64,000 bases of DNA. Source: Niallia taxi (lineage in GTDB: Bacteria; Bacillota; Bacilli; Bacillales; Cytobacillaceae). The stretch lies in NCBI RefSeq assembly GCF_032818155.1, contig NZ_CP102589.1:1908001-1972000 (forward strand), written 5' to 3'. The position numbers and the translations under genes are program-made. Every line of letters starts with the position of its first letter. Positions within the stretch are counted from its first letter, which is position 1. The notes below the pieces were generated by a model, which did not search any database, was not told the DNA's origin, and saw only the letters and a program-made list of their open reading frames with translations. Shown here one piece after another: positions 1-64,000 of the stretch.

Positions 1-86
1 TTACAGACTGGTATAAAAATAAACAAGAACAGCTGCATAAGCTCATAAAGCTAGAAACAATTTTTTTATATTGGAAGAAAAGGTAA
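1..86 (+). CDS. 3' end of an upstream gene, probably YppC (DUF2515)
   Basis: An open frame entered from the left edge codes for about 28 lysine-rich, helical residues ending in YWKKR and a TAA stop at 84-86. Only the tail is visible, so no domain can be seen. The gene lies directly before the yppD/yppE/yppG group. In Bacillus subtilis that place is held by yppC, next to recU and ponA, so a YppC-like DUF2515 protein is the best guess. The call rests on position and open frame only. Confidence 0.35.
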   Translation, partial: TDWYKNKQEQLHKLIKLETIFLYWKKR

Positions 87-222
87 ATGTCGAATCAATG
101 AAGGGGGGATTGGTGAATTCTTGCTTTCTTTGACGAATCACTTCTAGTTTTGTCATGCGTGCAGGAGTTAAAAGGAAAAAGGAGAATTCAGTATACACAA
201 AATGGCGCTTGGAGGGGATTAA

Positions 223-480
223 ATGTCTGTTTATAATAAAGAGGAATTGCTGAAAATGCTGCAAGGAATTCAAGAGGACGTGGAAGAGCTCGATTTTTTA
301 TTAAGAAACAGAACCGAATCAGTTAAGAAGGATATTATTTTGCATGAAAGAACACTTGATGATTTGGAAAGAGAGCTTACAGATATAGAAAGCAGGTGCT
401 TTAATACGCACGAGGAAAAAGAGTATGTAACAGCAATCTTAAAAAGGCCAGTATCTTTAAAACTTGAACTAGGATCATAA
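223..480 (+). CDS. small coiled-coil protein in the yppD position
   Basis: This 85-residue protein is acidic and strongly helical. Residues 1-65 have the charged heptad look of a coiled coil, with a single Cys near residue 59. I see no signal peptide or membrane segment. The ATG at 223 follows a GGAGGGG ribosome binding site by 6 bases. It lies between a presumed yppC end and yppE, the place of yppD in B. subtilis. I do not recognise a characterised family and infer no function. The start and reading frame are well supported. Confidence 0.75.
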   Translation: MSVYNKEELLKMLQGIQEDVEELDFLLRNRTESVKKDIILHERTLDDLERELTDIESRCFNTHEEKEYVTAILKRPVSLKLELGS

Positions 481-531
481 AAGCAATAAAATAGAGGGAA
501 AAACATGTGTTACGGGTAATGGAGTGCAGTT

Positions 532-888
532 ATGATGAATAGTCAACGTTTGAGAGAATTAACAGAAGAATTACATGCTTGTGCTGAGTATTTGGTTGAC
601 GTCTTCCAAAAAGTTAAAGCAAGCCAGAAAAGCAAGGATTTTTACGAGGTAGTTAGGCCATATGCAAACAAAGTAGCAGAACTGAATGCAGAGTGGAAGG
701 AAATAGCAGAATTATGGGTGAAAACAGAAAAGCCGCTTTATCTTCATCCAAGTCAAATTAGCACAGCGTCTGATCATTTGGAAGTTATGTCAATTCAAGC
801 CTTTTATAAGGAAACAAGTAGAAAAAGATTTATGGATTCAGCCAAGTCAGTACAATATATATTACAGACTGTTTTAGACAGACTATAA
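532..888 (+). CDS. yppE: YppE family protein (DUF1798)
   Basis: This all-helical protein of 118 residues has the DUF1798/YppE pattern: helix 1 with LHACAEYL, then a conserved WKEIAELW segment and a C-terminal helix. Structures exist for B. subtilis YppE (a four-helix bundle), but its role is unknown. There are ATG codons at 532 and 535. The ribosome binding site is weak (GGAGTG just upstream), so either could be used. It is 51 bases downstream of the small coiled-coil gene and probably co-transcribed with it. Confidence 0.88.
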   Translation: MMNSQRLRELTEELHACAEYLVDVFQKVKASQKSKDFYEVVRPYANKVAELNAEWKEIAELWVKTEKPLYLHPSQISTASDHLEVMSIQAFYKETSRKRFMDSAKSVQYILQTVLDRL

Positions 889-980
889 AGATCAGCATAA
901 TGTTTCTGGCAATGATGGTACACTTGTACCTTGCCAAGGAAGCATTATTTTTTTTGATGTTGTTACAATACCAAGTAGGC

Positions 981-1006
981 ACCAATGGGCACATTTTTCA
1001 TAAGAT
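981..1006 (+). promoter_or_regulatory. candidate sigma-K promoter of yppG
   Basis: The sequence AC at 981-982, a 16-base spacer and CATAAGAT at 999-1006 fit the mother-cell sigma-K consensus (AC, 16-17 bases, CATANNNT). It lies 32 bases before the yppG start. This fits a gene for a spore-coat-like protein. The motif is short, so chance occurrence is possible. Confidence 0.4.
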
Positions 1007-1037
1007 AAAAAGGGAGTATGAACAGGAGGGGTTTTCT

Positions 1038-1583
1038 ATGAACCAAAATATAAATATGCATGCACCATATTACGAGCATGCCTACATGAACGGCCATGCT
1101 TCATACCCCCAAAACATTCACTTACAGCAGCATGGCCGCGCATTCAATCCATACATGAATATGAATCAAGGCTGGAACGGGATGATGAATCAGAATCATG
1201 CCGCACAAATGTACGGCAATGAAAACAATCAACCGTATTATCAGCAGCAACAAGCTTATTCTGGTTATGAACAAAATTATTTCCACCCGCAAAACGGCTA
1301 TAAGCCAAACCATCAAAATGTGTTTCAAAATCCGCTGCAACAGCAAGAAGAGGCATATCAACCAATGATGCAAAACATGCAACAGCAATATATGAATCCG
1401 TATCCGAAGCAATCATTTATCCCCAAAAAACAAGGCAATATGAAAGGGTTAATGAATTCATTCAAAACCCAGGATGGCACATTTGACTTCAATAAAATGC
1501 TTGATACAGCAGGAATGATGATGAATGCGATGAATCAGGTTACAGGTGTGGTCAAGGGGGTAGGAGGAATATTCAAAGTGTAG
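1038..1583 (+). CDS. yppG: YppG family, spore-coat-like protein
   Basis: The 181-residue protein has a long N-terminal half (residues about 1-130) very rich in Asn, Gln, Met, Tyr and His. The ordered C-terminal tail contains FDFNKMLDTAGMMMNAMNQV, the hallmark of the YppG family. Proteins of this make-up are usual in spore coats. The frame stays open back to 900, but the ATG at 1038 has a strong AGGAGGGG site 7 bases upstream and matches the family length. A sigma-K-like promoter is just upstream and a strong terminator just downstream, so it can be a single-gene late-sporulation unit. Confidence 0.83.
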   Translation: MNQNINMHAPYYEHAYMNGHASYPQNIHLQQHGRAFNPYMNMNQGWNGMMNQNHAAQMYGNENNQPYYQQQQAYSGYEQNYFHPQNGYKPNHQNVFQNPLQQQEEAYQPMMQNMQQQYMNPYPKQSFIPKKQGNMKGLMNSFKTQDGTFDFNKMLDTAGMMMNAMNQVTGVVKGVGGIFKV

Positions 1584-1605
1584 CAGGCAGGTTAGAACAT
1601 AAAAA

Positions 1606-1637
1606 AACTTGCTGCCAAAAGCAGCAAGTTTTTTTTG
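1606..1637 (+). terminator. intrinsic terminator after yppG
   Basis: A perfect 10-bp stem AACTTGCTGC/GCAGCAAGTT with a 5-base loop is followed by a run of T. A-rich sequence on the left makes it usable from the minus strand too. Confidence 0.9.
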
Positions 1638-1651
1638 CCTTTTCTTTTCTC

Positions 1652-1804
1652 TTACCAGCGATGGGCTTTTGCATTGCTTCGCAAAATAAGATTATTCCTA
1701 GAAATTTCCGTATGTCCATTTACTTGAGACTTGGAACGTTTAGGTCTAGTCCAATTGTGATGAAAAAGCTCAGAATGAGAATCCAAATTATCTTTGTAGC
1801 TCAT
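1652..1804 (-). CDS. YpzG-like small protein
   Basis: A 50-residue minus-strand gene. Its start at 1804 follows a GAGGTGAT ribosome binding site. The product is basic and hydrophilic, with the pattern HNWTRPKRSKSQVNG near the middle and a later ILR(S)NA segment. This resembles the YpzG family of small Bacillus proteins (aromatic-x-x-PK-x-x-x-x-QVNG core). These are conserved in spore formers and of unknown role. The gene faces the yppG terminator and lies downstream of hsp20 on the same strand. The gene is credible; the family name is from memory of the motif. Confidence 0.68.
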   Translation of the reverse strand: MSYKDNLDSHSELFHHNWTRPKRSKSQVNGHTEISRNNLILRSNAKAHRW

Positions 1805-1833
1805 CAAATCACCTCTTAGCAAGATTTAAAGAA

Positions 1834-1877
1834 AAAGGAATGTCCAAAAAGGAATGAACCTTTGTGGAACATCCTTT
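1834..1877 (-). terminator. probable terminator of hsp20 (minus strand)
   Basis: An imperfect inverted repeat (AAAGGAATGTCC and GGAACATCCTTT) is read from hsp20. On the minus strand it is followed by a T-rich stretch. Confidence 0.5.
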
Positions 1878-1923
1878 AGTATGTGTCAATTATCATTTCT
1901 TTAGTCTCGACTAGATTTTTATA

Positions 1924-2400
1924 TTATGAATGGATACTGATTTTTTTCCCTTTTTGTTTTTTGACAGTGATTGTCAACAGTCCATTTTGATAAACTGCTC
2001 TTACTTTATTTTCGACGACAGGATAGGGGAGAGCTATTGTTCTTGCATTTTGCTTGTATGTTTGGCTTTTATGAATGATTTGCTGCTTATTATTTTCCTC
2101 TTGAACAAGCTCTAAATGGGTAACACTAATTGTAATACGGTTATCAATTATATCTATGTGTATTTGTTCTTTGTTTACTCCTGGCAGCTCTGCTGTGATG
2201 ACATGTTCGTTCTCTGTTTCCTTAACAGAAACAGGAAAGGAAACATTAGGAAAAGGATTGCTGAAAAACTCATCCATTGATTGCAGGAAGTTCTTTACAG
2301 GCTTTTCCTGAAAAAATTGGTTCATGGATTTTTTGAAAAATCCAAAGTTCTCCTGTCTGGTGGCATCGTTTTTTTTAGGGTCTATTGGAAATTGCGACAT
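1924..2400 (-). CDS. Hsp20/alpha-crystallin small heat-shock protein
   Basis: Small heat-shock proteins hold unfolding proteins in soluble oligomers. This 158-residue product has a variable N-terminal arm (about 1-55). The alpha-crystallin domain (about 56-150) carries the conserved ELPGV motif after strand 3 and the NGLLTITV signature near residue 140. The C-terminal tail ends KKISIHS, with an IxI-like element typical of oligomer contacts. The ATG at 2400 follows AAAGGAGG with good spacing. It is transcribed alone, away from the hydrolase gene. No CIRCE element is visible in its leader. Confidence 0.93.
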   Translation of the reverse strand: MSQFPIDPKKNDATRQENFGFFKKSMNQFFQEKPVKNFLQSMDEFFSNPFPNVSFPVSVKETENEHVITAELPGVNKEQIHIDIIDNRITISVTHLELVQEENNKQQIIHKSQTYKQNARTIALPYPVVENKVRAVYQNGLLTITVKKQKGKKISIHS

Positions 2401-2573
2401 CTTGCGACATCCTCCTTTTTGTTAAGCATTTTTGATTTAGTTTATGCACATATGAAAGGTGGGTGCTTATCCAATAAAATTGGGTAAAATAAACTGGAGA
2501 ATTACCTATTTTAAAATAATCGAGAAATAGCTAAAATAAAATTAAAAACAAAGCATATAAGGAGTTAATAGTT

Positions 2574-3359
2574 ATGGAAATAGTAACAATAGACAATCGG
2601 GAGCTGGCATATGTAGAAAAAGGAAAAAGCCATGCAAACACAGTTGTCCTTATTCACGGATTTTGTGGAAGTTCTGATTACTGGAAAAAAATAATCGAAC
2701 CATTGTCTAATACATATCATATAATTGCAGTTGATCTGCGTGGCCATGGTCGTTCAACCTTTGATGGAGCAGCATTTGAAATGGAGGATCTAGCAAGGGA
2801 CGTGAAAGTCCTCTTAGACAGGATAGGATTAGATTCTGTGTATCTTTTTGGCCACTCGCTTGGCGGATATGTCACATTGGCATTTGCAGAGCTATTTCCA
2901 GAAAGCCTGAAAGGATATGGGCTTATTCACTCGACAGCTTATCCAGATAGTGATGAAGGGAAAGCAGGCAGGCTAAAAGCAATTGAAAAGATTCAAGATT
3001 TAGGAATACAAACGTTTATTGATGGTCTTATCCCTAATTTGTTTGCAGATAAGTATATGGCTGCAAATCCCGCAGATGTCGAAGACGTGAAGGAGATTGG
3101 ATATAACACAGATCCTCTTGCTGCAATGGAAACATTGGCAGCTATGAGAAAGCGCTCAGACCGGAATGCAGTAATCGATAATCAGGAGATTCCATTTCTG
3201 CTTGTGCAGGGACAGTTTGATAAGATTGTTCCTAAAGACAGGGCAATAAACTCCTCAGCTCCATTTGTAGTGGTGAAAGACCTTGATGCAGGACATATGG
3301 GCATGATTGAAAACCCAGACGGCCTTCTTTCTATACTGGCAGAATTTATCGGGAGCTAA
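2574..3359 (+). CDS. alpha/beta hydrolase
   Basis: This 261-residue enzyme has the alpha/beta-hydrolase fold. An HGFCGS oxyanion-hole loop lies near residue 29, DLRGHGRS near 54 and the nucleophile elbow GHSLGG near 95. An acid is near 218 (GQFDKIVP) and the catalytic His is in DAGHMG near 241. The family includes esterases, haloperoxidase-like and MenH-like enzymes, and the substrate cannot be told from sequence. The start follows AAGGAG. It stands alone between hsp20 and mrfA and ends before a weak terminator. Confidence 0.92.
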   Translation: MEIVTIDNRELAYVEKGKSHANTVVLIHGFCGSSDYWKKIIEPLSNTYHIIAVDLRGHGRSTFDGAAFEMEDLARDVKVLLDRIGLDSVYLFGHSLGGYVTLAFAELFPESLKGYGLIHSTAYPDSDEGKAGRLKAIEKIQDLGIQTFIDGLIPNLFADKYMAANPADVEDVKEIGYNTDPLAAMETLAAMRKRSDRNAVIDNQEIPFLLVQGQFDKIVPKDRAINSSAPFVVVKDLDAGHMGMIENPDGLLSILAEFIGS

Positions 3360-3460
3360 AAAGTTCAAGGTAATTGCTGGAAGGATTTATGATCGGTTTA
3401 AAGGCAAAAAACCTTAAAGTGCTTGTGTGCCAACATAATTTTAGATGTGAAATATTGGAG

Positions 3461-3495
3461 AAAAGGGCTTGATGAAAACAGGTCCTTTTTCTTTT
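3461..3495 (+). terminator. probable terminator after the hydrolase gene
   Basis: An 11-bp stem with two G-T pairs (AAAAGGGCTTG and CAGGTCCTTTT) has a 7-base loop and is followed by TTCTTTTC. It separates the hydrolase gene from mrfA. Confidence 0.55.
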
Positions 3496-3560
3496 CATTT
3501 ATATGCTGGAAAACCAAACGTTTATTCGGTATATTAGGTACAAGAGGTGAAGGGATAAGC

Positions 3561-5810
3561 ATGATAAGAAAAAAATCACTTTCTGAACTTATTGAAGAAT
3601 TAAGGAAAAATGAAAATATCATCAACTGGCATGAGATGGAGCCACAGGAAGCAAAAACCAGGCCAATGCCAGAAAGTGTCGACAATAGAATTAAGCTTGC
3701 ATTGCAAAAAAGGGGGATTGGCGAATTATACAGCCACCAATATTCAGCTTACGAAACATTGCAAAAGGGTGAAAATATCGTTGCAGTAACCCCCACTGCT
3801 TCAGGTAAAACATTATGCTATAACTTGCCTGTTCTTCAGTCCATTGCAGAAAATGACGCAAATCGCGCCCTTTATATTTTTCCAACAAAGGCGTTGGCAC
3901 AAGATCAAAAAAGTGAGTTGAATGAAATTATCAATGAGATGGGCATTGACATTAAAAGCTACACGTATGATGGTGATACGTCACCAACAATTCGTCAGGT
4001 TGTCAGGAAAGCCGGACATATTGTCATTACAAATCCTGATATGCTTCATTCAGCCATATTGCCGCATCACACAAAGTGGGTCAGCTTATTTGAGAATCTA
4101 AAGTATGTCGTTATAGATGAACTGCATACATATCGGGGCGTTTTTGGTAGCCATGTGGCTAATGTAATTAGGAGACTGAAGCGGATTTGCAAGTTTTATG
4201 GCAGTGAGCCAATCTTTATTTGCACTTCTGCAACCATTGCAAACCCAAAAGAATTGGCAGAACAGCTGACAGGCAATCCAATGCGTCTCATTGACGATAA
4301 CGGGGCACCAAGAGGCAGAAAGCATTTTGTTTTTTATAACCCGCCAATTGTAAATAAACCGCTGAATATCCGCAAAAGCGCAACAGTTGAAGTAAATCAG
4401 CTTGCTAAAAATTTCTTAAAAAACAAAATCCAGACAATTGTTTTTGCTCGGAGCAGGGTGAGAGTTGAAATAATTTTGAGCCACATACAGGAACTCGTCA
4501 AAGATAAAATTGGACCGAAATCGATTAGAGGCTATCGCGGGGGATATCTTCCGAAACAGCGCCGGGAAATTGAAAAGGGACTGCGCGATGGCGATATTTT
4601 AGGGGTAGTGAGCACAAACGCTCTAGAGCTTGGTGTTGATATCGGACAATTGCAGGTGTGTGTGATGACAGGATATCCTGGCAGTGTTGCAAGTACATGG
4701 CAACAGGCAGGACGCGCTGGCAGAAGGCATGGGGAAGCACTTATATTAATGGTGGCAAGCTCTACACCAATTGATCAGTATATTGTTCAAAATCCAGACT
4801 ATTTTTTTGACAAAACACCAGAATCAGCAAGAATCAACCCAGAGAATTTGATCATTTTAGTTGATCATTTAAAATGCGCGGCGTATGAGCTGCCATTAAA
4901 AGAAAAGGAAGAATTTGGACCGCTCGATGTTCAAGATATTCTTGAATATTTAGTAGAGGAAAAAGTAATTCACCAAAATGGCAATACGTTTTACTGGGCT
5001 AACCAGTCTTTTCCTGCAGGCAATATCAGTTTGCGCTCTGCTTCACAGGAAAATGTAGTAATTATTGATCAATCGGATACAGCAAACCATAAAATTATCG
5101 GAGAGATGGACAGATTTAGTGCGATGACCTTATTGCATGATGAGGCTATTTACTTGCATGAAGGTACGCAGTTTCAAGTGGAAAAGCTTGATTGGGACCA
5201 TAAGAAGGCGTACGTTCGCGAGGTGGATGTTGAATACTACACAGATGCAAATCTCGCCGTACAGCTGAAAGTTTTGGAAATAGATAAGAGTGAAAACAGG
5301 CAAAAAACAGCTATTCATTATGGAGACGTCTCCATTAATATTCTTCCTTCCATCTTTAAAAAAATCAAGCTGTCAACATTTGAAAACATCGGATCTGGTC
5401 CGATACATCTGCCAGAAGAAGAGCTTCATACAAGTGCTGCCTGGCTTGAACTAAAAGAGATAGATGAAAGTATTGGGGAAAAGACTTTAGAACAGCTGCT
5501 ATTAGGAATCTCCAATGTTCTTCAGCATGTAGTACCAGTACATGTAATGTGTGATCGTAATGATATTCATGTTGTTTCACAAATTAAAGCAAATCATACA
5601 GGACTGCCGACAATCTTCTTGTACGATCACTATCCAGGTGGAATTGGACTGGCAGAAGACGTTTATAAGCGGTTTGAACATGTGAAGGCCGCAGCAAAAA
5701 ACCTCATCCAAAAATGCCCGTGCGACGATGGCTGCCCTGCATGTATCGGAACCGAAATAGAAGGGATTGCCGCAAAGGCAAAAAGCATTAGAATACTTGA
5801 TATGTTTTAA
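3561..5810 (+). CDS. mrfA: MrfA, DEAD/DEAH-type DNA repair helicase (YprA)
   Basis: The 749-residue product matches the length of B. subtilis YprA, renamed MrfA. That enzyme works with MrfB in a UvrABC-independent removal of mitomycin C lesions. Visible motifs are Walker A TASGKT (about 79-84), DELH Walker B (about 183), SAT (about 220), a second RecA-like domain with QQAGRAGRR, and the C-terminal DUF1998 region with the four-Cys cluster CPCDDGCPAC (about 719-728) that marks this family. The frame extends upstream to 3423, but the ATG at 3561 has AGAGGTGA before it and gives the family length. mrfB follows after 58 bases. Confidence 0.95.
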   Translation: MIRKKSLSELIEELRKNENIINWHEMEPQEAKTRPMPESVDNRIKLALQKRGIGELYSHQYSAYETLQKGENIVAVTPTASGKTLCYNLPVLQSIAENDANRALYIFPTKALAQDQKSELNEIINEMGIDIKSYTYDGDTSPTIRQVVRKAGHIVITNPDMLHSAILPHHTKWVSLFENLKYVVIDELHTYRGVFGSHVANVIRRLKRICKFYGSEPIFICTSATIANPKELAEQLTGNPMRLIDDNGAPRGRKHFVFYNPPIVNKPLNIRKSATVEVNQLAKNFLKNKIQTIVFARSRVRVEIILSHIQELVKDKIGPKSIRGYRGGYLPKQRREIEKGLRDGDILGVVSTNALELGVDIGQLQVCVMTGYPGSVASTWQQAGRAGRRHGEALILMVASSTPIDQYIVQNPDYFFDKTPESARINPENLIILVDHLKCAAYELPLKEKEEFGPLDVQDILEYLVEEKVIHQNGNTFYWANQSFPAGNISLRSASQENVVIIDQSDTANHKIIGEMDRFSAMTLLHDEAIYLHEGTQFQVEKLDWDHKKAYVREVDVEYYTDANLAVQLKVLEIDKSENRQKTAIHYGDVSINILPSIFKKIKLSTFENIGSGPIHLPEEELHTSAAWLELKEIDESIGEKTLEQLLLGISNVLQHVVPVHVMCDRNDIHVVSQIKANHTGLPTIFLYDHYPGGIGLAEDVYKRFEHVKAAAKNLIQKCPCDDGCPACIGTEIEGIAAKAKSIRILDMF

Positions 5811-5868
5811 CATGATAAATTAAAAGATTAATATTCATGTTTAATAGGAACTTATTATAGGAGAAGCC

Positions 5869-7134
5869 ATGTCTATTAAAAATAAATTGCAGCGTTTAAA
5901 ACCACATTTAAATACTGGCACAAGCAGTCAGGAGCCACCAGTTTCTGAGCCTGAGCCAAAAGGAGTAGAAATTCCTTTTTTGGATGTATGGGCAAGTGAG
6001 AATGTCACTCCTTATTGGGTGGATGATAAATACTGCCTCATACGTGAGGTCAGATATCCAATTTCCTTTGAACACGGCAACTATGCCTTTCAAGATTTTT
6101 TGACAAGTGTACATGCATGGAATCAGTCTGATTATCGTCATCCGTTGTCCGCTAAAGGACACAAGGCAGAAGACCTGTTCTTTTTTGACACGGAGACGAC
6201 TGGATTAGGAGGAGGAGCTGGCAATAGTATCTTTATCCTTGGGTATGCAGTTGTGAAGGATGCAGAAATTGTGCTGAAGCAGCATATTTTGCCGAATCCC
6301 GGTGCAGAGGTGCCACTGTTTAAAAGCTTTTTGGAGAATGTGGATTATACAACACTAGTTACCTATAATGGCAAAGCCTTTGACTGGCCACAAGTTAAGA
6401 CAAGGCATGTGTTCGTGAAGGAGCATGTGCCGAAGCTTCCTGAATTTGGCCATTTTGATTTATATCATGCTTCACGAAGAATGTGGAAGCATAAGCTAGA
6501 ACGAACAAAGCTTTCCATTGTTGAAAAGGAAGTCCTTGGTGTGGAAAGACATGATGATATTCCTGGTTTTCTTGCGCCAATGATATATTTTGATTTCGTA
6601 GAAAGAAAAGACCCAGAAGGCATGCTTGGGATATTAAAGCATAACGAGATAGATATTCTCTCCCTCATAACACTTTACACACATATCAGCTTTCAATTAT
6701 TAAACAAGGATGTCAATATGTCGGCTAGAGAAACATACGAGGTCGGCAGATGGTATGCTTCCTTAGGAGAAAACGCACAAGCTGTTGAAAGTCTGTCAGC
6801 CATCATAGATGGAAGCAGTGAAGAAAATGTAATGGCAAAATTCATCTTGGCAAAGCAATACAAAAAGGAAAAAAACTATACGGAAGCAACATTACTATGG
6901 GAGGGTATTATTGAAGCAGAGGGCAAGGTAGACAATAAGATAGTGTTTGAGTCCTATATTGAAGCAGCAAAACTCCTGGAACATAAAGTGAAGGATTTAG
7001 AAAAAGCATTAGCGTATACAAAAAGAGCATTTATGCTGATAGAGGGAACAGAATATGCTGAAAAGCCCCGCTTATTAACAGATATTCACAAAAGGGAGCT
7101 GCGCTTGCAGAGGAAAATAGGTATATTAACCTAA
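5869..7134 (+). CDS. mrfB: MrfB, DEDD-type exonuclease with TPR-like tail (YprB)
   Basis: The partner of MrfA in mitomycin-lesion repair. The 421-residue protein has a ribonuclease-H-like exonuclease domain (about 95-270). DTETTG (about 107) supplies the first acids, YNGKAFDWP near 168 carries the next, and HNEIDILSL near 262 the last. The C-terminal part (about 280-410) has repeated helical pairs with alanines and tyrosines, like TPR. It lies downstream of mrfA with its own GGAG site and is probably co-transcribed. The N-terminal 50 residues are low complexity. Confidence 0.93.
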   Translation: MSIKNKLQRLKPHLNTGTSSQEPPVSEPEPKGVEIPFLDVWASENVTPYWVDDKYCLIREVRYPISFEHGNYAFQDFLTSVHAWNQSDYRHPLSAKGHKAEDLFFFDTETTGLGGGAGNSIFILGYAVVKDAEIVLKQHILPNPGAEVPLFKSFLENVDYTTLVTYNGKAFDWPQVKTRHVFVKEHVPKLPEFGHFDLYHASRRMWKHKLERTKLSIVEKEVLGVERHDDIPGFLAPMIYFDFVERKDPEGMLGILKHNEIDILSLITLYTHISFQLLNKDVNMSARETYEVGRWYASLGENAQAVESLSAIIDGSSEENVMAKFILAKQYKKEKNYTEATLLWEGIIEAEGKVDNKIVFESYIEAAKLLEHKVKDLEKALAYTKRAFMLIEGTEYAEKPRLLTDIHKRELRLQRKIGILT

Positions 7135-7256
7135 GTGGGAAAATTAAAAAGCCACTATTTACCTTGTTGTCTTAAGCAACCTTTCCTATTAAAATAAGAT
7201 AGAACTGATAAATCCCTTCATTTTCAAACAATATTTTACAAGTTATTGGAGTGTGC

Positions 7257-7355
7257 ATGTTGTATAAAGTCGTAATGTTCATGTTTTTTGTTGTTGTTTG
7301 CCTGACTGCCATCCTATTTTCGTCATTAAAAGAAAATCTATACGCTTTATTATGA
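7257..7355 (+). CDS. candidate 32-residue membrane peptide
   Basis: An ATG at 7257 stands 5 bases after GGAG (7248-7251) and opens a 32-codon frame. The product has one hydrophobic helix (VVMFMFFVVVCLTAILF) followed by SSLKENLYALL. It lies in the gap between mrfB and cotD and has no overlapping gene. Single-span peptides of this size, such as Prli42-like or sporulation peptides, exist in Bacillaceae, but I cannot match it to a named family. Evidence is the ribosome binding site, spacing and clear amphipathic design. Confidence 0.45.
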   Translation: MLYKVVMFMFFVVVCLTAILFSSLKENLYALL

Positions 7356-7393
7356 ATAAATAAATTAACTGAAATTTAGGTGTTTGTATTAGT

Positions 7394-7420
7394 ACAAGAT
7401 AACCTCTCCCGACATAAGTT
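7394..7420 (+). promoter_or_regulatory. candidate sigma-K promoter of cotD
   Basis: AC at 7394-7395, a 17-base spacer and CATAAGTT at 7413-7420 fit the sigma-K consensus. cotD of B. subtilis is a known sigma-K gene. The element is 43 bases upstream of the start codon. Confidence 0.5.
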
Positions 7421-7463
7421 GTTACTGTAAGATAATTATACAAAACGGAGAGGAGATTTTAAA

Positions 7464-7820
7464 ATGCATTGCAAACCTAATGTATTACCAGCAATCTGTC
7501 ACCCAACTAAATGTTGCGTGAACCACACGTTCCAAAACAATATTGTTCCTCATATTCACCCAACTCATACTACTACAGTAAACCACGTGAATTATGAGCA
7601 CCAACATTTCTTCCCACAAACACAATCTGTACAAAATGTGGTGACAAACACGCAAGCAAATATGGGGCCAGCACCAGTTCCATTCCCAATGCCTCAACAA
7701 CCTGCACAAACTGGTGGCGTTCCATTTACAGCTACTGGAACAGCTTTTCCTGGAGGAGCTCCAGGCGGTTTCCCAGGTGGATTCCAGGGTGGATTCCCAG
7801 GTGGTTTTCCTAGAAGATAA
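7464..7820 (+). CDS. cotD: spore coat protein CotD
   Basis: CotD is an inner-coat protein of Bacillus spores. This 118-residue product begins with the family pattern of a short Cys-containing N-terminus (CHPTKCCVNH), then a His/Thr/Asn-rich segment (HIHPTHTTTVNHVNYEHQHF, about 33-52). It ends in a Gly/Phe/Pro tail built of GGFPGGF repeats from about residue 95. The start follows GGAGAGGAG. A sigma-K-like promoter precedes it and a hairpin follows it. The position between mrfB and ypsA matches B. subtilis. Confidence 0.93.
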   Translation: MHCKPNVLPAICHPTKCCVNHTFQNNIVPHIHPTHTTTVNHVNYEHQHFFPQTQSVQNVVTNTQANMGPAPVPFPMPQQPAQTGGVPFTATGTAFPGGAPGGFPGGFQGGFPGGFPRR

Positions 7821-7837
7821 AACTTACTAAAACTTTC

Positions 7838-7872
7838 ATGGCTGCCAATTTTCACTCGGCAGCCATTTAATA
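7838..7872 (+). terminator. hairpin terminator after cotD
   Basis: A perfect 9-bp stem ATGGCTGCC/GGCAGCCAT has an 11-base loop, followed by TTTAAT. The T-run is short. Confidence 0.65.
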
Positions 7873-8062
7873 TGAACTCGAGGAAAAAAATTTCTCTTTT
7901 TGCCAAAAATGCTTATAATGGTTCATATGGAGAAATAACTAAGTCTTATTTGCAAAAATTGTAAATAATGTGGTTATTTTTTATAAGGAACAGAAATAGA
8001 TTAATTAAGGTTAAATAAGTGCAGAAAAATAAGAAGTTTATAGGCAAGGGAATGGGCAATTC

Positions 8063-8623
8063 ATGAAGGTAGCAGCTATTTCAGGCTATAAGCCATTTGA
8101 AATTGGCTTGTTTAAAAAAAATGATCCTGCAGTCGAGTACATAAAAAAAGCGATACGAAAAGAACTGGAGCAGTTGCTTGAAGAGGGGCTTGAATGGGTG
8201 CTAATAAGCGGCCAGCTAGGTACAGAGCTCTGGGCAGCTGAGGTTGTATATGATATGCAGATAAATGGTCATTCAGAATTAAAGCTTGGAGTTGTGACTC
8301 CATTTTTAAACCAAGAGCAAGGTTGGAAGGAAGAAAATAAAGAATGGTATGAAGAGATTTTGATGCAGGCAGACTTTGTCGATTCTGTATCAAAAAAGGA
8401 TTATGAAGGTCCGAACCAGCTGCGAATGAAAAATGTGTTTTTGTTGCAAAAAAGTGATGTGTTGCTGATGTTTTACGATACAGAAAAAACAGGGAGTCCT
8501 AAATATTTATACGATCTTGCAGCACAATATAAGGAAAGAAATAATTATGACATCCGGTTAATCGGTTTTTATGACCTGCAAGCAATTGTAGATGAAGAAC
8601 AATATAACAATGACTTCTTCTAG
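8063..8623 (+). CDS. ypsA: YpsA, SLOG-family protein
   Basis: YpsA proteins belong to the SLOG superfamily (Rossmann-like, nucleotide-derived ligand binding). They are linked to cell division in Firmicutes, and the gene is almost always next to gpsB, as here. The 186-residue product has the family start (VAAISGYKPFE), a conserved ISGQLGTELWAAEV glycine loop near residue 49, and a later LLMFYDTEKTGSPKYL segment near 133. The binding partner or ligand is not settled. gpsB follows after 70 bases. Confidence 0.94.
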   Translation: MKVAAISGYKPFEIGLFKKNDPAVEYIKKAIRKELEQLLEEGLEWVLISGQLGTELWAAEVVYDMQINGHSELKLGVVTPFLNQEQGWKEENKEWYEEILMQADFVDSVSKKDYEGPNQLRMKNVFLLQKSDVLLMFYDTEKTGSPKYLYDLAAQYKERNNYDIRLIGFYDLQAIVDEEQYNNDFF

Positions 8624-8693
8624 AAAAATTGACAAATCGGTAAATGTTTGAAAAAATTACTTAAATACGGCAATTGACTGAGGTGAGCGGAAT

Positions 8694-9002
8694 ATGATGC
8701 TATCAGATAAGATTAAATTAACGGCTAAGGATATTCTCGAAAAGGAATTCAAAACGGCAATGCGAGGATATAAGCCAGAAGAAGTAGATCAATTTTTAGA
8801 TTTAATTATCAAAGATTATGAAACATTGCACCAAGAAATTGAGGAGCTGCAGCAGGAGAATATGCGCTTGAAAAGACAAGTAGAAGACAGCTCCAAAAGG
8901 CCGCAGACACCAACAACCACGGCTGGGACAACTAATTTTGATATTTTAAAAAGGTTGTCTAATCTGGAGAAGCATGTTTTTGGCAGCAAGCTTTACGATT
9001 GA
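8694..9002 (+). CDS. gpsB: cell division regulator GpsB
   Basis: GpsB is a DivIVA-like cytoplasmic protein that links penicillin-binding proteins to septum and sidewall growth. The product is 102 residues. The N-terminal membrane- and PBP-binding part (about 1-30) contains [20 protein letters not shown] with the usual YxxEEVD turn. A coiled coil (about 31-65) and a Thr-rich linker follow. The C-terminal trimer region has [16 protein letters not shown]. The start follows GAGGTGAG; ATG codons at 8694 and 8697 are both possible. Confidence 0.96.
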
Positions 9003-9068
9003 GTAAGGTCTGTTATCCAAAATCTGCTATTGCTATTATTGTGTGGACATACTATAATAACCTTTGTA

Positions 9069-9476
9069 ATCAATAACAACGCTTTGGTAATCGCTGCAAA
9101 CTTTGTTTGTAGAGGAAAGTCCATGCTCGCACAGGCTGAGATGCCTGTAGTGTTCGTGCCTAGCCAAAAAATAAGCTAGGGCAGCAATTTATTGCTGACG
9201 GCAGGGAAAATGCCTAAGTCCTTTGGATATGGCATGAATACCTTGAAAGTGCCACAGTGACGGAGCCTGTTCAGAAATGACCAGGGTGGAACGAGGTAAA
9301 CCCCGCGAGCGAGAAACCCAAATTTTGGTAGGGGAACTTTCTCTGAGGAACTGAACGAGGAGAAGGACAGATTTTATAATCTGTAGATAGATGGTTACCG
9401 CCTTTATACGAGGCCTTTAAAGGTCGTTACAGTACAAAGGAACAGAACATGGCTTATAAAGCGTTAATGTTGATAC
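9069..9476 (+). ncRNA. rnpB: RNase P RNA, type B
   Basis: The catalytic RNA of tRNA 5'-end maturation. I read the conserved blocks AGAGGAAAGTCCATGCTC near 9110, GTGCCACAGTGACG near 9250, GAACGAGGTAAACCCC near 9289, GAGAAACCC and TTGGTAGGGG near 9312, and ACAGAACATGGCTTA near 9443. The P1 stem forms between about 9069-9085 and 9459-9475 (ACGCTTT with AAAGCGT). Length of about 408 bases and layout fit the Bacillus type. Place between gpsB and rlmL is as in B. subtilis. Exact ends are estimated from P1. Confidence 0.95.
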
Positions 9477-9638
9477 ACTAAACATGAAAAATAGCACAAG
9501 GTGACTCGATGTTTGCACTGACTAAATCAGGTAAGCATAAAGTCATCTTTTTATTTGAAGATAAATGATATTGGCACATGCCAAATGGACATAATAGGTA
9601 ATACATAATTAGTTATTTTTTAGGAAATAGGTGAAGTC

Positions 9639-10772
9639 ATGAAAAAATATTCATTGGTTGCAACAGCTGCAATGGGGCTTGAAGCAATTGTAGCAAAGGA
9701 AGTAAGAGATCTTGGCTATGAATGCACGGTTGATAATGGAAAGGTTCACTTTAAAGGGGATGAAAAAGCAATTGCAAGATGCAATATGTGGCTTCGAACA
9801 GCTGACCGCGTAAAGATCATTGTGGGCGAATTTAAAGCAACTACCTTTGATGAATTATTTGAAAAAACAAAGGCATTAAACTGGCAGGACTATTTACCAG
9901 TTAACGCTCAATTTCCTGTAGCGGGAAAATCAGTAAAATCTAAGCTTTTCAGTGTTTCAGACTGTCAGGCAATTGTAAAAAAAGCGATTGTTAATAAATT
10001 AAGCACACATTACAATAAAACAGGCTGGCTAGAAGAGAATGGCGCTATGTTTAAAATAGAAATCAGTATGTTAAAGGATGTAGCAACATTAACGATTGAT
10101 ACATCAGGCCATGGCCTTCATCGACGCGGTTACCGAGTTGGACAAGGGGAAGCGCCAATTAAGGAAACACTTGCAGCAGCTCTGATTCAGCTCACAAACT
10201 GGACACCAGACCGTCCTTTTGCTGACCCTTTCTGTGGTTCAGGCACAATTGCAATTGAAGCAGCCTTAATCGGACAAAATATCGCTCCAGGCTTTAATCG
10301 TGAGTTCATCTCAGAAGAATGGGATTGGATGAACGAAAAAATTTGGGATGAAGTCAGAATGGAAGCAGAAGACTTAGCTAATTATGATCAGCCTCTTGAT
10401 ATAACAGGAACTGATATTGACCATAGGATGGTTAAAATAGCAGGAGAGAATGCCTTCGAAGCAGGTCTTGGCGAGCTTGTGACATTTAAGCAAATGCAAG
10501 TAAGAGACTTTACGACAATGAAGGAAAACGGCGTAATAGTTGGAAATCCGCCATACGGCGAACGCTTAGGAGACAAGCCTTCTGTGCAAAAAATGTACCA
10601 GGAAATGGGACAAGCGTTTGAACCGCTTGAAACATGGTCTATCTACATGCTGACTGCAGATGAGGAATTTGAAGAGCTCTACGGCAAAAAAGCAACAAAA
10701 AAACGCAAGCTCTTCAACGGCTTCATTAAGACAGATTATTATCAATACTGGGGCAGAAGAAAACGGGATTAA
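9639..10772 (+). CDS. rlmL: 23S rRNA (guanine-N2) methyltransferase RlmL/YpsC
   Basis: The 377-residue enzyme has an N-terminal THUMP RNA-binding domain (about 45-155) and a Rossmann methyltransferase domain. Motif I is FADPFCGSGTIAIEAAL (about 197-213) and the catalytic motif IV is NPPYGERLG (about 303). This NPPY form methylates exocyclic amino groups. B. subtilis YpsC is placed with RlmL. It lacks the second (RlmK) domain of the E. coli fusion, as is normal in Bacillus. The start follows AGGTGAAG. Confidence 0.93.
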   Translation: MKKYSLVATAAMGLEAIVAKEVRDLGYECTVDNGKVHFKGDEKAIARCNMWLRTADRVKIIVGEFKATTFDELFEKTKALNWQDYLPVNAQFPVAGKSVKSKLFSVSDCQAIVKKAIVNKLSTHYNKTGWLEENGAMFKIEISMLKDVATLTIDTSGHGLHRRGYRVGQGEAPIKETLAAALIQLTNWTPDRPFADPFCGSGTIAIEAALIGQNIAPGFNREFISEEWDWMNEKIWDEVRMEAEDLANYDQPLDITGTDIDHRMVKIAGENAFEAGLGELVTFKQMQVRDFTTMKENGVIVGNPPYGERLGDKPSVQKMYQEMGQAFEPLETWSIYMLTADEEFEELYGKKATKKRKLFNGFIKTDYYQYWGRRKRD

Positions 10773-10858
10773 TTGTAAAAAGCAACAGCTGTAGTGCGTA
10801 TATTTTCTCCATCATTTGTGTATATATAAATCTATATGCCGTTGGTGGAGGGAAAACT

Positions 10859-11026
10859 ATGATGGACAATACAATTGATTATCAAAAAATATTGAATGCG
10901 ATTAACCAGTCTTTAGATATTATCAAAAACGAAGATATCGGAGAAGATATGCTTCAGTCATATATAGATGCACAGCAGACAGTTATGCAAGCAATGAACT
11001 TTTCCATATCAAACAGCATCAAGTAG
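10859..11026 (+). CDS. small conserved-looking protein of 55 residues
   Basis: Tandem ATG codons at 10859 and 10862 follow GGTGGAGGG by 7 to 10 bases. The product is acidic and helical (SLDIIKNEDIGEDMLQSYID, then AQQTVMQAMN) with no membrane segment. It lies between rlmL and the DinG-like helicase gene, the region of small genes such as yptA in B. subtilis, but I cannot confirm that name. The terminator stem begins inside its last codons. No function can be assigned. Confidence 0.65.
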   Translation: MMDNTIDYQKILNAINQSLDIIKNEDIGEDMLQSYIDAQQTVMQAMNFSISNSIK

Positions 11027-11048
11027 AAAACCTGATGCTGTCTTTTCT
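11013..11048 (+). terminator. terminator overlapping the end of the 55-residue gene
   Basis: A 9-bp stem ACAGCATCA/TGATGCTGT has its left arm in the last sense codons, followed by CTTTTCTTTTTT. Confidence 0.85.
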
Positions 11049-11086
11049 TTTTTAAACTTTTTCGATTAAAAATTGCAATACATGTA

Positions 11087-11124
11087 AGAGGGTGCTGTGC
11101 CTAAATTGGCGGCCCTCTTTTCGC
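11087..11124 (+). terminator. terminator-like hairpin in the ypvA leader region
   Basis: AGAGGG (11087) pairs with CCCTCT (11113), and G-T pairs extend the stem. TTTTCG follows. It lies 46 bases after the first terminator and well upstream of the helicase gene, so it may back up the first terminator or belong to a leader. Confidence 0.4.
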
Positions 11125-11180
11125 TTGAATAGTACCAGTTAAATTGCCTGTTTTAATCATTTCACACATTTTAGTTAATG

Positions 11181-11242
11181 GAGGCATCCTCCTGTTAGAA
11201 ATTAGTAAATTTACTTGCAGGCAGGCCTCTTATTTCATTTTT
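11181..11242 (+). promoter_or_regulatory. terminator-like hairpin just before the helicase gene
   Basis: GAGGCATCCTCCTG (11181) pairs imperfectly with CAGGCAGGCCTC (ending 11229). ATTTCATTTTTG follows, 14 bases before the ribosome binding site. A T-tailed hairpin directly upstream of a start suggests attenuation of the DinG-like gene, but no anti-terminator or ligand motif is recognised. Confidence 0.35.
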
Positions 11243-11255
11243 GCGGAGGGGTATC

Positions 11256-13175
11256 ATGCAAAACAGCATGCCATTTGAGGTTTCGAAAACAGAATCATTT
11301 TACGATAAATTAGGAGAATGGATTGGGGATGTGTTTTACGACATTCTTCCGGACGCAGGGTATGAGCTTCGTGATGAACAAGTGTTCATGGCATACCAGC
11401 TTGAAAAGGCGTTTAAAGAGAAAAAGACGATTTTTGCAGAAGCAGGAGTCGGTACAGGTAAAACATTTGTATATTTACTTTACAGCATTTGCTATGCAAG
11501 ATATGTGAATAAGCCTGCAATTATAGCATGCTCTGATGAAACATTGATTGAACAGCTTGTCAAAAAGGAAGGCGATATTGCGAAGTTGGAACAAGCTTTA
11601 GGGTTAAAAATAGACGTACGCCTTGCTAAATCGAGAAACCAGTATCTTTGCTTAAATAAGCTTGATCAAAAAATTACTTTTGAAGATACGTATAATACCA
11701 TTTATGATACATTACCTGATTTCGTTCATGGCAGTGGTTCCCTGCAGTCATTTGCACCATATGGCGACAGGAAGGATTACTCTGACTTGACGGATGAAGA
11801 TTGGGCTGGAGTTGCTTGGGATTCAATGCAGGATTGCTTTACATGCGATAAGCGTCACCGTTGTGGACAAACCTTGCACAGAGACTACTACCGCAATGCT
11901 AAGGACTTGATTATTTGCTCACATGATTTTTATATGGAGCATATTTGGACAAAGGAATCAAGAAAAAGGGAAGGTCAATTGCCACTGCTCCCAGATAGTG
12001 CTTGTGTAGTGTTTGATGAAGGCCACTTGTTAGAATATGCAGCTCAAAAAGCATTGACTTACAGACTAACAGAACAAAACCTAGAAAACCTTCTGACGAA
12101 ACTCCTTGCAAATGACGTTAGAGAAAAAACATTAAATATTATTGAAGATACTATCTATCAAAACGAACAATTTTTCGCTGCATTAACAAATGCATCGTTT
12201 GAAACAGAAGGCTCGGACAAGCAGGAAATTAAAAAAACAGATACGGTCATGAAGGAAGGCAAAAGACTTGCAGGACTTATCTCTGACTTAGAGGAAGAAT
12301 TAGTTTTCGAAAGTGAAATGTACGTCATTAATGAGTATGATTTAAAAGTTGTTGAAGAGTACTTAGAGCAAATCTCTCATTCCCTTCGTTTATTCCTAAG
12401 AGAAATGAATGGTATTACTTGGTTTGAGGAGCATGACGGGGAGCGCACATTAGTCATTATGCCTAGACTTGTCCAAGATATTATGAAGGAGGATGTATTC
12501 AGCCAGAAAAAACCGATTATCTTCTCTTCTGCAACATTATCTAACAACAAGTCATTTGAATATATGGCAAACAGCCTAGGCGCAAAAGACTTCCTATCTT
12601 TCTCTGTCGAATCTCCATTTGATTACGAAGAAAATATGAAAGTAATTATGAGAGAATATAATCACGGAGATAATGAACAGAAGAAGGAATATGTACTAAA
12701 GCAGCTTGTCGATGCTGGCGGAAGATCACTTGTACTGTTTAACAGTAAAGAAGACTTAGCTAGGTTTAAAGCAGGATTGCCAAAGGATTTCAACATTCCG
12801 GTTTATTTTGAAGGGGAAGCAGAAATTAGCGGCCTAGTTTCCAAATTCCAAAATGAAGAAGAGTCCATATTATGCGCTGTTAACCTATGGGAAGGCTTAG
12901 ACGTACCAGGAAGATCACTAGAAAATGTCTTTATCTTCTCCTTGCCGTTCCCGCCAAACGACCCTGTTTATAAATCAAAACGTGAAAACTCAAAAGATCC
13001 ATTTACAGAAGTAGATTTGCCTTACATGATACTCCGCTTAAGACAAGGTATCGGACGTCTAATCCGCACTACAGAAGACAGCGGCAGCATTCATATCTTA
13101 ATGGACAAAGAAGAAAAACAAGCTGTTAAAGAAGCAGTGACAGCAGCATTGCCAGTAGAACCAGCTGCCGTTTAA
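11256..13175 (+). CDS. ypvA: DinG/XPD-family ATP-dependent helicase YpvA
   Basis: A superfamily 2 helicase of 639 residues, close to the length of B. subtilis YpvA. Walker A is AGVGTGKTF (about 63-71). A four-Cys iron-sulfur site sits at about 194-221 (CFTCDKRHRC and a later CSHDFY). Walker B is FDEGH (about 252), and motif VI is RLRQGIGRLIRT near 597. Members unwind DNA 5' to 3' and act in repair or R-loop removal; the exact role of YpvA is not settled. The ATG at 11256 follows GGAGGGG; the longer frame from 11241 lacks a site. Confidence 0.93.
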   Translation: MQNSMPFEVSKTESFYDKLGEWIGDVFYDILPDAGYELRDEQVFMAYQLEKAFKEKKTIFAEAGVGTGKTFVYLLYSICYARYVNKPAIIACSDETLIEQLVKKEGDIAKLEQALGLKIDVRLAKSRNQYLCLNKLDQKITFEDTYNTIYDTLPDFVHGSGSLQSFAPYGDRKDYSDLTDEDWAGVAWDSMQDCFTCDKRHRCGQTLHRDYYRNAKDLIICSHDFYMEHIWTKESRKREGQLPLLPDSACVVFDEGHLLEYAAQKALTYRLTEQNLENLLTKLLANDVREKTLNIIEDTIYQNEQFFAALTNASFETEGSDKQEIKKTDTVMKEGKRLAGLISDLEEELVFESEMYVINEYDLKVVEEYLEQISHSLRLFLREMNGITWFEEHDGERTLVIMPRLVQDIMKEDVFSQKKPIIFSSATLSNNKSFEYMANSLGAKDFLSFSVESPFDYEENMKVIMREYNHGDNEQKKEYVLKQLVDAGGRSLVLFNSKEDLARFKAGLPKDFNIPVYFEGEAEISGLVSKFQNEEESILCAVNLWEGLDVPGRSLENVFIFSLPFPPNDPVYKSKRENSKDPFTEVDLPYMILRLRQGIGRLIRTTEDSGSIHILMDKEEKQAVKEAVTAALPVEPAAV

Positions 13176-13221
13176 TAGGAGCAAAAAGTGTTCTCATTTG
13201 AACTTTTTTCCGAGTGCAGGC

Positions 13222-13256
13222 AACCCCAATCGATTTTAATTCGATTGGGGTTTTTA
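13222..13256 (+). terminator. terminator after ypvA
   Basis: A perfect 10-bp stem CCCCAATCGA/TCGATTGGGG has a 7-base loop and is followed by TTTTT. Confidence 0.92.
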
Positions 13257-13595
13257 TGTTTTAAGCAGATAACTCCACAATATAATATGTCTTTCGAAGA
13301 GTCTCAGTCAAAACTTTTTAACAACATTAATGCATCTATTACAAAAATAACTCCAGTACAAGCAGTCTCTCTCATTACATCTATTCGTATAATAAATAGC
13401 AAAGGATGCTGTAATAAGTAGACAACTGAATTGTTTGTAGAAGTGTTCGATTGACGATTGCATAGAGGTGAAAAATGAGATAGTTTATTTTGTCACCTAC
13501 AGCTTAATTTTATTTACATAGTAGAAAAATATGGTAAGATAGTTTTCATATCTTACTATTTTAATTTTGAGGTAATTATAAGGAGGAGAAATTAT
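13257..13595. other. intergenic region with a palindrome before the carboxypeptidase gene
   Basis: I see no credible gene in these 339 bases. A perfect inverted repeat GTAAGATA, 7 bases, TATCTTAC lies at 13534-13556, 40 bases before the start codon. It could be an operator or a leader hairpin. A second, weaker repeat, AGGTGA at 13466 and TCACCT near 13492, is also present. Confidence 0.45.
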
Positions 13596-15110
13596 TTGAG
13601 CAACATAAAAGAAATAGAGCAGACCTTTTTAGCATATGTTAAAAAAATCGGAGCATATAATGAAGCATTAGCACTGATATATTGGGATTTGCGAACAGGA
13701 GCACCAAAAAAAGCCGTTGATCAGCGTACAGAAGTTGTGGGCACATTATCGGCAGAGGCGTTCAACATGTCCGTTTCACCAGAGCTGGAAAGTTATTTAA
13801 CAGAATTATCTGATGAAAGTATTCAAACAGAATTATCGTTTGTAACCATAAAAACAGTCGAAGAAATGAAAAAAGAGTTTGAACGTAATAAAAAAATTCC
13901 GCCGAGTGAATATAAAGAATATGTGATGCTCCAATCAAAAGCAGAAAGCGTGTGGGAAGAAGCGAAAGATAAGTCTGATTTTTCTATATTTGAGCCATAT
14001 TTAGAAAAATTGGTAGAAACAACAAAACGATTCATCGGTTATTGGGGCTATGACAAAACACCTTATGATGTTCTTCTAGATATGTATGAACCAGGTGTTA
14101 CAGTCCAAGTTATCGATCAAGTATTTGATGAATTAAGAGGGAAGATTGTTCCACTTGTTCAGCAAATTGCTGACTCATCACAAAAATTAGACACAGACTT
14201 TTTATTTAAGCACTTCCCAAAAGAAAAACAGCATGCATTTAGTTTGGAGCTTTTAAAGCAAATTGGCTATGATTTCGATGCAGGCAGGCTCGATGAAACT
14301 GTGCATCCATTTGCAACAGGCATTAACCCAGGCGATGTGCGGATTACCACAAAGTATGTGGAATCTGATTTCCGTGTGGCAGTATTTGGTACCGTTCATG
14401 AGGTTGGTCATGCATTGTATGAGCAAAATATCTCGGAGGAACTTGTCGGCACACCGCTAGCTACGGGAACGTCAATGGGAATACATGAGTCACAGTCTTT
14501 ATTTTATGAAAACTTTGTTGGAAGGAATGCCTCCTTCTGGAAGAAGAATTACGCTTTATTAAAGGAATATGCAGACGGGCAGTTTGATAATGTAGAGGTA
14601 GAGGATTATTACAAGGCAATTAATGAATCTAAACCATCACTGATCCGGATAGAAGCAGATGAATTAACATATCCATTGCATATTATTATTCGCTACGAAA
14701 TCGAGAAGGGCTTGTTTAATGGAGATATAGAGGTTAAAGACCTTCCAAAAATATGGAACGAAAAATATAAATCTTATTTAGGAATTGAACCAAGTAATGA
14801 TGGAGAAGGAGTTCTGCAGGATGTCCATTGGGCAGGGGGCAGCTTTGGTTATTTCCCGTCCTATGCGCTAGGATATATGTATGCAGCCCAGTTTAAACAA
14901 ACCCTATTAAAGGACTTGCCTAACTTTGATGAGCTCCTTGAGAAGGGTGAGCTGTTGCCAATAAAAAAATGGTTTAATGAAAAAGTCCATCAATACGGAA
15001 AAACAAAAAAACCGCTTGAAATATTAGCAGATGTAACAGGAGAAGGCCTTAACGCACAATACTTAATTGATTACCTGTATGAAAAGTACAGCAAGGTGTA
15101 TCAACTTTAA
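13596..15110 (+). CDS. ypwA: M32 metallocarboxypeptidase (Taq type), YpwA
   Basis: These zinc carboxypeptidases remove C-terminal residues from peptides. The 504-residue product has the M32 hallmarks: DXRXT-like GDVRITTKY (about 246), the zinc motif HEVGH (about 267-271), the downstream ESQSLFYEN with the third ligand (about 297), IRIEADELTYPLHI (about 350), and GYFPSYALGYMYAAQ (about 420). It is almost the same length as the B. subtilis enzyme. The start is TTG at 13596, 6 bases after AAGGAGGAG. It is flanked by terminators and so is a single gene unit. Confidence 0.95.
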   Translation: MSNIKEIEQTFLAYVKKIGAYNEALALIYWDLRTGAPKKAVDQRTEVVGTLSAEAFNMSVSPELESYLTELSDESIQTELSFVTIKTVEEMKKEFERNKKIPPSEYKEYVMLQSKAESVWEEAKDKSDFSIFEPYLEKLVETTKRFIGYWGYDKTPYDVLLDMYEPGVTVQVIDQVFDELRGKIVPLVQQIADSSQKLDTDFLFKHFPKEKQHAFSLELLKQIGYDFDAGRLDETVHPFATGINPGDVRITTKYVESDFRVAVFGTVHEVGHALYEQNISEELVGTPLATGTSMGIHESQSLFYENFVGRNASFWKKNYALLKEYADGQFDNVEVEDYYKAINESKPSLIRIEADELTYPLHIIIRYEIEKGLFNGDIEVKDLPKIWNEKYKSYLGIEPSNDGEGVLQDVHWAGGSFGYFPSYALGYMYAAQFKQTLLKDLPNFDELLEKGELLPIKKWFNEKVHQYGKTKKPLEILADVTGEGLNAQYLIDYLYEKYSKVYQL

Positions 15111-15130
15111 CTTTAAATATTTCAGACAAA

Positions 15131-15157
15131 AAGAGCAAGGAAGTCCTTGCTCTTTTC
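15131..15157 (+). terminator. terminator after ypwA
   Basis: The stem AAGAGCAAGG/CCTTGCTCTT has a 4-base loop, followed by TTCTGCTTTT. Confidence 0.88.
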
Positions 15158-15248
15158 TGCTTTTCGTACGCAATGAAGCGCAATTGTCACGAAAAGCGCA
15201 GTACAGGAATATACTATTATAGAATTAATAAACTGGATGTGATAATCG

Positions 15249-15374
15249 ATGGTACATTATTATTGCAAACACTGTCTCATTCTTTATAAGGAAAGCACAA
15301 TCTGTTCCAATTGTGGAACGAAGGTTGAGAATAAGATAAAGATAGAAGTGCAAAGCCAAAAGGAAAATGAGTGA
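15249..15374 (+). CDS. 41-residue zinc-ribbon protein
   Basis: An ATG at 15249 opens 41 codons. CKHC near the start and CSNC at 19-22 form a compact four-Cys knuckle. A charged tail (KVENKIKIEVQSQKENE) follows. GGATGTGAT upstream is a modest ribosome binding site. The CxxC-CxxC spacing is the strongest evidence that this is a real gene, since such short ribbons are common in Bacillus. Partner and role are unknown. It converges on the CheX gene. Confidence 0.55.
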   Translation: MVHYYCKHCLILYKESTICSNCGTKVENKIKIEVQSQKENE

Positions 15375-15385
15375 TAATAGCAATA

Positions 15386-15420
15386 ACAAAGAGTATGACG
15401 ATTATACGCCATCTCTTTGT
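15386..15420. terminator. hairpin between convergent small genes
   Basis: An 8-bp stem ACAAAGAG/CTCTTTGT lies between the zinc-ribbon gene and cheX. It has no T-run, so its role in termination is uncertain. Confidence 0.4.
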
Positions 15421-15431
15421 CAGCGAATTTT

Positions 15432-15884
15432 CTATACTTCAAGCATTAAAATAATATTAAGCGTGCCTGTGTCAGCTAGTGTTACTTTAAGGCTTAAAGC
15501 CTTGTCAAAGCCATACATTTTTGTCTCTCCCACCAAAACCGTCGGAGGGGTTATATCCATTGCAATTCCATTTTTTGATACAAAAGTAGTCAGGTTACCT
15601 GCGATCATGTTACCAAGCTCTCCAGAAAAAGAATCAAGCATTTCTCCTTCAAGAGCCATTCCAAACATTGCTTCACCGATTTTACTGAATACCTCTTGAT
15701 TTCCATCTATAACGACTCTACCGCGGAAGTCACCTGTCAGACCAATTAGCACACCTAAAGATTTCTGCTGATAAGGTGCCGTTACTAAAGTTGGTTTATC
15801 AATTGTTAGTTCAAAGGGGATTACATTCTTAACTGAATCAATAGTCCCGTTTAATATTTCTGTTGCGCTTCTTGTGATAGTCAA
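15432..15884 (-). CDS. CheX-like chemotaxis phosphatase
   Basis: CheX/CheC proteins remove phosphate from CheY. The 150-residue product shows the family fold pattern, with the catalytic motif ELGNMIAGN (about 89-97, E..N) in the alpha helix following FSG. A second half of alternating strands ends in LNIILMLEV. Length fits CheX. The start at 15884 follows GGGGGAATG. It stands alone, away from any chemotaxis operon, as is frequent in Bacillus, so it may also serve another response regulator. Confidence 0.83.
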   Translation of the reverse strand: MTITRSATEILNGTIDSVKNVIPFELTIDKPTLVTAPYQQKSLGVLIGLTGDFRGRVVIDGNQEVFSKIGEAMFGMALEGEMLDSFSGELGNMIAGNLTTFVSKNGIAMDITPPTVLVGETKMYGFDKALSLKVTLADTGTLNIILMLEV

Positions 15885-15977
15885 AATTCATTCCCCCATA
15901 CTGTAGTTATCATCATCTTAACATAGTTTATAAAAAATTTGGATAAGGAAAATTCAAAAAAACGACAAAAATTATAG

Positions 15978-16145
15978 TATAATATACCTAACTTTGCTGA
16001 TGGGTGATTAGGTTTAAACTACTACGGTTTTTACTACTGGTTACTATTTACAATGAAATTTTTACTTTTTCCTTTTATAATGAAGAAGCACAGCAACATC
16101 CTTCAAAACATTTCATTCCTCCTTTTATGAGAGGAATTTTTTTTT
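15978..16145 (+). ncRNA. candidate short transcript of unknown function
   Basis: TATAAT at 15978-15983 (a poor -35, TTCAAA, 19 bases upstream) could start a transcript near 15990. A strong terminator closes it at 16115-16145: stem ATTCCTC/GAGGAAT, then nine T. No convincing protein start lies between. The terminator arm holds CCTCC, complementary to a Shine-Dalgarno sequence, as in some regulatory RNAs. The terminator is well supported; the promoter and the RNA are inference. Confidence 0.35.
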
Positions 16146-16152
16146 GCCTATA

Positions 16153-16181
16153 TTGAAAATGATTATCATTGATGTTACAAT
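16153..16181 (+). promoter_or_regulatory. sigma-A promoter overlapped by a Fur box
   Basis: TTGAAA at 16153-16158, a 17-base spacer and TACAAT at 16176-16181 make a good sigma-A promoter. Its -35 and spacer are covered by GAAAATGATTATCATTGAT (16155-16173), which agrees with the 19-base Fur consensus at 15 positions, including the core ATGATTATCATT. Repression by Fur in iron-rich cells is the direct reading. Confidence 0.8.
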
Positions 16182-16231
16182 GTAACTGAAATTGAAAATT
16201 ACTCTCATTAAGGAAAGAGGTGTACAATCGC

Positions 16232-16327
16232 ATGGTTATGGTCTTTATTGCTGCTGCTGCAATTACTTGCTTGTCCGTTATGAAATATGTGTTGAAAAAC
16301 GTCTCACCTTCTGCACATACAAAATAA
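16232..16327 (+). CDS. 31-residue membrane peptide, probably Fur-regulated
   Basis: The ATG at 16232 follows AGAGGTG by 9 bases and is about 45 bases after the start point expected from the Fur-covered promoter. The product has one hydrophobic helix (VMVFIAAAAITCLSVMKYVL, about 2-21) and a basic tail with two Lys and one His. It is not similar to the basic FbpA/FbpB proteins. Iron-starvation micropeptides exist in Bacillus, but I recognise no match. Promoter, operator, leader and ribosome site all point the same way, so the gene is more credible than its size suggests. Confidence 0.55.
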   Translation: MVMVFIAAAAITCLSVMKYVLKNVSPSAHTK

Positions 16328-16502
16328 ATACATTAATGAAGGATATTTATATTCTTTATTATTTCACTTTTACCTCATAATTTATTCTGGTAATACCTCT
16401 TTTTCATCATCTGCGCTTAAAATTCAAAATATTTTCTTTATTCTAATGTTGAAAATGGTTAAAATGGAACTAATCTACATAATAAGATTAAAGGAGTTAG
16501 TC

Positions 16503-19500
16503 ATGCTTCCGACAACCATTTTTCAGCTAAACCACCTAACTGAATTTCATCATTTTTTAAACAAACAAAAGGATACTGCTGCGGCCGAAAAGGTGAAGGA
16601 CTTAATCAACAAAATTCACCAAAGTGATTTTGTCTTTACCTTTTGCGGTCATTATTCTGCTGGAAAGTCCAGCTTAATCAATGAGCTTATTGGCAAACCA
16701 TTGCTACCAAGCAGCCCTATCCCGACAACAGCGCATAAAATAAAGGTTAGACGGGGCGATGATGCTGTAAAAGTTTATTTCACAGATAAACCTACTCTGT
16801 TATTTCCAAACTGTACGGATTTGAAATTAGTGGATGCCGAGCTAACAGACAAAGATTTGATAAAGGAAGTAGCTGTAAATGTAAGCGATATCGAATTGCC
16901 GAATAATATTATGTTTGTTGATACACCTGGAATAGATAGTATAGATAAAGCTCATATGCTTGCAGCAGAATCAAGTATTCATTTGTCTGATGTATTGTTT
17001 TATGTAGTGGAATATAACCATGTTCAATCTGAAATTAATATTGAATTTACAAAACAACTTGTCGACAGCGGCAAAAGCTTTGTTCTGATCATTAATCAGA
17101 TTGATAAGCATCGCGAAGCAGAAATTCCGTTCCAAGCATTTAAAGATAGTGTAGAGCAAGCGTTTGTTTCAAGTGGTGCAGTGCCTGAACAGATTTTTTA
17201 CACGTCTATAAAAGCAATGGACAGCAGCAAAAATCAAATAGACGAGTTAAAGCAGTACATTGCCGAAAAAATGGCGCACAAGGGCTCATTAATGGAAGCG
17301 TCTGCAGATCAATCCTTTATAAAGATAAAAACCGATCACAGCAATGCGATGGAATTGAAGTTGGAAAAAGAATTAGCAGAAGCAGGTGAACCGCTTGCTA
17401 ATTTAACAGCAGAAGAGATTACCGCTTTAGAAAAAGAATTCCATGCACTTGAAAAGAAGCTTGAGGCTCTTAAGCAAACTAAAGTGCAACAGGCAGAATT
17501 GGAAGCAGGTTTTCTAGCCATCATTAAAGACGCTTATATTATGCCGTATGCAAACAGAGAGCTTGCGGAAACCTATTTGAACTCTAAAGACAAAAAGTTT
17601 AAGCTCGGATTGTTCTCTGGTAAACAAAAGATAAAAGCAGAGCAAGAAAAAAGGTTGGAGAATTTCCATGGCGTTTTGGCAGAAGCCGTCCAATTACAGC
17701 TGCTGGGACCTTTAACCAAATACTTAGAAACAGTCTCTGGGAAAATGGGGGTTAATACAGCTGCATTTAAAGAGGAATATTTAACAACTCCTTTATTTAA
17801 GCTAGACAAACCAGCTTTAGAGGAGCTTGTTAATCCTAATGCACAAATGTCAGAAACCTATTTGCTCCGATATTGTGAAGAAGTCGAAGATTACATAAAA
17901 AGCTCAGTGAAAAAAGAAGCAAACAAGCTTTTTTCTATTTTATCTAGTGAGCAAAATAGTCACACTAAACAGGAAGAGCGCATTATTTCAGAAGACCAGC
18001 GCCGACTTGAAACCTTGCTTATAGCTAAAGAGAAAAAGGAACAAATAATGAACAACTGGCTTAAATGGCAGGAAACGCTCATACAGCTTATCGAAAATAG
18101 ACGTGAGAATATGGCTGACAATTACATGGAGCTGATTGATGATGAGGCTGCGCCCGTCATTCAAGAAATCAATCCTCTTAAACAAGTAAAGCAGGTTCAA
18201 AGGAAAAAAGAAACTCAAGTCCGCAGCAAACCAGAACAAATGCTGGTAAACCAAGAGGAAATGCTGGCACAGCTTGATTTTATATCAGATCAACTGCAGG
18301 ACTTAAAAGGGTTTAAAGAGGTGTGGCGCAATCTACAGCGGCGGACAGAAACAATTCGTAATAAGCAATATACAATCTGTTTATTCGGTGCTTTCAGTGC
18401 AGGTAAATCTTCTTTTGCGAACGCGCTGTTAGGGCATCCACTGCTTCCTGTATCACCTAATCCTATGACTGCAGCAATAAATCGAATTCTGCCTGTTAAT
18501 AAGGAAAACGAGCACGGGAAAATGGTGATTGTCTGGAAAACAAAAGAGGACATGTTAGGAGAGCTGCAGGATTATTTGCAAGTATTTCATGAAAACGCAG
18601 ATTCACTTGAGACTGCCCAGCTTGTCGTTGAACGAATAAAAAATGACAGTGCTCCTTCCTCAGCCAGCCACTTTCGTTATTTAGAAGCATTTTTAGAAGG
18701 CTTTCCTTCCCACAAGGATATGCTTGGAACAGTCTCGACTGCAAGCATGGAGGAACTGAACCAGTATGTATCAGTAGAAACAGTTTCGTGTTTTATCGCA
18801 AAAATCGATGTTTATTTTGACTGCAGCCTGACAAGAAAAGGCATCGTTTTAGTTGATACGCCTGGAGGAGACTCGATAAATACAAGGCATAGTGAACTTA
18901 GCTTTGAATACATGAAGGCCGCTGATTCTATTCTGTATTTATCCTATTATAATCATGCTTTTGCAAAAGCAGACCGCTCGTTTTTGCTTCAATTAGGAAG
19001 AATGAAGGATTCCTTTGAAAAGGATAAGATGTTTTTTATAATGAATGCTATTGACCTAGGGAAGGATCAAGAGGAACTAGATCTTGTATTCAATTATCTA
19101 TTTGACCAGCTTGAGCACTATGGTATCAGGAATCCGCGTATCTATCCTGTTTCAAGCTTATTTAGTGAAAAAGAGCCATATAAAGGGAAGATGGATGCTT
19201 TTAAAGGGAGCTTGCTGCAGTTTATTGAGGATGAATGGCTTCCGTTTATGCTAAAAGCAGCGGAGACAGATTGCGCTGCTAGCATTCAGATGCTCGAGGA
19301 TTTCATTAATTCAGCGGAACTCGAGCACGCAAAGCAAAAGGAACAAATAGACGCATGGGAAAGAGAGGAGCAAGAGCTTAATTCGCTCCTCGCCCAGCAA
19401 AAGCATACTTATTTAAATAAGAAAATAAAAGCAGAGATAGACGAACAGGTACATTATTTAAAGCAGCGGATATTTCTGCAATTCAATGATTGGCTGAAGG

Positions 19501-20114
19501 AATCCTTCCATCCTGGACTTTTAAAGGGAGAGAACCGGAAGCAAGAGGGAGAAAAAGCGTTAGATGACTTCCTTTTTCAGCTAAGCTATGAGGTGGAGCA
19601 AGAGCTGAGGGCAGTCAACTTAAGATGCGAAAATTATTATTATGCGCAAAGAAAAGAGCTTTATGAATTGTCATTAAAAAGCATCCGCCAAATAAATAAG
19701 GAAATTATTGTACAGCTTGATGAATCTGTAAAGCTTAGTGGGGTTATTACCCATCAAGCGCCATTCAGAACATTGGAAAGAGGATTGTTTAAAAAGGCGT
19801 TGTCTTATTATAAAAATCCGAAGGCTTTTTTTGAAAAAGGAGACAGAAAATATCTTGCCGAAGAAATAAAAGCAGTCTTGGAAACGGAGAGCTTTCCGTT
19901 TTTTGAGGATGAAAAGTCCCGATTGTTTGCATTTTATGATGACACCTTAGAGAAGGAAAAGCAAGAAATGATGCAAATATTGCAAGCGCAAATGCAAGAG
20001 TATTACAGCGGCAAGGTTGAGTTGTTCCAAAATGAAGAGATTCGCCAAAAAATGAAGGAAGCTCTTCGTACCATAAAAGAAAGTAATGTATTGACATATG
20101 CAGACAGTATTTAA
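16503..20114 (+). CDS. dynA: DynA, two-headed bacterial dynamin
   Basis: A membrane-tethering, membrane-fusing GTPase that helps Bacillus cells survive membrane damage and phage. The 1203-residue product has two complete dynamin units. The first P-loop is GHYSAGKSS (about 49-57) with G3 DTPGID (about 139) and G4 NQID. The second is GAFSAGKSS (about 629) with DTPGGDS (about 785) and NAID. Long helical stalks follow each. The ATG at 16503 has AAGGAG 8 bases upstream; the in-frame extension to 16446 has no site. A sulfurtransferase gene follows after 34 bases. Confidence 0.95.
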   Translation: MLPTTIFQLNHLTEFHHFLNKQKDTAAAEKVKDLINKIHQSDFVFTFCGHYSAGKSSLINELIGKPLLPSSPIPTTAHKIKVRRGDDAVKVYFTDKPTLLFPNCTDLKLVDAELTDKDLIKEVAVNVSDIELPNNIMFVDTPGIDSIDKAHMLAAESSIHLSDVLFYVVEYNHVQSEINIEFTKQLVDSGKSFVLIINQIDKHREAEIPFQAFKDSVEQAFVSSGAVPEQIFYTSIKAMDSSKNQIDELKQYIAEKMAHKGSLMEASADQSFIKIKTDHSNAMELKLEKELAEAGEPLANLTAEEITALEKEFHALEKKLEALKQTKVQQAELEAGFLAIIKDAYIMPYANRELAETYLNSKDKKFKLGLFSGKQKIKAEQEKRLENFHGVLAEAVQLQLLGPLTKYLETVSGKMGVNTAAFKEEYLTTPLFKLDKPALEELVNPNAQMSETYLLRYCEEVEDYIKSSVKKEANKLFSILSSEQNSHTKQEERIISEDQRRLETLLIAKEKKEQIMNNWLKWQETLIQLIENRRENMADNYMELIDDEAAPVIQEINPLKQVKQVQRKKETQVRSKPEQMLVNQEEMLAQLDFISDQLQDLKGFKEVWRNLQRRTETIRNKQYTICLFGAFSAGKSSFANALLGHPLLPVSPNPMTAAINRILPVNKENEHGKMVIVWKTKEDMLGELQDYLQVFHENADSLETAQLVVERIKNDSAPSSASHFRYLEAFLEGFPSHKDMLGTVSTASMEELNQYVSVETVSCFIAKIDVYFDCSLTRKGIVLVDTPGGDSINTRHSELSFEYMKAADSILYLSYYNHAFAKADRSFLLQLGRMKDSFEKDKMFFIMNAIDLGKDQEELDLVFNYLFDQLEHYGIRNPRIYPVSSLFSEKEPYKGKMDAFKGSLLQFIEDEWLPFMLKAAETDCAASIQMLEDFINSAELEHAKQKEQIDAWEREEQELNSLLAQQKHTYLNKKIKAEIDEQVHYLKQRIFLQFNDWLKESFHPGLLKGENRKQEGEKALDDFLFQLSYEVEQELRAVNLRCENYYYAQRKELYELSLKSIRQINKEIIVQLDESVKLSGVITHQAPFRTLERGLFKKALSYYKNPKAFFEKGDRKYLAEEIKAVLETESFPFFEDEKSRLFAFYDDTLEKEKQEMMQILQAQMQEYYSGKVELFQNEEIRQKMKEALRTIKESNVLTYADSI

Positions 20115-20148
20115 CAGGGTAATTTGTTAAAAGGGAGGAACAGGACGG

Positions 20149-20988
20149 ATGAAATTCACAGTGGAAGCAGATTGGCTCCGCAATAACTTGACTGAAAAGG
20201 TTGTTAGGGTCATTGATTGCAGGTTTGAGCTGGCAAGACCTGAAGCAGGTCAAAAGCAATTTGAGGCAGGCCATATCCCTGGAAGTGTTTATTTTGATTT
20301 GGAAAAGGATTTGTCAGCATCTGTGAAACAGCATGGCGGAAGACATCCTTTGCCTGATCTTGATGTCTTTAAAGAGAAGCTAGAGAAAGCTGGTATAGGA
20401 AATAATACAACTGTCGTTGCATATGACAATGGAGAAGGAGCGTTTGCTGGCAGACTTTGGTGGCTTATTAGCTATATGGGGCATGAAAATGTCTACATCC
20501 TAAATGGCGGGATGAAAGCATGGCTCGAGCAAGATTATCCAATAACGACAGAACTACCTGCTTATGAAAAAACATTATTTAATTATAAGGTCAATTCAGC
20601 TATTGCAGCTTCCTATGAAGAGGTTAAAGCGATAGTCCAAGCAAATAATAATGGTGTTGTATTAATAGATTCAAGGGAGCATAAAAGGTTCACAGGTGAG
20701 GTAGAGCCAATTGATAAAAAAAGCGGTCATATTCCTGGAGCAATAAATAAGGTGTGGGCTAGTGGACTGGTAAATGGAAGATTTAAAGATGCCGAGGAAC
20801 AAAAGGAGCGCTTTAGCGAGTTGGATCCTAACAAGCAATATATCGTTTATTGCGGCTCTGGTGTGACTGCGACTCCTAATTTTCTAGCATTAAAAGCAGC
20901 AGGATTTCAAAACGTTAAGCTTTATCCAGGGTCTTTCAGTGATTGGATTTCATATGACGACAACAAGGTTTGCACGATAAAAGAATGA
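20149..20988 (+). CDS. rhodanese-type sulfurtransferase
   Basis: The 279-residue protein has two rhodanese domains, as in thiosulfate or 3-mercaptopyruvate sulfurtransferases. The N-terminal inactive domain starts VIDCRFELARPEAG and contains GHIPGSVYFDLEKDLS. The C-terminal domain has IDSREHKRFTGEVEPID and the active loop CGSGVTA (Cys near 234). A CGSGVT loop is shared by both substrate classes, so the donor cannot be fixed. The ATG follows GGGAGGAA. It probably shares transcription with dynA. Confidence 0.9.
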   Translation: MKFTVEADWLRNNLTEKVVRVIDCRFELARPEAGQKQFEAGHIPGSVYFDLEKDLSASVKQHGGRHPLPDLDVFKEKLEKAGIGNNTTVVAYDNGEGAFAGRLWWLISYMGHENVYILNGGMKAWLEQDYPITTELPAYEKTLFNYKVNSAIAASYEEVKAIVQANNNGVVLIDSREHKRFTGEVEPIDKKSGHIPGAINKVWASGLVNGRFKDAEEQKERFSELDPNKQYIVYCGSGVTATPNFLALKAAGFQNVKLYPGSFSDWISYDDNKVCTIKE

Positions 20989-21046
20989 TTGAGCAAACAG
21001 GAATGTCAATGGAAAAACGCACTAGCTTCTTAATGGCTGTTTTTCT

Positions 21047-21054
21047 GTTATAAT
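21047..21054 (+). promoter_or_regulatory. extended -10 promoter of the ypcP gene
   Basis: TG at 21046-21047, one base, then TATAAT at 21049-21054 form an extended -10 element 30 bases before the ypcP start. No good -35 is needed or seen. Confidence 0.6.
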
Positions 21055-21084
21055 AGAATAGATTAATGTGAAGGAGCGATTTAT

Positions 21085-21981
21085 TTGAACACAGAAAAAC
21101 AGCCATCCCTCCTGCTTGTTGATGGAATGGCCCTTTTGTTCAGGGCTTATTTTGCAACAGCTGTTACAGGACAATTTATGATTAATTCGAAGGGTATCCC
21201 GACGAATGCGATACATGGATTTGTGAAACATTTTTTTACCGCAATTGACCATTTTAACCCATCACATGTTGCTGTTTGCTGGGATATGGGAAGCAAAACC
21301 TTCCGAACTGAAATGTATCCTGACTATAAAGCAAACAGATCAGAGGCGCCGGTAGAATTAATGCCACAGTTTGATATAGTAAAGGAAGTAGTGGAAAGCT
21401 TTGATATCCCTAATATAGGTGTAGTCGGTTTTGAAGCAGATGATTGCATCGGCACAATCGCCAAAAAAATGAAGGGTTCAGCACATGTTACAATATTAAC
21501 AGGTGATCAAGATATTCTTCAGCTCCTTGATGATCATATCAGCGTTGCTCTTGTTAAAAAAGGATACGGCAATTATTTGGTTCACACTCCAAACAGCTTC
21601 TTTGAAGAAAAAGGAATAGAACCTAAGCAAATGATTGACTTGAAGGCACTTATGGGTGATACAAGTGATAATTATCCAGGAGTAAAGGGCATTGGCGAAA
21701 AAACAGCTTTGAAATTACTTCAGAATCATTTGCATATTGAAGGAATATTAGAAAACCTTGTGTCATTGACAAAAGGTCAGCGTACTAAAATTGAAGCAGA
21801 TTTGGACATGCTACACCTCAGCAGAAAATTGGCAGAAATAAAATGTGATGTGCCAGTAGACTGTTTATTGGAGGAAAGCATTTACCGAATTGCTCCAGAC
21901 AAAGCAATTGCTAAATTTAGAGAGCTTGAATTTAAGCATTTCGACACACTTGTTCAACATAAAAACGAGGCACTTGCATAA
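21085..21981 (+). CDS. ypcP: 5'-3' exonuclease / flap nuclease YpcP
   Basis: A stand-alone homologue of the 5' nuclease domain of DNA polymerase I, acting on flaps and RNA primers. The 298-residue product has the metal-binding acids in LLVDGMALLFRAYFA (about 9-23), CWDMGSKTFR (about 66), GFEADDCIGT (about 115) and LTGDQDILQLL (about 138). It also has GDTSDNYPGVKGIGEKTALKL (about 190-211), the helix-hairpin-helix. The start is TTG at 21085 after GAAGGAGCG. It precedes sspL as in B. subtilis. Confidence 0.94.
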   Translation: MNTEKQPSLLLVDGMALLFRAYFATAVTGQFMINSKGIPTNAIHGFVKHFFTAIDHFNPSHVAVCWDMGSKTFRTEMYPDYKANRSEAPVELMPQFDIVKEVVESFDIPNIGVVGFEADDCIGTIAKKMKGSAHVTILTGDQDILQLLDDHISVALVKKGYGNYLVHTPNSFFEEKGIEPKQMIDLKALMGDTSDNYPGVKGIGEKTALKLLQNHLHIEGILENLVSLTKGQRTKIEADLDMLHLSRKLAEIKCDVPVDCLLEESIYRIAPDKAIAKFRELEFKHFDTLVQHKNEALA

Positions 21982-21987
21982 AAAATG

Positions 21988-22018
21988 ATCCAGGAACGAA
22001 AGTTCCTGGATTATTTTT
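21988..22018. terminator. bidirectional terminator between ypcP and sspL
   Basis: ATCCAGGAAC, GAAA loop, GTTCCTGGAT, then TATTTTTAT on the plus side and TTTTT on the minus side. It serves the two convergent genes. Confidence 0.88.
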
Positions 22019-22145
22019 ATTTAGTGTTTTTCTTTTTTGCCGCATTTTCAAGCTTGCTTTTCGGTGCTGGAGTCTGATCTCCGCCTCCAAAGCCTTGCGG
22101 GTTTACTCCGCTTGCAGCTGTGCCCTTGTTTCGATCCTTGCTCAT
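22017..22145 (-). CDS. sspL: small acid-soluble spore protein SspL
   Basis: A 42-residue product with the SspL pattern: basic start, SGVNPQGFG near the middle, then PKSKLENAAKKKNTK at the end. It differs from the DNA-binding alpha/beta SASPs. B. subtilis SspL is made in the forespore and has no known essential role. The start at 22145 follows AGGAGGTGTT by 4 bases. Position next to ypcP and convergent with it is as in B. subtilis. It is likely sigma-G driven, though I could not fix a promoter. Confidence 0.88.
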   Translation of the reverse strand: MSKDRNKGTAASGVNPQGFGGGDQTPAPKSKLENAAKKKNTK

Positions 22146-22261
22146 TATTAACACCTCCTGCTGCAATATTCGACCATTTGGTAATAAATAATCTTTTGTA
22201 GTATTTGCATGCTAGAATAATCTAAACATAAAAAATGAAAACTAAAGCTTGAGGTGATGAA

Positions 22262-22756
22262 ATGAATAAGGGAGTTTACGTTGCTTTGACTAGCATCGGA
22301 TTGGCTCAATTTTTGAAAATACCAATCCATTATGTGAAAACAAAAAAATGGGATAACCGTCTTTTTTTTCAAACGGGAGGAATGCCGAGCTCCCATTCTG
22401 CAGGGGTCTCTTCTTTAACAACATTCATCGCTTTAAGGCGGGGAGTACCTACGATTGACTTTGCTTTGTCCTTAGTTTACGGCCTGATTGTCATGTATGA
22501 TGCTCAAGGAATTAGGCGTCAAACTGGTGAATTGACACTGAAGGTAAATGATTTAGGAGACTTAATGGAAAAGCTGAAAACGGATGAAAAGGTACCCTTT
22601 GAGGAGAAGCAGCCAAAGCGTTTGAAAGAGATGCTTGGCCATCAGCCTCAAGAAGTAGTTGGAGGCGCTATACTTGGGATAGCTATGGGAACTTTAGGTC
22701 ATGTACTTCTAAAAAATGATAGAAAAATGTCGAAGAATAAAGTAACATGGAAATAA
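22262..22756 (+). CDS. divergent PAP2-family membrane protein (YuiD type)
   Basis: The 164-residue membrane protein is of the DUF212 family, related to acid phosphatase/vanadium haloperoxidase proteins. The core motif GGMPSSHSAGVSSL lies at about 40-53, followed by YDAQGIRRQTGE near 80 and three to four hydrophobic helices. The SSHSA signature contains the catalytic His expected of the family. Substrate is unknown. The start follows TGAGGTGATG. It probably forms a two-gene unit with the next gene. Confidence 0.88.
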   Translation: MNKGVYVALTSIGLAQFLKIPIHYVKTKKWDNRLFFQTGGMPSSHSAGVSSLTTFIALRRGVPTIDFALSLVYGLIVMYDAQGIRRQTGELTLKVNDLGDLMEKLKTDEKVPFEEKQPKRLKEMLGHQPQEVVGGAILGIAMGTLGHVLLKNDRKMSKNKVTWK

Positions 22757-22783
22757 GAAGATTTTGGGAGGAATGGACGGAAG

Positions 22784-23053
22784 TTGAAGACATTAGAAGA
22801 GTATTTGCTGTTTCTAGAAAGCAAAGGCTTTTCATTCGGGGAAGATGCGGTTGGCTTTATTTACTTCGGAAAAGCTTATACAAATGCAGCAGATGAGTTA
22901 ATTAATACAGCTATCGAGTGTACGCTAAAGATACAGAAGCATTTCGATGGCAGCTTCTATATGTCCTTGCTTGAGCGTTTTGTTAAGGCTCAGGTGAAAA
23001 CGAGGAAGGAAGCGTTACGATACTTAAAAGAAGAACAGTTATTCCCCCTTTAA
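22784..23053 (+). CDS. 89-residue hypothetical protein (possibly DUF6123)
   Basis: The protein starts at TTG 22784 after GGGAGG. It is helical and soluble. Notable parts are EEYLLFLESKGFSFGEDAVGF (about 4-24) and ALRYLKEEQLFPL at the end. It is 28 bases downstream of the YuiD-like gene. I think it belongs to the small Bacillus family DUF6123, but from memory only. The stop codon lies inside a short hairpin, CCCCTTTAATGGGG, followed by TTTTTTT (about 23045-23066), which ends the unit. Confidence 0.6.
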   Translation: MKTLEEYLLFLESKGFSFGEDAVGFIYFGKAYTNAADELINTAIECTLKIQKHFDGSFYMSLLERFVKAQVKTRKEALRYLKEEQLFPL

Positions 23054-23065
23054 TGGGGGATTTTT

Positions 23066-23977
23066 TTATGTTTTATGTTTTAATAATGGTCTGAACTTTT
23101 GCTGCGGTAATTCTGTTACAATCATGCCAAATAAAATTAGTAAACAACCAACAAATGCACTTACTGTTAACCTTTCTCCTGCAAAAAAATAAGCAGTGAC
23201 GGCCGCAAATACAGGCTCAGTCGAAAAAATCAACGCAACAGTTGCAGCACTTGTATATTTTTGCAGGGATGTCTGAATAACAAAGGCAAGTGCTGTAGCA
23301 AAAATAGACGTGACGACCAATGCAAGCAATACATCTGCTTGAACAATGCTATGTCCATTTAATCCGTTCCAATCCTCAAAAAGAAGGCTTCCGGTAAAGG
23401 AAAGCACAGCTACTGTGAAAATTTGCATAATTGTCAGCAGAAGGGCAGAATGCTTGCTGCTATATGTGCTTGTTAAAACTATCTGCATCGCAAAGCCTAC
23501 AGCGCATATAAGGACAAACCCATCTCCGGTATTCAGTGACATGGTTGACCCGATTGTTATGGCATAGAGTCCAGCTGTGGCGAAGGCAATGCCTATCGTA
23601 CTATTGACAGAGAGCTTTTGTTTGAAAAACAAAAATAAAAACAACGGAACTAGCACTACGCTTAGTCCTGTTATAAATCCAGCCTTGGAAGAAGTAGTAT
23701 ATAGCAGCCCTATTGTTTGAAAGGCGTATCCTATAAATAAACAAAAACCAAGCACAGCTCCCGCGACAACAGTTGATGATTTTAGTTCCTTCAGGAGATG
23801 ACAATGAAACAAAAGAAGCCAAAGCAACAAAAATAAAAATGCAATCAAAAAACGAATGCCATTAAACTGGAGCGGCTCCAGAAATAAAATAGCATTTTGT
23901 ACAAGAACAAAGGTGGAGCCCCAAATAAGTGCAACGGCAAGCAATAGTATGTTTGCCTGTTTGTTTTTAGAAATCAC
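23066..23977 (-). CDS. EamA/DMT-type transporter
   Basis: A membrane exporter of the drug/metabolite superfamily. The 303-residue product has ten hydrophobic helices in two EamA repeats. The first opens with LLLAVALIWGSTFVLVQ (about 10-26); the second carries FSTEPVFAAVTAYFFAGERL (about 250-269), the typical EPVxA signature. The substrate is unknown. Its start at 23977 overlaps the end of the RNase H-like gene by 11 bases, so the two are translationally linked on the minus strand. Confidence 0.9.
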   Translation of the reverse strand: MISKNKQANILLLAVALIWGSTFVLVQNAILFLEPLQFNGIRFLIAFLFLLLWLLLFHCHLLKELKSSTVVAGAVLGFCLFIGYAFQTIGLLYTTSSKAGFITGLSVVLVPLFLFLFFKQKLSVNSTIGIAFATAGLYAITIGSTMSLNTGDGFVLICAVGFAMQIVLTSTYSSKHSALLLTIMQIFTVAVLSFTGSLLFEDWNGLNGHSIVQADVLLALVVTSIFATALAFVIQTSLQKYTSAATVALIFSTEPVFAAVTAYFFAGERLTVSAFVGCLLILFGMIVTELPQQKFRPLLKHKT

Positions 23978-24380
23978 GGCTTTTTCCTTCCGGTTTATTT
24001 TTGCGAATGGCTATTCTTGCCAGTTCATCAGCCGTTTTATTTTCACCGCTTGGAATCCATTTAATAAAGAACAGGTCGAGTTTATCTGCTAAAAGCAATG
24101 CTTCTTCTAAAAGTGGTGCGAACGTTTTGTTTTTGGCAAATCGCTTATCCATAGCGCTGTCGACTGTTTTAGAGTCTGTCCGAAAACTAACTGATTTGTA
24201 GTTTTTTTCTAAACAGATTTTCAAGCCGTGAATTAACGCATAATATTCAGCCTCATGGTTGCTCATGCTGCCAAGTGGGATAGAATATTTTTCGGCACTT
24301 CCATGCCCTTTAATGAAAATGCCGGCACCGCTTGGACCGGGATTTCCAGCACTTGCACCATCGATGTAGACTTCTATCAT
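23967..24380 (-). CDS. RNase HI-like protein (YpeP type)
   Basis: RNases H cut RNA in RNA-DNA hybrids. The 137-residue product keeps the four-acid site: D7 in VYIDGASAGNPG, E45 in NHEAEYYAL, D69 in RTDSKTV and D118 in KTADELAR. Position and length match B. subtilis YpeP. The start at 24380 follows GGAGGTTT. It is divergent from a second, longer RNase H-like gene 178 bases away. Confidence 0.88.
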   Translation of the reverse strand: MIEVYIDGASAGNPGPSGAGIFIKGHGSAEKYSIPLGSMSNHEAEYYALIHGLKICLEKNYKSVSFRTDSKTVDSAMDKRFAKNKTFAPLLEEALLLADKLDLFFIKWIPSGENKTADELARIAIRKNKPEGKSRDF

Positions 24381-24558
24381 TTTTAAACCTCCAAAATTTC
24401 TGGTATGATTATTCAGGTAATGGCAAGCTTTTTAAGCTATAAAAAGGAGCCAAACTACATAACATTATCTTATATGGATTTATATTGGGAAGCCATTTTA
24501 TTATACCCTTTACTTTACCCTATGGAACAGTATTTAAATGAAGGAAGGATGCTTTCAT

Positions 24559-25212
24559 ATGAAATATAAGCTTGAATATAGATACCGCGTAAAAAAGGAA
24601 GAAGTGTTTTTTACATCTGATTGGGTTGTTCAATCTACGGCTATTGTAATCGGTGAAGATTTAGAGAAGAGCAAGCAAGGCATTGATTTGACTTTTTATG
24701 ATGAAAACGGGACAGAATGGAGTTTAAAGGAGCTGATTAAGCTTCATGCAGAAGTGGAAGAGGAACCGCATGATTTTACGATTTTCTTTGATGGCGGATA
24801 TCGGAAAGAAACCAATACTGCAGGGCTTGGGGTAATTCTTTATTTTAATCAGGGCAAAAAGAAATACAGGATTCGGGCAAATGAATTGTTTCATGAGATG
24901 GAAACAAATAATGAAGCTGAATATGCAGCCCTTTACCATGCATTGAATTTATTAGAGGAATTAGAAGTCAAAGGAGTAACCTGTGAATTTAAGGGTGATT
25001 CCCAAGTTGTACTGAATCAATTATCTGGTGAATGGCCATGTTATGAGGAGGCGCTTAATAAATGGCTTGATCGGATTGAAAAAAAGCTTTCTGATTTGAA
25101 AATCAATGCTATTTATACACCTATCGGTCGAAACGAAAATAAAGAAGCAGATAAATTGGCAACACAGGCCCTTGCTGAAAAAAGAATATACAGTAAAATG
25201 CAAATTATATAA
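24559..25212 (+). CDS. RNase H-like protein with an extra N-terminal domain
   Basis: The 217-residue product has an unassigned N-terminal part (about 1-72: alternating strands, possibly substrate binding) followed by an RNase H fold. The acids are in FFDGGYRKETNTAG (about 78), NNEAEYAAL (about 121), KGDSQVV (about 148) and NKEADKLA (about 196). The ATG at 24559 is preferred, with GGAAGGATG upstream; the frame reaches 24538. It resembles the YpdQ-type paralogue of Bacillus. Whether it cuts hybrids is untested; the catalytic set looks complete. Confidence 0.82.
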   Translation: MKYKLEYRYRVKKEEVFFTSDWVVQSTAIVIGEDLEKSKQGIDLTFYDENGTEWSLKELIKLHAEVEEEPHDFTIFFDGGYRKETNTAGLGVILYFNQGKKKYRIRANELFHEMETNNEAEYAALYHALNLLEELEVKGVTCEFKGDSQVVLNQLSGEWPCYEEALNKWLDRIEKKLSDLKINAIYTPIGRNENKEADKLATQALAEKRIYSKMQII

Positions 25213-25262
25213 AGATATATTAAGTATTTTGTTTACGATGTAAAAAGAGGAGAGATTGCTTT

Positions 25263-25472
25263 GTGAGTGATAGAAAAAAATGGCTGCAGCGTGCAGAAAA
25301 CTTGATGAATGATTATTGTAAAGGCTGTTTTTTGTATGAACATAACAAAACAGACAAAGGAAAAAGGCATGCACATCGGTTTTGTATATCAGAATGCACG
25401 GTTGGACTTGAAATAAAAAAATACGGTGATATGCTTGCGGGGAAGGTTAAAGAGGAAGATAAAAAGAGCTGA
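25263..25472 (+). CDS. small zinc-finger protein of the YpeQ type
   Basis: The 69-residue product has the C2HC arrangement CKGC (about 19-22), HRFC and CTVG with an intervening His, as in the zf-C2HCIx2C family (B. subtilis YpeQ). It is highly charged and has no membrane segment. The start is GTG at 25263 after AGAGGAGAG. It follows the RNase H-like gene by 50 bases and is probably co-transcribed with it. It converges on cspD, whose terminator begins inside its last codons. Confidence 0.8.
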   Translation: MSDRKKWLQRAENLMNDYCKGCFLYEHNKTDKGKRHAHRFCISECTVGLEIKKYGDMLAGKVKEEDKKS

Positions 25473-25487
25473 CATAAGCCAGCTCTT
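25464..25487 (-). terminator. terminator of cspD (minus strand)
   Basis: The stem AAGAGCTG/CAGCTCTT has an 8-base loop. Read from cspD it is followed by TTTTTATC. It overlaps the end of the ypeQ-like gene. Confidence 0.75.
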
Positions 25488-25513
25488 GGATATTGTTGCT
25501 TTTCGTTTTTTTA

Positions 25514-25714
25514 TTATAGTTTTGTAACGTTAGCAGCTTGAGGTCCGCGATTTCCTTCAACGATTTCGAAAGAAACTTCTTGACCTTCTTCTAGTGATTT
25601 GAAACCGTCACCTTGAATAGCTGTGAAGTGAACGAATACATCGTCTCCGCCTTCAACTTCGATGAATCCAAAGCCTTTTTCATTGTTGAACCATTTTACT
25701 TTACCGTTTTGCAT
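25514..25714 (-). CDS. cspD: cold-shock protein CspD
   Basis: A 66-residue single-strand nucleic-acid-binding OB-fold protein. It has both RNA-binding motifs, KGFGFIEV (about 13-20) and DVFVHFTAI (about 25-33). It binds mRNA and melts structure at low temperature and in normal growth. The frame extends to 25780, but the ATG at 25714 follows TAGGAGGAAA and gives the exact family length. cspD next to the ype genes is the B. subtilis arrangement, which supports the symbol. Confidence 0.94.
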
Positions 25715-26113
25715 GTTAAGTTTCCTCCTAAGCCTTTCAAGACACATTAGTGCTGAAAAATAAATATTCTCATAGAACAAAATATTATAGAAAACGATAT
25801 TTTCAGAATTTTGTTAAATGATGTCTATAATATACATGAATAACCCAATAGAGTCAAGGTTTCATAGAGTTTTTTCATAAAAAGAATTTTAAAAAATGAA
25901 TTAAAAGTAAACGGATACAAATTTAGTTTAGGAATTAGCAAGTATTATGGTAGAAGAGTGTATGAACCAATTTATCACACATAATTTTATTGTCGTGCAC
26001 ATAACAATTTAATGACAGGTATAACGTTTTTTGTAAGTAGTACAGTTAGTATCACAGATGTGTGCTTTTTGCTAGTTGTTTTTTGATGAAGACAATCAAA
26101 GAAGGTGATTAGT
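25715..26113. other. AT-rich intergenic region between divergent cspD and a hypothetical gene
   Basis: No gene is credible here. It must hold the minus-strand cspD promoter and leader. TATAAT-like sequences on the minus strand lie near 25785 and 25830, giving a leader of roughly 60 to 110 bases, but the -35 elements are poor. I see no clear cold-shock box. Confidence 0.4.
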
Positions 26114-26401
26114 ATGTATCGGTTTTCAATTGAAAATGCTAACTGGATTTTGCTTTTTTCGCCAAATATTACGTTGGAAGATGAAAGCAAGCAGGCGATA
26201 GTTAGGAGCATTCTCCAACTTGGCAAGGAACTCACTACATTTTCCCATGGCGAATCCTTTGTAATTATGAACAAGAATATCGGTTTGATTGTATTTTTGG
26301 TTGAGAAAATACCTTCATTAATTTTAACTGTTGCTAATATTGTAGAAAGAGATAAATGGTATCTTCAATCCGAGAAATCTATCAAGAAATATGATGCTTG
26401 A
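26114..26401 (+). CDS. hypothetical protein of 95 residues
   Basis: The ATG at 26114 follows AGAAGGTGAT. The product mixes helices with two strongly hydrophobic stretches (NIGLIVFLV about 56-64 and SLILTVANIV about 69-78) that could be buried strands rather than membrane segments. Residues 14-34 form a charged helix. I know no family for it. It stands alone; the next clear terminator is about 170 bases downstream. Confidence 0.6.
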   Translation: MYRFSIENANWILLFSPNITLEDESKQAIVRSILQLGKELTTFSHGESFVIMNKNIGLIVFLVEKIPSLILTVANIVERDKWYLQSEKSIKKYDA

Positions 26402-26778
26402 AAGTTCGCTTAGTGTGAAGACAATTTTTTGGTACATTTGCAAGGATATTATTTCAACTTTGACAGATGGAGAAAAAAATTTAGAGAAACACTATTATGT
26501 CCAGCCATCCTTTTTTTTGTACCTGAACTGCTCTATAATTTTATAGTATTCTGTTCTTTTTTGTCACTTGTTGAAACTAGCTAAGAGCTAGTTTTTTTTG
26601 TTTGTTTGCAATGAAAGGCTTACCATAAAAAAACATGTGGGAATAATGATGGAAACCATTGAAATGTAGATGAAAATGTGTTTTTATTAACATGATAAAA
26701 GCTGTTATTTAATCTGGATTAGATGCTCGTCCATCAAACCAAATGGAGCAAAAAATTTAAAAGGGAAGATTTTAAAAA
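26402..26778. other. intergenic region with one terminator
   Basis: No gene is visible in these 377 bases. A strong intrinsic terminator lies at 26574-26599: stem AAACTAGCT/AGCTAGTTT, 3-base loop, then TTTTT. The rest is AT-rich and must contain the promoter of the lipoyl-like gene. Confidence 0.7.
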
Positions 26779-27078
26779 ATGATTGAAACGATTGTAAAGA
26801 ACAGTCAAAGTCCGTATTATGAAATTTCCAAAGAAGACCAAGTGATATTGAGCCCATTTGCTGGAATAGTGAAGGATATTTTCATTAAGGAAAATGCCTA
26901 TTTTTATGAATGGGAAACAATCCTGACAATTCAGACAGCTAATGGAGACTTAGAAAAAGTAGAAGTTCCATTCAGCGGTTCTGTCGTATCATTGTTTGTG
27001 AATACTGGAGATGAAATTTCAATTAATGCGAAGTTAGTTTCTTTACAGGATGATCTATTAGTTACAGGTTGTGATTAA
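26779..27078 (+). CDS. stand-alone lipoyl/biotinyl-like beta-barrel protein
   Basis: The 99-residue product is nearly all beta. Its two half-repeats are typical of lipoyl hairpins: SPFAGIVKDIFIKENAYFYE (about 26-45) and PFSGSVVSLFVNTGDEI (about 66-82). The lysine that would carry lipoate or biotin is missing at the turn, where the sequence is TANGD. No signal peptide is seen. Its stop lies 2 bases before the start of an aromatic-acid-exporter-like gene, so the two are surely co-translated. In Gram-negative AaeAB the partner of the transporter also has a lipoyl domain, which hints at an adaptor role. Confidence 0.75.
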   Translation: MIETIVKNSQSPYYEISKEDQVILSPFAGIVKDIFIKENAYFYEWETILTIQTANGDLEKVEVPFSGSVVSLFVNTGDEISINAKLVSLQDDLLVTGCD

Positions 27079-27080
27079 GC

Positions 27081-28058
27081 ATGATCATAAGCTTATTAAA
27101 AAAATATAAGATAGGCTACCGCACCTTCAAGACTGCTGTTGCAGTAAGCTTAGGGATTACTGTTGCCCAGCTGTGCAATTTGGATTTCTTCGTATCCTCT
27201 GCCATCATCACGATACTATGTGTGCAAAACTCAAAAAGAAAATCGCTGCACAGCGCATTCGCTAGATTTGTGGCATGTATGCTTGCCATTCCTTTTTCCT
27301 ATGTATTCTTTGAACTGATCGGCTATAAGCCATATGTGATTGGAATGCTGCTTTTGCTGTTTATTCCGGCGACTGTTCTATTGAAAGTAAATGAAGGTGT
27401 TGTGACTAGTACTGTCATCATTCTTCATATTTACTCGGCAGGCCATATTAATATGGCCGTGATAGAAAATGAGTTTGCGCTTATTGTCATTGGAATAGGT
27501 GCAGCACTTCTAGTAAACAGCTATATGCCTAGCCTCGATAAGGAAATGAAGACCTATCAGAAGAAAATTGAAAAGGATTTCCAGGAAATGCTGCAAGGGA
27601 TGGTTGAATTCTTACGCACGAATGAAATAGCATTTGATTATAAACAAAAGCTCACGCAAACAGCGAAGGAAGTACAAATAGCAAAATCGCTTGCATACAG
27701 AGACGTAGAAAACCATTTTACAAGAAAAGAAAACTATTATTATAAGTATTTCACAATAAGAGAAAAACAGCTTGAAATAATAGAAGGACTTTTCGCGAAG
27801 GTAACGACTGTGAGCAGCCTGTCAGAGCAGCGGCACTCCATCGCTGATTTTCTGGAGGAGCTGAGCCTTTGCGTCCATCCAGGAAACACAGCACAGCTTT
27901 TTTTAAGCAAACTGGAAAAGCTGGAGGAAGAAATAAAGACGCAGGATTTGCCGCAGGATTGGGATTTGTTTGCCGAACAAGCACAGCTTTATTACGTGCT
28001 TAAGGAGCTTGAACAGTATTTGAAGGTGAAAAAGTCACTGAAGGTAGCGTATAATTGA
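27081..28058 (+). CDS. aromatic acid exporter family membrane protein (ArAE/DUF939)
   Basis: The 325-residue product has five to six hydrophobic helices in residues 15-155: TAVAVSLGITVAQL at the start and the family motif KRKSLHSAFARFVA near 50-63. A soluble helical C-terminal half (about 165-320) of the ArAE_1_C type follows. FUSC-like proteins export aromatic acids or similar toxic anions. B. subtilis YgaE/YqjA-like proteins are relatives of unknown substrate. It is tied to the lipoyl-like gene and ends in its own terminator. Confidence 0.85.
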   Translation: MIISLLKKYKIGYRTFKTAVAVSLGITVAQLCNLDFFVSSAIITILCVQNSKRKSLHSAFARFVACMLAIPFSYVFFELIGYKPYVIGMLLLLFIPATVLLKVNEGVVTSTVIILHIYSAGHINMAVIENEFALIVIGIGAALLVNSYMPSLDKEMKTYQKKIEKDFQEMLQGMVEFLRTNEIAFDYKQKLTQTAKEVQIAKSLAYRDVENHFTRKENYYYKYFTIREKQLEIIEGLFAKVTTVSSLSEQRHSIADFLEELSLCVHPGNTAQLFLSKLEKLEEEIKTQDLPQDWDLFAEQAQLYYVLKELEQYLKVKKSLKVAYN

Positions 28059-28073
28059 TATAATGGTTAAGGG

Positions 28074-28122
28074 AAGATTCTATTAAACATACATGAATTG
28101 GATGTTTAATAGAATCTTTTGT
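28074..28122 (+). terminator. long-stem terminator after the exporter gene
   Basis: A 17-bp perfect stem AAGATTCTATTAAACAT/ATGTTTAATAGAATCTT has an 11-base loop and is followed by TTGTTTG. Confidence 0.88.
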
Positions 28123-28183
28123 TTGCTTATCGCAAACGGGAAGGCCCTAATTTTTGGACAAAGCAAATAAAAAAGGTGATAAC

Positions 28184-30343
28184 ATGAAATTGATATTGGC
28201 TGAAAAACCATCTGTATCAAAAAATATTGCAGATGCATTAAAAATAAAAAACAAGCAAGACGGCTATTTTGAAGGAAATGGCTATATCATAACATGGGCA
28301 TTCGGCCATTTGCTGCAGTTAAACGATGCGAAAGATTACGACGAAAAAATGGCGACATGGAAAATGGATAACTTTCCATTTATACCGGAAAGCTTTAAAT
28401 ATAAGGTGAAAAGTGATCCGCGCAATCGGGAAAAGCCTGATAAGGGAGCACAAAAACAGCTGCGGACAATTCAACAGCTCATGAGAAGACAGGACGTTAC
28501 TGCGATTATATCTGCCTGTGACTATGATCGAGAAGGACAAATCATTGGTGACAGTATTATTTATAATCTGCGGACAGATAAGGACGTATATCGTTTGCTC
28601 TTGAATGAGTGGACACCAGATGAAGTATTAAACGGTCTTGAGCAAATTCGGGCAAACAGTGAAATGCGTCCACTTCAGGATGCTGGTGTCAGCAGACAGT
28701 GGGCAGATTGGCTAATAGGGATTAACCTTACATCTGTTACAACATTAAAATACCAGAAGGGCAAAGGTAAAGCACTTAATATCGGTCGTGTATTGCTTCC
28801 GACCTTAAAGATAATTTATGATCGGGATAAGGAGATACGAGACTTTATACCAGAGGATTATTTTAAGCTTCAAGGGACCTTTTCAAGCACAGAAGGCAAA
28901 TATACGGGGATTTATACAGTCGGTAAAGAAGACAAGTTTAAAACGAAGGAAGAGCTTGACCAGCTGCAAAAACAAATTGCCGGCAAAAAAGGACTTGTAG
29001 CAGACAAAACAGTCCAGAAAAAGAAAGAGTATCCGCCGTTACTGTTCAATTTATCGAATCTTCAAGGCTATATTACGAGCAAATATAAAGGCTGGACGGC
29101 TGATAAGGTTTTAAAGGTTGCACAAGGTCTGTATGAAAAAAAATATATTACGTATCCAAGAACGGCAAGCATGGCGCTTGAGGAAAGCTTAATAGGTAAA
29201 ACTGCTAAGGTCGTTAGTGCCATATCTGCAAACTTACCTTATAAAGATGACATAAAATTTTATGCATCCAAAAGAGTTTTTGATAATAAAAAAGTAGAAA
29301 GCCATAGTGCCATTATTCCGACCTATCTTATTCCGAAAAGGCTGACGAACGATGAGGAACAAGTCTATGAGGCAATTAAAACTAGACTGCTGATGCAGTT
29401 TATGCCTGTAGCTGAATATGAGGAAACAAGAATTGTTACAAAAATTAAAGATACGAGTCTGCCTGGTGCGTTTCATACTAAAGGAAAAGTGCAGCTTGTC
29501 GAAGGCTGGAAGAAAGCAGAAAACATTAAGACAAAGGATGTGCTTCTGCCGTTTGTTGGCATTGGGGAGGAAGTGGATGTCAAAAAAATCGAAACAACCA
29601 CCCATACGACACAGGCCCCAAAGGAGCATACAGAAAAAACACTATTACGTCTCATGGAAACTTGCGGCAAAAACATCGATGCACTTAGTGATACGGAAGA
29701 GGACGTTATGTCCATATTAAGCGGCTTTAGCATCGGCACACCTGCTACCCGTGCAGAAACAATTAAGAAGCTAAAGGATATCGGCTATATTGAAGCAAAA
29801 GGCAAAAGTTTGATTTGCACGGATTTAGGAAAAACACTCGTTGAAACATTTCCAATTAAGGAATTGTTTAACTTGGATTTCACGGGCAGGTTAGAAAAAT
29901 CTCTTTATGATATAGAGAAAGGTAAATACTCTAAACAAGCCTTTTTGCAGCTTATTAGCGAATTTACAAAGAACTCTGTTGAAAAAATCAAGCATGAGCA
30001 AGATGTGACCATACAAGAGGTATCCTATACAAAAAGGAAAATAGAGAATTTAGGTAAATGCCCAGTCTGCGGTCATCAAGTGATAGAGGGGCAAAAGGGA
30101 TTTGGCTGCAGTAACTGGAAACAGGGCTGTAAATTTGTAATTTGGAAAAATGATAAGTTTTTAGCAGCACTTAAGAAAAAACCAACCAAAACTATGGTAA
30201 AGGCAATTCTAAAGAACGGGTCTGCCGAGGTTAAGGGACTAACAAGCAAAAAAGGAAATAAATTTGATGCTATTTTAAAATATGTAAAAAATACAGACAA
30301 TGATTATTTTAGCTGGCAAATGGATTTCGCAAGCAAAAAGTAG
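28184..30343 (+). CDS. topB: DNA topoisomerase III
   Basis: A type IA topoisomerase that decatenates single-stranded links, usually with RecQ. The 719-residue product has the TOPRIM start LILAEKPSVSKNIADAL (about 3-19) with the catalytic Glu, and acids in DYDREGQ (about 112). The active Tyr is in YITYPRTAS (about 321-329). A C-terminal four-Cys zinc ribbon has CPVCG at about 626 and CSNWKQGC after it. The ATG at 28184 follows AAAAAGGTGAT; the frame from 28154 has no site. It lies between two single-gene units here, not in the B. subtilis place. Confidence 0.95.
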   Translation: MKLILAEKPSVSKNIADALKIKNKQDGYFEGNGYIITWAFGHLLQLNDAKDYDEKMATWKMDNFPFIPESFKYKVKSDPRNREKPDKGAQKQLRTIQQLMRRQDVTAIISACDYDREGQIIGDSIIYNLRTDKDVYRLLLNEWTPDEVLNGLEQIRANSEMRPLQDAGVSRQWADWLIGINLTSVTTLKYQKGKGKALNIGRVLLPTLKIIYDRDKEIRDFIPEDYFKLQGTFSSTEGKYTGIYTVGKEDKFKTKEELDQLQKQIAGKKGLVADKTVQKKKEYPPLLFNLSNLQGYITSKYKGWTADKVLKVAQGLYEKKYITYPRTASMALEESLIGKTAKVVSAISANLPYKDDIKFYASKRVFDNKKVESHSAIIPTYLIPKRLTNDEEQVYEAIKTRLLMQFMPVAEYEETRIVTKIKDTSLPGAFHTKGKVQLVEGWKKAENIKTKDVLLPFVGIGEEVDVKKIETTTHTTQAPKEHTEKTLLRLMETCGKNIDALSDTEEDVMSILSGFSIGTPATRAETIKKLKDIGYIEAKGKSLICTDLGKTLVETFPIKELFNLDFTGRLEKSLYDIEKGKYSKQAFLQLISEFTKNSVEKIKHEQDVTIQEVSYTKRKIENLGKCPVCGHQVIEGQKGFGCSNWKQGCKFVIWKNDKFLAALKKKPTKTMVKAILKNGSAEVKGLTSKKGNKFDAILKYVKNTDNDYFSWQMDFASKK

Positions 30344-30563
30344 CATATGTCTGTTCAAAAAACAGTGGCATCACTAACAATGCTTGTTTCAACAATTTTT
30401 ATATAGTAAAATGCTTAAAGGATATGCCGCTGCTCCGCCTACCTGCGTTTCGCGAAAAAGCTTTAACGTAAAGGGGGGCAACGGTTAAATCGAACGAATA
30501 CAGCTCTGTTTAGCTAAACATGGCAAGTGTTTGAGAGTATATGCAAAATTAGGAGGGTCATAT

Positions 30564-30989
30564 ATGCCAACACCCAGCATGGAAGACTATATTGAACAAA
30601 TTTACAAACTGATAGAAGATAAAGGATATGCAAGAGTATCAGATATTGCAGAAGCCTTGTCTGTACACCCCTCCTCTGTTACAAAGATGGTTCAAAAGCT
30701 GGATAAGGACGAATATCTTGTATATGAAAAATATAGAGGGCTGATTTTGACCCCAAAAGGTAAAAAAATTGGACAAAGATTAGTTTTCCGTCATGAGTTA
30801 CTTGAAGACCTTCTGCGTATAATCGGCGTGAAAGAGGAAAATATTTACGAAGATGTAGAAGGAATTGAACATCATTTAAGCTGGGATGCAATCGATCGTG
30901 TTGGAGATTTAGTCCAATATTTTCAGGAAGATTCAAAAAGAATCGAGGAGCTAAAAGTTATCCAGCAAAAAAACGAGAACCTGGATTAA
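30564..30989 (+). CDS. mntR: manganese-responsive repressor MntR
   Basis: A DtxR-family repressor of Mn uptake genes. The 141-residue product carries every Mn ligand of B. subtilis MntR at the same numbers: D8, E11, H77, E99, E102 and H103. It has a winged helix with [13 protein letters not shown] recognition helix (about 34-46). It lacks the SH3 domain of DtxR, as MntR does. The ATG at 30564 follows AGGAGG; the frame open from 30531 lacks a site. No Mn transporter gene is adjacent. The 220 bases upstream show no recognised operator. Confidence 0.95.
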
Positions 30990-31071
30990 AATGGCGAGAG
31001 ACATATTTTATTGCTCCATGGCAAAAAAGCGTGTCTCTATGTCTAGCCCCTCTTTTCCTATGTATGTTTGT

Positions 31072-31278
31072 TTAAATCATTGGAAATTCCTCAAACGTAT
31101 CCTCTATTGTGATAGAAGAGCCTTCTTCTAAGCCTGTCTCTGACAGCTTAACCCCGCTGATTGAGCCTTCTGCTGCTTCCATCACCGCTTTACGGTAAGA
31201 GATAATTCTATCATCAGATGTTTTGAAGCTTATTATTTCCCCTGCATGATTTCTTTCCACAGCAACGATTGTTTCCAT
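31072..31278 (-). CDS. DUF3892 family protein
   Basis: The 68-residue protein is acidic: IVAVERNHAGEIISFKTSDD at the start, then RKAVMEAAEGSISGVKL. This fits DUF3892, small Bacillus proteins of unknown role. The start at 31278 follows AAAGGAT. It is convergent with mntR and divergent from the AIM24 gene. No other feature suggests a function. Confidence 0.72.
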   Translation of the reverse strand: METIVAVERNHAGEIISFKTSDDRIISYRKAVMEAAEGSISGVKLSETGLEEGSSITIEDTFEEFPMI

Positions 31279-31347
31279 ATTATCTATCCTTTCTTTAAAA
31301 AATTAAAAATCATCGCTTAGTATGCTCGAAAAGAAACAAATTAATCA

Positions 31348-31373
31348 TGAAACTTTTTTACCTACCATACGTA
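31348..31373 (+). promoter_or_regulatory. sigma-W-type ECF promoter of the AIM24 gene
   Basis: TGAAAC at 31348-31353, a 16-base spacer and CGTATT starting 31370. This is the sigma-W consensus (TGAAAC, 16, CGTA). It lies 41 bases before the AIM24 start. The spacer begins with a T-run, as in many ECF promoters. Confidence 0.65.
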
Positions 31374-31413
31374 TTTATAGGAAGGAAGCTTAAAAAAGAG
31401 AGGGATCATACAT

Positions 31414-32112
31414 ATGAACAGATATACCTTGCAGGATTTTGTAAACCAAACTGAACAGCAGGATAAAGGCGAAGGCCTGTTTGAATTGGAAACACAGCGC
31501 ATGCTTGAAGTGAATTTAGAGAGCAAAATTTGGGCGAAATCTGGAAGTATGGTTTCGTATATGGGAAACATTAAGTTTACAAGAGAAGGAATTTTGGAGC
31601 ATGGAATAGGGAAGATGTTCAAAAAAGCATTGACAGGTGAAGGTGCCTCCCTTATGAAGGCAGAGGGTGAGGGCAAGCTGTATCTTGCAGATCAAGGGAA
31701 AAAAATCTCCATTTTAAATTTGTATGATGATTCCATTTTTGTGAATGGCAATGATCTGCTAGCATTTGAGCCTTCTGTTTCTTGGGATATTAAGCTGATG
31801 AGGAAGGTTGCTGGCATGCTCTCAGGGGGACTTTTCAACATTCGTTTGTCAGGCAGAGGCATGATTGCCATTACCTCTCATTATGAGCCGCTTACTTTGA
31901 GAGTGACGCCATCAAAGCCAGTTTTCACTGATCCGAATGCAACAGTGGCATGGTCAGGAAGCCTGCAGCCAGAATTTGTAACAGATGTATCCTTGAAAAC
32001 ATTCTTCGGAAGAGGCAGCGGTGAATCGATTCAAATGAAATTCAGCGGCGAAGGCTTTGTTGTTATTCAGCCATTTGAAGAGGTTTATTTTAGCGGGGAT
32101 AACAATGGATAA
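31414..32112 (+). CDS. AIM24 family protein
   Basis: The 232-residue protein is all beta and of the AIM24 fold (related to the TRAP-like barrel). It contains the usual MLEVNLESKIWAKSGSMVSY segment (about 30-49), GEGKLYLADQGKKI (about 89) and FSGEGFVVIQP at the C-terminus. Mitochondrial AIM24 affects inner-membrane organisation; bacterial members are uncharacterised. A sigma-W-type promoter upstream suggests a role in envelope stress. The start follows AGAGAGGGATC. It is monocistronic, ended by a bidirectional terminator. Confidence 0.88.
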   Translation: MNRYTLQDFVNQTEQQDKGEGLFELETQRMLEVNLESKIWAKSGSMVSYMGNIKFTREGILEHGIGKMFKKALTGEGASLMKAEGEGKLYLADQGKKISILNLYDDSIFVNGNDLLAFEPSVSWDIKLMRKVAGMLSGGLFNIRLSGRGMIAITSHYEPLTLRVTPSKPVFTDPNATVAWSGSLQPEFVTDVSLKTFFGRGSGESIQMKFSGEGFVVIQPFEEVYFSGDNNG

Positions 32113-32123
32113 TGATTGTTCTT

Positions 32124-32189
32124 AAAAAAGGGATATTCTTTCAAACTGTGTACGGAATGTATACAGATTGAAAGAAATATCCCTTTTTT
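32124..32189. terminator. bidirectional terminator between AIM24 and metA
   Basis: Long inverted repeat AAAAGGGATATTCTTTCAA and TTGAAAGAAATATCCCTTTT with a 24-base central part, followed by T-runs on both strands. Confidence 0.85.
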
Positions 32190-32205
32190 ATACTTTACTT
32201 GCCTT

Positions 32206-33114
32206 TCATTTCCATTCGTATGGAGTTTCTTGATAAACATAATAGTTCAGCCAGTTTGAAAACAGCAGATGTGCATGAGAACGCCACATATTGAGTGGTT
32301 TCCTGCTTGGATCATTATTTGGAAAATAATGAAGAGGAAGATGAATATCTAGTCCCTTTTCTTTATCGCGTTTAAATTCCTCTGCAAGTGTGGAAGAATC
32401 ATATTCCAAATGGCCAGTGATCATTATTTGTTTTCCGTTGTTTCCACTAATAATAAGTGCACCAGCTTCATCTGATGCTGCTAAAAGCTGCAGCTCTGGA
32501 TGATCATTAATTTCTCGTGTTGTGACATTCGTATGCCTAGAATGAGGTGCCACAAAGCTGTCATCAAAGCCGCGCAATAATTTTTCAGATGGCTTAAGAA
32601 CCTCATGAGAATAAATTCCATAGCATTTTTGGTCAAGCTCGTATTTTTTTATACCAAAGTGATGATACAAGGCGGCCTGTGCGCCCCAACAAATATGCAG
32701 GGTGGAGGTTACATTTGTTTTAGTCCACTCCATAATTTCAGTAAGCTCTTGCCAATATTGGACTTCCTCGAAGCTCATTAATTCAACAGGAGCTCCTGTA
32801 ATAATCATGCCATCATACTTATTTCCTTTAATAGCTTGGAAATCTGTGTAGAATTGCTCTAAGTGATACGGACTTGTGTTTTTGGAGTGATAGGATGCAG
32901 TCCGAACGAGTGAGATGTTTACTTGAAGTGACGTGTTCCCAAGAAGTCTTAGCACTTGAACTTCCGTTTTCTCTTTTTCTGGCATTAAATTAAGAATTAA
33001 TATATTTAATGGCCTGATATCTTGAGCCTTTGCTCGTGTTTCGTCCATTATAAAAATATTTTCTTCTTCGAGAATTTCCCTTGCTGGCAGCAGCTGTGGA
33101 ATTTTAATAGGCAT
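32206..33114 (-). CDS. metA: homoserine O-acetyltransferase MetA
   Basis: First committed step of methionine synthesis. The 302-residue product has the class I amidotransferase-like fold. The nucleophile is Cys142 in LHICWGAQ, and the catalytic pair is His235 and Glu237 in TGHLEYD. Residue 111 is Glu in GAPVE. In this family Glu111 selects acetyl-CoA, while Gly111 selects succinyl-CoA, so this should be an acetyltransferase despite the MetA name. The start at 33114 follows CAGGAGGCG. No S-box or other riboswitch is seen in its leader. Confidence 0.95.
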
Positions 33115-33521
33115 AATGGTTCGCCTCCTGTTTTTTCCTTATTTCTGCATGTTGTGAGTTAGTATGGCTTTTACTTGCACTGGAATATTTAATAGGACAA
33201 CAAGCAAAGCTATTGTAGTATTCCAGTAATTTAATTGTTGGTTGTTTTAAACATATAGCCTATTATAAGTTTCCTTTCGGTTTGCCGCAATACAATTGCA
33301 GGAAATGTGTGAAAATAGTTTTTTTTCAGCATTTTTAAGCACATCTATTTTTTATTTGACGTTCCTTTTCAAGAGAAAGGCGAACATTTTATTAATTTTC
33401 TTTTATTTTTATTCGTTAATCTGTAAAATAGTTAAGGAAAGTATACATAAAAATAGATAAAAAGCTCTCTATTAGTTTGCCATGAATTCAAAAAGAACAA
33501 TTTATTTGAAAGGGTGCTTAC
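33115..33521. other. intergenic region with possible PurR boxes before fhs
   Basis: Divergent promoters for metA and fhs must lie here; no gene is seen. AAAGGCGAACATT (33376-33388) matches the PurBox consensus AWWWCCGAACWWT at 11 of 13 places. An inverted second copy at 33408-33420 matches at about 10 of 13, with 19 bases between them (B. subtilis pairs have about 16-17). A -10-like TAAAAT follows at 33424. PurR control of fhs is plausible but unproven. Confidence 0.35.
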
Positions 33522-35195
33522 ATGATGAAAACGGATATTGAAATTGCACAACAGGCAAGTATGGAACCTGTATTGGACATAGCAAAAAAACTTGGATTAA
33601 CAATCGATGATCTTGAGTTATACGGAAAATATAAAGCGAAAATTTCATCTGAAAAGCTGGAGCAAATAAGCGCAAATAAATCAGGGAAAATTATCCTTGT
33701 GACAGCAATCAATCCGACACCAGCAGGAGAAGGAAAATCAACTGTTACAGTTGGCCTTGGCGATGCTTTGCAAAAGCTGGATAAAAAAACAGCCATTGCG
33801 ATGAGAGAGCCCTCACTTGGACCAACAATGGGCATTAAAGGTGGTGCAGCTGGCGGTGGCTATGCACAGGTTATGCCGATGGAAGATATTAATCTTCATT
33901 TCACAGGTGACCTTCACGCTATCACAACTGCCAACAATGCATTAGCAGCACTTATGGACAACCATATCCACCAAGGAAATGAACTGAAAATTGATCAAAG
34001 GCGCATTGTTTGGAAAAGGGCCCTTGATTTGAATGATCGTGCTTTAAGAAAAGTAGTAATCGGACTTGGTGGGCCATTACAAGGTGTTCCGCGCGAAGAT
34101 GGTTTTGATATTACGGTTGCCTCAGAAATTATGGCTGTATTGTGCCTGGCACATGACTTAAATGATTTAAAGGTAAGGCTGTCTAAGATGGTTATCGCTT
34201 ATAACATAGATAAGCAGCCTGTAACAGTTGGAGAGCTTGGTGTTGAGGGTGCATTGACACTTCTGTTGAAGGATGCTGTGAAGCCGAATCTTGTGCAGAC
34301 GCTTGAGCATACACCAGCAATCATTCACGGCGGACCTTTTGCAAATATTGCGCATGGGTGCAATAGTGTTATTGCAACTGCAGCTGCAAGCAAGCTAGCT
34401 GATTATGTTGTAACAGAAGCAGGCTTCGGAGCAGATCTAGGTGCTGAGAAATTCTTAAATATCAAAGCTAGAAATGAACAAATCAATCCAGAAATTGTCG
34501 TTATCGTTGCTACAATAAGAGCATTGAAAATGCATGGCGGCGTAGCAAAGTCTGAATTGGCAGAAGAAAATATTGACGCGCTGAAAAAAGGATTTGCGAA
34601 TTTGCAAAAGCATGTTGACAGTATTAAAAGCTTCGGCCTGCCATTTGTAGTTGCCATCAACCGGTTTTATACAGACAGTGTAAAGGAAATCGAAGTGCTT
34701 GAGGAGCTTTGCAATGCGGAAGGTATTCCAGTGGCACTGACAGAGGTTTGGGAAAAGGGCTCAACTGGTGGACTCGAGCTTGCTAGGAAGGTATTGGAAA
34801 TCATCGAGCAAGACAAAAATGAGTTTCAGCATAGTTATAGCCTTGATGCATCCATTGAGGAAAAGATTCGAACAATTGCTACAACGATTTATGGCGCAAG
34901 CAATGTAGAGTTCAGCACAAAGGCGAAAAAGCAGATGAAGGATTTTCAAGGCTTTGGCTGGGGCAACCTCCCTATCTGTATGGCCAAAACCCAATACTCC
35001 CTTTCAGATGATCCATCACTACTTGGACGTCCACAGGAGTTCTCTATTACAGTAAGAGAGCTGAAGCCAAGCATTGGTGCAGGCTTCCTTGTTGCCTTGA
35101 CAGGAGATGTAATGACAATGCCAGGACTGCCAAAGCAGCCTGCCGCACTGAAAATGGACGTAAATGAACATGGAAAAGCAATCGGCCTGTTTTAA
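33522..35195 (+). CDS. fhs: formate-tetrahydrofolate ligase
   Basis: The enzyme joins formate to tetrahydrofolate with ATP, feeding 10-formyl-THF to purine synthesis. The 557-residue length is typical. Motifs: the P-loop-like [14 protein letters not shown] (about 66-79), [22 protein letters not shown] region (about 98-119), and [12 protein letters not shown] near 306. The first two codons are ATG ATG after GAAAGGGTGC. B. subtilis lacks fhs, while many other Bacillaceae have it. A strong terminator follows. Confidence 0.96.
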
Positions 35196-35210
35196 GGTAG
35201 TGAACAAAGT

Positions 35211-35241
35211 AGCGCAAATATAACTATTTGCGCTTTTTTAA
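35211..35241 (+). terminator. terminator after fhs
   Basis: A perfect 10-bp stem AGCGCAAATA/TATTTGCGCT has a TAAC loop and is followed by TTTTTT. Confidence 0.93.
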
Positions 35242-35254
35242 AAGGAGAATTTAT

Positions 35255-35803
35255 ATGTTTGATCCAACGGCATACGATAATTTAAAAACAGTGATCGAAG
35301 GCCTCCTCTATGATAAAGACCTAGAAGGAGTTATTAATATTTTAGATAGAAAAGATATGCTTAACATGAGCACAATGTCTCGTGAATTCCATCTAGCCTT
35401 CGCTTTAAGCGACCAAAAAAATGCCCAAATGATATTTTCACTGTACGCCTCTTTAGAAAACTTAGCATCTGAGCTTCTAGAACTGGAAGACAAGCTCGCT
35501 TTAGTTGGTGCTAATGTAAAGTTAACAATTGTAGTAAGACACGAAAACAAACAAGAGCTTCTAGAATTGCTGCAGGACTTGCTTCAAAAAATTTGGGGAA
35601 CAGAGCAAATCATCAAGCAGGAAATTCGTTATCAGCCCTTCGCTTCTGATAATATAGTAACTAATCATATTACAATCGTTTTCAGCAGATTGGTTACAGA
35701 AGGCCACATAGACGATTTAGCCGAAATGACAGATTATATGCTGGCTACTTTGGCAGGCTTAAAGAGACAGATGCTGCTGGTCGATTTAGGAAGAGGGGAA
35801 TGA
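35255..35803 (+). CDS. hypothetical protein of 182 residues before the gpx gene
   Basis: The ATG at 35255 follows AAAGGAG; the frame back to 35228 runs through the terminator and is rejected. The product is acidic and largely helical (LENLASELLELEDKLALVG about 68-86), with a strand-rich centre (VKLTIVVRHENK). I do not recognise the family. Its stop overlaps the peroxidase gene region (ATGA at 35800), so the two are translationally coupled. That points to a shared role with the peroxidase or simple co-expression. Confidence 0.7.
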   Translation: MFDPTAYDNLKTVIEGLLYDKDLEGVINILDRKDMLNMSTMSREFHLAFALSDQKNAQMIFSLYASLENLASELLELEDKLALVGANVKLTIVVRHENKQELLELLQDLLQKIWGTEQIIKQEIRYQPFASDNIVTNHITIVFSRLVTEGHIDDLAEMTDYMLATLAGLKRQMLLVDLGRGE

Positions 35804-35808
35804 TAAGG

Positions 35809-36285
35809 ATGACTGTTTATGATTTTGAAGTAAAGAAAATCACTGGCGAAGAAGTGTCACTGGATCAATACGAAGGTAAGGTTCTAGTTATCGTTAATAC
35901 TGCGAGCAAGTGCGGATTTACTCCTCAATTTAAGGAGCTTCAATCCGTTTTTGAAGAATATAAGGAATTGGGACTTGAAGTGCTTGGTTTTCCTTGCAAT
36001 CAGTTTATGAATCAAGAGCCAGGCAGCGAGGACGAGATTCTGTCATTTTGTGAAATGAACTACGGAGTATCCTTTCCGATGTTCGCTAAAATTGATGTGA
36101 ATGGAAAAAACGCCGCACCTTTATATAAGCATTTAAGCGAAGAAGCACCTGGCGCAATGGGTCTTAAGGCGATTAAATGGAATTTTACAAAGTTTTTAGT
36201 AGACCGTTCAGGCAAGGTTGTGAAGCGTTATTCTCCAAATGCATCTCCTTTAGAGATGAAAGAGGATATTGAAAAATTATTATAA
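35809..36285 (+). CDS. bsaA: glutathione peroxidase-like thiol peroxidase (BsaA type)
   Basis: The 158-residue enzyme reduces peroxides, in Bacillus probably with thioredoxin or bacillithiol. Peroxidatic Cys35 lies in ASKCGFTPQ. The resolving region is GFPCNQFMNQEPG (about 65-77) with Gln, and KWNFTKFLVD (about 123-132) supplies the Trp and Asn. It uses Cys in place of selenocysteine. ATG codons at 35800 and 35809 are possible; the second gives the family start (MTVYDFEVK). The neighbourhood with ypgQ and ypgR further on matches B. subtilis bsaA. Confidence 0.9.
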   Translation: MTVYDFEVKKITGEEVSLDQYEGKVLVIVNTASKCGFTPQFKELQSVFEEYKELGLEVLGFPCNQFMNQEPGSEDEILSFCEMNYGVSFPMFAKIDVNGKNAAPLYKHLSEEAPGAMGLKAIKWNFTKFLVDRSGKVVKRYSPNASPLEMKEDIEKLL

Positions 36286-36291
36286 TAATTC

Positions 36292-36329
36292 AAAAGGAAG
36301 AATAGAGCAATCTGTTCTTCCTTTTTTTT
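36292..36329 (+). terminator. terminator after the peroxidase gene
   Basis: The stem AAAGGAAGA...TCTTCCTTT (with outer pairs) is followed by TTTTT, 18 bases before the next start. Confidence 0.8.
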
Positions 36330-36346
36330 CAATAGAGGTGAGGAAC

Positions 36347-37147
36347 TTGGCTGTAATTGGGATTGATGCAGGTGGAACGATGATAAAGTTGGCTTATAAA
36401 GATAAGGGCAGAATTCATTTTAAAAAGTATGCAAACACAGAAATGGATGCAGCGATGGGCTGGCTTAAGCTGTTTAAGTGGGAGCGGATAGCTTTAACAG
36501 GTAGTAAAGCCGCCTATTTGCAATCCATGCATTTTCCTGACGCACTAATTGTTTCTGAGTTTGATGCAGTGTGTAATGGCGCTAAATGGCTTCAGGAAAA
36601 GGAGAACCCAAACAGTGAAGAGGAATTTATCCTTGTCAATATGGGAACAGGCACTTCCTGGTTTCACGTAAATAAAACTAGCTATAAACGGATTTTAGGC
36701 AGTGGTATCGGTGGTGGAACGATTATAGGCTTGTCTTCCATGCTGGCAAACGAACAGAATTTTTCCGCGATTACAGACCTTGCTGCAAAAGGCAAGCATA
36801 ACAAGCTTGATTTGCTTGTTAAAGACTTATATGACAAAGAAGATATTGGAGTTAATGGCAACCTTACTGCCAGTAATTTTGGCAAAGGACAAGAGGCTGA
36901 TGGAAGTCAAGAGGATGGGATTTCGGCTTTATTTCAAATGGTAGCTGAAACGATTGTTCTGTTAACACAACAAGCAAATACCATTCATCAAGTGGATAAG
37001 ATTGTCTATGCAGGAGGTGCTGTTTATGGTAATAAACCATTGCAAAAGATAATTACTTCATTTGATTATCTGTTTCCTACAAAACAGGTTTTTCTGCAGG
37101 ATGGACAGTTTTGCGGTGCGATTGGAGCGTTTTTAGCAATAGAGTAA
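36347..37147 (+). CDS. coaW: type II pantothenate kinase CoaW
   Basis: First step of coenzyme A synthesis. The 266-residue product has the ASKHA/actin-like fold of type II PanK. The phosphate-1 loop is VIGIDAGGTMIKLAYK (about 3-18). The catalytic Glu region follows, then VNMGTGTSWF (about 97) and GSGIGGGTIIGL (about 116-127), and VYAGGAVYGN near 221. Start is TTG at 36347 after AGAGGTGAG; upstream in-frame codons overlap the terminator. Staphylococcus and B. cereus-type organisms use this class, which is not feedback-inhibited by CoA. Confidence 0.9.
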   Translation: MAVIGIDAGGTMIKLAYKDKGRIHFKKYANTEMDAAMGWLKLFKWERIALTGSKAAYLQSMHFPDALIVSEFDAVCNGAKWLQEKENPNSEEEFILVNMGTGTSWFHVNKTSYKRILGSGIGGGTIIGLSSMLANEQNFSAITDLAAKGKHNKLDLLVKDLYDKEDIGVNGNLTASNFGKGQEADGSQEDGISALFQMVAETIVLLTQQANTIHQVDKIVYAGGAVYGNKPLQKIITSFDYLFPTKQVFLQDGQFCGAIGAFLAIE

Positions 37148-37156
37148 AAAAAGAAG

Positions 37157-37209
37157 GGATGATGGAATTTATATAGAGGTGATAAGCGTCTATACAAATT
37201 CCATCATCC
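37157..37209. terminator. long hairpin between convergent coaW and MerR-like gene
   Basis: GGATGATGGAATTT with TATAGA pairs with TCTATA and AAATTCCATCATCC. TATTTTGG follows on the plus side. It can end transcription from both sides. Confidence 0.7.
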
Positions 37210-37219
37210 TATTTTGGTG

Positions 37220-37804
37220 TTAACGGAAAGAAAATAAGCGGAAAAACGATCCTCTTCTTACTGGCACTTCCTTTTCCTTTTGTTCCTCTTTCGTTTTTCT
37301 TGCACCATAAGTATGCTCAAACGGTCTATCTGCAGCAAGAGCTAAGGCGGAAATTTGCTCTTTTTGTGTTTCAATGAATTCTTGTTGGCGGTCCATTTCC
37401 TCTTGCTGCTTCTTCAATTGCTCAACTAGAACAGAATTAAAGTTAATTTGCAGTTGAAGCTGTTCTTTTGTTGCTGTTAATTCTTCTAAAATCTTTTCTG
37501 TTGTTTCATCTGTTTGCAGCAGAATCGGAGCTTGTGGAGAATCGTTTAGTGTTTCTTCAATTTCTCTTAGTGATAATTTATCGTCATTACGCATTCTTTT
37601 TACCTTTTCCAATACTTCCATTGCATTGCTGTCAAAATAGCGATAGCCATGCTCTCCAACGATAGTTGGAATAACACCTTTCAATTCCCTGAGCCAGTTG
37701 CGCACAACTCCAGGTGTTTCTTCAATTTGTACAGCTGCTTCCTTTACACTTAATAAAAGTTCCTCTTTGGCAGCGATTATTTCCTTTTCTTGTTCCAACA
37801 TCAT
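37220..37804 (-). CDS. MerR-like DNA-binding coiled-coil protein
   Basis: The 194-residue product has an N-terminal MerR-type winged helix (about 17-90: SVKEAAVQIEETPGVVRNWL, then HGYRYFDSNAMEVLEKVKRM). A long glutamine- and glutamate-rich coiled coil (about 100-165) follows, then a basic tail ending RRGSFFRLFSFR. This layout is that of RacA-like or DUF3967-like proteins, which bind DNA and anchor to another structure. The tail's Arg/Phe pattern could be an amphipathic membrane-targeting helix. The start at 37804 follows AGGGTGATG. Target and role are unknown. Confidence 0.75.
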   Translation of the reverse strand: MMLEQEKEIIAAKEELLLSVKEAAVQIEETPGVVRNWLRELKGVIPTIVGEHGYRYFDSNAMEVLEKVKRMRNDDKLSLREIEETLNDSPQAPILLQTDETTEKILEELTATKEQLQLQINFNSVLVEQLKKQQEEMDRQQEFIETQKEQISALALAADRPFEHTYGARKTKEEQKEKEVPVRRGSFFRLFSFR

Positions 37805-38076
37805 GCTTCATCACCCTTCTGTTTTGATAGATTAATAAGACCAAAAACAAAAACGAATCGACTTTAATACTAGTTCGATATAGAAAAATTTTCTCCTTTA
37901 GCGAGGTTTGTCTAGTTTTGTTGATTATTAGTTTCTGAAAATTTAAATATAAACTTTACAATAATTTCCATGCATATTAGGATAGATTATAGGTTTAAAA
38001 AGCGATTTGTGAAAGTAGGATAGAAGGGATATCGTGTAAGAACAATATTGCAAGAAAAGGATGCTGATTCGTTGTG

Positions 38077-41000
38077 ATGATGGAAAATACTATTTCGAGC
38101 ATACAGATTGTAGAGTATGAGGATAAGTTTGCAAGCAGTATTGCGAAGATGTGGAATGACAGCAAGGATGCATGGGGAGGCGGTGTCAAAACAGAAGAGC
38201 AAATCCTTGAAAAGCATCGAAGCTCTGATAATCTTCACACATTTTTAGCTATGGACAATAGTCAAGTTGTCGGCTATTGCGGATTATCTGTGTATAAGGA
38301 AGATATCGATTCACTGTATATTCCATTGTTAAATGTTCGTCCGGATTATTATGGTAAAAAGGTTGGAAAATTGCTGCTGCTCCATGCCTTAAAAGCTGTT
38401 GTTGCAAAAAAATGGCCTCGGCTTGATTTATACACATGGGCAGGGAATACAAAGGCTGTCCCACTTTATAAACGATGCGGATTTTTTTGGGAGGAGGAGG
38501 ACAGCTACACACATTTGATGAATTTCATCCCTACTGTATTAAATGACAGCCTGCTTGCTCCATACATAGGCAAAGTAGATTGGTATAAGGATATGCTGCG
38601 CACTTTGGATTTAAAGCCAGATGGCAGGCAAGAGAATGGCTTTACTTATTATGATTATGAATGGGCAAATTCAGAGACGAATTTATCAGCAAGCTTTGAA
38701 CGAACAGGCAGAGGGTTAAGCGGAATAGAAACAGATGACTTTATTATTAAGCTGTCATTAAAGGACCATGAATTATTAGAAGACGAGGACCATGAAGTAA
38801 AATGCTATGTTAAAAATAAATCTGGCAAGCCACTCTCTGTTGAGGTTTCTTCTTGCTCGAATGAAAGAGTAGTATGTGATTTTAACCATATATATTCTGT
38901 TGAAAAGGAAGTAACAGCAACAAATGCCTTTTATTTACAAGCAGGGCCTGAGCCTGAACAAGGAAAAACATTTCCAACTATTTCAGTTAATGTGAGTGTC
39001 AATGGCTTGATGACAACGTTCAAATTAGGGATTAATCCAAAAACACCAATCACCATTGACACAAAGACAATTCCCTATGTGCTTCAAGAAGGTTTTGAGA
39101 CAACTGTTGATCTAGAGCTAGAAAACAATCTATTTGTGCCTGCATTGATAGATTTAGAGCTTCCTAACAATAAGTACTTATCCTTCCGGAACCCTTCCTG
39201 CCGCATATTGTTAGAGGGGAAAGGAAAAGGATATGTATCTATACCTGCGACAGTTTTGTCATTAGGTTTTTTTCAGGAAGACATTATTTGTCGTGTAAAG
39301 CTGGAGAATGACGAGGAGAAGATTGTCACGAAAACAATTTCTGTTGGATTGAAAGGAGCGGGAGAGAGATTTTTCGGTGAAAACAAAAACTCCTATTATA
39401 TTTATAATGGAACATACCACATAAGGATGTATAAAGCAGATAATGTCATGAAATTTGGCACCAATCATATAGGAGAATTACCTTTTGCCATGTTTGCACC
39501 AATGCTGGGCAAACCATTCTCTAATGAATTATCAAAAAATAAACCGGTTAAAACGGAAACAACACTTGAAAAGACATCTATCATTCTAGCTCTTTATTTC
39601 CAATCCACTGCTCATCCGCACATTCAGATAGCACTCCGTATACAGCTTTATGCTGAAGGGGTTGTCAAAAGATGGGTAACGCTGGAAAATAGGCAATCAT
39701 CTCCTGCAAGTGTTCATTTACAGGAAACATTTTATCATGATTGGTCAGAGCTGTACTTTCCGCTAAGAGATGATATTGTTGTGTTTAATGAGGCAGATGC
39801 AGTGGAGCCAGGAGATATTGCATCAAAAGATATTAGCGGAAACTGGTATTTCTCTAATGATGAGGTAACTCCAATTGGCGTGTATTGGACAGAAGGGAAT
39901 AAAATGACAATGGAAGGCTGGAAAATGCATCTTGAGTCAATGAAAGGCTTGAAGGGATATAATAGCTGCAGTTTTCCACCAATTTATATGTCTATTGGTG
40001 CATTTACAAGCTGGAGAGACTTAGAACAAGCTGCTACAGGAACTCAGTCTTCTCATAAAGCACTTAAAGGGGAAATAAATCTGGCTGTAAATGAGAACAA
40101 TCCTGTTATCGATGAAAGCAAGTCTTTATCTGTATTGTTTTCAAGCTATCGAAACAATCAAGCTGATGGTGAAGGGGAACTATTTGTAAATGGTACATCA
40201 ACATTTAAACAGACTTTGCCTGTTAACAAAGAGATAGCACTACCTGTTGAAGTAACTGAATGGAAGACTGTTAATAAAGTGCAGGCAAAAATTACGACAG
40301 ACAAAAGGCAGTCTTACTTTGATACCGTCATTTTTCGACCATATGGAGAGATTTTACAGAACAGAATAACAGAAGAAGGATACGAAATATATAGTATTGA
40401 TAACGGTATTATTAATTTCCGGGCAGCTCCGCATTATTATCCAGGGCTATTTTCGTTAAAAGCTCAGCAGACAGAATGGCTTGACCAAGCATTCCCGAAT
40501 CTGATACCGAAAAGCTGGTGGAACCCTTGGGCAGGTGGGATAAAAGCAGGTCCACCTGATTTGAGTGTTCATTCTTTGTTAAAGGAAAAAACAGAAGCGG
40601 AGTTTGTACAAATGAAAGACAACTTTGATAATGTATGGTCTGGCATTAGGCTTGATACGGATATTATCCACCATTCAAAGTGGAAAGGACTGTCATACTC
40701 TCAATTTTATGTCACATTGCCCAATATCCCAATCCTCGCTATTTTTGTCCAAATACGAAATACGGCAGGTAAACTGATGACAGAAGAGGAATGGCATCAG
40801 AATCTTTTTATAAAGACAGGGAAAGAGAGCTGTGTACTGCATTTGAATCAGAAAAAAAATCATAATCTTATTTATACTGTTGGCAGGGAGGAGCAGGAAA
40901 TAATCCTTAAAGATGATTTTTATATTACACAGGCAGCATCTAATGATAAGCTGCACCTGCTTACAGATGTAAACAGTAAAGTCCAATATTATACGAACAA

Positions 41001-41157
41001 AGAAGTCATTCAGCTTGTTTCGACGAATACATGTGAAAGAGAAAAGAATGGATATGTCCATATTCAGCCAAGCTTTCTTTATTTTGATGAAGATAGTGTC
41101 CCTTTTCACCAGTTAGAAACAGTTCGAAAGCTTCAATTTAAGCTGACAGAGGATTGA
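38077..41157 (+). CDS. 1027-residue GNAT acetyltransferase fused to large beta-rich region
   Basis: Residues about 8-150 are a complete GNAT domain: acetyl-CoA motif A has RPDYYGKKVGKLLLLHALK (about 88-106) and motif B LDLYTWAGNTKAVPLYKRCGF. The remaining about 870 residues are mostly beta. Immunoglobulin-like segments lie at about 210-420. A second block (about 430-700) has WVTLENRQSS and DDIVVFNEAD, like sugar-active or mutarotase folds. A Trp-rich motif, SWWNPWAGGIKAGPPD, is near 810. No signal peptide is seen, so it is cytoplasmic. GTG at 38074 and ATGs at 38077/38080 are possible starts; the ribosome site is weak. An amidohydrolase gene follows at 31 bases. I know no described protein of this design. 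Confidence 0.85.
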   Translation: MMENTISSIQIVEYEDKFASSIAKMWNDSKDAWGGGVKTEEQILEKHRSSDNLHTFLAMDNSQVVGYCGLSVYKEDIDSLYIPLLNVRPDYYGKKVGKLLLLHALKAVVAKKWPRLDLYTWAGNTKAVPLYKRCGFFWEEEDSYTHLMNFIPTVLNDSLLAPYIGKVDWYKDMLRTLDLKPDGRQENGFTYYDYEWANSETNLSASFERTGRGLSGIETDDFIIKLSLKDHELLEDEDHEVKCYVKNKSGKPLSVEVSSCSNERVVCDFNHIYSVEKEVTATNAFYLQAGPEPEQGKTFPTISVNVSVNGLMTTFKLGINPKTPITIDTKTIPYVLQEGFETTVDLELENNLFVPALIDLELPNNKYLSFRNPSCRILLEGKGKGYVSIPATVLSLGFFQEDIICRVKLENDEEKIVTKTISVGLKGAGERFFGENKNSYYIYNGTYHIRMYKADNVMKFGTNHIGELPFAMFAPMLGKPFSNELSKNKPVKTETTLEKTSIILALYFQSTAHPHIQIALRIQLYAEGVVKRWVTLENRQSSPASVHLQETFYHDWSELYFPLRDDIVVFNEADAVEPGDIASKDISGNWYFSNDEVTPIGVYWTEGNKMTMEGWKMHLESMKGLKGYNSCSFPPIYMSIGAFTSWRDLEQAATGTQSSHKALKGEINLAVNENNPVIDESKSLSVLFSSYRNNQADGEGELFVNGTSTFKQTLPVNKEIALPVEVTEWKTVNKVQAKITTDKRQSYFDTVIFRPYGEILQNRITEEGYEIYSIDNGIINFRAAPHYYPGLFSLKAQQTEWLDQAFPNLIPKSWWNPWAGGIKAGPPDLSVHSLLKEKTEAEFVQMKDNFDNVWSGIRLDTDIIHHSKWKGLSYSQFYVTLPNIPILAIFVQIRNTAGKLMTEEEWHQNLFIKTGKESCVLHLNQKKNHNLIYTVGREEQEIILKDDFYITQAASNDKLHLLTDVNSKVQYYTNKEVIQLVSTNTCEREKNGYVHIQPSFLYFDEDSVPFHQLETVRKLQFKLTED

Positions 41158-41188
41158 TTGAAAAAAATAAAAGGATAAAGGAGACCGA

Positions 41189-42043
41189 ATGAAAAAAATT
41201 ATTGACGCACACATTCATCTTTCTAACATTCAATCATTTAAGGAAACAGCGCAATTGCTCTCTAAAGTAGATTATAGCCTAGATGGGGTCCAAGCTGAGA
41301 TGGAGGCTGCCAATATTGTACTGGCAATTGGAATGGGTGTGACAGAAACCCAAAAAATGGGGTTTCCAGATTATGAAGCGAATACACCGATGGGTCTTGA
41401 TCTTGGAGAATCACTGCCGAAAACAATTGTTTATTGTGCAGGCATCAATCCATACAAGCTAGAAACAGCTGCAATTGCCGAACTTGAACGGGAAATACAA
41501 AAGGACAATGTTGTTGGTATAAAGATATACTTAGGGTATTATCCGTTCTTTGCCTATGATCAAGTTTATGACCCAGTATATGAGCTTGCCGAAAAATACG
41601 ACCTGCCCGTCGTGTTTCATACTGGGGACACATACTCAGAAAGGGGATTATTAAAATATTCCCATCCTCTTGCAATCGATGAAGTTGCAGTTAAATATCG
41701 CAATATTCGTTTTATGATGGCTCATTTTGGGGATCCATGGACATTGACAGGTGCGGAAATATTGTATAAGAACCGCAATGTATATGCCGATTTATCTGGA
41801 TTGGTGGTTGGTGCTAGAAAGGAGCTAGAACAGGCGCAGGAAGGGATATTTCTTCAGCATTTAAGACATGCACTTGTGTATTCTAACTCCTATGACAAGC
41901 TTTTATTTGGTACAGACTGGCCACTAGCACCATTCGGCCCATATATCGAATTCATTCAAAGCCTGATTCCGGAAATGTATCATGAAGATGTTTTTTATAA
42001 TACGGCACTTAAGGTTTTTCCGAAAATCAAGAAATTTCTTTAA
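41189..42043 (+). CDS. amidohydrolase, ACMSD-like TIM-barrel metalloenzyme
   Basis: The 284-residue protein is of the amidohydrolase_2 family. The first metal-binding pair is H8 and H10 (DAHIHL). Further ligands lie in FHTGD (about 145), MAHFGDP (about 177) and GTDWP (about 242, Asp). These enzymes hydrolyse C-N bonds or decarboxylate aromatic acids. It is directly downstream of the GNAT fusion with AAGGAG before its ATG, and a terminator follows. The two form an operon, and its substrate is probably linked to the molecule that the fusion protein handles. Confidence 0.88.
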   Translation: MKKIIDAHIHLSNIQSFKETAQLLSKVDYSLDGVQAEMEAANIVLAIGMGVTETQKMGFPDYEANTPMGLDLGESLPKTIVYCAGINPYKLETAAIAELEREIQKDNVVGIKIYLGYYPFFAYDQVYDPVYELAEKYDLPVVFHTGDTYSERGLLKYSHPLAIDEVAVKYRNIRFMMAHFGDPWTLTGAEILYKNRNVYADLSGLVVGARKELEQAQEGIFLQHLRHALVYSNSYDKLLFGTDWPLAPFGPYIEFIQSLIPEMYHEDVFYNTALKVFPKIKKFL

Positions 42044-42064
42044 GAGGTATGCAACGGGAAAGAG

Positions 42065-42107
42065 ACTGCCGTCTTAGCTTGTTAATAAAGCTGTCGGCAG
42101 TTTATTT
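42065..42107 (+). terminator. terminator after the GNAT-amidohydrolase operon
   Basis: ACTGCCG...AGCTT pairs with AAGCT...CGGCAGT with a small internal loop, followed by TTATTTAA. Confidence 0.8.
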
Positions 42108-42391
42108 AACGTAATATATTATTCCCCATTAAGGCTCTTAGCAGCTTTAGTATAAGTCCTCATACCACCTCCACATCCCAATTTATATGTTTCAAACATA
42201 ACAAATGGAGCATGTTCATTGTTAACCAATAAAAACATTCATCGATATTGTGTCTAAATGTCCATCCCCCTACCTTTTTAACAAAGTGTTAGGTAATTAC
42301 GAGTTCCCACTATAATAAACGGTTTTGTAGTTGATTTTTTTCTTTCATGTTACAATATTTCGGTAGGATATAGATTGGAGAACTAAATACA
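42108..42391. other. intergenic region before ypgQ
   Basis: About 284 bases, or 348 with the terminator. No well-supported gene; a 39-codon minus-strand frame is noted as rejected. A TGTTACAAT extended -10 element at 42349-42356 probably starts ypgQ transcription. Confidence 0.45.
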
Positions 42392-43048
42392 ATGAATATC
42401 ATTCAATTAACAGAAGAATTTGTGAAGGATAAGTTGAAAGGTGATGTGTCGGGGCATGACTGGCATCATATTGATAGAGTCAGGAATGCGGCGCTTTTCC
42501 TATGTAAACAAGAAAACGATGGTAATTCATTTATTATAGAGCTGGCTGCATTACTCCATGATGTGGCAGATGCAAAATTGAACGAATCTAAGGAGGAAGG
42601 TCAGCGTTTGCTTGAGCAGTTCGTAGAGAGCCTTCCTATTATAAATAACGAAAAAAAGGAAATTCTTTCTGCAATAGCGACAGTCTCCTTTAGTGGTGGA
42701 AACAATGAAAAGGCTCGAACGAAAGAAGCGCAAATTGTTCAGGATGCAGACAGACTAGATGCAATTGGAGCAATTGGCATTGCGAGAACCTTTGCTTATG
42801 GAGGGAAGTCGGGGAGTCCCATTTATAATCCAGCAGCAAATATTCGCAAAAGCATGACAGAAGAGGAATATCGCAGCGGCGATTCTAGCTCCATTCAGCA
42901 TTTTTATGAAAAGCTTCTAAAATTAAAAGGGTTGCTTCATACCGATTCGGCAAAGATTATCGCGGAAAAACGGCACAAGCTGATGGAGGATTATTTGAAA
43001 GAATTCTATAAAGAATGGAATGGTAATTATGAAGAGTATTTCAGTTGA
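42392..43048 (+). CDS. ypgQ: HD-domain phosphohydrolase YpgQ
   Basis: The 218-residue protein is of the YedJ/YpgQ HD family. Metal ligands are in GHDWHHIDRVRNAAL (about 26-40) and LLHDVADAK (about 54-62), with the last Asp in VQDADRLDAIGAIG (about 115). B. subtilis YpgQ hydrolyses nucleoside triphosphates to nucleosides and PPP in vitro; I state this from memory. The start follows TTGGAG. Its last 20 bases overlap the start of the ABC-F gene. Confidence 0.92.
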   Translation: MNIIQLTEEFVKDKLKGDVSGHDWHHIDRVRNAALFLCKQENDGNSFIIELAALLHDVADAKLNESKEEGQRLLEQFVESLPIINNEKKEILSAIATVSFSGGNNEKARTKEAQIVQDADRLDAIGAIGIARTFAYGGKSGSPIYNPAANIRKSMTEEEYRSGDSSSIQHFYEKLLKLKGLLHTDSAKIIAEKRHKLMEDYLKEFYKEWNGNYEEYFS

Positions 43049-44912
43049 GAATTTAACAAAAACATATGGGGAAAAAGAATTATTTCATTCCATATCTTTT
43101 GCGATAAGTGAAAAAGAAAGAGTAGGGCTAATCGGTATTAATGGTACAGGAAAATCATCGCTTTTGAAAATCGTTGCAGGAATTGATTTGCCTGATGAAG
43201 GAGAAATTATTGCTCCAAAGGATTATCGGATAGCTTATTCGTCCCAAAGCCCTGACAGTGATCCGGATATGACGGTTTTAGATTATGTCTATACAGGAGA
43301 CGCTCCTGTTTGGAAGATAGTCCGAAACTATGAAGAAATTTTGCTTAAGCTCGAAACAGACCCGGAAAACAATAAGCTTCATAGTGAACTGTTTGACGTT
43401 CAAAAAAGAATGGATGCACATAATGGTTGGGATGTTCACACGAACACAAAAACTGTATTGACAAAGCTGGATGTCAATTTTTACGACAAAAAAATCGGGG
43501 AGCTATCAGGTGGTCAGAAAAAGCGTGTCTCCCTTGCACAGGTTCTTATCCAAGAACCAGATTTGCTTATACTAGATGAGCCTACAAACCATCTTGACTT
43601 TGAAGCAGTTAAGTGGCTGGAGGATTATTTAGGGAAATTTAATGGAGCACTGCTGTTAGTTACACATGACCGCTATTTCTTAGATCGGGTTACAAACCGG
43701 ATGTTTGAGCTTGAAGGTGGCAATCTTTACAGCTATAAAGGAAACTATGCTGAATTCCTCCAAGCAAAAGCAATTAGGGAAGAGAATGAAGCAGCTACGA
43801 TCGACAAACAGAAAAATTTGTTTAGAAGAGAGCTAGAATGGATTCGCAGGGGTGCTAAAGCTCGTTCCACTAAACAAAAGGCTAGAATTCAGCGCTTTGA
43901 AGAGCTGGATGACAAGCTTTCGTCCGTTTCTGAAAAAGGAAAGCTCGATATTTCTTTAAAAGGCAGCAGATTGGGTAAACAGGTTTTTGAGCTTGTTTCT
44001 GCTACTAAATCGTTCGGAAATAAAATGATATTAAAGGATTTTAATCTGCTTGTAAAGCCTGGTGACAGAATTGGAATTATCGGCCATAACGGTACAGGTA
44101 AATCAACATTGTTGAATATCCTTGCAGGCAAGATTCCGTTAGATACAGGCGATTATATTATCGGCCAAACCGTAAAAACCGCTTATTATACGCAGGAAAA
44201 TGAGGAAATGGATCTAAGTAAGCGAATGATTGAGTATTTAAAGGAAACAGCTGAAATCATTGAAACAACGGATGGAAAAACGATTTCTGCAGCTCAAATG
44301 CTGGAAAGATTCTTGTTTCCGCCACACACACACGGGACAATCATCGGTAAGCTTTCTGGTGGAGAAAGAAGAAGACTGTATTTGCTGAAAATATTGATGG
44401 ACGAACCAAATGTTCTTCTTCTCGATGAGCCGACAAATGATTTGGATACTCAAACCTTGATGGTTTTAGAGGATTATTTAGATGAATTTAAGGGTGTTGT
44501 CATAACTGTATCCCATGACCGCTATTTCCTTGATAAAGTCGCACATGAGCTTCTAATCTTGCAAGGAAATGGGCATATTGGAAGCTATTATGGCAATTAC
44601 ACAGAATATCTGCAAGCAGAAAAGCAAAAAGAGCAGGCTGAAAAAGCAGTGAAGGAAAAGCCGAAGCAGCAGGAACAGCCAAAGCAGAAGAAAGCAAAAC
44701 TAAGCTATAATGAACAAAGAGAATGGGAAACGATTGATAGTGATATTGAGGCATGTGAAAACCGTCTTGAAGAATTAGAAAAGGAAATGGAAAGCATAGG
44801 AAGCGACTTTGAGAAGGCGAATGCTCTCCTGAAGGAACAAGCGGAACAAAATGAAAAATTGGAGCATTTAATTGAGCGTTGGAGCTATCTTTCTGAAATT
44901 GCAGAAGGTTAA
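43029..44912 (+). CDS. ABC-F family ATPase (YfmR/Uup type)
   Basis: ABC-F proteins bind the ribosomal E site and relieve stalled translation. The 627-residue product has two ATPase domains. Walker A motifs are GINGTGKSS (about 37) and GHNGTGKST (about 356). Signatures are LSGGQKKRVSLA and LSGGERRRLYLL, and Walker B motifs are LILDEPTNHLD and LLLDEPTNDLD. A linker (about 250-310) and a C-terminal coiled coil (about 540-627) follow the Uup/YfmR plan; no long antibiotic-resistance linker is seen. The ATG at 43029 lies inside ypgQ, so translation is coupled. Confidence 0.92.
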   Translation: MKSISVENLTKTYGEKELFHSISFAISEKERVGLIGINGTGKSSLLKIVAGIDLPDEGEIIAPKDYRIAYSSQSPDSDPDMTVLDYVYTGDAPVWKIVRNYEEILLKLETDPENNKLHSELFDVQKRMDAHNGWDVHTNTKTVLTKLDVNFYDKKIGELSGGQKKRVSLAQVLIQEPDLLILDEPTNHLDFEAVKWLEDYLGKFNGALLLVTHDRYFLDRVTNRMFELEGGNLYSYKGNYAEFLQAKAIREENEAATIDKQKNLFRRELEWIRRGAKARSTKQKARIQRFEELDDKLSSVSEKGKLDISLKGSRLGKQVFELVSATKSFGNKMILKDFNLLVKPGDRIGIIGHNGTGKSTLLNILAGKIPLDTGDYIIGQTVKTAYYTQENEEMDLSKRMIEYLKETAEIIETTDGKTISAAQMLERFLFPPHTHGTIIGKLSGGERRRLYLLKILMDEPNVLLLDEPTNDLDTQTLMVLEDYLDEFKGVVITVSHDRYFLDKVAHELLILQGNGHIGSYYGNYTEYLQAEKQKEQAEKAVKEKPKQQEQPKQKKAKLSYNEQREWETIDSDIEACENRLEELEKEMESIGSDFEKANALLKEQAEQNEKLEHLIERWSYLSEIAEG

Positions 44913-44946
44913 AACGTTAATATAGTAGATTTGAGGGGGATGCAAG

Positions 44947-46077
44947 ATGAAAATTTTGGCGATTGAACCAACTCCTAGTCCAAATACGATGAAAATCAAT
45001 TTGAATGAAGAGCTGCCAATGGGAAAAAGCAATAACTATAAAAAAGAAAATGCAGAACATGCACCACAAGTGATTCAAGATATTTTGTCTATTGAGGGGA
45101 TTAGAGGGGTGTATCATGTAGCTGATTTCCTAGCAGTTGAACGAAATGCAAAGTATGACTGGAAGGAACTTCTTTCTAAAGTACGCAATGCATTTGGTGA
45201 AGAGGCAGACAGCACAGAAAATGGTCAGGAAATAAATGATCACTTTGGAGAAATAAAAGTGCTAGTGCAAATGTATAAAGGAATTCCAATGCAAATAAAG
45301 CTAACAGATGGAGCAGAAGAAAAGCGTTACGGTTTGCCAGACCAATTTATGCAGGCTGTAGCTGAGGTTAGAATGCCGAATGATAATGTTGTTGCCAGCA
45401 GAAAGTGGCAAGAGTTTGGCGTCAGATACGGTGAATTTGATGAAATAGGACAAGCTGTGCAAGAGGAATTAATGGCTGCCTATCCACAAAGCAGAATCGA
45501 CGCTCTTAGTGATGCGGCGAAAAATCCAGAAACAGCAGAAGCAAACGTAATAAAAAGGGAAAAAATAAAGCTGACACTTGAAGACTTGGATCATGAAGAT
45601 TGGAAAGTAAGATATCAAAAGCTAGAGCAAAGTGAAGATCCAACTGTAGAGGATATCCCTGTTTTAACGAAGGCCCTTGCTGATGAAAAACCATCGATTC
45701 GCAGGCTGGCAACCGTATATTTAGGGATGATAGAGGACCCTGCGGTCTTGCCGTCCTTATACATTGCATTAAAGGATAAGACGGTGACAGTAAGACGTAC
45801 TGCAGGTGATTGCCTTTCTGACTTAGGTTTTGCTGAGGCAATGGACGCAATGATTTCAGCACTTGACGATAAAAGCAAGCTAGTTAGGTGGCGCGCAGCA
45901 ATGTTCTTATATGAAGTAGGGGATGAAAGGGCGCTTGAAGCATTAAAAGCCAATGAGGAAGATCCAGAATTTGAGGTAAGCCTGCAAATTAAAATGGCAA
46001 TTGAAAGAATTGAGCTAGGAGAAGAGGCTAAGGGCTCTGTTTGGAAACAGATGACAGAAGCACGTAAGCAGGATTGA
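44947..46077 (+). CDS. ypgR: YpgR, NifU-N domain plus HEAT repeats (conserved virulence factor C family)
   Basis: The 376-residue protein starts with a Nfu/NifU N-terminal-like domain (about 1-85: EPTPSPNTMKINLNEELP then VADFLAVERNAKYDWKELL). A middle domain follows, then a C-terminal run of HEAT or PBS-lyase repeats (about 215-355), each with the DPAVLPSLYIALKD-type unit. The family includes CvfC of Staphylococcus, needed for virulence by an unknown route. The Nfu_N part lacks the CxxC that would hold iron-sulfur. The start follows GAGGGGGATG. Confidence 0.88.
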   Translation: MKILAIEPTPSPNTMKINLNEELPMGKSNNYKKENAEHAPQVIQDILSIEGIRGVYHVADFLAVERNAKYDWKELLSKVRNAFGEEADSTENGQEINDHFGEIKVLVQMYKGIPMQIKLTDGAEEKRYGLPDQFMQAVAEVRMPNDNVVASRKWQEFGVRYGEFDEIGQAVQEELMAAYPQSRIDALSDAAKNPETAEANVIKREKIKLTLEDLDHEDWKVRYQKLEQSEDPTVEDIPVLTKALADEKPSIRRLATVYLGMIEDPAVLPSLYIALKDKTVTVRRTAGDCLSDLGFAEAMDAMISALDDKSKLVRWRAAMFLYEVGDERALEALKANEEDPEFEVSLQIKMAIERIELGEEAKGSVWKQMTEARKQD

Positions 46078-46170
46078 CTTAGAAAATTTTTCTTATTTGT
46101 TTAGAATGGTTTATAAACCCCGCTAAAAGGAATAATTTCAGTAATCTAATTATGACGGGGTGTATAAAGC

Positions 46171-46449
46171 TTGAAAAAACATATAGATGAAGACAATAAT
46201 CTCCATATTTCTTTCGGTTCTTTAGCGATTATTCTTAAGGATAAATATCAGCTGGTTTATACAATTAATGATATTCTGATAGGTCTATTATTCTTATTAG
46301 GAACCATTTTTAACATGCTGCTTGAGTGGAAGGTGTTAGGCGCTGTTATGTATATTTGCGGAAGTGTCCTTCTGCTTATTCGCCCAGCTATTCGGATATG
46401 CCGCCTGCTTGGTGTGAGAAGGCTGAATAAAGAAAAAACGTGGCGCTAA
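46171..46449 (+). CDS. YrhK-domain membrane protein
   Basis: The 92-residue product has two hydrophobic helices (DILIGLLFLLGTIFNMLLEW about 36-55 and AVMYICGSVLLLIRPAI about 61-77) joined by a short turn. The N-terminal part fits the YrhK-like domain (LHISFGSLAIIL, YQLVYTINDI). Role unknown. The start is TTG at 46171 after ACGGGGTG. It stands between ypgR and yphP. Confidence 0.75.
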   Translation: MKKHIDEDNNLHISFGSLAIILKDKYQLVYTINDILIGLLFLLGTIFNMLLEWKVLGAVMYICGSVLLLIRPAIRICRLLGVRRLNKEKTWR

Positions 46450-46528
46450 CAGAGTCTCATTTCGTTGCATGAACAATTTCAGTGTTGTATGCTATATTCA
46501 CATGCACAAATTAAAGGAGGAAACAATT

Positions 46529-46963
46529 ATGTCAATGGCATACGAAGAATATATGAAGCAAATGGTTAAGCCAATGCGAGCAGAGCTAGTTAATGCAGGC
46601 TTTGAGGAGCTGACTTCTGAAGAGGCAGTAGAAGAGTTTATTAGCAAAAGTGAAGGGACATCATTAGTTGTTGTTAATTCTGTGTGCGGATGTGCAGCAG
46701 GACTTGCAAGACCTGCTGCAACACAGGCTGTTTTGCAGGCGGAGAAAAAACCTGACCATCTTGTAACAGTATTCGCAGGACAAGACAAAGAAGCAACGGC
46801 TAGAATGAGAGAATTTTTTGGAGATATCGAGCCATCATCTCCTTCTATGGCTTTAATTAAAGACAACCAAGTCGTTCATTTCATTCCTCGTTATGATATC
46901 GAAGGCAATTCAATGGAAGCGATCATGGAAAATTTAATGTCTGCATTTGAGCAAAACTGTTAA
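46529..46963 (+). CDS. brxB: bacilliredoxin BrxB (YphP)
   Basis: Bacilliredoxins remove bacillithiol from protein thiols after oxidative stress. The 144-residue product matches YphP in length and carries the CGC active motif in NSVCGCAAGLARPA (about 51-64). The rest is thioredoxin-like, with a FAGQDKEATARMREFF segment. ATG 46529 follows AAAGGAGGAAAC; the frame open to 46469 has no site. A terminator follows. This implies that the organism uses bacillithiol. Confidence 0.95.
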   Translation: MSMAYEEYMKQMVKPMRAELVNAGFEELTSEEAVEEFISKSEGTSLVVVNSVCGCAAGLARPAATQAVLQAEKKPDHLVTVFAGQDKEATARMREFFGDIEPSSPSMALIKDNQVVHFIPRYDIEGNSMEAIMENLMSAFEQNC

Positions 46964-46984
46964 TTACAGTAATAAAAGATGTAA

Positions 46985-47021
46985 AAGGAGGGCATGTATA
47001 CACTGCCCTCCTTTTTTTAAC
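46985..47021 (+). terminator. terminator after brxB
   Basis: A 10-bp stem AAGGAGGGCA/TGCCCTCCTT is followed by TTTTT. Confidence 0.93.
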
Positions 47022-47055
47022 GCTAACTTAGGTTCTTTATGAAAGGTGTTTAAAA

Positions 47056-47826
47056 ATGATTGTTACAACAGCAGGAAGAACAAATGAAGTGATGAAGCAG
47101 CAGGCGAAAGACGCGGCCTACCTTTTAGGATGTAAATATGTGGACAGAAATAAAAAGACAGTTCGATCACTGTTATCTTTTTATAAAGAGGATGTATTAG
47201 TAGCAGGCAAAGAAAGATACGAGCTGTTTGCCGTAAATGGAGAGGAGCCTTTTTTCTTTCATCCCAGCTCTGCAATGTTCCGTGTGAAAAGACTTCAGAA
47301 AAAAGAGTATGATCCATTTATAGAAGCATGCAATCTATCAGCAGGAAAATCCTTTCTAGACTGTACGCTTGGACTCGCATCTGATAGCATTGTCGCGAGC
47401 TACGCAGTTGGCGATAGTGGTACCGTTGAAGGCTTGGAGGCAAGCCCGGTCATTGCCTTTATCGTCAAAAAGGGACTTTCAAGCTGGCAGGCAGATGAAG
47501 AGGATATTGATAGGGCGATGAGAAGAATAAAGGTTACAGCTGGTCATGCCCTCGATGAATTAAAGAAACGGCAGGATGATAGCGTGGATTGTATTTATTT
47601 CGATCCGATGTTTGAGGAGCAAATCAATTCAGATGGAATAAAGCCATTAAAGAGCCTCGCTGTTTATGAGGGATGGACGAGTGAGATGATAAAGGAAGCA
47701 CGCCGTGTTGCAAAGGAAAGAGTTGTCCTAAAGGATCACTATAAAAGCAGCAGGTTTGAAGATTTTAATTTTAAGCGCATCGACCGAAAAACAGCAAAAT
47801 TTCACTATGGTATTATTGAATTATAG
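47056..47826 (+). CDS. ypiP: class I SAM-dependent methyltransferase, RsmJ-like (YpiP)
   Basis: The 256-residue product has a methyltransferase fold related to RsmJ. The SAM loop is FLDCTLGLASDSIVAS (about 100-115), a later acid is in VEGLEASP, and DCIYFDPMFE (about 178-187) is the catalytic motif IV (DPMF). The N-terminal 80 residues form a separate basic domain, possibly RNA binding. Target is probably RNA but unproven. The name follows position next to yphP as in B. subtilis. Confidence 0.82.
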   Translation: MIVTTAGRTNEVMKQQAKDAAYLLGCKYVDRNKKTVRSLLSFYKEDVLVAGKERYELFAVNGEEPFFFHPSSAMFRVKRLQKKEYDPFIEACNLSAGKSFLDCTLGLASDSIVASYAVGDSGTVEGLEASPVIAFIVKKGLSSWQADEEDIDRAMRRIKVTAGHALDELKKRQDDSVDCIYFDPMFEEQINSDGIKPLKSLAVYEGWTSEMIKEARRVAKERVVLKDHYKSSRFEDFNFKRIDRKTAKFHYGIIEL

Positions 47827-48003
47827 GAAAAATTAAGGAAAGTCAGCTATTATTTTTATATAAATGCTGTATAAATAGTAGCTGAATAATTGAACTTTAT
47901 TATATACTTGAATAGTACTGTAAATTATTAAGCAAGAACCATTTTAAAGAGATAGAATATTCTTTACATGGATTAGCAGGACCTTGAAAGTGAGGTGTTT
48001 ACA

Positions 48004-48594
48004 ATGCCTAATTGGATTCGAAAAAGTCTTGTTGTCTTTGTGTCAATTTTAACATTTGGACTGATTACTCCTTCCCCTTCCTCCTTTTACAATTCTGGGA
48101 ATGGGGACGAAAAGAAGCCTGCAGATGAGAGGCAGCTCCCAGTATCGACAGAATTGTCGCTTGAGCCTGTCGCAGTTCTTGATGAACGATCGGAAAGAGA
48201 AAAGGTCGTGGGCAAGCTGATGGAAGAAGCTGAAGTGCAAAGCTATACGAAATTCGGAAGCAGAATTAAACCAGTCATTGAAGATGAATTTAAACTGGCA
48301 ATTTTGCCGAATATAGAAAAAGCGATAAACGATGTGACAAGCAGCTTCCCTGATGAAGATTTGAGCCAGCTGACCATAAGTGAAATGCCAAGCCCTGGGA
48401 CGAGCGAACGGATTTTTCACATTTTGAAAGACGATCAAGATGTGATTCGCTTTCATGTGAGAAGGGATCGCCCCCCACAAGAAGGCTATTGGTTCAATTT
48501 TCATTATCACACGTTTCAGGATAACTTCCAAAATCATTATGCACTAGGCAACATCTATTGGGATAAGAATATGCCGCCAAGATGGATGAGCTAA
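48004..48594 (+). CDS. ypjP: YpjP family protein, probably membrane-anchored or secreted
   Basis: The 196-residue product has an N-terminal hydrophobic helix (LVVFVSILTFGLITP, about 8-22) after a basic start, then a linker and a soluble domain. That domain ends in the family pattern GYWFNFHYHTFQDNFQNHYALG and IYWDKNMPPRWMS. In B. subtilis ypjP lies just before thyB-dfrA; here a Ter module separates them. The ATG at 48004 follows GTGAGGTG. Function unknown. Confidence 0.88.
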   Translation: MPNWIRKSLVVFVSILTFGLITPSPSSFYNSGNGDEKKPADERQLPVSTELSLEPVAVLDERSEREKVVGKLMEEAEVQSYTKFGSRIKPVIEDEFKLAILPNIEKAINDVTSSFPDEDLSQLTISEMPSPGTSERIFHILKDDQDVIRFHVRRDRPPQEGYWFNFHYHTFQDNFQNHYALGNIYWDKNMPPRWMS

Positions 48595-48626
48595 TAAAAA
48601 CTTTCCCGATAAATTATAATAAAATG

Positions 48627-48653
48627 TGAAACCCTTGGAGCAGTAGAAACGTA
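48627..48653 (+). promoter_or_regulatory. sigma-W-type ECF promoter of the terD-terC unit
   Basis: TGAAAC at 48627-48632, a 17-base spacer and CGTA at 48650-48653, 37 bases before the terD start. B. subtilis yceC-H, the related module, is known to be controlled by ECF sigma factors and sigma-B, which supports this reading. Confidence 0.65.
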
Positions 48654-48689
48654 GATAATTAAAATGAGAAAAAAATGGAGGAATTAATC

Positions 48690-49271
48690 ATGGCAATTAG
48701 TTTATCAAAAGGACAAAAAGTGGATTTGACAAAAGGAAACCCAGGATTAACAAAAGTGGTTGTTGGTTTAGGATGGGACGTTAATAAATACGATGGCGGT
48801 AACGATTTCGACTTAGATACATCTGTATTTTTGTTAGCGGAAAATGGAAAAGTAGCTTCTGACGCTGACTTTGTCTTCTACAATAACACAACTGGCGGTA
48901 ACGGATCTGTCGTTCACTCAGGAGATAACCGTACGGGTGATGGAGACGGTGATGACGAATCAGTTATTATCGATTTGCAAGGTGTACCTGCAAGTGTGCA
49001 AAAAATTGCCTTTACGATTACTATTCATGAAGGTGACGCAAGAAACCAAAACTTCGGACAAGTTTCTAATTCATATGTGCGCATCCTAAATGAACAAAAT
49101 AATGAAGAGCTTATCCGTTATGACTTAGGAGAAGACTTCTCTATCGAAACTGCATTAGTTGTCGGAGAATTATACCGTCACAACGGCGAATGGAAATTTA
49201 GCGCTACTGGCAGCGGCTATCAAGGCGGCTTGGCAGCGTTAGCGACTGATTTCGGACTACAAGTAGGCTGA
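48690..49271 (+). CDS. TerD family protein 1 (YceD-like)
   Basis: TerD proteins bind calcium and are made under stress. The 193-residue product has the standard start [17 protein letters not shown] and the acid Ca sites [12 protein letters not shown] (about 36-47) and [15 protein letters not shown] (about 77-91). It ends [18 protein letters not shown]. Length equals B. subtilis YceD. The ATG at 48690 follows TGGAGGAATT. A sigma-W-type promoter precedes it and terC follows 127 bases on. Confidence 0.94.
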
Positions 49272-49398
49272 TTTTAGATAAAGGGGAAACTCTTTTCGGT
49301 TGCATTTCCATTTGATTGCAGGCTGAAAAAAAGAAAAAGCAGCATGATTGTTTAATCATGAATGAAGAAGAGCAATCAATTAGGAGGAACATACACGA

Positions 49399-50181
49399 AT
49401 GGGAATTATTGAAAGCATTATCCATACATACTCTCAGTTTTTTAATTGGGAAATGTGGGGTCAGGTACTAACAGATCCAGTAAGCTGGGGATATATCGGA
49501 ACACTTGTTATTCTTGAAGGGTTATTATCAGCAGACAACGCACTTGTGCTTGCTGTTATGGTAAAGCATCTTCCGCCGGAAAAACGAAAAAAAGCACTTT
49601 TCTATGGTTTGCTTGGCGCATACATCTTCCGTTTCATTGCAATCGGAATCGGTGTATTCCTTATTAAATTATGGTGGGTTAAAGTGCTTGGTGCAGCGTA
49701 CTTGGCATATTTGGCAATCAAGTACTTCATTGATAAACGCAAGGAGAAGAATGCATTAGAAGGAGATGGCGAAGAAGAATCACATGGTATTAACCAAAAT
49801 GGTCTTTTAATTCGTCTTTTCGGAACATTCTGGGGTACAGTTATCGCAGTTGAAATGATGGATATTGCTTTTTCTGTAGACAGTGTTCTTGCGGCATTCG
49901 GTGTCAGCAACCAGGTTTGGGTACTGCTTGTCGGCGGTATGCTTGGAGTCTTGATGATGCGCGGTGTTGCAGGTGTATTCTTGAAGCTTATTGATCGTGT
50001 ACCAGAATTGGAAGGCACAGCATACATTTTGATTCTGATTATTTCAGTGAAAATGCTTTTAGGTGTTGTTGGTGTTCATGTACATCACTACGTATTCTTC
50101 GGCATATTAGTTATCGCTTTTGCCGCGACATTTGTTGTTCATAACCGCAACAAGAAAAAAGCAGAGCAAGGCGAAGCATAA
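49399..50181 (+). CDS. TerC family membrane protein (YceF-like)
   Basis: The 260-residue membrane protein has seven to eight helices. The TerC family carries acidic residues within its helices, seen in LEGLLSADNALVLAVMV (about 40-56) and AVEMMDIAFSVDSVLAAFG (about 150-168). Members are linked to manganese export, protein secretion or stress; B. subtilis has YceF and MeeF/MeeY relatives. The start follows TTAGGAGGAAC. A terminator closes this two-gene unit. Confidence 0.93.
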   Translation: MGIIESIIHTYSQFFNWEMWGQVLTDPVSWGYIGTLVILEGLLSADNALVLAVMVKHLPPEKRKKALFYGLLGAYIFRFIAIGIGVFLIKLWWVKVLGAAYLAYLAIKYFIDKRKEKNALEGDGEEESHGINQNGLLIRLFGTFWGTVIAVEMMDIAFSVDSVLAAFGVSNQVWVLLVGGMLGVLMMRGVAGVFLKLIDRVPELEGTAYILILIISVKMLLGVVGVHVHHYVFFGILVIAFAATFVVHNRNKKKAEQGEA

Positions 50182-50194
50182 GATAGTTAAACTT

Positions 50195-50235
50195 AAAGAA
50201 GGGATAAAGACATCATGTCTTCCCTTCTTTTATTT
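50195..50235 (+). terminator. terminator after terC
   Basis: AAAGAAGGGA pairs with TCCCTTCTTT around a 16-base loop, followed by TATTTCC. It separates terD-terC from the biosynthetic cassette. Confidence 0.75.
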
Positions 50236-50429
50236 CCTTTCCTCCATTCTAATCTCCTCATTGTAGCAAGGATAAATCAATCCAATTGATTACAAAATTC
50301 CCTATAAAAAGAAATATATTAATGCAAGAAGCACTATATTATATTAAAATAAATACGTATTAATTTTATAAAAATATTATCCGAATAATCTGAATATATA
50401 GGTATTATAGTTGAATGGAGTTAGTGAAA

Positions 50430-51629
50430 ATGAAATTATTTGCTGATTTAAATGATAAGCAACGAGAAAAGCTTTTTTATAAAAAACCTGAAGAGTTATC
50501 TATTAATTCAGATAAGGAAATTTTATCCTATGCACTTGCTTCCACCCTGTATATGCCTGCAACAAGACCGAATATATATCATGACCTTCTCATAAAGAAG
50601 CATTCTGGTTTAACTTCTATGGTTATATGCCTGGAGGACTCTATTGGTGATCATGAAGTGGAGCTTGCTGAAGAGAAATTAAAAGAAGAGCTTATCAACA
50701 TCAAGACAAGCATCGAGCAAGGCGTTTTATTAAAAGCTGAGATGCCAATGATTTTTATTCGCATCCGTTCTGTTGAGCAGTTTTTGAGACTGATGGATTC
50801 CCTCCATGAGTGCATCCACTTATTAACAGGAATTGTCATTCCTAAATTTGATGCAGAAGTAGGAAGTATTATTTTGAAGGAATTGGAGGCATATAATAGC
50901 ATAGGAAATTTGCTATATGCTATGCCAATCTTAGAGACGAAAAGAATTATAGAAAAAGAAACTAGACTAGAAGAATTGTTGTCGATTAAGGCAGTGCTCG
51001 ATACATATAAGCAACTTATTTTAAATGTCAGGATTGGCGCGACTGATTTTTGTGGTTTATATGGGATAAGACGGAATACAGATACGACCGTATATGATGT
51101 GACCATTATTCGTGACTGCATCACTGATATCATTAATGTGTTTTTGCGTGCAGATAGCCCTTATGTCGTGTCAGGACCTGTATGGGAATATTTCTCTTCA
51201 AAAGAAAGAATGCTGATCCCACAGCTGCGGGAAACGCCGTTTAGGAAAAGATACGGCAAGGCTGGCATGCAGATGAGGACACAGCTAATTGACAGACATA
51301 TGGACGGCTTGATAAGGGAAGTGCTAATGGATATTACTAACGGTCTAACTGGAAAAACAATCATCCACCCATCCCATATTAAGCCTGTTCAAGCATTAAA
51401 CGTGGTCAGCTATGAGGAATACTTAGATGCTGCAAATATCATTGCAAGCAATAATGGAGATATAGGGGTTATGAAAAGCTCCTTTTCCAATAAGATGAAC
51501 GAAATAAAGCCACATTTTTATTGGGCACAGAAAATCATGCTAAAATCTAGAGTTTATGGGGTGTTCCATGAAGAATTTACATACATTGACTTACTCAAAC
51601 AAGAAAATTTCGTTACCAATCCTAAATAA
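50430..51629 (+). CDS. HpcH/HpaI-type C-C bond lyase of the Ter biosynthetic cassette
   Basis: The 399-residue TIM-barrel enzyme resembles citrate lyase beta subunits and the C-C_Bond_Lyase family tied to ter operons. Visible parts are LYMPATRPNIYHDLL (about 41), MVICLEDSIGDHEVELAEE (about 66-84) with the metal Glu/Asp, FIRIRSVEQF (about 111-120), the conserved IPKFDAEVG, and IHPSHIKPVQALN near 310. The likely reaction is aldol cleavage or condensation of an acyl or sugar-like unit. ATG 50430 follows TGGAGTTAG. Its last 62 bases overlap the next gene. Confidence 0.85.
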   Translation: MKLFADLNDKQREKLFYKKPEELSINSDKEILSYALASTLYMPATRPNIYHDLLIKKHSGLTSMVICLEDSIGDHEVELAEEKLKEELINIKTSIEQGVLLKAEMPMIFIRIRSVEQFLRLMDSLHECIHLLTGIVIPKFDAEVGSIILKELEAYNSIGNLLYAMPILETKRIIEKETRLEELLSIKAVLDTYKQLILNVRIGATDFCGLYGIRRNTDTTVYDVTIIRDCITDIINVFLRADSPYVVSGPVWEYFSSKERMLIPQLRETPFRKRYGKAGMQMRTQLIDRHMDGLIREVLMDITNGLTGKTIIHPSHIKPVQALNVVSYEEYLDAANIIASNNGDIGVMKSSFSNKMNEIKPHFYWAQKIMLKSRVYGVFHEEFTYIDLLKQENFVTNPK

Positions 51630-52926
51630 ATTAAAAATGCATATTGAAATTACGGAAAACCCATTTGAACTGGAGGTACAAGAACTGTTTCAAATGGCGG
51701 CGAGAATTAATAAAAAAAGATCCTTTTTATTCGTCAGCAAGCTACTAGGAAAACATATTCCTATTAAACCACAATTAGGAATGTGGACTGGCTTTGCGCT
51801 TGCTGCCAGATATGAAGAATTAAAGACTGGAGCTGTTTCTTCTAATAAAGAGGTATTGCTGGAAGCCTATTATGACAACATTGCCAGCTTTCGTGATGAA
51901 CCGATTATTGCCAAGGAAATAGCAAGCCCAATTATCATCGGATTTGCAGAAACGGCAACAGCGCTTGGCCATAGTTTTTATAGGGCATTTTCTCATGCGT
52001 CCTTTTTTCATACAACAAGAGAATTAGTGGATGGCATGGACTCCATCATCTCATTTGAGGAGGAGCATTCCCACGCCACCTCACATCGCTGCTATATAGA
52101 TGCCTCCATGCTTGATACACAGAGAGAGGTTATTCTCGTTGATGATGAACTGACAACAGGCAATACGGCCATAAATATCATTCGAGATATACAGGCGAAA
52201 TATCCGCGCACAGAATATACAGTTGTCTCTATCCTTGATTGGCGTTCAAAGGAAAATGAAGCAAAGCTTATAAGTCTACAACAAGAGCTTGGTATAACTG
52301 TCCGCTGTGTCAGCTTATTAAAGGGTGTTTTCCAATTAGACGGTGAGCTGCAAAATATCGGTGACAAACAAGAAGCAACAGGCATATCAACAAATAATGT
52401 GGAAACAGAATATATTAGCTTGAACGAATTTACGAAGGATAGTTTGCTTCCTTTTTCCTCAAGAACGATGCTTGGCGAACGCAATCAAAACCCTTATTTA
52501 GAGAATACAGGCAGATTTGGTCTCAACTCAAGTGAAATAGGTTGGGTCAAGGAAGCGGCCTCCTTCCTTGCGCAAAAGCGCATTGGCAATCAGACACTTT
52601 CCATAGGAACCGGCGAGTTCATGTATATTCCAATGAAGATTGCATCTCTGATGGGGGATGGAGTCTACTATCAATCAAGCACGAGAAGCCCTATATATCC
52701 TCATAATGAACATTATTATGGCGCAAAAACAGCCATTCACTTCCTTAATCCGGAAGATGTTAGTATTGACCACTATTTATATAATTTAATGGAATATCCA
52801 TATGATGATATATTTGTATTTTTTGAGAGGAAACTAGACGAAGCCAGGCTCCAGCCTCTAATTGAGAAGCTTTCGGGCACGGGAGTTAGAAAAATAAACA
52901 TAGTGTATGCAGCGGGGGGTAAGTGA
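51568..52926 (+). CDS. phosphoribosyltransferase with C-terminal TRSP domain
   Basis: The 452-residue product has a PRTase_2-type domain. The PRPP loop is VILVDDELTTGNTAINI (about 188-204), preceded by FAETATALGHSFY (about 126). The C-terminal TRSP domain (about 300-450) is named from the motif STRSPIYPHNEHYYG (about 372). Such pairs occur only in Ter-linked biosynthetic clusters, predicted by Anantharaman, Iyer and Aravind to make a nucleoside-like metabolite. The ATG at 51568 follows GGGGTG and lies well inside the lyase gene. Confidence 0.87.
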   Translation: MKNLHTLTYSNKKISLPILNKLKMHIEITENPFELEVQELFQMAARINKKRSFLFVSKLLGKHIPIKPQLGMWTGFALAARYEELKTGAVSSNKEVLLEAYYDNIASFRDEPIIAKEIASPIIIGFAETATALGHSFYRAFSHASFFHTTRELVDGMDSIISFEEEHSHATSHRCYIDASMLDTQREVILVDDELTTGNTAINIIRDIQAKYPRTEYTVVSILDWRSKENEAKLISLQQELGITVRCVSLLKGVFQLDGELQNIGDKQEATGISTNNVETEYISLNEFTKDSLLPFSSRTMLGERNQNPYLENTGRFGLNSSEIGWVKEAASFLAQKRIGNQTLSIGTGEFMYIPMKIASLMGDGVYYQSSTRSPIYPHNEHYYGAKTAIHFLNPEDVSIDHYLYNLMEYPYDDIFVFFERKLDEARLQPLIEKLSGTGVRKINIVYAAGGK

Positions 52927-52927
52927 G

Positions 52928-54043
52928 ATGATACAGAAAGCTGGTCAGAGAAGGTTTGGATCGTATAAGCAGGAGGATGTCGTTTTTCTATTAAAGGACT
53001 TAAGTGACTTCAGCTTAGAGGGGAATACAGAAGAGCGGGAAAAACGCATTCAAGGTGGTCAGCATTATAGTGAGACATTGCCGATTGAATACAATCCGCC
53101 AGAACACTATTTGCAGGTTTTTTGGGAAACTCTTGCAGAATACAAGGCAAAGGTAGCCTTTTGCACGGCAGTCGTTGCAGAGCAAATATACAGTAGAAAA
53201 GGGCAGAACACAGTCCTCGTCTCCCTTGCAAGAGCAGGCACACCAATCGGTATTTTGATGAAGCGATACTTACAATTTAAATATCGTGAAAACATTCCTC
53301 ATTACAGCATCTCTATTATCAGGGATAGAGGAATAGATGAAAATGCGCTTAACTACATTTTAAAATCTCATCCTGGCTGCAATATTCAATTTGTAGACGG
53401 CTGGACAGGTAAAGGAGCCATTTCAATTGAACTGTCAAAGTCTGTGCAAGTCTTTGAAAAGAAGTATGGCATAAAGCTTGATGATAGTCTTGCTGTTGTC
53501 GCAGATCCTGGCTATTGTACGGATTTGTTTGGCACTAGAGAAGACTTTCTTATTCCAAGCGCGTGCCTTAATTCGACTGTTTCAGGCCTTGTCAGCAGAA
53601 CAGTCCTTAATGATGCGTACATAGGAACAAATGATTTTCATGGCGCCAAGTATTATCAAGAATTAGAAGAATATGACGTTTCAGAACAGTATTTAGAGCA
53701 AATCGCCTCGCAATTTACACATATTAACGAACATGAATTAGAACAAGCGATTGCAGAAATCAAAAATGCAGAAGCAGTTTCCTTCAAAGGAATGAAGGAA
53801 GTTTTGGAGATAAAGGAAGCCTTTGGCATTGAAACAGCCAATTACGTTAAGCCAGGGGTAGGCGAAACAACAAGGGTTCTTTTAAGACGTGTGCCATGGA
53901 AAATCTTAATGAAGGATCCTGACAGTCCTTATGTACGTCATATCATCATGCTGGCAAAGGAACGGAATGTAGAAATAATCCCATATCCAAATATGAGTTA
54001 TACATGCTGTGGTCTCATTAAAAAAGTGGGTGAAGCGAAATGA
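52928..54043 (+). CDS. StiP/PRTase_1 family protein
   Basis: The 371-residue product is of the family labelled 'cysteine protease StiP' in older databases and PRTase_1 later. It contains EHYLQVFWETLAEYKAKVAF (about 61-80), LVSLARAGTPIGILMKRYL (about 98-116) and VDGWTGKGAISIEL (about 157-170), the PRPP-binding-like loop. VVADPGYCTDLFGTREDFLI follows at about 193. These features favour a phosphoribosyltransferase over a protease. The ATG lies one base after the previous stop, with GGGGGTAAG as ribosome site. Confidence 0.85.
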   Translation: MIQKAGQRRFGSYKQEDVVFLLKDLSDFSLEGNTEEREKRIQGGQHYSETLPIEYNPPEHYLQVFWETLAEYKAKVAFCTAVVAEQIYSRKGQNTVLVSLARAGTPIGILMKRYLQFKYRENIPHYSISIIRDRGIDENALNYILKSHPGCNIQFVDGWTGKGAISIELSKSVQVFEKKYGIKLDDSLAVVADPGYCTDLFGTREDFLIPSACLNSTVSGLVSRTVLNDAYIGTNDFHGAKYYQELEEYDVSEQYLEQIASQFTHINEHELEQAIAEIKNAEAVSFKGMKEVLEIKEAFGIETANYVKPGVGETTRVLLRRVPWKILMKDPDSPYVRHIIMLAKERNVEIIPYPNMSYTCCGLIKKVGEAK

Positions 54044-54861
54044 TAATGTTCGCATCCGATTTGGACAGAACGTTAATTTATTCAAAACGTGCCCTTTCTG
54101 AAATGGGCACACCGCTTAATAAAGAAATGGTCCCTGTTGAAAAAAGAAATGGAGAAAATATCTCTTATATGAAGGAAACAGCACTTAATCTTCTTAAGGA
54201 ACTTGCTAGTGAGGCCCTTTTTGTGCCTGTTACGACAAGGACATATGAGCAATATAAACGCATCTTTATTTTTGCAGAGGAAATACCAGTGACATATAGT
54301 GTGACTTCAAATGGGGCGAATATCCATTATAAAGGGGAATTACTTTCTGAATGGACAGAAACAGTACAAAGGAAGCTTGCAGAAGAGTGCAGTCAAAAAG
54401 AGGATTTAATGAAACTTCTGCAAGGGTATAAGCTCCCTGGTAAACTGAAAATCGCTGATGATCTATTCTTTTATTTTATATTAGAGGAGCAAATAACTTC
54501 GGATACAAAAAAACAGATTGGAGATATTGCTGCCGAAAATGGCTGGAAGCTGTCATTGCAAGGAAGAAAACTGTACTTCATGCCATCACCTGTTTGTAAG
54601 GGAGAAGCAGTAAAGTTTATTCAAAAGCGAGAGGGCATAACACAAATAGCAGGTGCAGGAGATTCCTTGCTTGATGTCCCTTTATTGAATGTTTGTACAT
54701 ATCCATTCATGCCAAGGCATGGGGAAATGGCTTCAGAGCTGATGAGCACAAATACATTTACATTCACGGAATTTCAAGGAGCAAATGCTGGTGAAGAGAT
54801 AATTAAGTCTGTTCACCAGCTTATAAAGAGAAGTTCTACTCTTCTGCAGGAGAGTCTTTGA
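54040..54861 (+). CDS. HAD-family phosphatase of the Ter biosynthetic cassette
   Basis: The 273-residue HAD hydrolase has motif I FASDLDRTLI (D7 and D9), motif II VTTRTYEQY (about 64), a cap region, motif III Lys in CKGEAVKFI (about 187) and motif IV AGAGDSLLDVPLL (about 205-217). It most resembles sucrose-phosphatase-like enzymes. Its likely task is to remove phosphate from the product of the two PRTases. The ATG overlaps the previous stop by 4 bases. Its end overlaps a convergent membrane gene by 26 bases. Confidence 0.87.
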   Translation: MIMFASDLDRTLIYSKRALSEMGTPLNKEMVPVEKRNGENISYMKETALNLLKELASEALFVPVTTRTYEQYKRIFIFAEEIPVTYSVTSNGANIHYKGELLSEWTETVQRKLAEECSQKEDLMKLLQGYKLPGKLKIADDLFFYFILEEQITSDTKKQIGDIAAENGWKLSLQGRKLYFMPSPVCKGEAVKFIQKREGITQIAGAGDSLLDVPLLNVCTYPFMPRHGEMASELMSTNTFTFTEFQGANAGEEIIKSVHQLIKRSSTLLQESL

Positions 54862-55090
54862 GCCATTTGGAAAGTAAATAATAAATGGTAGAGAAAACTG
54901 TATAGAAAACGAAGAAGGCTACTGCACCGACTAACAGGGAATGAAAGCTAATTGAAACGGCGAAACTGATCATGATACCGATGAGAAAGAGGTCAATGTA
55001 CAGGAAAGACTTGGAGCAAAGTACTTGCTCCATTTGTTTCATGTCATCTTCCATTTGATGATAAGACATTTTTCGAAACAGTAATCTCAT
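54836..55090 (-). CDS. small two-helix membrane protein in the Ter module
   Basis: The 84-residue protein is on the minus strand, opposite to all its neighbours. A basic N-terminal part (MRLLFRKMSYHQMEDDMKQM) is followed by two hydrophobic helices (about 32-50 and 53-74) and a short acidic tail. The ATG at 55090 has AGGTG 9 bases before it. It overlaps the 3' end of the HAD gene by 26 bases. I know no family for it. An antisense effect on the cassette is possible. Confidence 0.6.
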   Translation of the reverse strand: MRLLFRKMSYHQMEDDMKQMEQVLCSKSFLYIDLFLIGIMISFAVSISFHSLLVGAVAFFVFYTVFSTIYYLLSKWLKDSPAEE

Positions 55091-55254
55091 AATAAACACC
55101 TACTTAGCCTAAATTACTGTATTGTATGCATTTTGCAAAAAATGGTGAAAGATAGATAGTTTTTACATAAAGGATTTTCCCTTCAGACTTTAGATTAGCA
55201 GCAGGCTTAAGCATGACCTTATTAGGGGGAAAACAAAGTTTAGTTGTAGAAAAA

Positions 55255-55280
55255 TGAAACTTTTTGGACAAATAATCGTA
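55255..55280 (+). promoter_or_regulatory. sigma-W-type ECF promoter of yceG-telA
   Basis: TGAAAC at 55255-55260, a 16-base spacer and CGTACT from 55277. It lies 116 bases before the yceG start, inside a 306-base gap (55091-55396) that otherwise holds no gene. A weaker TATAAA near 55338 could be a vegetative alternative. Confidence 0.65.
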
Positions 55281-55396
55281 CTAATTTATATAGGGTAAAT
55301 ATTTAGCAATATTAATATACTGTGCTATGATACATATAAAGCTTTACGCGAAATGATTATTTAAAAAAGAGCAGTTCGTTTAGGGAAGTGGGAAAA

Positions 55397-57040
55397 ATGA
55401 ATGTTAATTTACACACACTGACTGGGCAGATACTTCCTGTATCGATGGAAAACTGGTATACAACTATGCAACAGCCGCTGAATAGCCGGCCTTTTTATAA
55501 GGAAGAAAACGGAACCATTACCTTTGGGCAAGTGTTTGTAAAGCTTCTAGGTGTGCCAATGGATGAAGATGAATATTATAATCAGCTTTATGATTGGGTT
55601 CATTCAGAAGACAATAACTTAGAACTGATTAGCAATAATCACTTGAACCGTGTTTTGGATAACAAGCATTTCCAAGCGATTCAAAAAGTACTGAATTTAC
55701 TTCATGAACAAAATCTGTCTGTTAATCGGTTTGTAGCCTTTTTGGACGGAGAAAACCTTATTTTGAAATCAACGAGTCCATCCATACATCGAAAATTGAG
55801 GGAAAGCATGATAAAGCTTGTCGAGCGCTTTGCCGAAACAGAACCAAATGGCTTAAAGAGCAGCGAGCTACGCAGAGTGCTTGTTGATGTTATTAAATGG
55901 TCTATCAACCACCTTCAGCCAAGTCTTGAGGCATGCGGTGAAAGTGATAGACTTCCGCAATATTTGTGGTATGGTACTGGCAATAAAAGCCAAGCTTATT
56001 TTTTAACATATTTGTCGCAAATCGGTTGTGATTTGGTGATTGCAAGTCCAAATGGTGACGATGTTTTCGAACAAATTGCAGGTGACTTGCAGCCTGTTTT
56101 TATCCATAGATATCCGCAGGAAAAAGAGGCGGAGGAATTTCCAACGGAAAAACGGAGAAGGACAGCAACTGTTGCTTACAGAGCGTCAAAAGAAATTGAG
56201 AGCATTTTAAATCATGAAGGTTCTGGCCTTTATAAACCATGGCAGCTGAGGGATTACACACCAATGTCCGTAACGCTCAAGACGACTTATGACGAGCTGT
56301 TTTTGCTGGAAAAAGAAAAAGCGATGATTCGCCCAAATTTTGAAGTAAGTAATGGAGAAGTGAAAATTCCTACTATTTTTGCTAAAGTATTTGGTGTAAG
56401 CGGCAATAGGAAAGAATATTGGGATAGGATGCATACACTTGTAAATGTGGAACATGCCCTATTGATAAAGAATTTTCCTTTTACAAGAGCAATCGTCAGC
56501 GATTATCGTTTTCATTATCGAAATGCTCTTGGCAAAGATGGGAAATTGGACATTGACAAAATGATGGCATCGAACTATTGGAGCTATGGCCGTTTGCCAA
56601 TAGGATTGCAAAAAGGAATCGCATCAAGCATCCGGTCTATTTGCCATAAGCCTCGTCTGCAGTCATTGCCGAATGAAACAGAAGAAGAAGCAGCTATTTT
56701 CCTGTTCACACAAGGACTAATCATACCTGCTGACATCTTAAAGCTGCTGCAGAAATTTGACTATTCACAGGATGTTCCAAGCATCATTTTGTATAAGACA
56801 GAGCAAAACGGCATTTTTACGAGAGAGGATGCAGCGATTCTGCTTTTATTAAATGCATTCGGAGTGGATATTATTCTTTATAATCCGCCAGGCCATATGG
56901 ATATTGAGCCGTTTATTACTGAAGGCTCCTATGATTCCCACTGGCTCGAGGATGTTGTGTTTGAACTGGAATATAAGGAAGAGTCGTTCTTTAAGAAAAT
57001 GATACTGAATGGTTTTAAAAAAAATAGAAGGGGAGATTAG
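55397..57040 (+). CDS. yceG: YceG family protein of the Ter stress module
   Basis: The 547-residue product fits B. subtilis YceG (YceG_bac family, listed as a component of the Ter 'biosynthetic module'). It has two similar halves: RPFYKEENGTITFGQVFVKL at about 32 and RPNFEVSNGEVKIPTIFAKV near 315 share a pattern, which suggests an internal duplication. I see no catalytic motif I can name. The ATG at 55397 follows GGGAAGTGGG. telA starts 2 bases after its stop. Confidence 0.88.
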   Translation: MNVNLHTLTGQILPVSMENWYTTMQQPLNSRPFYKEENGTITFGQVFVKLLGVPMDEDEYYNQLYDWVHSEDNNLELISNNHLNRVLDNKHFQAIQKVLNLLHEQNLSVNRFVAFLDGENLILKSTSPSIHRKLRESMIKLVERFAETEPNGLKSSELRRVLVDVIKWSINHLQPSLEACGESDRLPQYLWYGTGNKSQAYFLTYLSQIGCDLVIASPNGDDVFEQIAGDLQPVFIHRYPQEKEAEEFPTEKRRRTATVAYRASKEIESILNHEGSGLYKPWQLRDYTPMSVTLKTTYDELFLLEKEKAMIRPNFEVSNGEVKIPTIFAKVFGVSGNRKEYWDRMHTLVNVEHALLIKNFPFTRAIVSDYRFHYRNALGKDGKLDIDKMMASNYWSYGRLPIGLQKGIASSIRSICHKPRLQSLPNETEEEAAIFLFTQGLIIPADILKLLQKFDYSQDVPSIILYKTEQNGIFTREDAAILLLLNAFGVDIILYNPPGHMDIEPFITEGSYDSHWLEDVVFELEYKEESFFKKMILNGFKKNRRGD

Positions 57041-57042
57041 CA

Positions 57043-58146
57043 GTGAATATGCAATCATCTAATTCTTCAAGCAATGAACACCAAGTTATAGATGTTTTAA
57101 CGGAAAATAAGGTTTCTGAAATCAAGCTTGCCTTAAGAAATGAACCAGAAGTACAGCAGCTGGCAAAATCTATTGATGAAAGAGACCAAATTCAAATACT
57201 AGAGTTCGGAAAAGAGCCTGCTGTTCAGATTTCTAAATTCTCCGATCAAATTCTCAGCAACATGAGAACAACAAAAGTCGAAGACTCAGGAGAACTGTTG
57301 AAACAGCTCGGCAGGATTATGGATAAGTTTGATAAAAAAGACTTTGAGCAATCCTCAAAGGGACTGTTTGGAAAGCTGTTCAAAAAAAGCGAAAAAATCA
57401 TGGAGAAGCTTTTTGGTAAATACCAGTCAATGGGATCGGAAATTGATAAGGTTTATGTTGAAATTTCCAAATACCAAACGGAGATGGTTGATTCGACAAA
57501 CATGCTTGACAATATGTATGAGCAAAACTATCAATATTATTTGACGCTTGAGAAATATGCCGTTGCAGGTGCGATGAAATCAGATCAGCTAAAACAAGAG
57601 GTGCTTCCTCCAATTGAAGCAAAAGCAATCCAAGGAGATCAGCTTGCTTCGATGCAGCTTGATACATTACGAAATGCGATTGAATTGATCGACCAGCGTG
57701 TGTATGATTTGGAAATGGCCAAAATGGTAGCATTGCAGACAGCACCGCAAATAAGACTGCTGCAGCGCGGAAATACGAAATTAATCGGAAAGATTAACTC
57801 TGCTTTTGTAACGACAATTCCTATTTTTAAAAACGGATTGATTCAAGCTGTTGCAGCAAAAAGACAGAAGCTAGTAGCAGACAGCATGAGCGAGCTTGAC
57901 CGTCGTACAAATGAGATGCTTGTCCGCAATGCACAAAATATTTCACAGCAAAGTGTGGATATTGCAAGAATGGCAGGTGCGCCAAGCATTAAAATTGAAA
58001 CAATCGAGGAATCCTGGAATATCATTATGAAGGGTATGCAGGAAACAAAATCGATTGAAGAAGAAAATAAGAGGCTCCGTGAGGAAGGTACGAAAAAACT
58101 GGAGCAGCTTCACAGTAATTTTAAACAAATGAAATTAAAAGGCTAA
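57043..58146 (+). CDS. yceH: TelA/YceH toxic-anion resistance protein
   Basis: The 367-residue protein is helical and of the TelA family. The family core is seen in IQILEFGKEPAVQISKFSDQ (about 48-67) and LGRIMDKFDKKDF (about 88), followed by long coiled-coil helices to the end. Named for tellurite resistance, it more broadly accompanies Ter proteins in envelope stress and lantibiotic tolerance. The start is GTG at 57043 after AGGGGAGATT. It ends before a small hairpin and two terD genes. Confidence 0.92.
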   Translation: MNMQSSNSSSNEHQVIDVLTENKVSEIKLALRNEPEVQQLAKSIDERDQIQILEFGKEPAVQISKFSDQILSNMRTTKVEDSGELLKQLGRIMDKFDKKDFEQSSKGLFGKLFKKSEKIMEKLFGKYQSMGSEIDKVYVEISKYQTEMVDSTNMLDNMYEQNYQYYLTLEKYAVAGAMKSDQLKQEVLPPIEAKAIQGDQLASMQLDTLRNAIELIDQRVYDLEMAKMVALQTAPQIRLLQRGNTKLIGKINSAFVTTIPIFKNGLIQAVAAKRQKLVADSMSELDRRTNEMLVRNAQNISQQSVDIARMAGAPSIKIETIEESWNIIMKGMQETKSIEEENKRLREEGTKKLEQLHSNFKQMKLKG

Positions 58147-58150
58147 TAAT

Positions 58151-58171
58151 CAGGGCAGTTCTGCTGCCCTG
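58151..58171 (+). other. intercistronic hairpin between telA and terD
   Basis: A perfect 8-bp stem CAGGGCAG/CTGCCCTG with a TTCTG loop has no T-run after it. It may protect or process the mRNA and so set the level of the terD genes against yceG-telA. Confidence 0.5.
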
Positions 58172-58206
58172 ACATAAAAAATACATAATACATAGGAGTG
58201 GATAAT

Positions 58207-58821
58207 ATGGCAATCAATCTGCAAAAAGGACAAAGAGTGGACTTGACGAAAGGCAATCCTGGTTTATCAAAGATTATGGTAGGTCTTGGCTGGGATCCAG
58301 TTCAGCAAAATAAAGGCGGCGGACTGTTTGGTTCTTTATTTGGCGGCGGTTCTGGCGGAGCAAATGTTGACTGTGATGCATCAGTATTAATGCTTGATGA
58401 GAACGGCAAAGTAAAAGGAAACAGTGATGTTATTTACTTTGGCAACTTGAAAAGCAGAGATGGCAGCATTCAGCATACTGGCGACAACTTGACTGGAGAC
58501 GGCGCAGGGGATGATGAGCAAATTTTTGTGGAATTAAGCCGTGTTCCTGCAGCAGTACATAAGCTTGTTTTCATTGTTAATATTTATGATGCGGTGAAAA
58601 GAAAACAGCATTTCGGAATGATTCAAAACGCATTTATCCGCATTGTTAATCCAAGCTCTAATGAGACATTGCTTCACTACAATCTGACAGATAACTATAA
58701 TGGCATGACAAGCTTAATTGTTGGTGAACTTTACAGACACGGTCAAGAGTGGAAGTTTGGCGCAATTGGTTCTGGAACATCTGCTGGCAGTCTTGGTGAA
58801 GTAGTAAAATCTTATTCTTAA
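58207..58821 (+). CDS. yceC: TerD family protein 2 (YceC-like, glycine insertion)
   Basis: The 204-residue TerD paralogue has a Gly/Phe-rich insertion GGGLFGSLFGGGSGG (about 36-50) in the first calcium-site loop, before VDCDASVLML. The second site reads HTGDNLTGDGAGDDE. B. subtilis YceC has the same kind of insertion. It keeps the start [17 protein letters not shown]. The ATG at 58207 follows TAGGAGTGG. The third terD follows after 32 bases. Confidence 0.93.
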   Translation: MAINLQKGQRVDLTKGNPGLSKIMVGLGWDPVQQNKGGGLFGSLFGGGSGGANVDCDASVLMLDENGKVKGNSDVIYFGNLKSRDGSIQHTGDNLTGDGAGDDEQIFVELSRVPAAVHKLVFIVNIYDAVKRKQHFGMIQNAFIRIVNPSSNETLLHYNLTDNYNGMTSLIVGELYRHGQEWKFGAIGSGTSAGSLGEVVKSYS

Positions 58822-58853
58822 TATTAGCAAGGGATTAAAAGGAGGAGAAAAGA

Positions 58854-59432
58854 ATGAGCATCAATCTATCAAAAGGACAAAGAATTGACCTGACGAAAAC
58901 GAATCCAGGCTTAACGAGAGCGATAATCGGATTAGGCTGGGACACAAATCGCTATGACGGCGGTGTTGATTTTGACTTGGATGCATCAGCATTTCTGGCA
59001 GATGCAAACGGCAAAGTGATAAATGATGTAGATTTCATTTTCTACAACAACCTTGCCCATCCGAGCGGCGGTGTGGAGCATACAGGCGATAACCGGACAG
59101 GCGAAGGCGATGGGGATGATGAACAAATCGTCATCGACTTTTCTAAAATTCCAGCACACGTACATAAAGTTGGCATTGCTGTGACGATTCATGATGCAGA
59201 TTCTAGAAGTCAAAATTTTGGTCAGGTTTCTAATGCGTTTGTTCGTGTGGTGAATGAAGAAACAAATGTAGAAATACTTCGATATGATTTAGGCGAAGAT
59301 TTTTCTGTGGAGACAGCTGTTGTCATTTGTGAATTGTACAAGCATAATGGCGATTGGAAGTTTAATGCTATTGGCAGCGGATTCTCTGGCGGACTTGCAG
59401 CACTATGCCGCAACTACGGATTGGACGTATAA
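58854..59432 (+). CDS. TerD family protein 3 (YceE-like)
   Basis: The 192-residue product is canonical Ter[20 protein letters not shown], then [18 protein letters not shown] and [15 protein letters not shown] calcium sites, ending [19 protein letters not shown]. It is closer to the first paralogue at 48690 than to the second. The start follows AAAAGGAGGAGAA. It is the last gene of the module, before a terminator. Confidence 0.94.
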
Positions 59433-59497
59433 CTCCTGGCTGTCAAACAGACAGAGTGTATGAAATAAACAGCAAGCTGAGCAGCCTTTCAGAAAAG

Positions 59498-59533
59498 AAG
59501 CCTTTCTTGTTTCTTTTTTGAAGGGCTTTTTTT
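59498..59533 (+). terminator. terminator after the Ter module
   Basis: AAGCCTTTC pairs with GAAGGGCTT (one G-T pair), with a 13-base loop, followed by TTTTT. Confidence 0.78.
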
Positions 59534-59663
59534 GAGGGAATTGCCAATATTTTTAATGCGGCAATAAATCTATCATTCTATGCTATAATCTAATATATTA
59601 TTAATCTCCTCCTCATCAAACATACTAGTAATACATCGGAGAGCAAAGATGGAGAGAGTAAGG

Positions 59664-60371
59664 ATGAAGCATTTAAAAAAGATCATGCCATTTTTTATGA
59701 TTGGCATTGTTTCGCTACTGATGGGGAATTCCCAGCAGGAAACAGATGGAATTATGCTGAAAGATTATCCTGTCCAATCGATATTAAAGGATAATCTTTC
59801 AGCATCTGAACAGATAAACCTGCAATCTATTATTTCGCTTCCGAAAGGAACATTTGATCAAATGGAAGCAGCAGTAATTGTGAAGCGTCTTAATAGGCTG
59901 CCATTATCTCTTTTATCAAAAATAGAAGAAAAGGGAATTAAAATAAAGCTATTTACTGGAAAGCTAACCGATAATCCGTCAGCAAAGCAATTTGCTGGAA
60001 TAATACCAAGAGGGTATCGCACGACAAAAACGTGGGATGATGTGCCAGGAATCGGCGGCGGACAAACGGTGCTTGTAAAGATTGGCTCAAGTAATAAAGG
60101 GAGCGGACACGGTTCAGTTAACCTGGAGCTTCATGAACTGGCTCATTCCATTGACTATAAGGTACTGAATTATTATAGTAAAAAGGAACAATTTATTTCG
60201 GCTTGGAATAAAGAGAAAGTAAGTCTTTTTCCACAAAGACCGTATTTTTTGAACTATCCTGAGGAATACTTTGCGGAAACCTTTGCCATGTATTATTTAG
60301 GCGGTTCATATAAAGAATCATTAAAATTGTTGGCACCTTTAACATATAATCAGATTGCCAGCATTAAATAA
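59664..60371 (+). CDS. lethal-factor-like (ATLF) secreted metalloprotease
   Basis: The 235-residue product begins with a signal-like helix (KHLKKIMPFFMIGIVSLLMG). The mature part carries a zinc protease site: HELAHSIDY (about 157-165) with two His ligands and the catalytic Glu, and EEYFAETFAMYYL (about 200-212) with the third ligand. This HExxH plus E-x-FAExF layout is that of anthrax lethal factor and Pro-Pro endopeptidases. It is probably secreted and its substrate is unknown. ATGs at 59649 and 59664 both have ribosome sites; the second gives the usual signal peptide. It lies between the Ter module and thyA. Confidence 0.8.
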   Translation: MKHLKKIMPFFMIGIVSLLMGNSQQETDGIMLKDYPVQSILKDNLSASEQINLQSIISLPKGTFDQMEAAVIVKRLNRLPLSLLSKIEEKGIKIKLFTGKLTDNPSAKQFAGIIPRGYRTTKTWDDVPGIGGGQTVLVKIGSSNKGSGHGSVNLELHELAHSIDYKVLNYYSKKEQFISAWNKEKVSLFPQRPYFLNYPEEYFAETFAMYYLGGSYKESLKLLAPLTYNQIASIK

Positions 60372-60402
60372 GCAAATTTAGCAGGAAAAGGATGTTGAAT
60401 AA

Positions 60403-61197
60403 ATGAAGCAATATTTAGATCTATGCAGACATGTCTTGACAACAGGAACGAAAAAAGAAGATCGTACAGGAACTGGCACTGTTAGTACTTTCGGCTATCA
60501 AATGCGTTTCGATTTAGCAGAAGGTTTTCCGTTGATCACGACGAAAAAGCTCCACTTGCGTTCGATTATTCATGAGCTCCTATGGTTCTTAAATGGGGAT
60601 ACTAATATCAAGTACTTACAAGATAATAATGTTCGCATTTGGAATGAATGGGCAGATGAAGAAGGCAACCTAGGACCAGTATACGGCCATCAATGGAGAT
60701 CATGGACATCAAGGGATGGTAGCACGATAGATCAGATAGCTGAATTGATTCACACAATAAAAAATAACCCAGATTCGCGCAGAATGATTGTTAGTGCATG
60801 GAATGTCGGTGATATACCTGAAATGGCATTGCCGCCTTGTCATTGTCTGTTTCAGTTTTATGTAGCAGACGGAAAATTGTCTTGCCAATTGTACCAGCGT
60901 TCTGCAGATGTATTTTTAGGAGTGCCTTTTAATATCTCCTCATATGCTTTACTTACCTATATGATTGCCCAAGTATGTGATCTTGAAGTTGGGGAGTTTA
61001 TCCATACATTTGGTGATGTCCATATTTATAATAATCATATAGAGCAAGTGGAGCTGCAGCTTACAAGAGAACCGAAGCCACTGCCGTATCTTGTGCTGAA
61101 TAAAGAAGTTAAGGACATTTTCTCGTTCAAATATGAAGATTTTGAAATTGTGAACTATGAAGCACACCCACATATTAAAGGAGTTGTAAGTGTATGA
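60403..61197 (+). CDS. thyA: thymidylate synthase
   Basis: It makes dTMP from dUMP with methylene-tetrahydrofolate. The 264-residue length equals E. coli ThyA and B. subtilis ThyB. Motifs: EDRTGTGT near 19, the loop [14 protein letters not shown] with the catalytic Cys (about 146), [19 protein letters not shown] (about 160-178), and the dUMP site HIYNNHIEQ near 207. It overlaps dfrA by 4 bases, and DfrA regenerates the folate that this enzyme oxidises. Confidence 0.97.
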
Positions 61198-61682
61198 TTT
61201 CTTTAATTGTAGCGATGGACGATAAGCAGGCCATCGGAGTAAATAACCAATTGCCTTGGCATTTACCCGAAGACTTAAAGTATTTCAAGAAGGTGACAAC
61301 AGGTCACCCAATCATAATGGGTCGTAAAACGAGAGATTCGATTGGACGAAATTTGCCTAACAGGGAAAATGTAATTTTAACGAGAGACAAAAATTATACT
61401 TGTGAAGGCTGTATAGTCCTGTATTCTATCGATGAATTTAAAAAATGGCAGGCGGAGAAGGATGAGGAGATTTTTATCATCGGCGGGTCTGAAATCTTTA
61501 AAGAAACAATCGAAATTACTGACAGACTTTATATTACGGAAATTAGCGGCGAATTTGAGGCAGACACTTATTTTCCTGAAATTGACTGGAATGAGTGGCA
61601 TATCATAAGTGAAAATAAGGGCATTAGAGATGAAAAGAATGATTATGATTACCGCTTCCTAGTATATGAAAAGAATAAATAA
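61194..61682 (+). CDS. dfrA: dihydrofolate reductase
   Basis: The 162-residue enzyme has the DHFR pattern: [20 protein letters not shown] (about 3-22) with [13 protein letters not shown] containing the active Asp/Glu, [22 protein letters not shown] split across about 42-63 as the NADPH site, and IIGGSEIF (about 97). The ATGA overlap with thyA couples translation. A strong terminator shared with the convergent gene follows. Confidence 0.97.
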
Positions 61683-61686
61683 TAAA

Positions 61687-61722
61687 GAAAAAACCAAATC
61701 AAAGTTGATTTGGTTTTTTTAT
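61687..61722. terminator. bidirectional terminator between dfrA and trhA
   Basis: AAAAACCAAATCA, a 3-base loop, TTGATTTGGTTTTT; T-runs lie on both strands. Confidence 0.92.
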
Positions 61723-62342
61723 ACATAAAATAGAATGCAAAAATACATGAACGAGCTTCCAGCTAACACAAATACATGCCAGATTGCATGGAAGTAAGGT
61801 GTTTTCTGAAGTACATAAAATATGCTTCCGATTGTATAAAACAAACCGCCAATAACGAGCAGAATGGCTCCTTGTGTTCCGATAGCATGGAATAAAGGGA
61901 CGATTGCTGAGACAATCAGCCAGCCCATAATTACGTATAGGATTGTGGAAGCAACAATAAATTTTTTAACAAAATAGCATTTAAATACTATCCCTGCAAC
62001 GGCAAGTCCCCAAACAATCCCGAATAATGTCCAGCCAAGCGGCCCTCTGATTGCTACAAGTAAAAAGGGCGTGTACGTACCTGCGATAAGCAAATAGATG
62101 GCAGAATGATCGAGAATTTCAAAGAAATCCTTCAGCTTTTCATATGTTGTACTGTGCAGAAGAGTCGAGCATAAATACAGGATTACCATAGTTGCTCCAA
62201 ATATCGTAAAGCTGACGATTCTCCACGGATTATCTGTTTCAGCTGCATACAGAATTAAAAAAACAAGTGCTGGAATGCTTAACAAAAAGCCGATTCCATG
62301 TGTTATGCTGTTGGCTATTTCTTCTTTTACAGAAAAATTCAT
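61719..62342 (-). CDS. trhA: hemolysin III family protein (TrhA/YplQ)
   Basis: The 207-residue protein has seven membrane helices, of the hemolysin III/PAQR-like family. The start EEIANSITHGIGFLLSIPAL has the conserved His. Further marks are STLLHSTTYEKLKDFFEILDHSAIYLLIAG (in parts, about 60-90), with Ser, His and Asp, and YFHAIWHVFVLAGS near the end, with two His. These residues form the zinc site of the superfamily. B. subtilis YplQ (TrhA) affects membrane lipid energetics. Location next to dfrA agrees. Confidence 0.9.
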   Translation of the reverse strand: MNFSVKEEIANSITHGIGFLLSIPALVFLILYAAETDNPWRIVSFTIFGATMVILYLCSTLLHSTTYEKLKDFFEILDHSAIYLLIAGTYTPFLLVAIRGPLGWTLFGIVWGLAVAGIVFKCYFVKKFIVASTILYVIMGWLIVSAIVPLFHAIGTQGAILLVIGGLFYTIGSIFYVLQKTPYFHAIWHVFVLAGSSFMYFCILFYV

Positions 62343-62403
62343 TCCATCACCTCTTCTTTATTCTAAAGGAACAACGTTGGAAAAACAAACGAAGACAAAG
62401 AAA

Positions 62404-62430
62404 TGAAACAAAAATAGGTCTAGAAACGTA
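62404..62430 (+). promoter_or_regulatory. sigma-W-type ECF promoter
   Basis: TGAAAC at 62404-62409, a 17-base spacer and CGTATA from 62427. It lies 26 bases before the start of the gene at 62456, and 8 bases separate it from the AAGGAGG site. The transcript leader would be very short. Confidence 0.62.
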
Positions 62431-62455
62431 TATACTTTATAAGGAGGCTGGACAT

Positions 62456-63160
62456 TTGATACACTTGAATTTTATATTTTTGCTTATTTTAATCGGAACA
62501 TTTCTACGTTATCTTGTTTATGGCGAATTTGATGCATCATCCATTGTCTTAGCTTCTTTATTTCCCATTACTTCTGTCTTGATGTATATTGCTGCAAGCT
62601 ATTTAGCCAAAAAGGAACAAGCTTATTCTCCGAAATATGACGATAGCTGGTCCTTTTATGTGCTGCAAAAACTGCTTCACACACCGAAGCCTCTTTTTAA
62701 AGGGAAGGAAAAAAAAGGCGTTTACAAACGCTATTATGTTAAAGGCTGGCATTGGCTTATTGATAGCCTAATGGAAGGCAAATCGCCAATGTATTATTCC
62801 TTTTACCTAACTATAGACGACCATAACTACAAAGTAGAGTGGAAGCGGGATAAAATTTTTTCCAACAATGATAAATGGGTTATTTATAAAGATGGCGAGT
62901 ATTTTGGTGAAGCAGCAACTGACTTTCGATTAAAAAACGCAGTCCAATTAAAAGAATGTGTGAAAGCTACATTCGGTAGGGAAGAACTGCTTGTCACTTC
63001 AAAAACAATAAAAGGGGAGGCTGTATTACAATGTAATGATAAAGTTGTAGGAACCATAAAGCGCAGCAGTCTGGTAAGCAGTTCGCATATTATCAGCATA
63101 GATGAAAATTCAGACACCTACATATTGGTATTAGTGCTTTTCCGTATGTATTATAAATGA
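62456..63160 (+). CDS. membrane-anchored protein, possibly tubby/LURP-like C-terminal domain
   Basis: The 234-residue product has two N-terminal membrane helices (about 3-22 and 29-47). A beta-rich cytoplasmic domain (about 95-234) follows with repeated hairpins: YYSFYLTIDDHNYKVEWKRD and WVIYKDGEYFGEAATDF, then KTIKGEAVLQCNDKVVGTIK. This pattern recalls tubby-C-like domains such as YxjI, though I am not sure. The start is TTG at 62456, 7 bases after AAGGAGG; the open frame from 62267 overlaps trhA and is rejected. An ECF-type promoter precedes it. Confidence 0.68.
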   Translation: MIHLNFIFLLILIGTFLRYLVYGEFDASSIVLASLFPITSVLMYIAASYLAKKEQAYSPKYDDSWSFYVLQKLLHTPKPLFKGKEKKGVYKRYYVKGWHWLIDSLMEGKSPMYYSFYLTIDDHNYKVEWKRDKIFSNNDKWVIYKDGEYFGEAATDFRLKNAVQLKECVKATFGREELLVTSKTIKGEAVLQCNDKVVGTIKRSSLVSSSHIISIDENSDTYILVLVLFRMYYK

Positions 63161-63260
63161 TAATTAAAAATGGAGTCATCAGCATTCTAATATCTTTTCA
63201 ACTATTTAATGTGAAAAAACAAAAAATTTAGAATTATTTTATGGTTTTACTCCTCTGACA

Positions 63261-63269
63261 TGTTATAAT
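63261..63269 (+). promoter_or_regulatory. extended -10 promoter of ilvA
   Basis: TG at 63261, one base, then TATAAT at 63264-63269, 33 bases before the ilvA start. No T-box or other leader element fits in this space. Confidence 0.6.
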
Positions 63270-63302
63270 GTACAAATTAATGGTGGAAATGAGGGTGTGG
63301 AT

Positions 63303-64000
63303 ATGGAACAAAATGTAATGAAAAAAATGGTGCAGCTGGAGGATATTCTAATTGCATACCAGCGAATTAAAGACATAGTGGCCCATACTCCTTTACAAAA
63401 GAATCATAGATTATCAGAGAAATATGATTGTAATATCTATATCAAAAGAGAAGATTTACAGCATGTTCGTTCCTTTAAATTAAGAGGAGCCTTTTATTCT
63501 ATGGTAATGCAGGAAAAAGAAAAAATGAAAAATGGAGTAGTGTGTGCAAGTGCAGGGAATCATGCGCAGGGAGTTGCCTATTCATGCCGGTATTTAGGTG
63601 TGCATGGGAAGATTTTTATGCCTGCAACAACACCGAAGCAAAAAGTAACACAGGTAAAAATGTTCGGTAAAAATTATGTCGAGGTTGTTTTAGTAGGAGA
63701 TACGTTTGACGACTCGTACGAAGAAGCAATTAAGTGTGCCACTGGGGAAGAGCGCGCATTTATCCATCCGTTTAATGATGAGCATGTGATTGCAGGTCAA
63801 GGAACAGTAGGTATTGAGATTATGAATGACATCGATGAGCCTGTCGATTATGTGTTTGCAAGCATTGGCGGAGGCGGACTAATGGCAGGATTAAGCACTT
63901 ATATTAAAGGTGTGTCTCCTGGAACGAAAATGATCGGCGTTGAGCCAGCAGGTGCTCCTTCGATGAAGGAGGCTATCTTGCAGCGCCAAGTCGTGACACT
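63303..64000 (+). CDS. ilvA: threonine dehydratase IlvA (N-terminal part)
   Basis: It deaminates threonine to 2-oxobutyrate for isoleucine synthesis. The visible 232 codons are the PLP domain: the lysine that binds PLP is in VRSFKLRGAF (about 56-65), the phosphate or carboxylate loop is ASAGNHAQGVA (about 82-92), and the glycine loop is SIGGGGLMAGL (about 188-198). The gene runs off the right edge, so the C-terminal regulatory ACT-like part is not seen. The ATG at 63303 follows GAGGGTGTGG. Place near yplQ and dfrA matches B. subtilis. Confidence 0.94.
   Translation, partial: MEQNVMKKMVQLEDILIAYQRIKDIVAHTPLQKNHRLSEKYDCNIYIKREDLQHVRSFKLRGAFYSMVMQEKEKMKNGVVCASAGNHAQGVAYSCRYLGVHGKIFMPATTPKQKVTQVKMFGKNYVEVVLVGDTFDDSYEEAIKCATGEERAFIHPFNDEHVIAGQGTVGIEIMNDIDEPVDYVFASIGGGGLMAGLSTYIKGVSPGTKMIGVEPAGAPSMKEAILQRQVVT

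Follow-up and report, generated by a model that had tools for sequence, protein, structure and literature searches.

The window analysed here is a stretch of 64,000 nucleotides of the Niallia taxi chromosome, and between ypjP (at 47995) and thyA (at 60403) it holds a gene cluster of a type known from bacterial stress responses. A Pfam profile search of the region places three TerD genes, TerC, YceG and TelA on either side of a four-enzyme cassette, so that TerD, TerC and TelA/YceG genes occur together at the locus. The left edge of the block, at 48627, is the exact first base of a predicted promoter sequence of the ECF sigma (sigma-W) type, TGAAAC-N17-CGTA (48627..48653, forward strand, as are all features of the block below unless noted), which is followed by terD1 (48675..49271; PF02342, 286.7 bits; likely start 48690, judged from the ribosome-binding site) and by terC (49399..50181; TerC family of YkoY type, PF03741; TIGR03716, 263.7 bits against a cut-off of 138.5). 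The gap between terC and the cassette contains a terminator-like hairpin (50195..50230; -17 kcal/mol, z -4.15) that is absent from the list of a terminator pattern scan and is picked up by fold energy alone. Beyond the cassette a second ECF promoter sequence, TGAAAC-N16-CGTA (55255..55280), lies 5' of yceG (55388..57040; two YceG_bac domains, PF14266, 356.3 bits; likely start 55397), after which come telA (57043..58146; PF05816, 358.5 bits), terD2 (58198..58821; PF02342, 259.2 bits) and terD3 (58854..59432; PF02342, 280.9 bits). The right edge, 59533, falls just past a further terminator-like hairpin 3' of terD3 (59483..59527) found by the pattern scan; the fold of 59430-59520, an interval that cuts this hairpin short, gave z -0.88. 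The sequence-only reading had seen here a complete module of Ter type that encloses four enzymes as a clean cassette. This description holds, since the Pfam families are present, every gene that it named is intact and in place, and the four enzymes adjoin.

Two open reading frames went unmentioned in that reading. One, small, hydrophobic by eye and with no Pfam match, lies antisense in the gap between the HAD gene and yceG (54836..55099, reverse strand) and is kept in 12 of 12 relatives within the genus, in two further relatives carrying the block in the same slot downstream of ypjP, and in 15 of 80 named loci. The other encodes an ATLF domain (59649-60371) and sits between the last TerD gene and thyA.

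The cassette consists of a C-C bond lyase of the HpcH/HpaI (CitE-like) TIM-barrel type (50415..51629; PF15617, 402.6 bits; likely start 50430), an overlapping gene for a PRTase_2 protein with a C-terminal TRSP domain (51556..52926; PF15609, 230.5 bits, and PF12500, 119 bits; likely start 51568), StiP, which joins a PRTase-fold domain to a PELOTA/L7Ae-like domain (52907..54043; PF11202, PF15608), and a HAD-IIB phosphatase (54040..54861) whose Pfam match is weak and which bears the motifs DxDxT and GDxxxD and matches the trehalose phosphatase 6d3v (E 2.4e-8). Alignments of 42-44 loci show the catalytic residues intact in all four enzymes, the roles of the aligned residues being those that we presume for each family. 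Lyase residues E74, D75, R116, R118, K144, E174, D211 and H318 are invariant (43/43), as are D7, D9, T11, K187, D208 and D212 of the HAD protein (42/42). The PRPP loop of PRTase_2, VDDELTTGNT, carries two acidic residues; that of StiP does not, D164 being followed by G165 in 124/124 sequences, and the PELOTA domain of StiP has an invariant signature.

These enzymes travel together. Among 299 genomes of the phylum, StiP and an over-cut-off PRTase_2 occur in the same 15 (the present genome included), a strong lyase match is found in 14 of these carriers, and the order lyase-PRTase_2-StiP-HAD is kept in 14 of the 15, again counting the present genome, and 78 of the 80 named loci show it too; the possibility, raised in the sequence-only reading, that the four would prove unlinked in relatives is thus not borne out. 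Two exceptions are new observations: the lyase is missing in one relative (G269) and the HAD gene is missing in place in another (G045), and the two PRTases would therefore seem the likeliest core of the cassette. Association with the Ter genes is looser at the edges: YceG is found without the lyase in four relatives (G014, G033, G038 and G070), and in several Paenibacillus-type loci the enzymes are present with YceG and TelA absent within the stretch examined. What ties the cassette to TerD/TelA is genome position only.

The promoter sequences follow a pattern of their own. Four ECF-type sites occur in the window against 0.29 expected by shuffles, and in a control over 534 kb the true pattern gave 56 sites as against 8, 5 and 3 with three altered patterns; SigW is encoded in the same genome (334.9 bits), and TGAAAC-N16/17-CGTA is what we take to be the sigma-W consensus. 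An exact site stands upstream of terD1 in 27/32 loci and of yceG in 26/34, where mononucleotide shuffling predicts 0.15 and 0.10 loci, respectively. Such sites are nearly absent upstream of the lyase (1/30 loci), were not found upstream of terC (0/32), telA (0/34) or thyA (0/29), and occur 5' of ypjP in 5/30 loci; outside the slot, the first TerD gene has one in 16/48. The conserved sigma-W-type promoter sequences predicted 5' of terD1 and yceG, and not of the enzymes, are a new observation. With terD1-terC and yceG-telA-terD2-terD3 each behind such a sequence, and the four-enzyme cassette standing behind a hairpin and having none, the module probably comprises three transcription units.

A Ter-dependent stress response system with a biosynthetic module was reportedly described in 2012 by Anantharaman, Iyer and Aravind. 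The present locus resembles that system in its families (TerD, TerC, TelA, YceG, C-C lyase, PRTase-TRSP, StiP/PRTase-PELOTA and HAD) and in the same predicted nucleoside-like product; it differs in that loci of the slot lineage begin and end with TerD and have their own sigma-W-type site 5' of yceG, the site being present in 23/28 slot loci versus 0/23 other loci with yceG. An ATP-grasp partner, which we take to belong to the Ter biosynthetic module of the literature, was not among the 16 proteins scanned against Pfam in the region. To call this an undescribed small-molecule stress system, as the sequence-only reading did, is too strong, the module type having reportedly been in print since 2012. 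It is restated, with a predicted nucleoside-like metabolite, in a later paper (PMC7824862). As that reading also claimed, B. subtilis is without the cassette: searches of this control genome matched TerD, YceG and YpjP and returned no match to the C-C lyase, StiP or PRTase_2. The B. subtilis yceCDEFGH genes share the TerD and YceG families, with a TerC that is MeeF, formerly YceF (PMC12096827); sigma-W, sigma-M and sigma-B control is listed for them in PMC3498285, where, unlike here, they are given as one operon. CriT-CrpP of Bcs3 and gPRT-PRP pair a PRPP-dependent ribofuranosyltransferase with a HAD phosphatase. Neither phmmer nor profile searches gave a sequence match between CriT or gPRT and the cassette, the StiP match being structural only, and, unlike those pairs, StiP bears a PELOTA domain and the cassette has two PRTases and a lyase.

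The sequence-only reading supposed that the block was acquired or rearranged in this lineage, the cassette being a new insertion at the ypjP-thyA slot. The comparisons do not support this. Lyase and YceG are found in 13/13 genomes searched of the genus, 27/30 lyase-bearing genomes (the present one included) share the slot 3' of ypjP and the gene order, and the block occupies that slot in 28/80 named loci. Over 27 loci, pairwise cassette distances track those of ypjP (r = 0.93 for the lyase, 0.94 for PRTase_2 and 0.85 for StiP); correlation with thyA is weaker (0.46-0.64, 25 loci), and ypjP and thyA distances themselves correlate at just 0.61. In a midpoint-rooted tree of 43 cassettes without support values, all 27 from the slot group together as a single clade, and the base composition of the block (0.389) resembles that of its flanks (0.391 upstream, 0.372 downstream). 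The same placement of the cassette between terC and yceG recurs where the block is elsewhere (15/80 named loci, counted by eye), so the cassette was not newly inserted there. In favour of acquisition, some relatives have an empty slot, 10 of 18 loci showing both ypjP and thyA having no detected ter gene between them (the other 8 have terC, 2 of these also TerD), and G023 carries a cassette of other descent in the tree, so that entry from outside can occur. Of the signs that a recent gain here would leave (close relatives without the block, foreign composition, tree conflict), none points to one. Sequence comparison thus has the slot position inherited within this Bacillaceae branch and, for that reason, not recently acquired; acquisition in this lineage is highly improbable, and that the block is ancestral, an outcome that the sequence-only reading had set beforehand as counting against itself, is largely what slot sharing and divergence in step with ypjP indicate.

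Other readings concern what the module does. The family name of StiP in Pfam and NCBI, 'cysteine protease StiP', and the near invariance of C220 (122/124) and H245 (123/124) would suit a partly proteolytic cassette, but the structural neighbours of the StiP model (pLDDT 81.7, pTM 0.86) by Z are PRTases, which assigns it a PRTase fold, and the divergent G269 protein has His in the C220 column, with a Cys two places before, while R109, D144, D164-GWTG and D200 are kept 124/124; a protease is scarcely credible. PMC7824862 presents Ter systems as conferring resistance to phages and xenobiotics, the product of the PRTase and HAD enzymes serving as a signal, and StiP homologues occur on 2567/72,556 plasmid records and 3/50,697 phage records. 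That phage or plasmid defence is the main job of this module is unlikely, however, as a PADLOC scan covering 8 of the 10 block proteins yielded a single match, of 17 bits, and a chromosomal, vertically kept locus with sigma-W-type promoter sequences points to envelope stress. It is also conceivable, if rather a long shot, that the module marks macromolecules and is not a nucleoside pathway: a PRPP-dependent StiP with a K-turn-type RNA-binding domain would attach ribose-5-phosphate to structured RNA or an envelope glycan, and the HAD enzyme would trim it, tying the sigma-W envelope response to macromolecule ribosylation.

The reading that we favour, and consider reasonably likely, is of a standard, intact Bacillaceae Ter stress module, passed on vertically between ypjP and thyA, probably in three units, with a predicted phosphoribosyl-transfer cassette. 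Envelope or metal stress would raise the two Ter arms, and the cassette would run at a separately set level. TerC paralogues are Mn export and metalation proteins according to PMC12096827; here TerC may act as a Mn exporter or metal-delivery protein, with TerD and TelA at the membrane. The four enzymes probably make a ribose-containing product, the cassette most likely phosphoribosylating an acceptor from PRPP and then dephosphorylating the product. PRTase_2, with its canonical PRPP loop, and StiP, acting as a non-canonical second PRTase that bears a PELOTA domain of RNA-binding type, would transfer phosphoribosyl from PRPP to the acceptor, the HAD phosphatase would take off the 5'-phosphate, and the CitE-like lyase may make or trim a carboxylic-acid part. 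The product, a ribosylated small molecule or macromolecule, could be sensed or used by the TerD/TelA side.

Ter genes are widespread, and relatives of StiP are found on thousands of plasmid records, many from Enterobacteria. The Bacillaceae slot offers a chromosomal version in which the putative control elements are laid out, with an ECF promoter sequence ahead of each Ter arm and the enzyme cassette apart. By the control searches B. subtilis, the usual laboratory strain, has Ter arms and no cassette and would therefore be a natural recipient. As a predicted PRTase-fold enzyme structurally close to ribofuranosyltransferases, StiP brings concrete acceptor classes into view, namely a nucleobase, an RNA or a glycan.

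It is clear from open reading frames and Pfam matches that the Ter module (48627..59533) has the gene list and coordinates given to it by the sequence-only reading. The order on the + strand of the window (G000:C1:1908001-1972000 in its own genome, G000) is ypjP, TerD, TerC, C-C_Bond_Lyase, PRTase_2-TRSP, StiP-PELOTA_1, HAD, YceG_bac (twice), TelA, TerD, TerD, an ATLF-domain ORF and thyA, followed by a gene named dfrA from its sequence. Judged by ribosome-binding sites and by the lengths of homologues, the likely start codons are at 48690 (terD1), 50430 (lyase), 51568 (PRTase_2) and 55397 (yceG). The best named protein matches are from Niallia, and YceG shares 98% identity with a protein of Niallia taxi. 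The ORF that separates thyA from the last TerD (59649-60371, +), with its Pfam match to the ATLF domain and an N-terminus that by eye resembles a signal peptide, may encode a secreted metalloprotease. Between HAD and yceG lies a small antisense ORF (54836-55099, -), hydrophobic by eye and without a match in a Pfam search, which is present in 12/12 genus relatives, in two more slot relatives and in 15/80 named loci (the best 80 of 594 confirmed stretches); in genome G045 the matching position holds an antisense ORF of 122 aa. Two extra TerD matches lie beyond the window in the same genome (L003, G000:C1:98866-102423; L005, G000:C1:483749-487252), comprising a 480-aa TerD whose tail appears by eye zinc-ribbon-like and TerB-like, and a 412-aa divergent TerD-like protein adjoining what by eye is a WYL-type regulator.

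The lyase was full length in 30 of 81 genomes surveyed (80 relatives and the window's own), with any match in 34 and short paralogues only in 4; YceG exceeded the cut-off in 34 genomes (any match in 35), including all 30 with a full-length lyase. The window proteins were mapped onto the loci of the 29 other lyase genomes and of the 4 YceG-only genomes, and onto 20 more ypjP loci that included two from G057 and G078. The block had been read as acquired or rearranged, and acquisition does not stand, because the place downstream of ypjP is shared by 27/30 lyase genomes (own included) and lyase and YceG are both present in 13/13 genus members, own included. The order in these 27 is terD-terC-lyase-PRTase_2-StiP-HAD-yceG-telA-terD-terD, with a single downstream TerD in G028 and G047 and no HAD found between StiP and yceG in G045; thyA is seen past the block in 25, the other two stretches stopping short of it. 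The block lies elsewhere in G057 and G078, arranged terD-terD-terD-terC-cassette-yceG-telA, and the YceG-only genomes hold terC-yceG-telA in the slot (G014, G038), yceG-telA-thyA on a short contig (G033) or terD-terD-yceG-telA outside the slot (G070). In 18 of the 20 other ypjP loci a single stretch covers both ypjP and thyA; no ter gene is detected between the two in 10 of these, and terC is present in 8, 2 of which also have TerD, so that terC at least looks like a long-standing slot resident.

Pairwise protein distances across the 27 slot loci correlate with those of ypjP at 0.93 (lyase), 0.94 (PRTase_2) and 0.85 (StiP), and mutually at 0.87-0.91; against thyA the cassette distances reach 0.46-0.64 (25 loci), and ypjP against thyA likewise only 0.61. 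The GC content is 0.389 in the block and 0.391 and 0.372 in its flanks. All 27 slot cassettes form a single clade in a midpoint-rooted FastTree of 43 concatenated cassettes, printed without support values. The slot of G023 retains terD-terC-yceG-telA-terD-terD, with the enzymes ~180 kb off (L042, L043), and since this displaced cassette falls outside the slot clade in the same tree, beside that of G348, G023 looks like a single case of natural replacement, the native cassette lost and another gained.

The four enzyme genes are, nearly always, a unit. Among 299 genomes sampled from the phylum (own included; Bacillota by inference), StiP and PRTase_2 above cut-off occur in the same 15, and a strong lyase (>300 bits) is likewise seen in 15 genomes, 14 of them StiP carriers. 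Lyase-PRTase_2-StiP-HAD lie on one strand in 13/14 other StiP carriers (14/15 counting the window), and TerD genes are nearby in 14/14. The exception, G269, has PRTase_2-StiP-HAD with TerD, TelA and YceG, no lyase being found; the PRTase_2 and StiP of this cassette (L106 4369-7285) are very divergent. G175 encodes a strong homologue of the Ter lyase (L111 9687-10829) but neither StiP nor PRTase_2. This homologue stands in a different gene context, away from any ter genes; its neighbours are phosphonopyruvate decarboxylase, an aldo-keto reductase, a PrpD-type protein and subunits of fumarase, which may hint at its substrate class. A named-genome scan with a StiP alignment confirmed 594 stretches, of which the best 80 were kept, and so leans toward close relatives; 78/80 of these have the four-gene order and 79/80 have TerD, counts not independent of the phylum sample, with which the named loci partly overlap. 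In L175 PRTase_2-StiP-HAD were detected in an incomplete locus and in L189 just StiP and HAD, the one case among the loci examined in which PRTase_2 and StiP were seen apart.

TGAAAC-N15..18-CGTA, a pattern of the sigma-W consensus type, occurs at four sites in the window against 0.29 expected, and two stand at 48627, upstream of terD1, and 55255, upstream of yceG. The other two exact sites are at 31348-31373 and 62404-62430 (+). Counting exact matches ending in CGTA or CGTC across related loci, the site precedes terD1 in 27/32 and yceG in 26/34, with mononucleotide-shuffle expectations of 0.15 and 0.10 loci; within the 27 slot loci the counts are 26 and 24. It precedes the lyase in 1/30, PRTase_2 in 0/30, terC in 0/32, telA in 0/34, terD2 in 1/32, terD3 in 2/32, thyA in 0/29 and ypjP in 5/30 loci. 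Over 534 kb the real pattern gave 56 sites and three altered patterns 8, 5 and 3. In the named loci (best 80 of 594 stretches) the first-TerD site is found in 26/28 in the slot versus 16/48 outside it, and the yceG site in 23/28 versus 0/23, which makes the second site a trait of the slot lineage. SigW is encoded in the genome (334.9 bits). In B. subtilis yceC-H are under sigma-W/B/M control according to a table in PMC3498285, and a text search of that paper found no copy of the consensus.

The terC-lyase gap of the window folds into a strong hairpin followed by T, which a terminator pattern scan of the window did not list; inspection by eye shows hairpins at the equivalent position in many Bacillaceae relatives. 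In many of these gaps (e.g. L044 8990-9070) the terminator-like hairpin has, by eye, a recurring GGGAACAGACA-TGTCCGCTCCC-like sequence, and may be a repeated palindrome.

Ter systems of this type were reportedly described already by Anantharaman in 2012, and PMC7824862 also treats them. The locus belongs to that known type and has a lineage-specific two-promoter layout. StiP relatives occur on 2567/72,556 plasmid records and 3/50,697 phage records. Around the observed gene content, order, slot, promoter sequences and conserved residues, stress would act through an ECF sigma factor to raise both Ter arms. TerC, which in the window matches TIGR03716, would move Mn, judging by homology to the TerC proteins that PMC12096827 describes. 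StiP is PRTase-like as modelled, and the cassette would use PRPP to make a ribosylated product, which HAD would finish and TerD and TelA would sense or use. The candidate acceptors are a base, RNA or a glycan, and the choice among them is a question worth testing.
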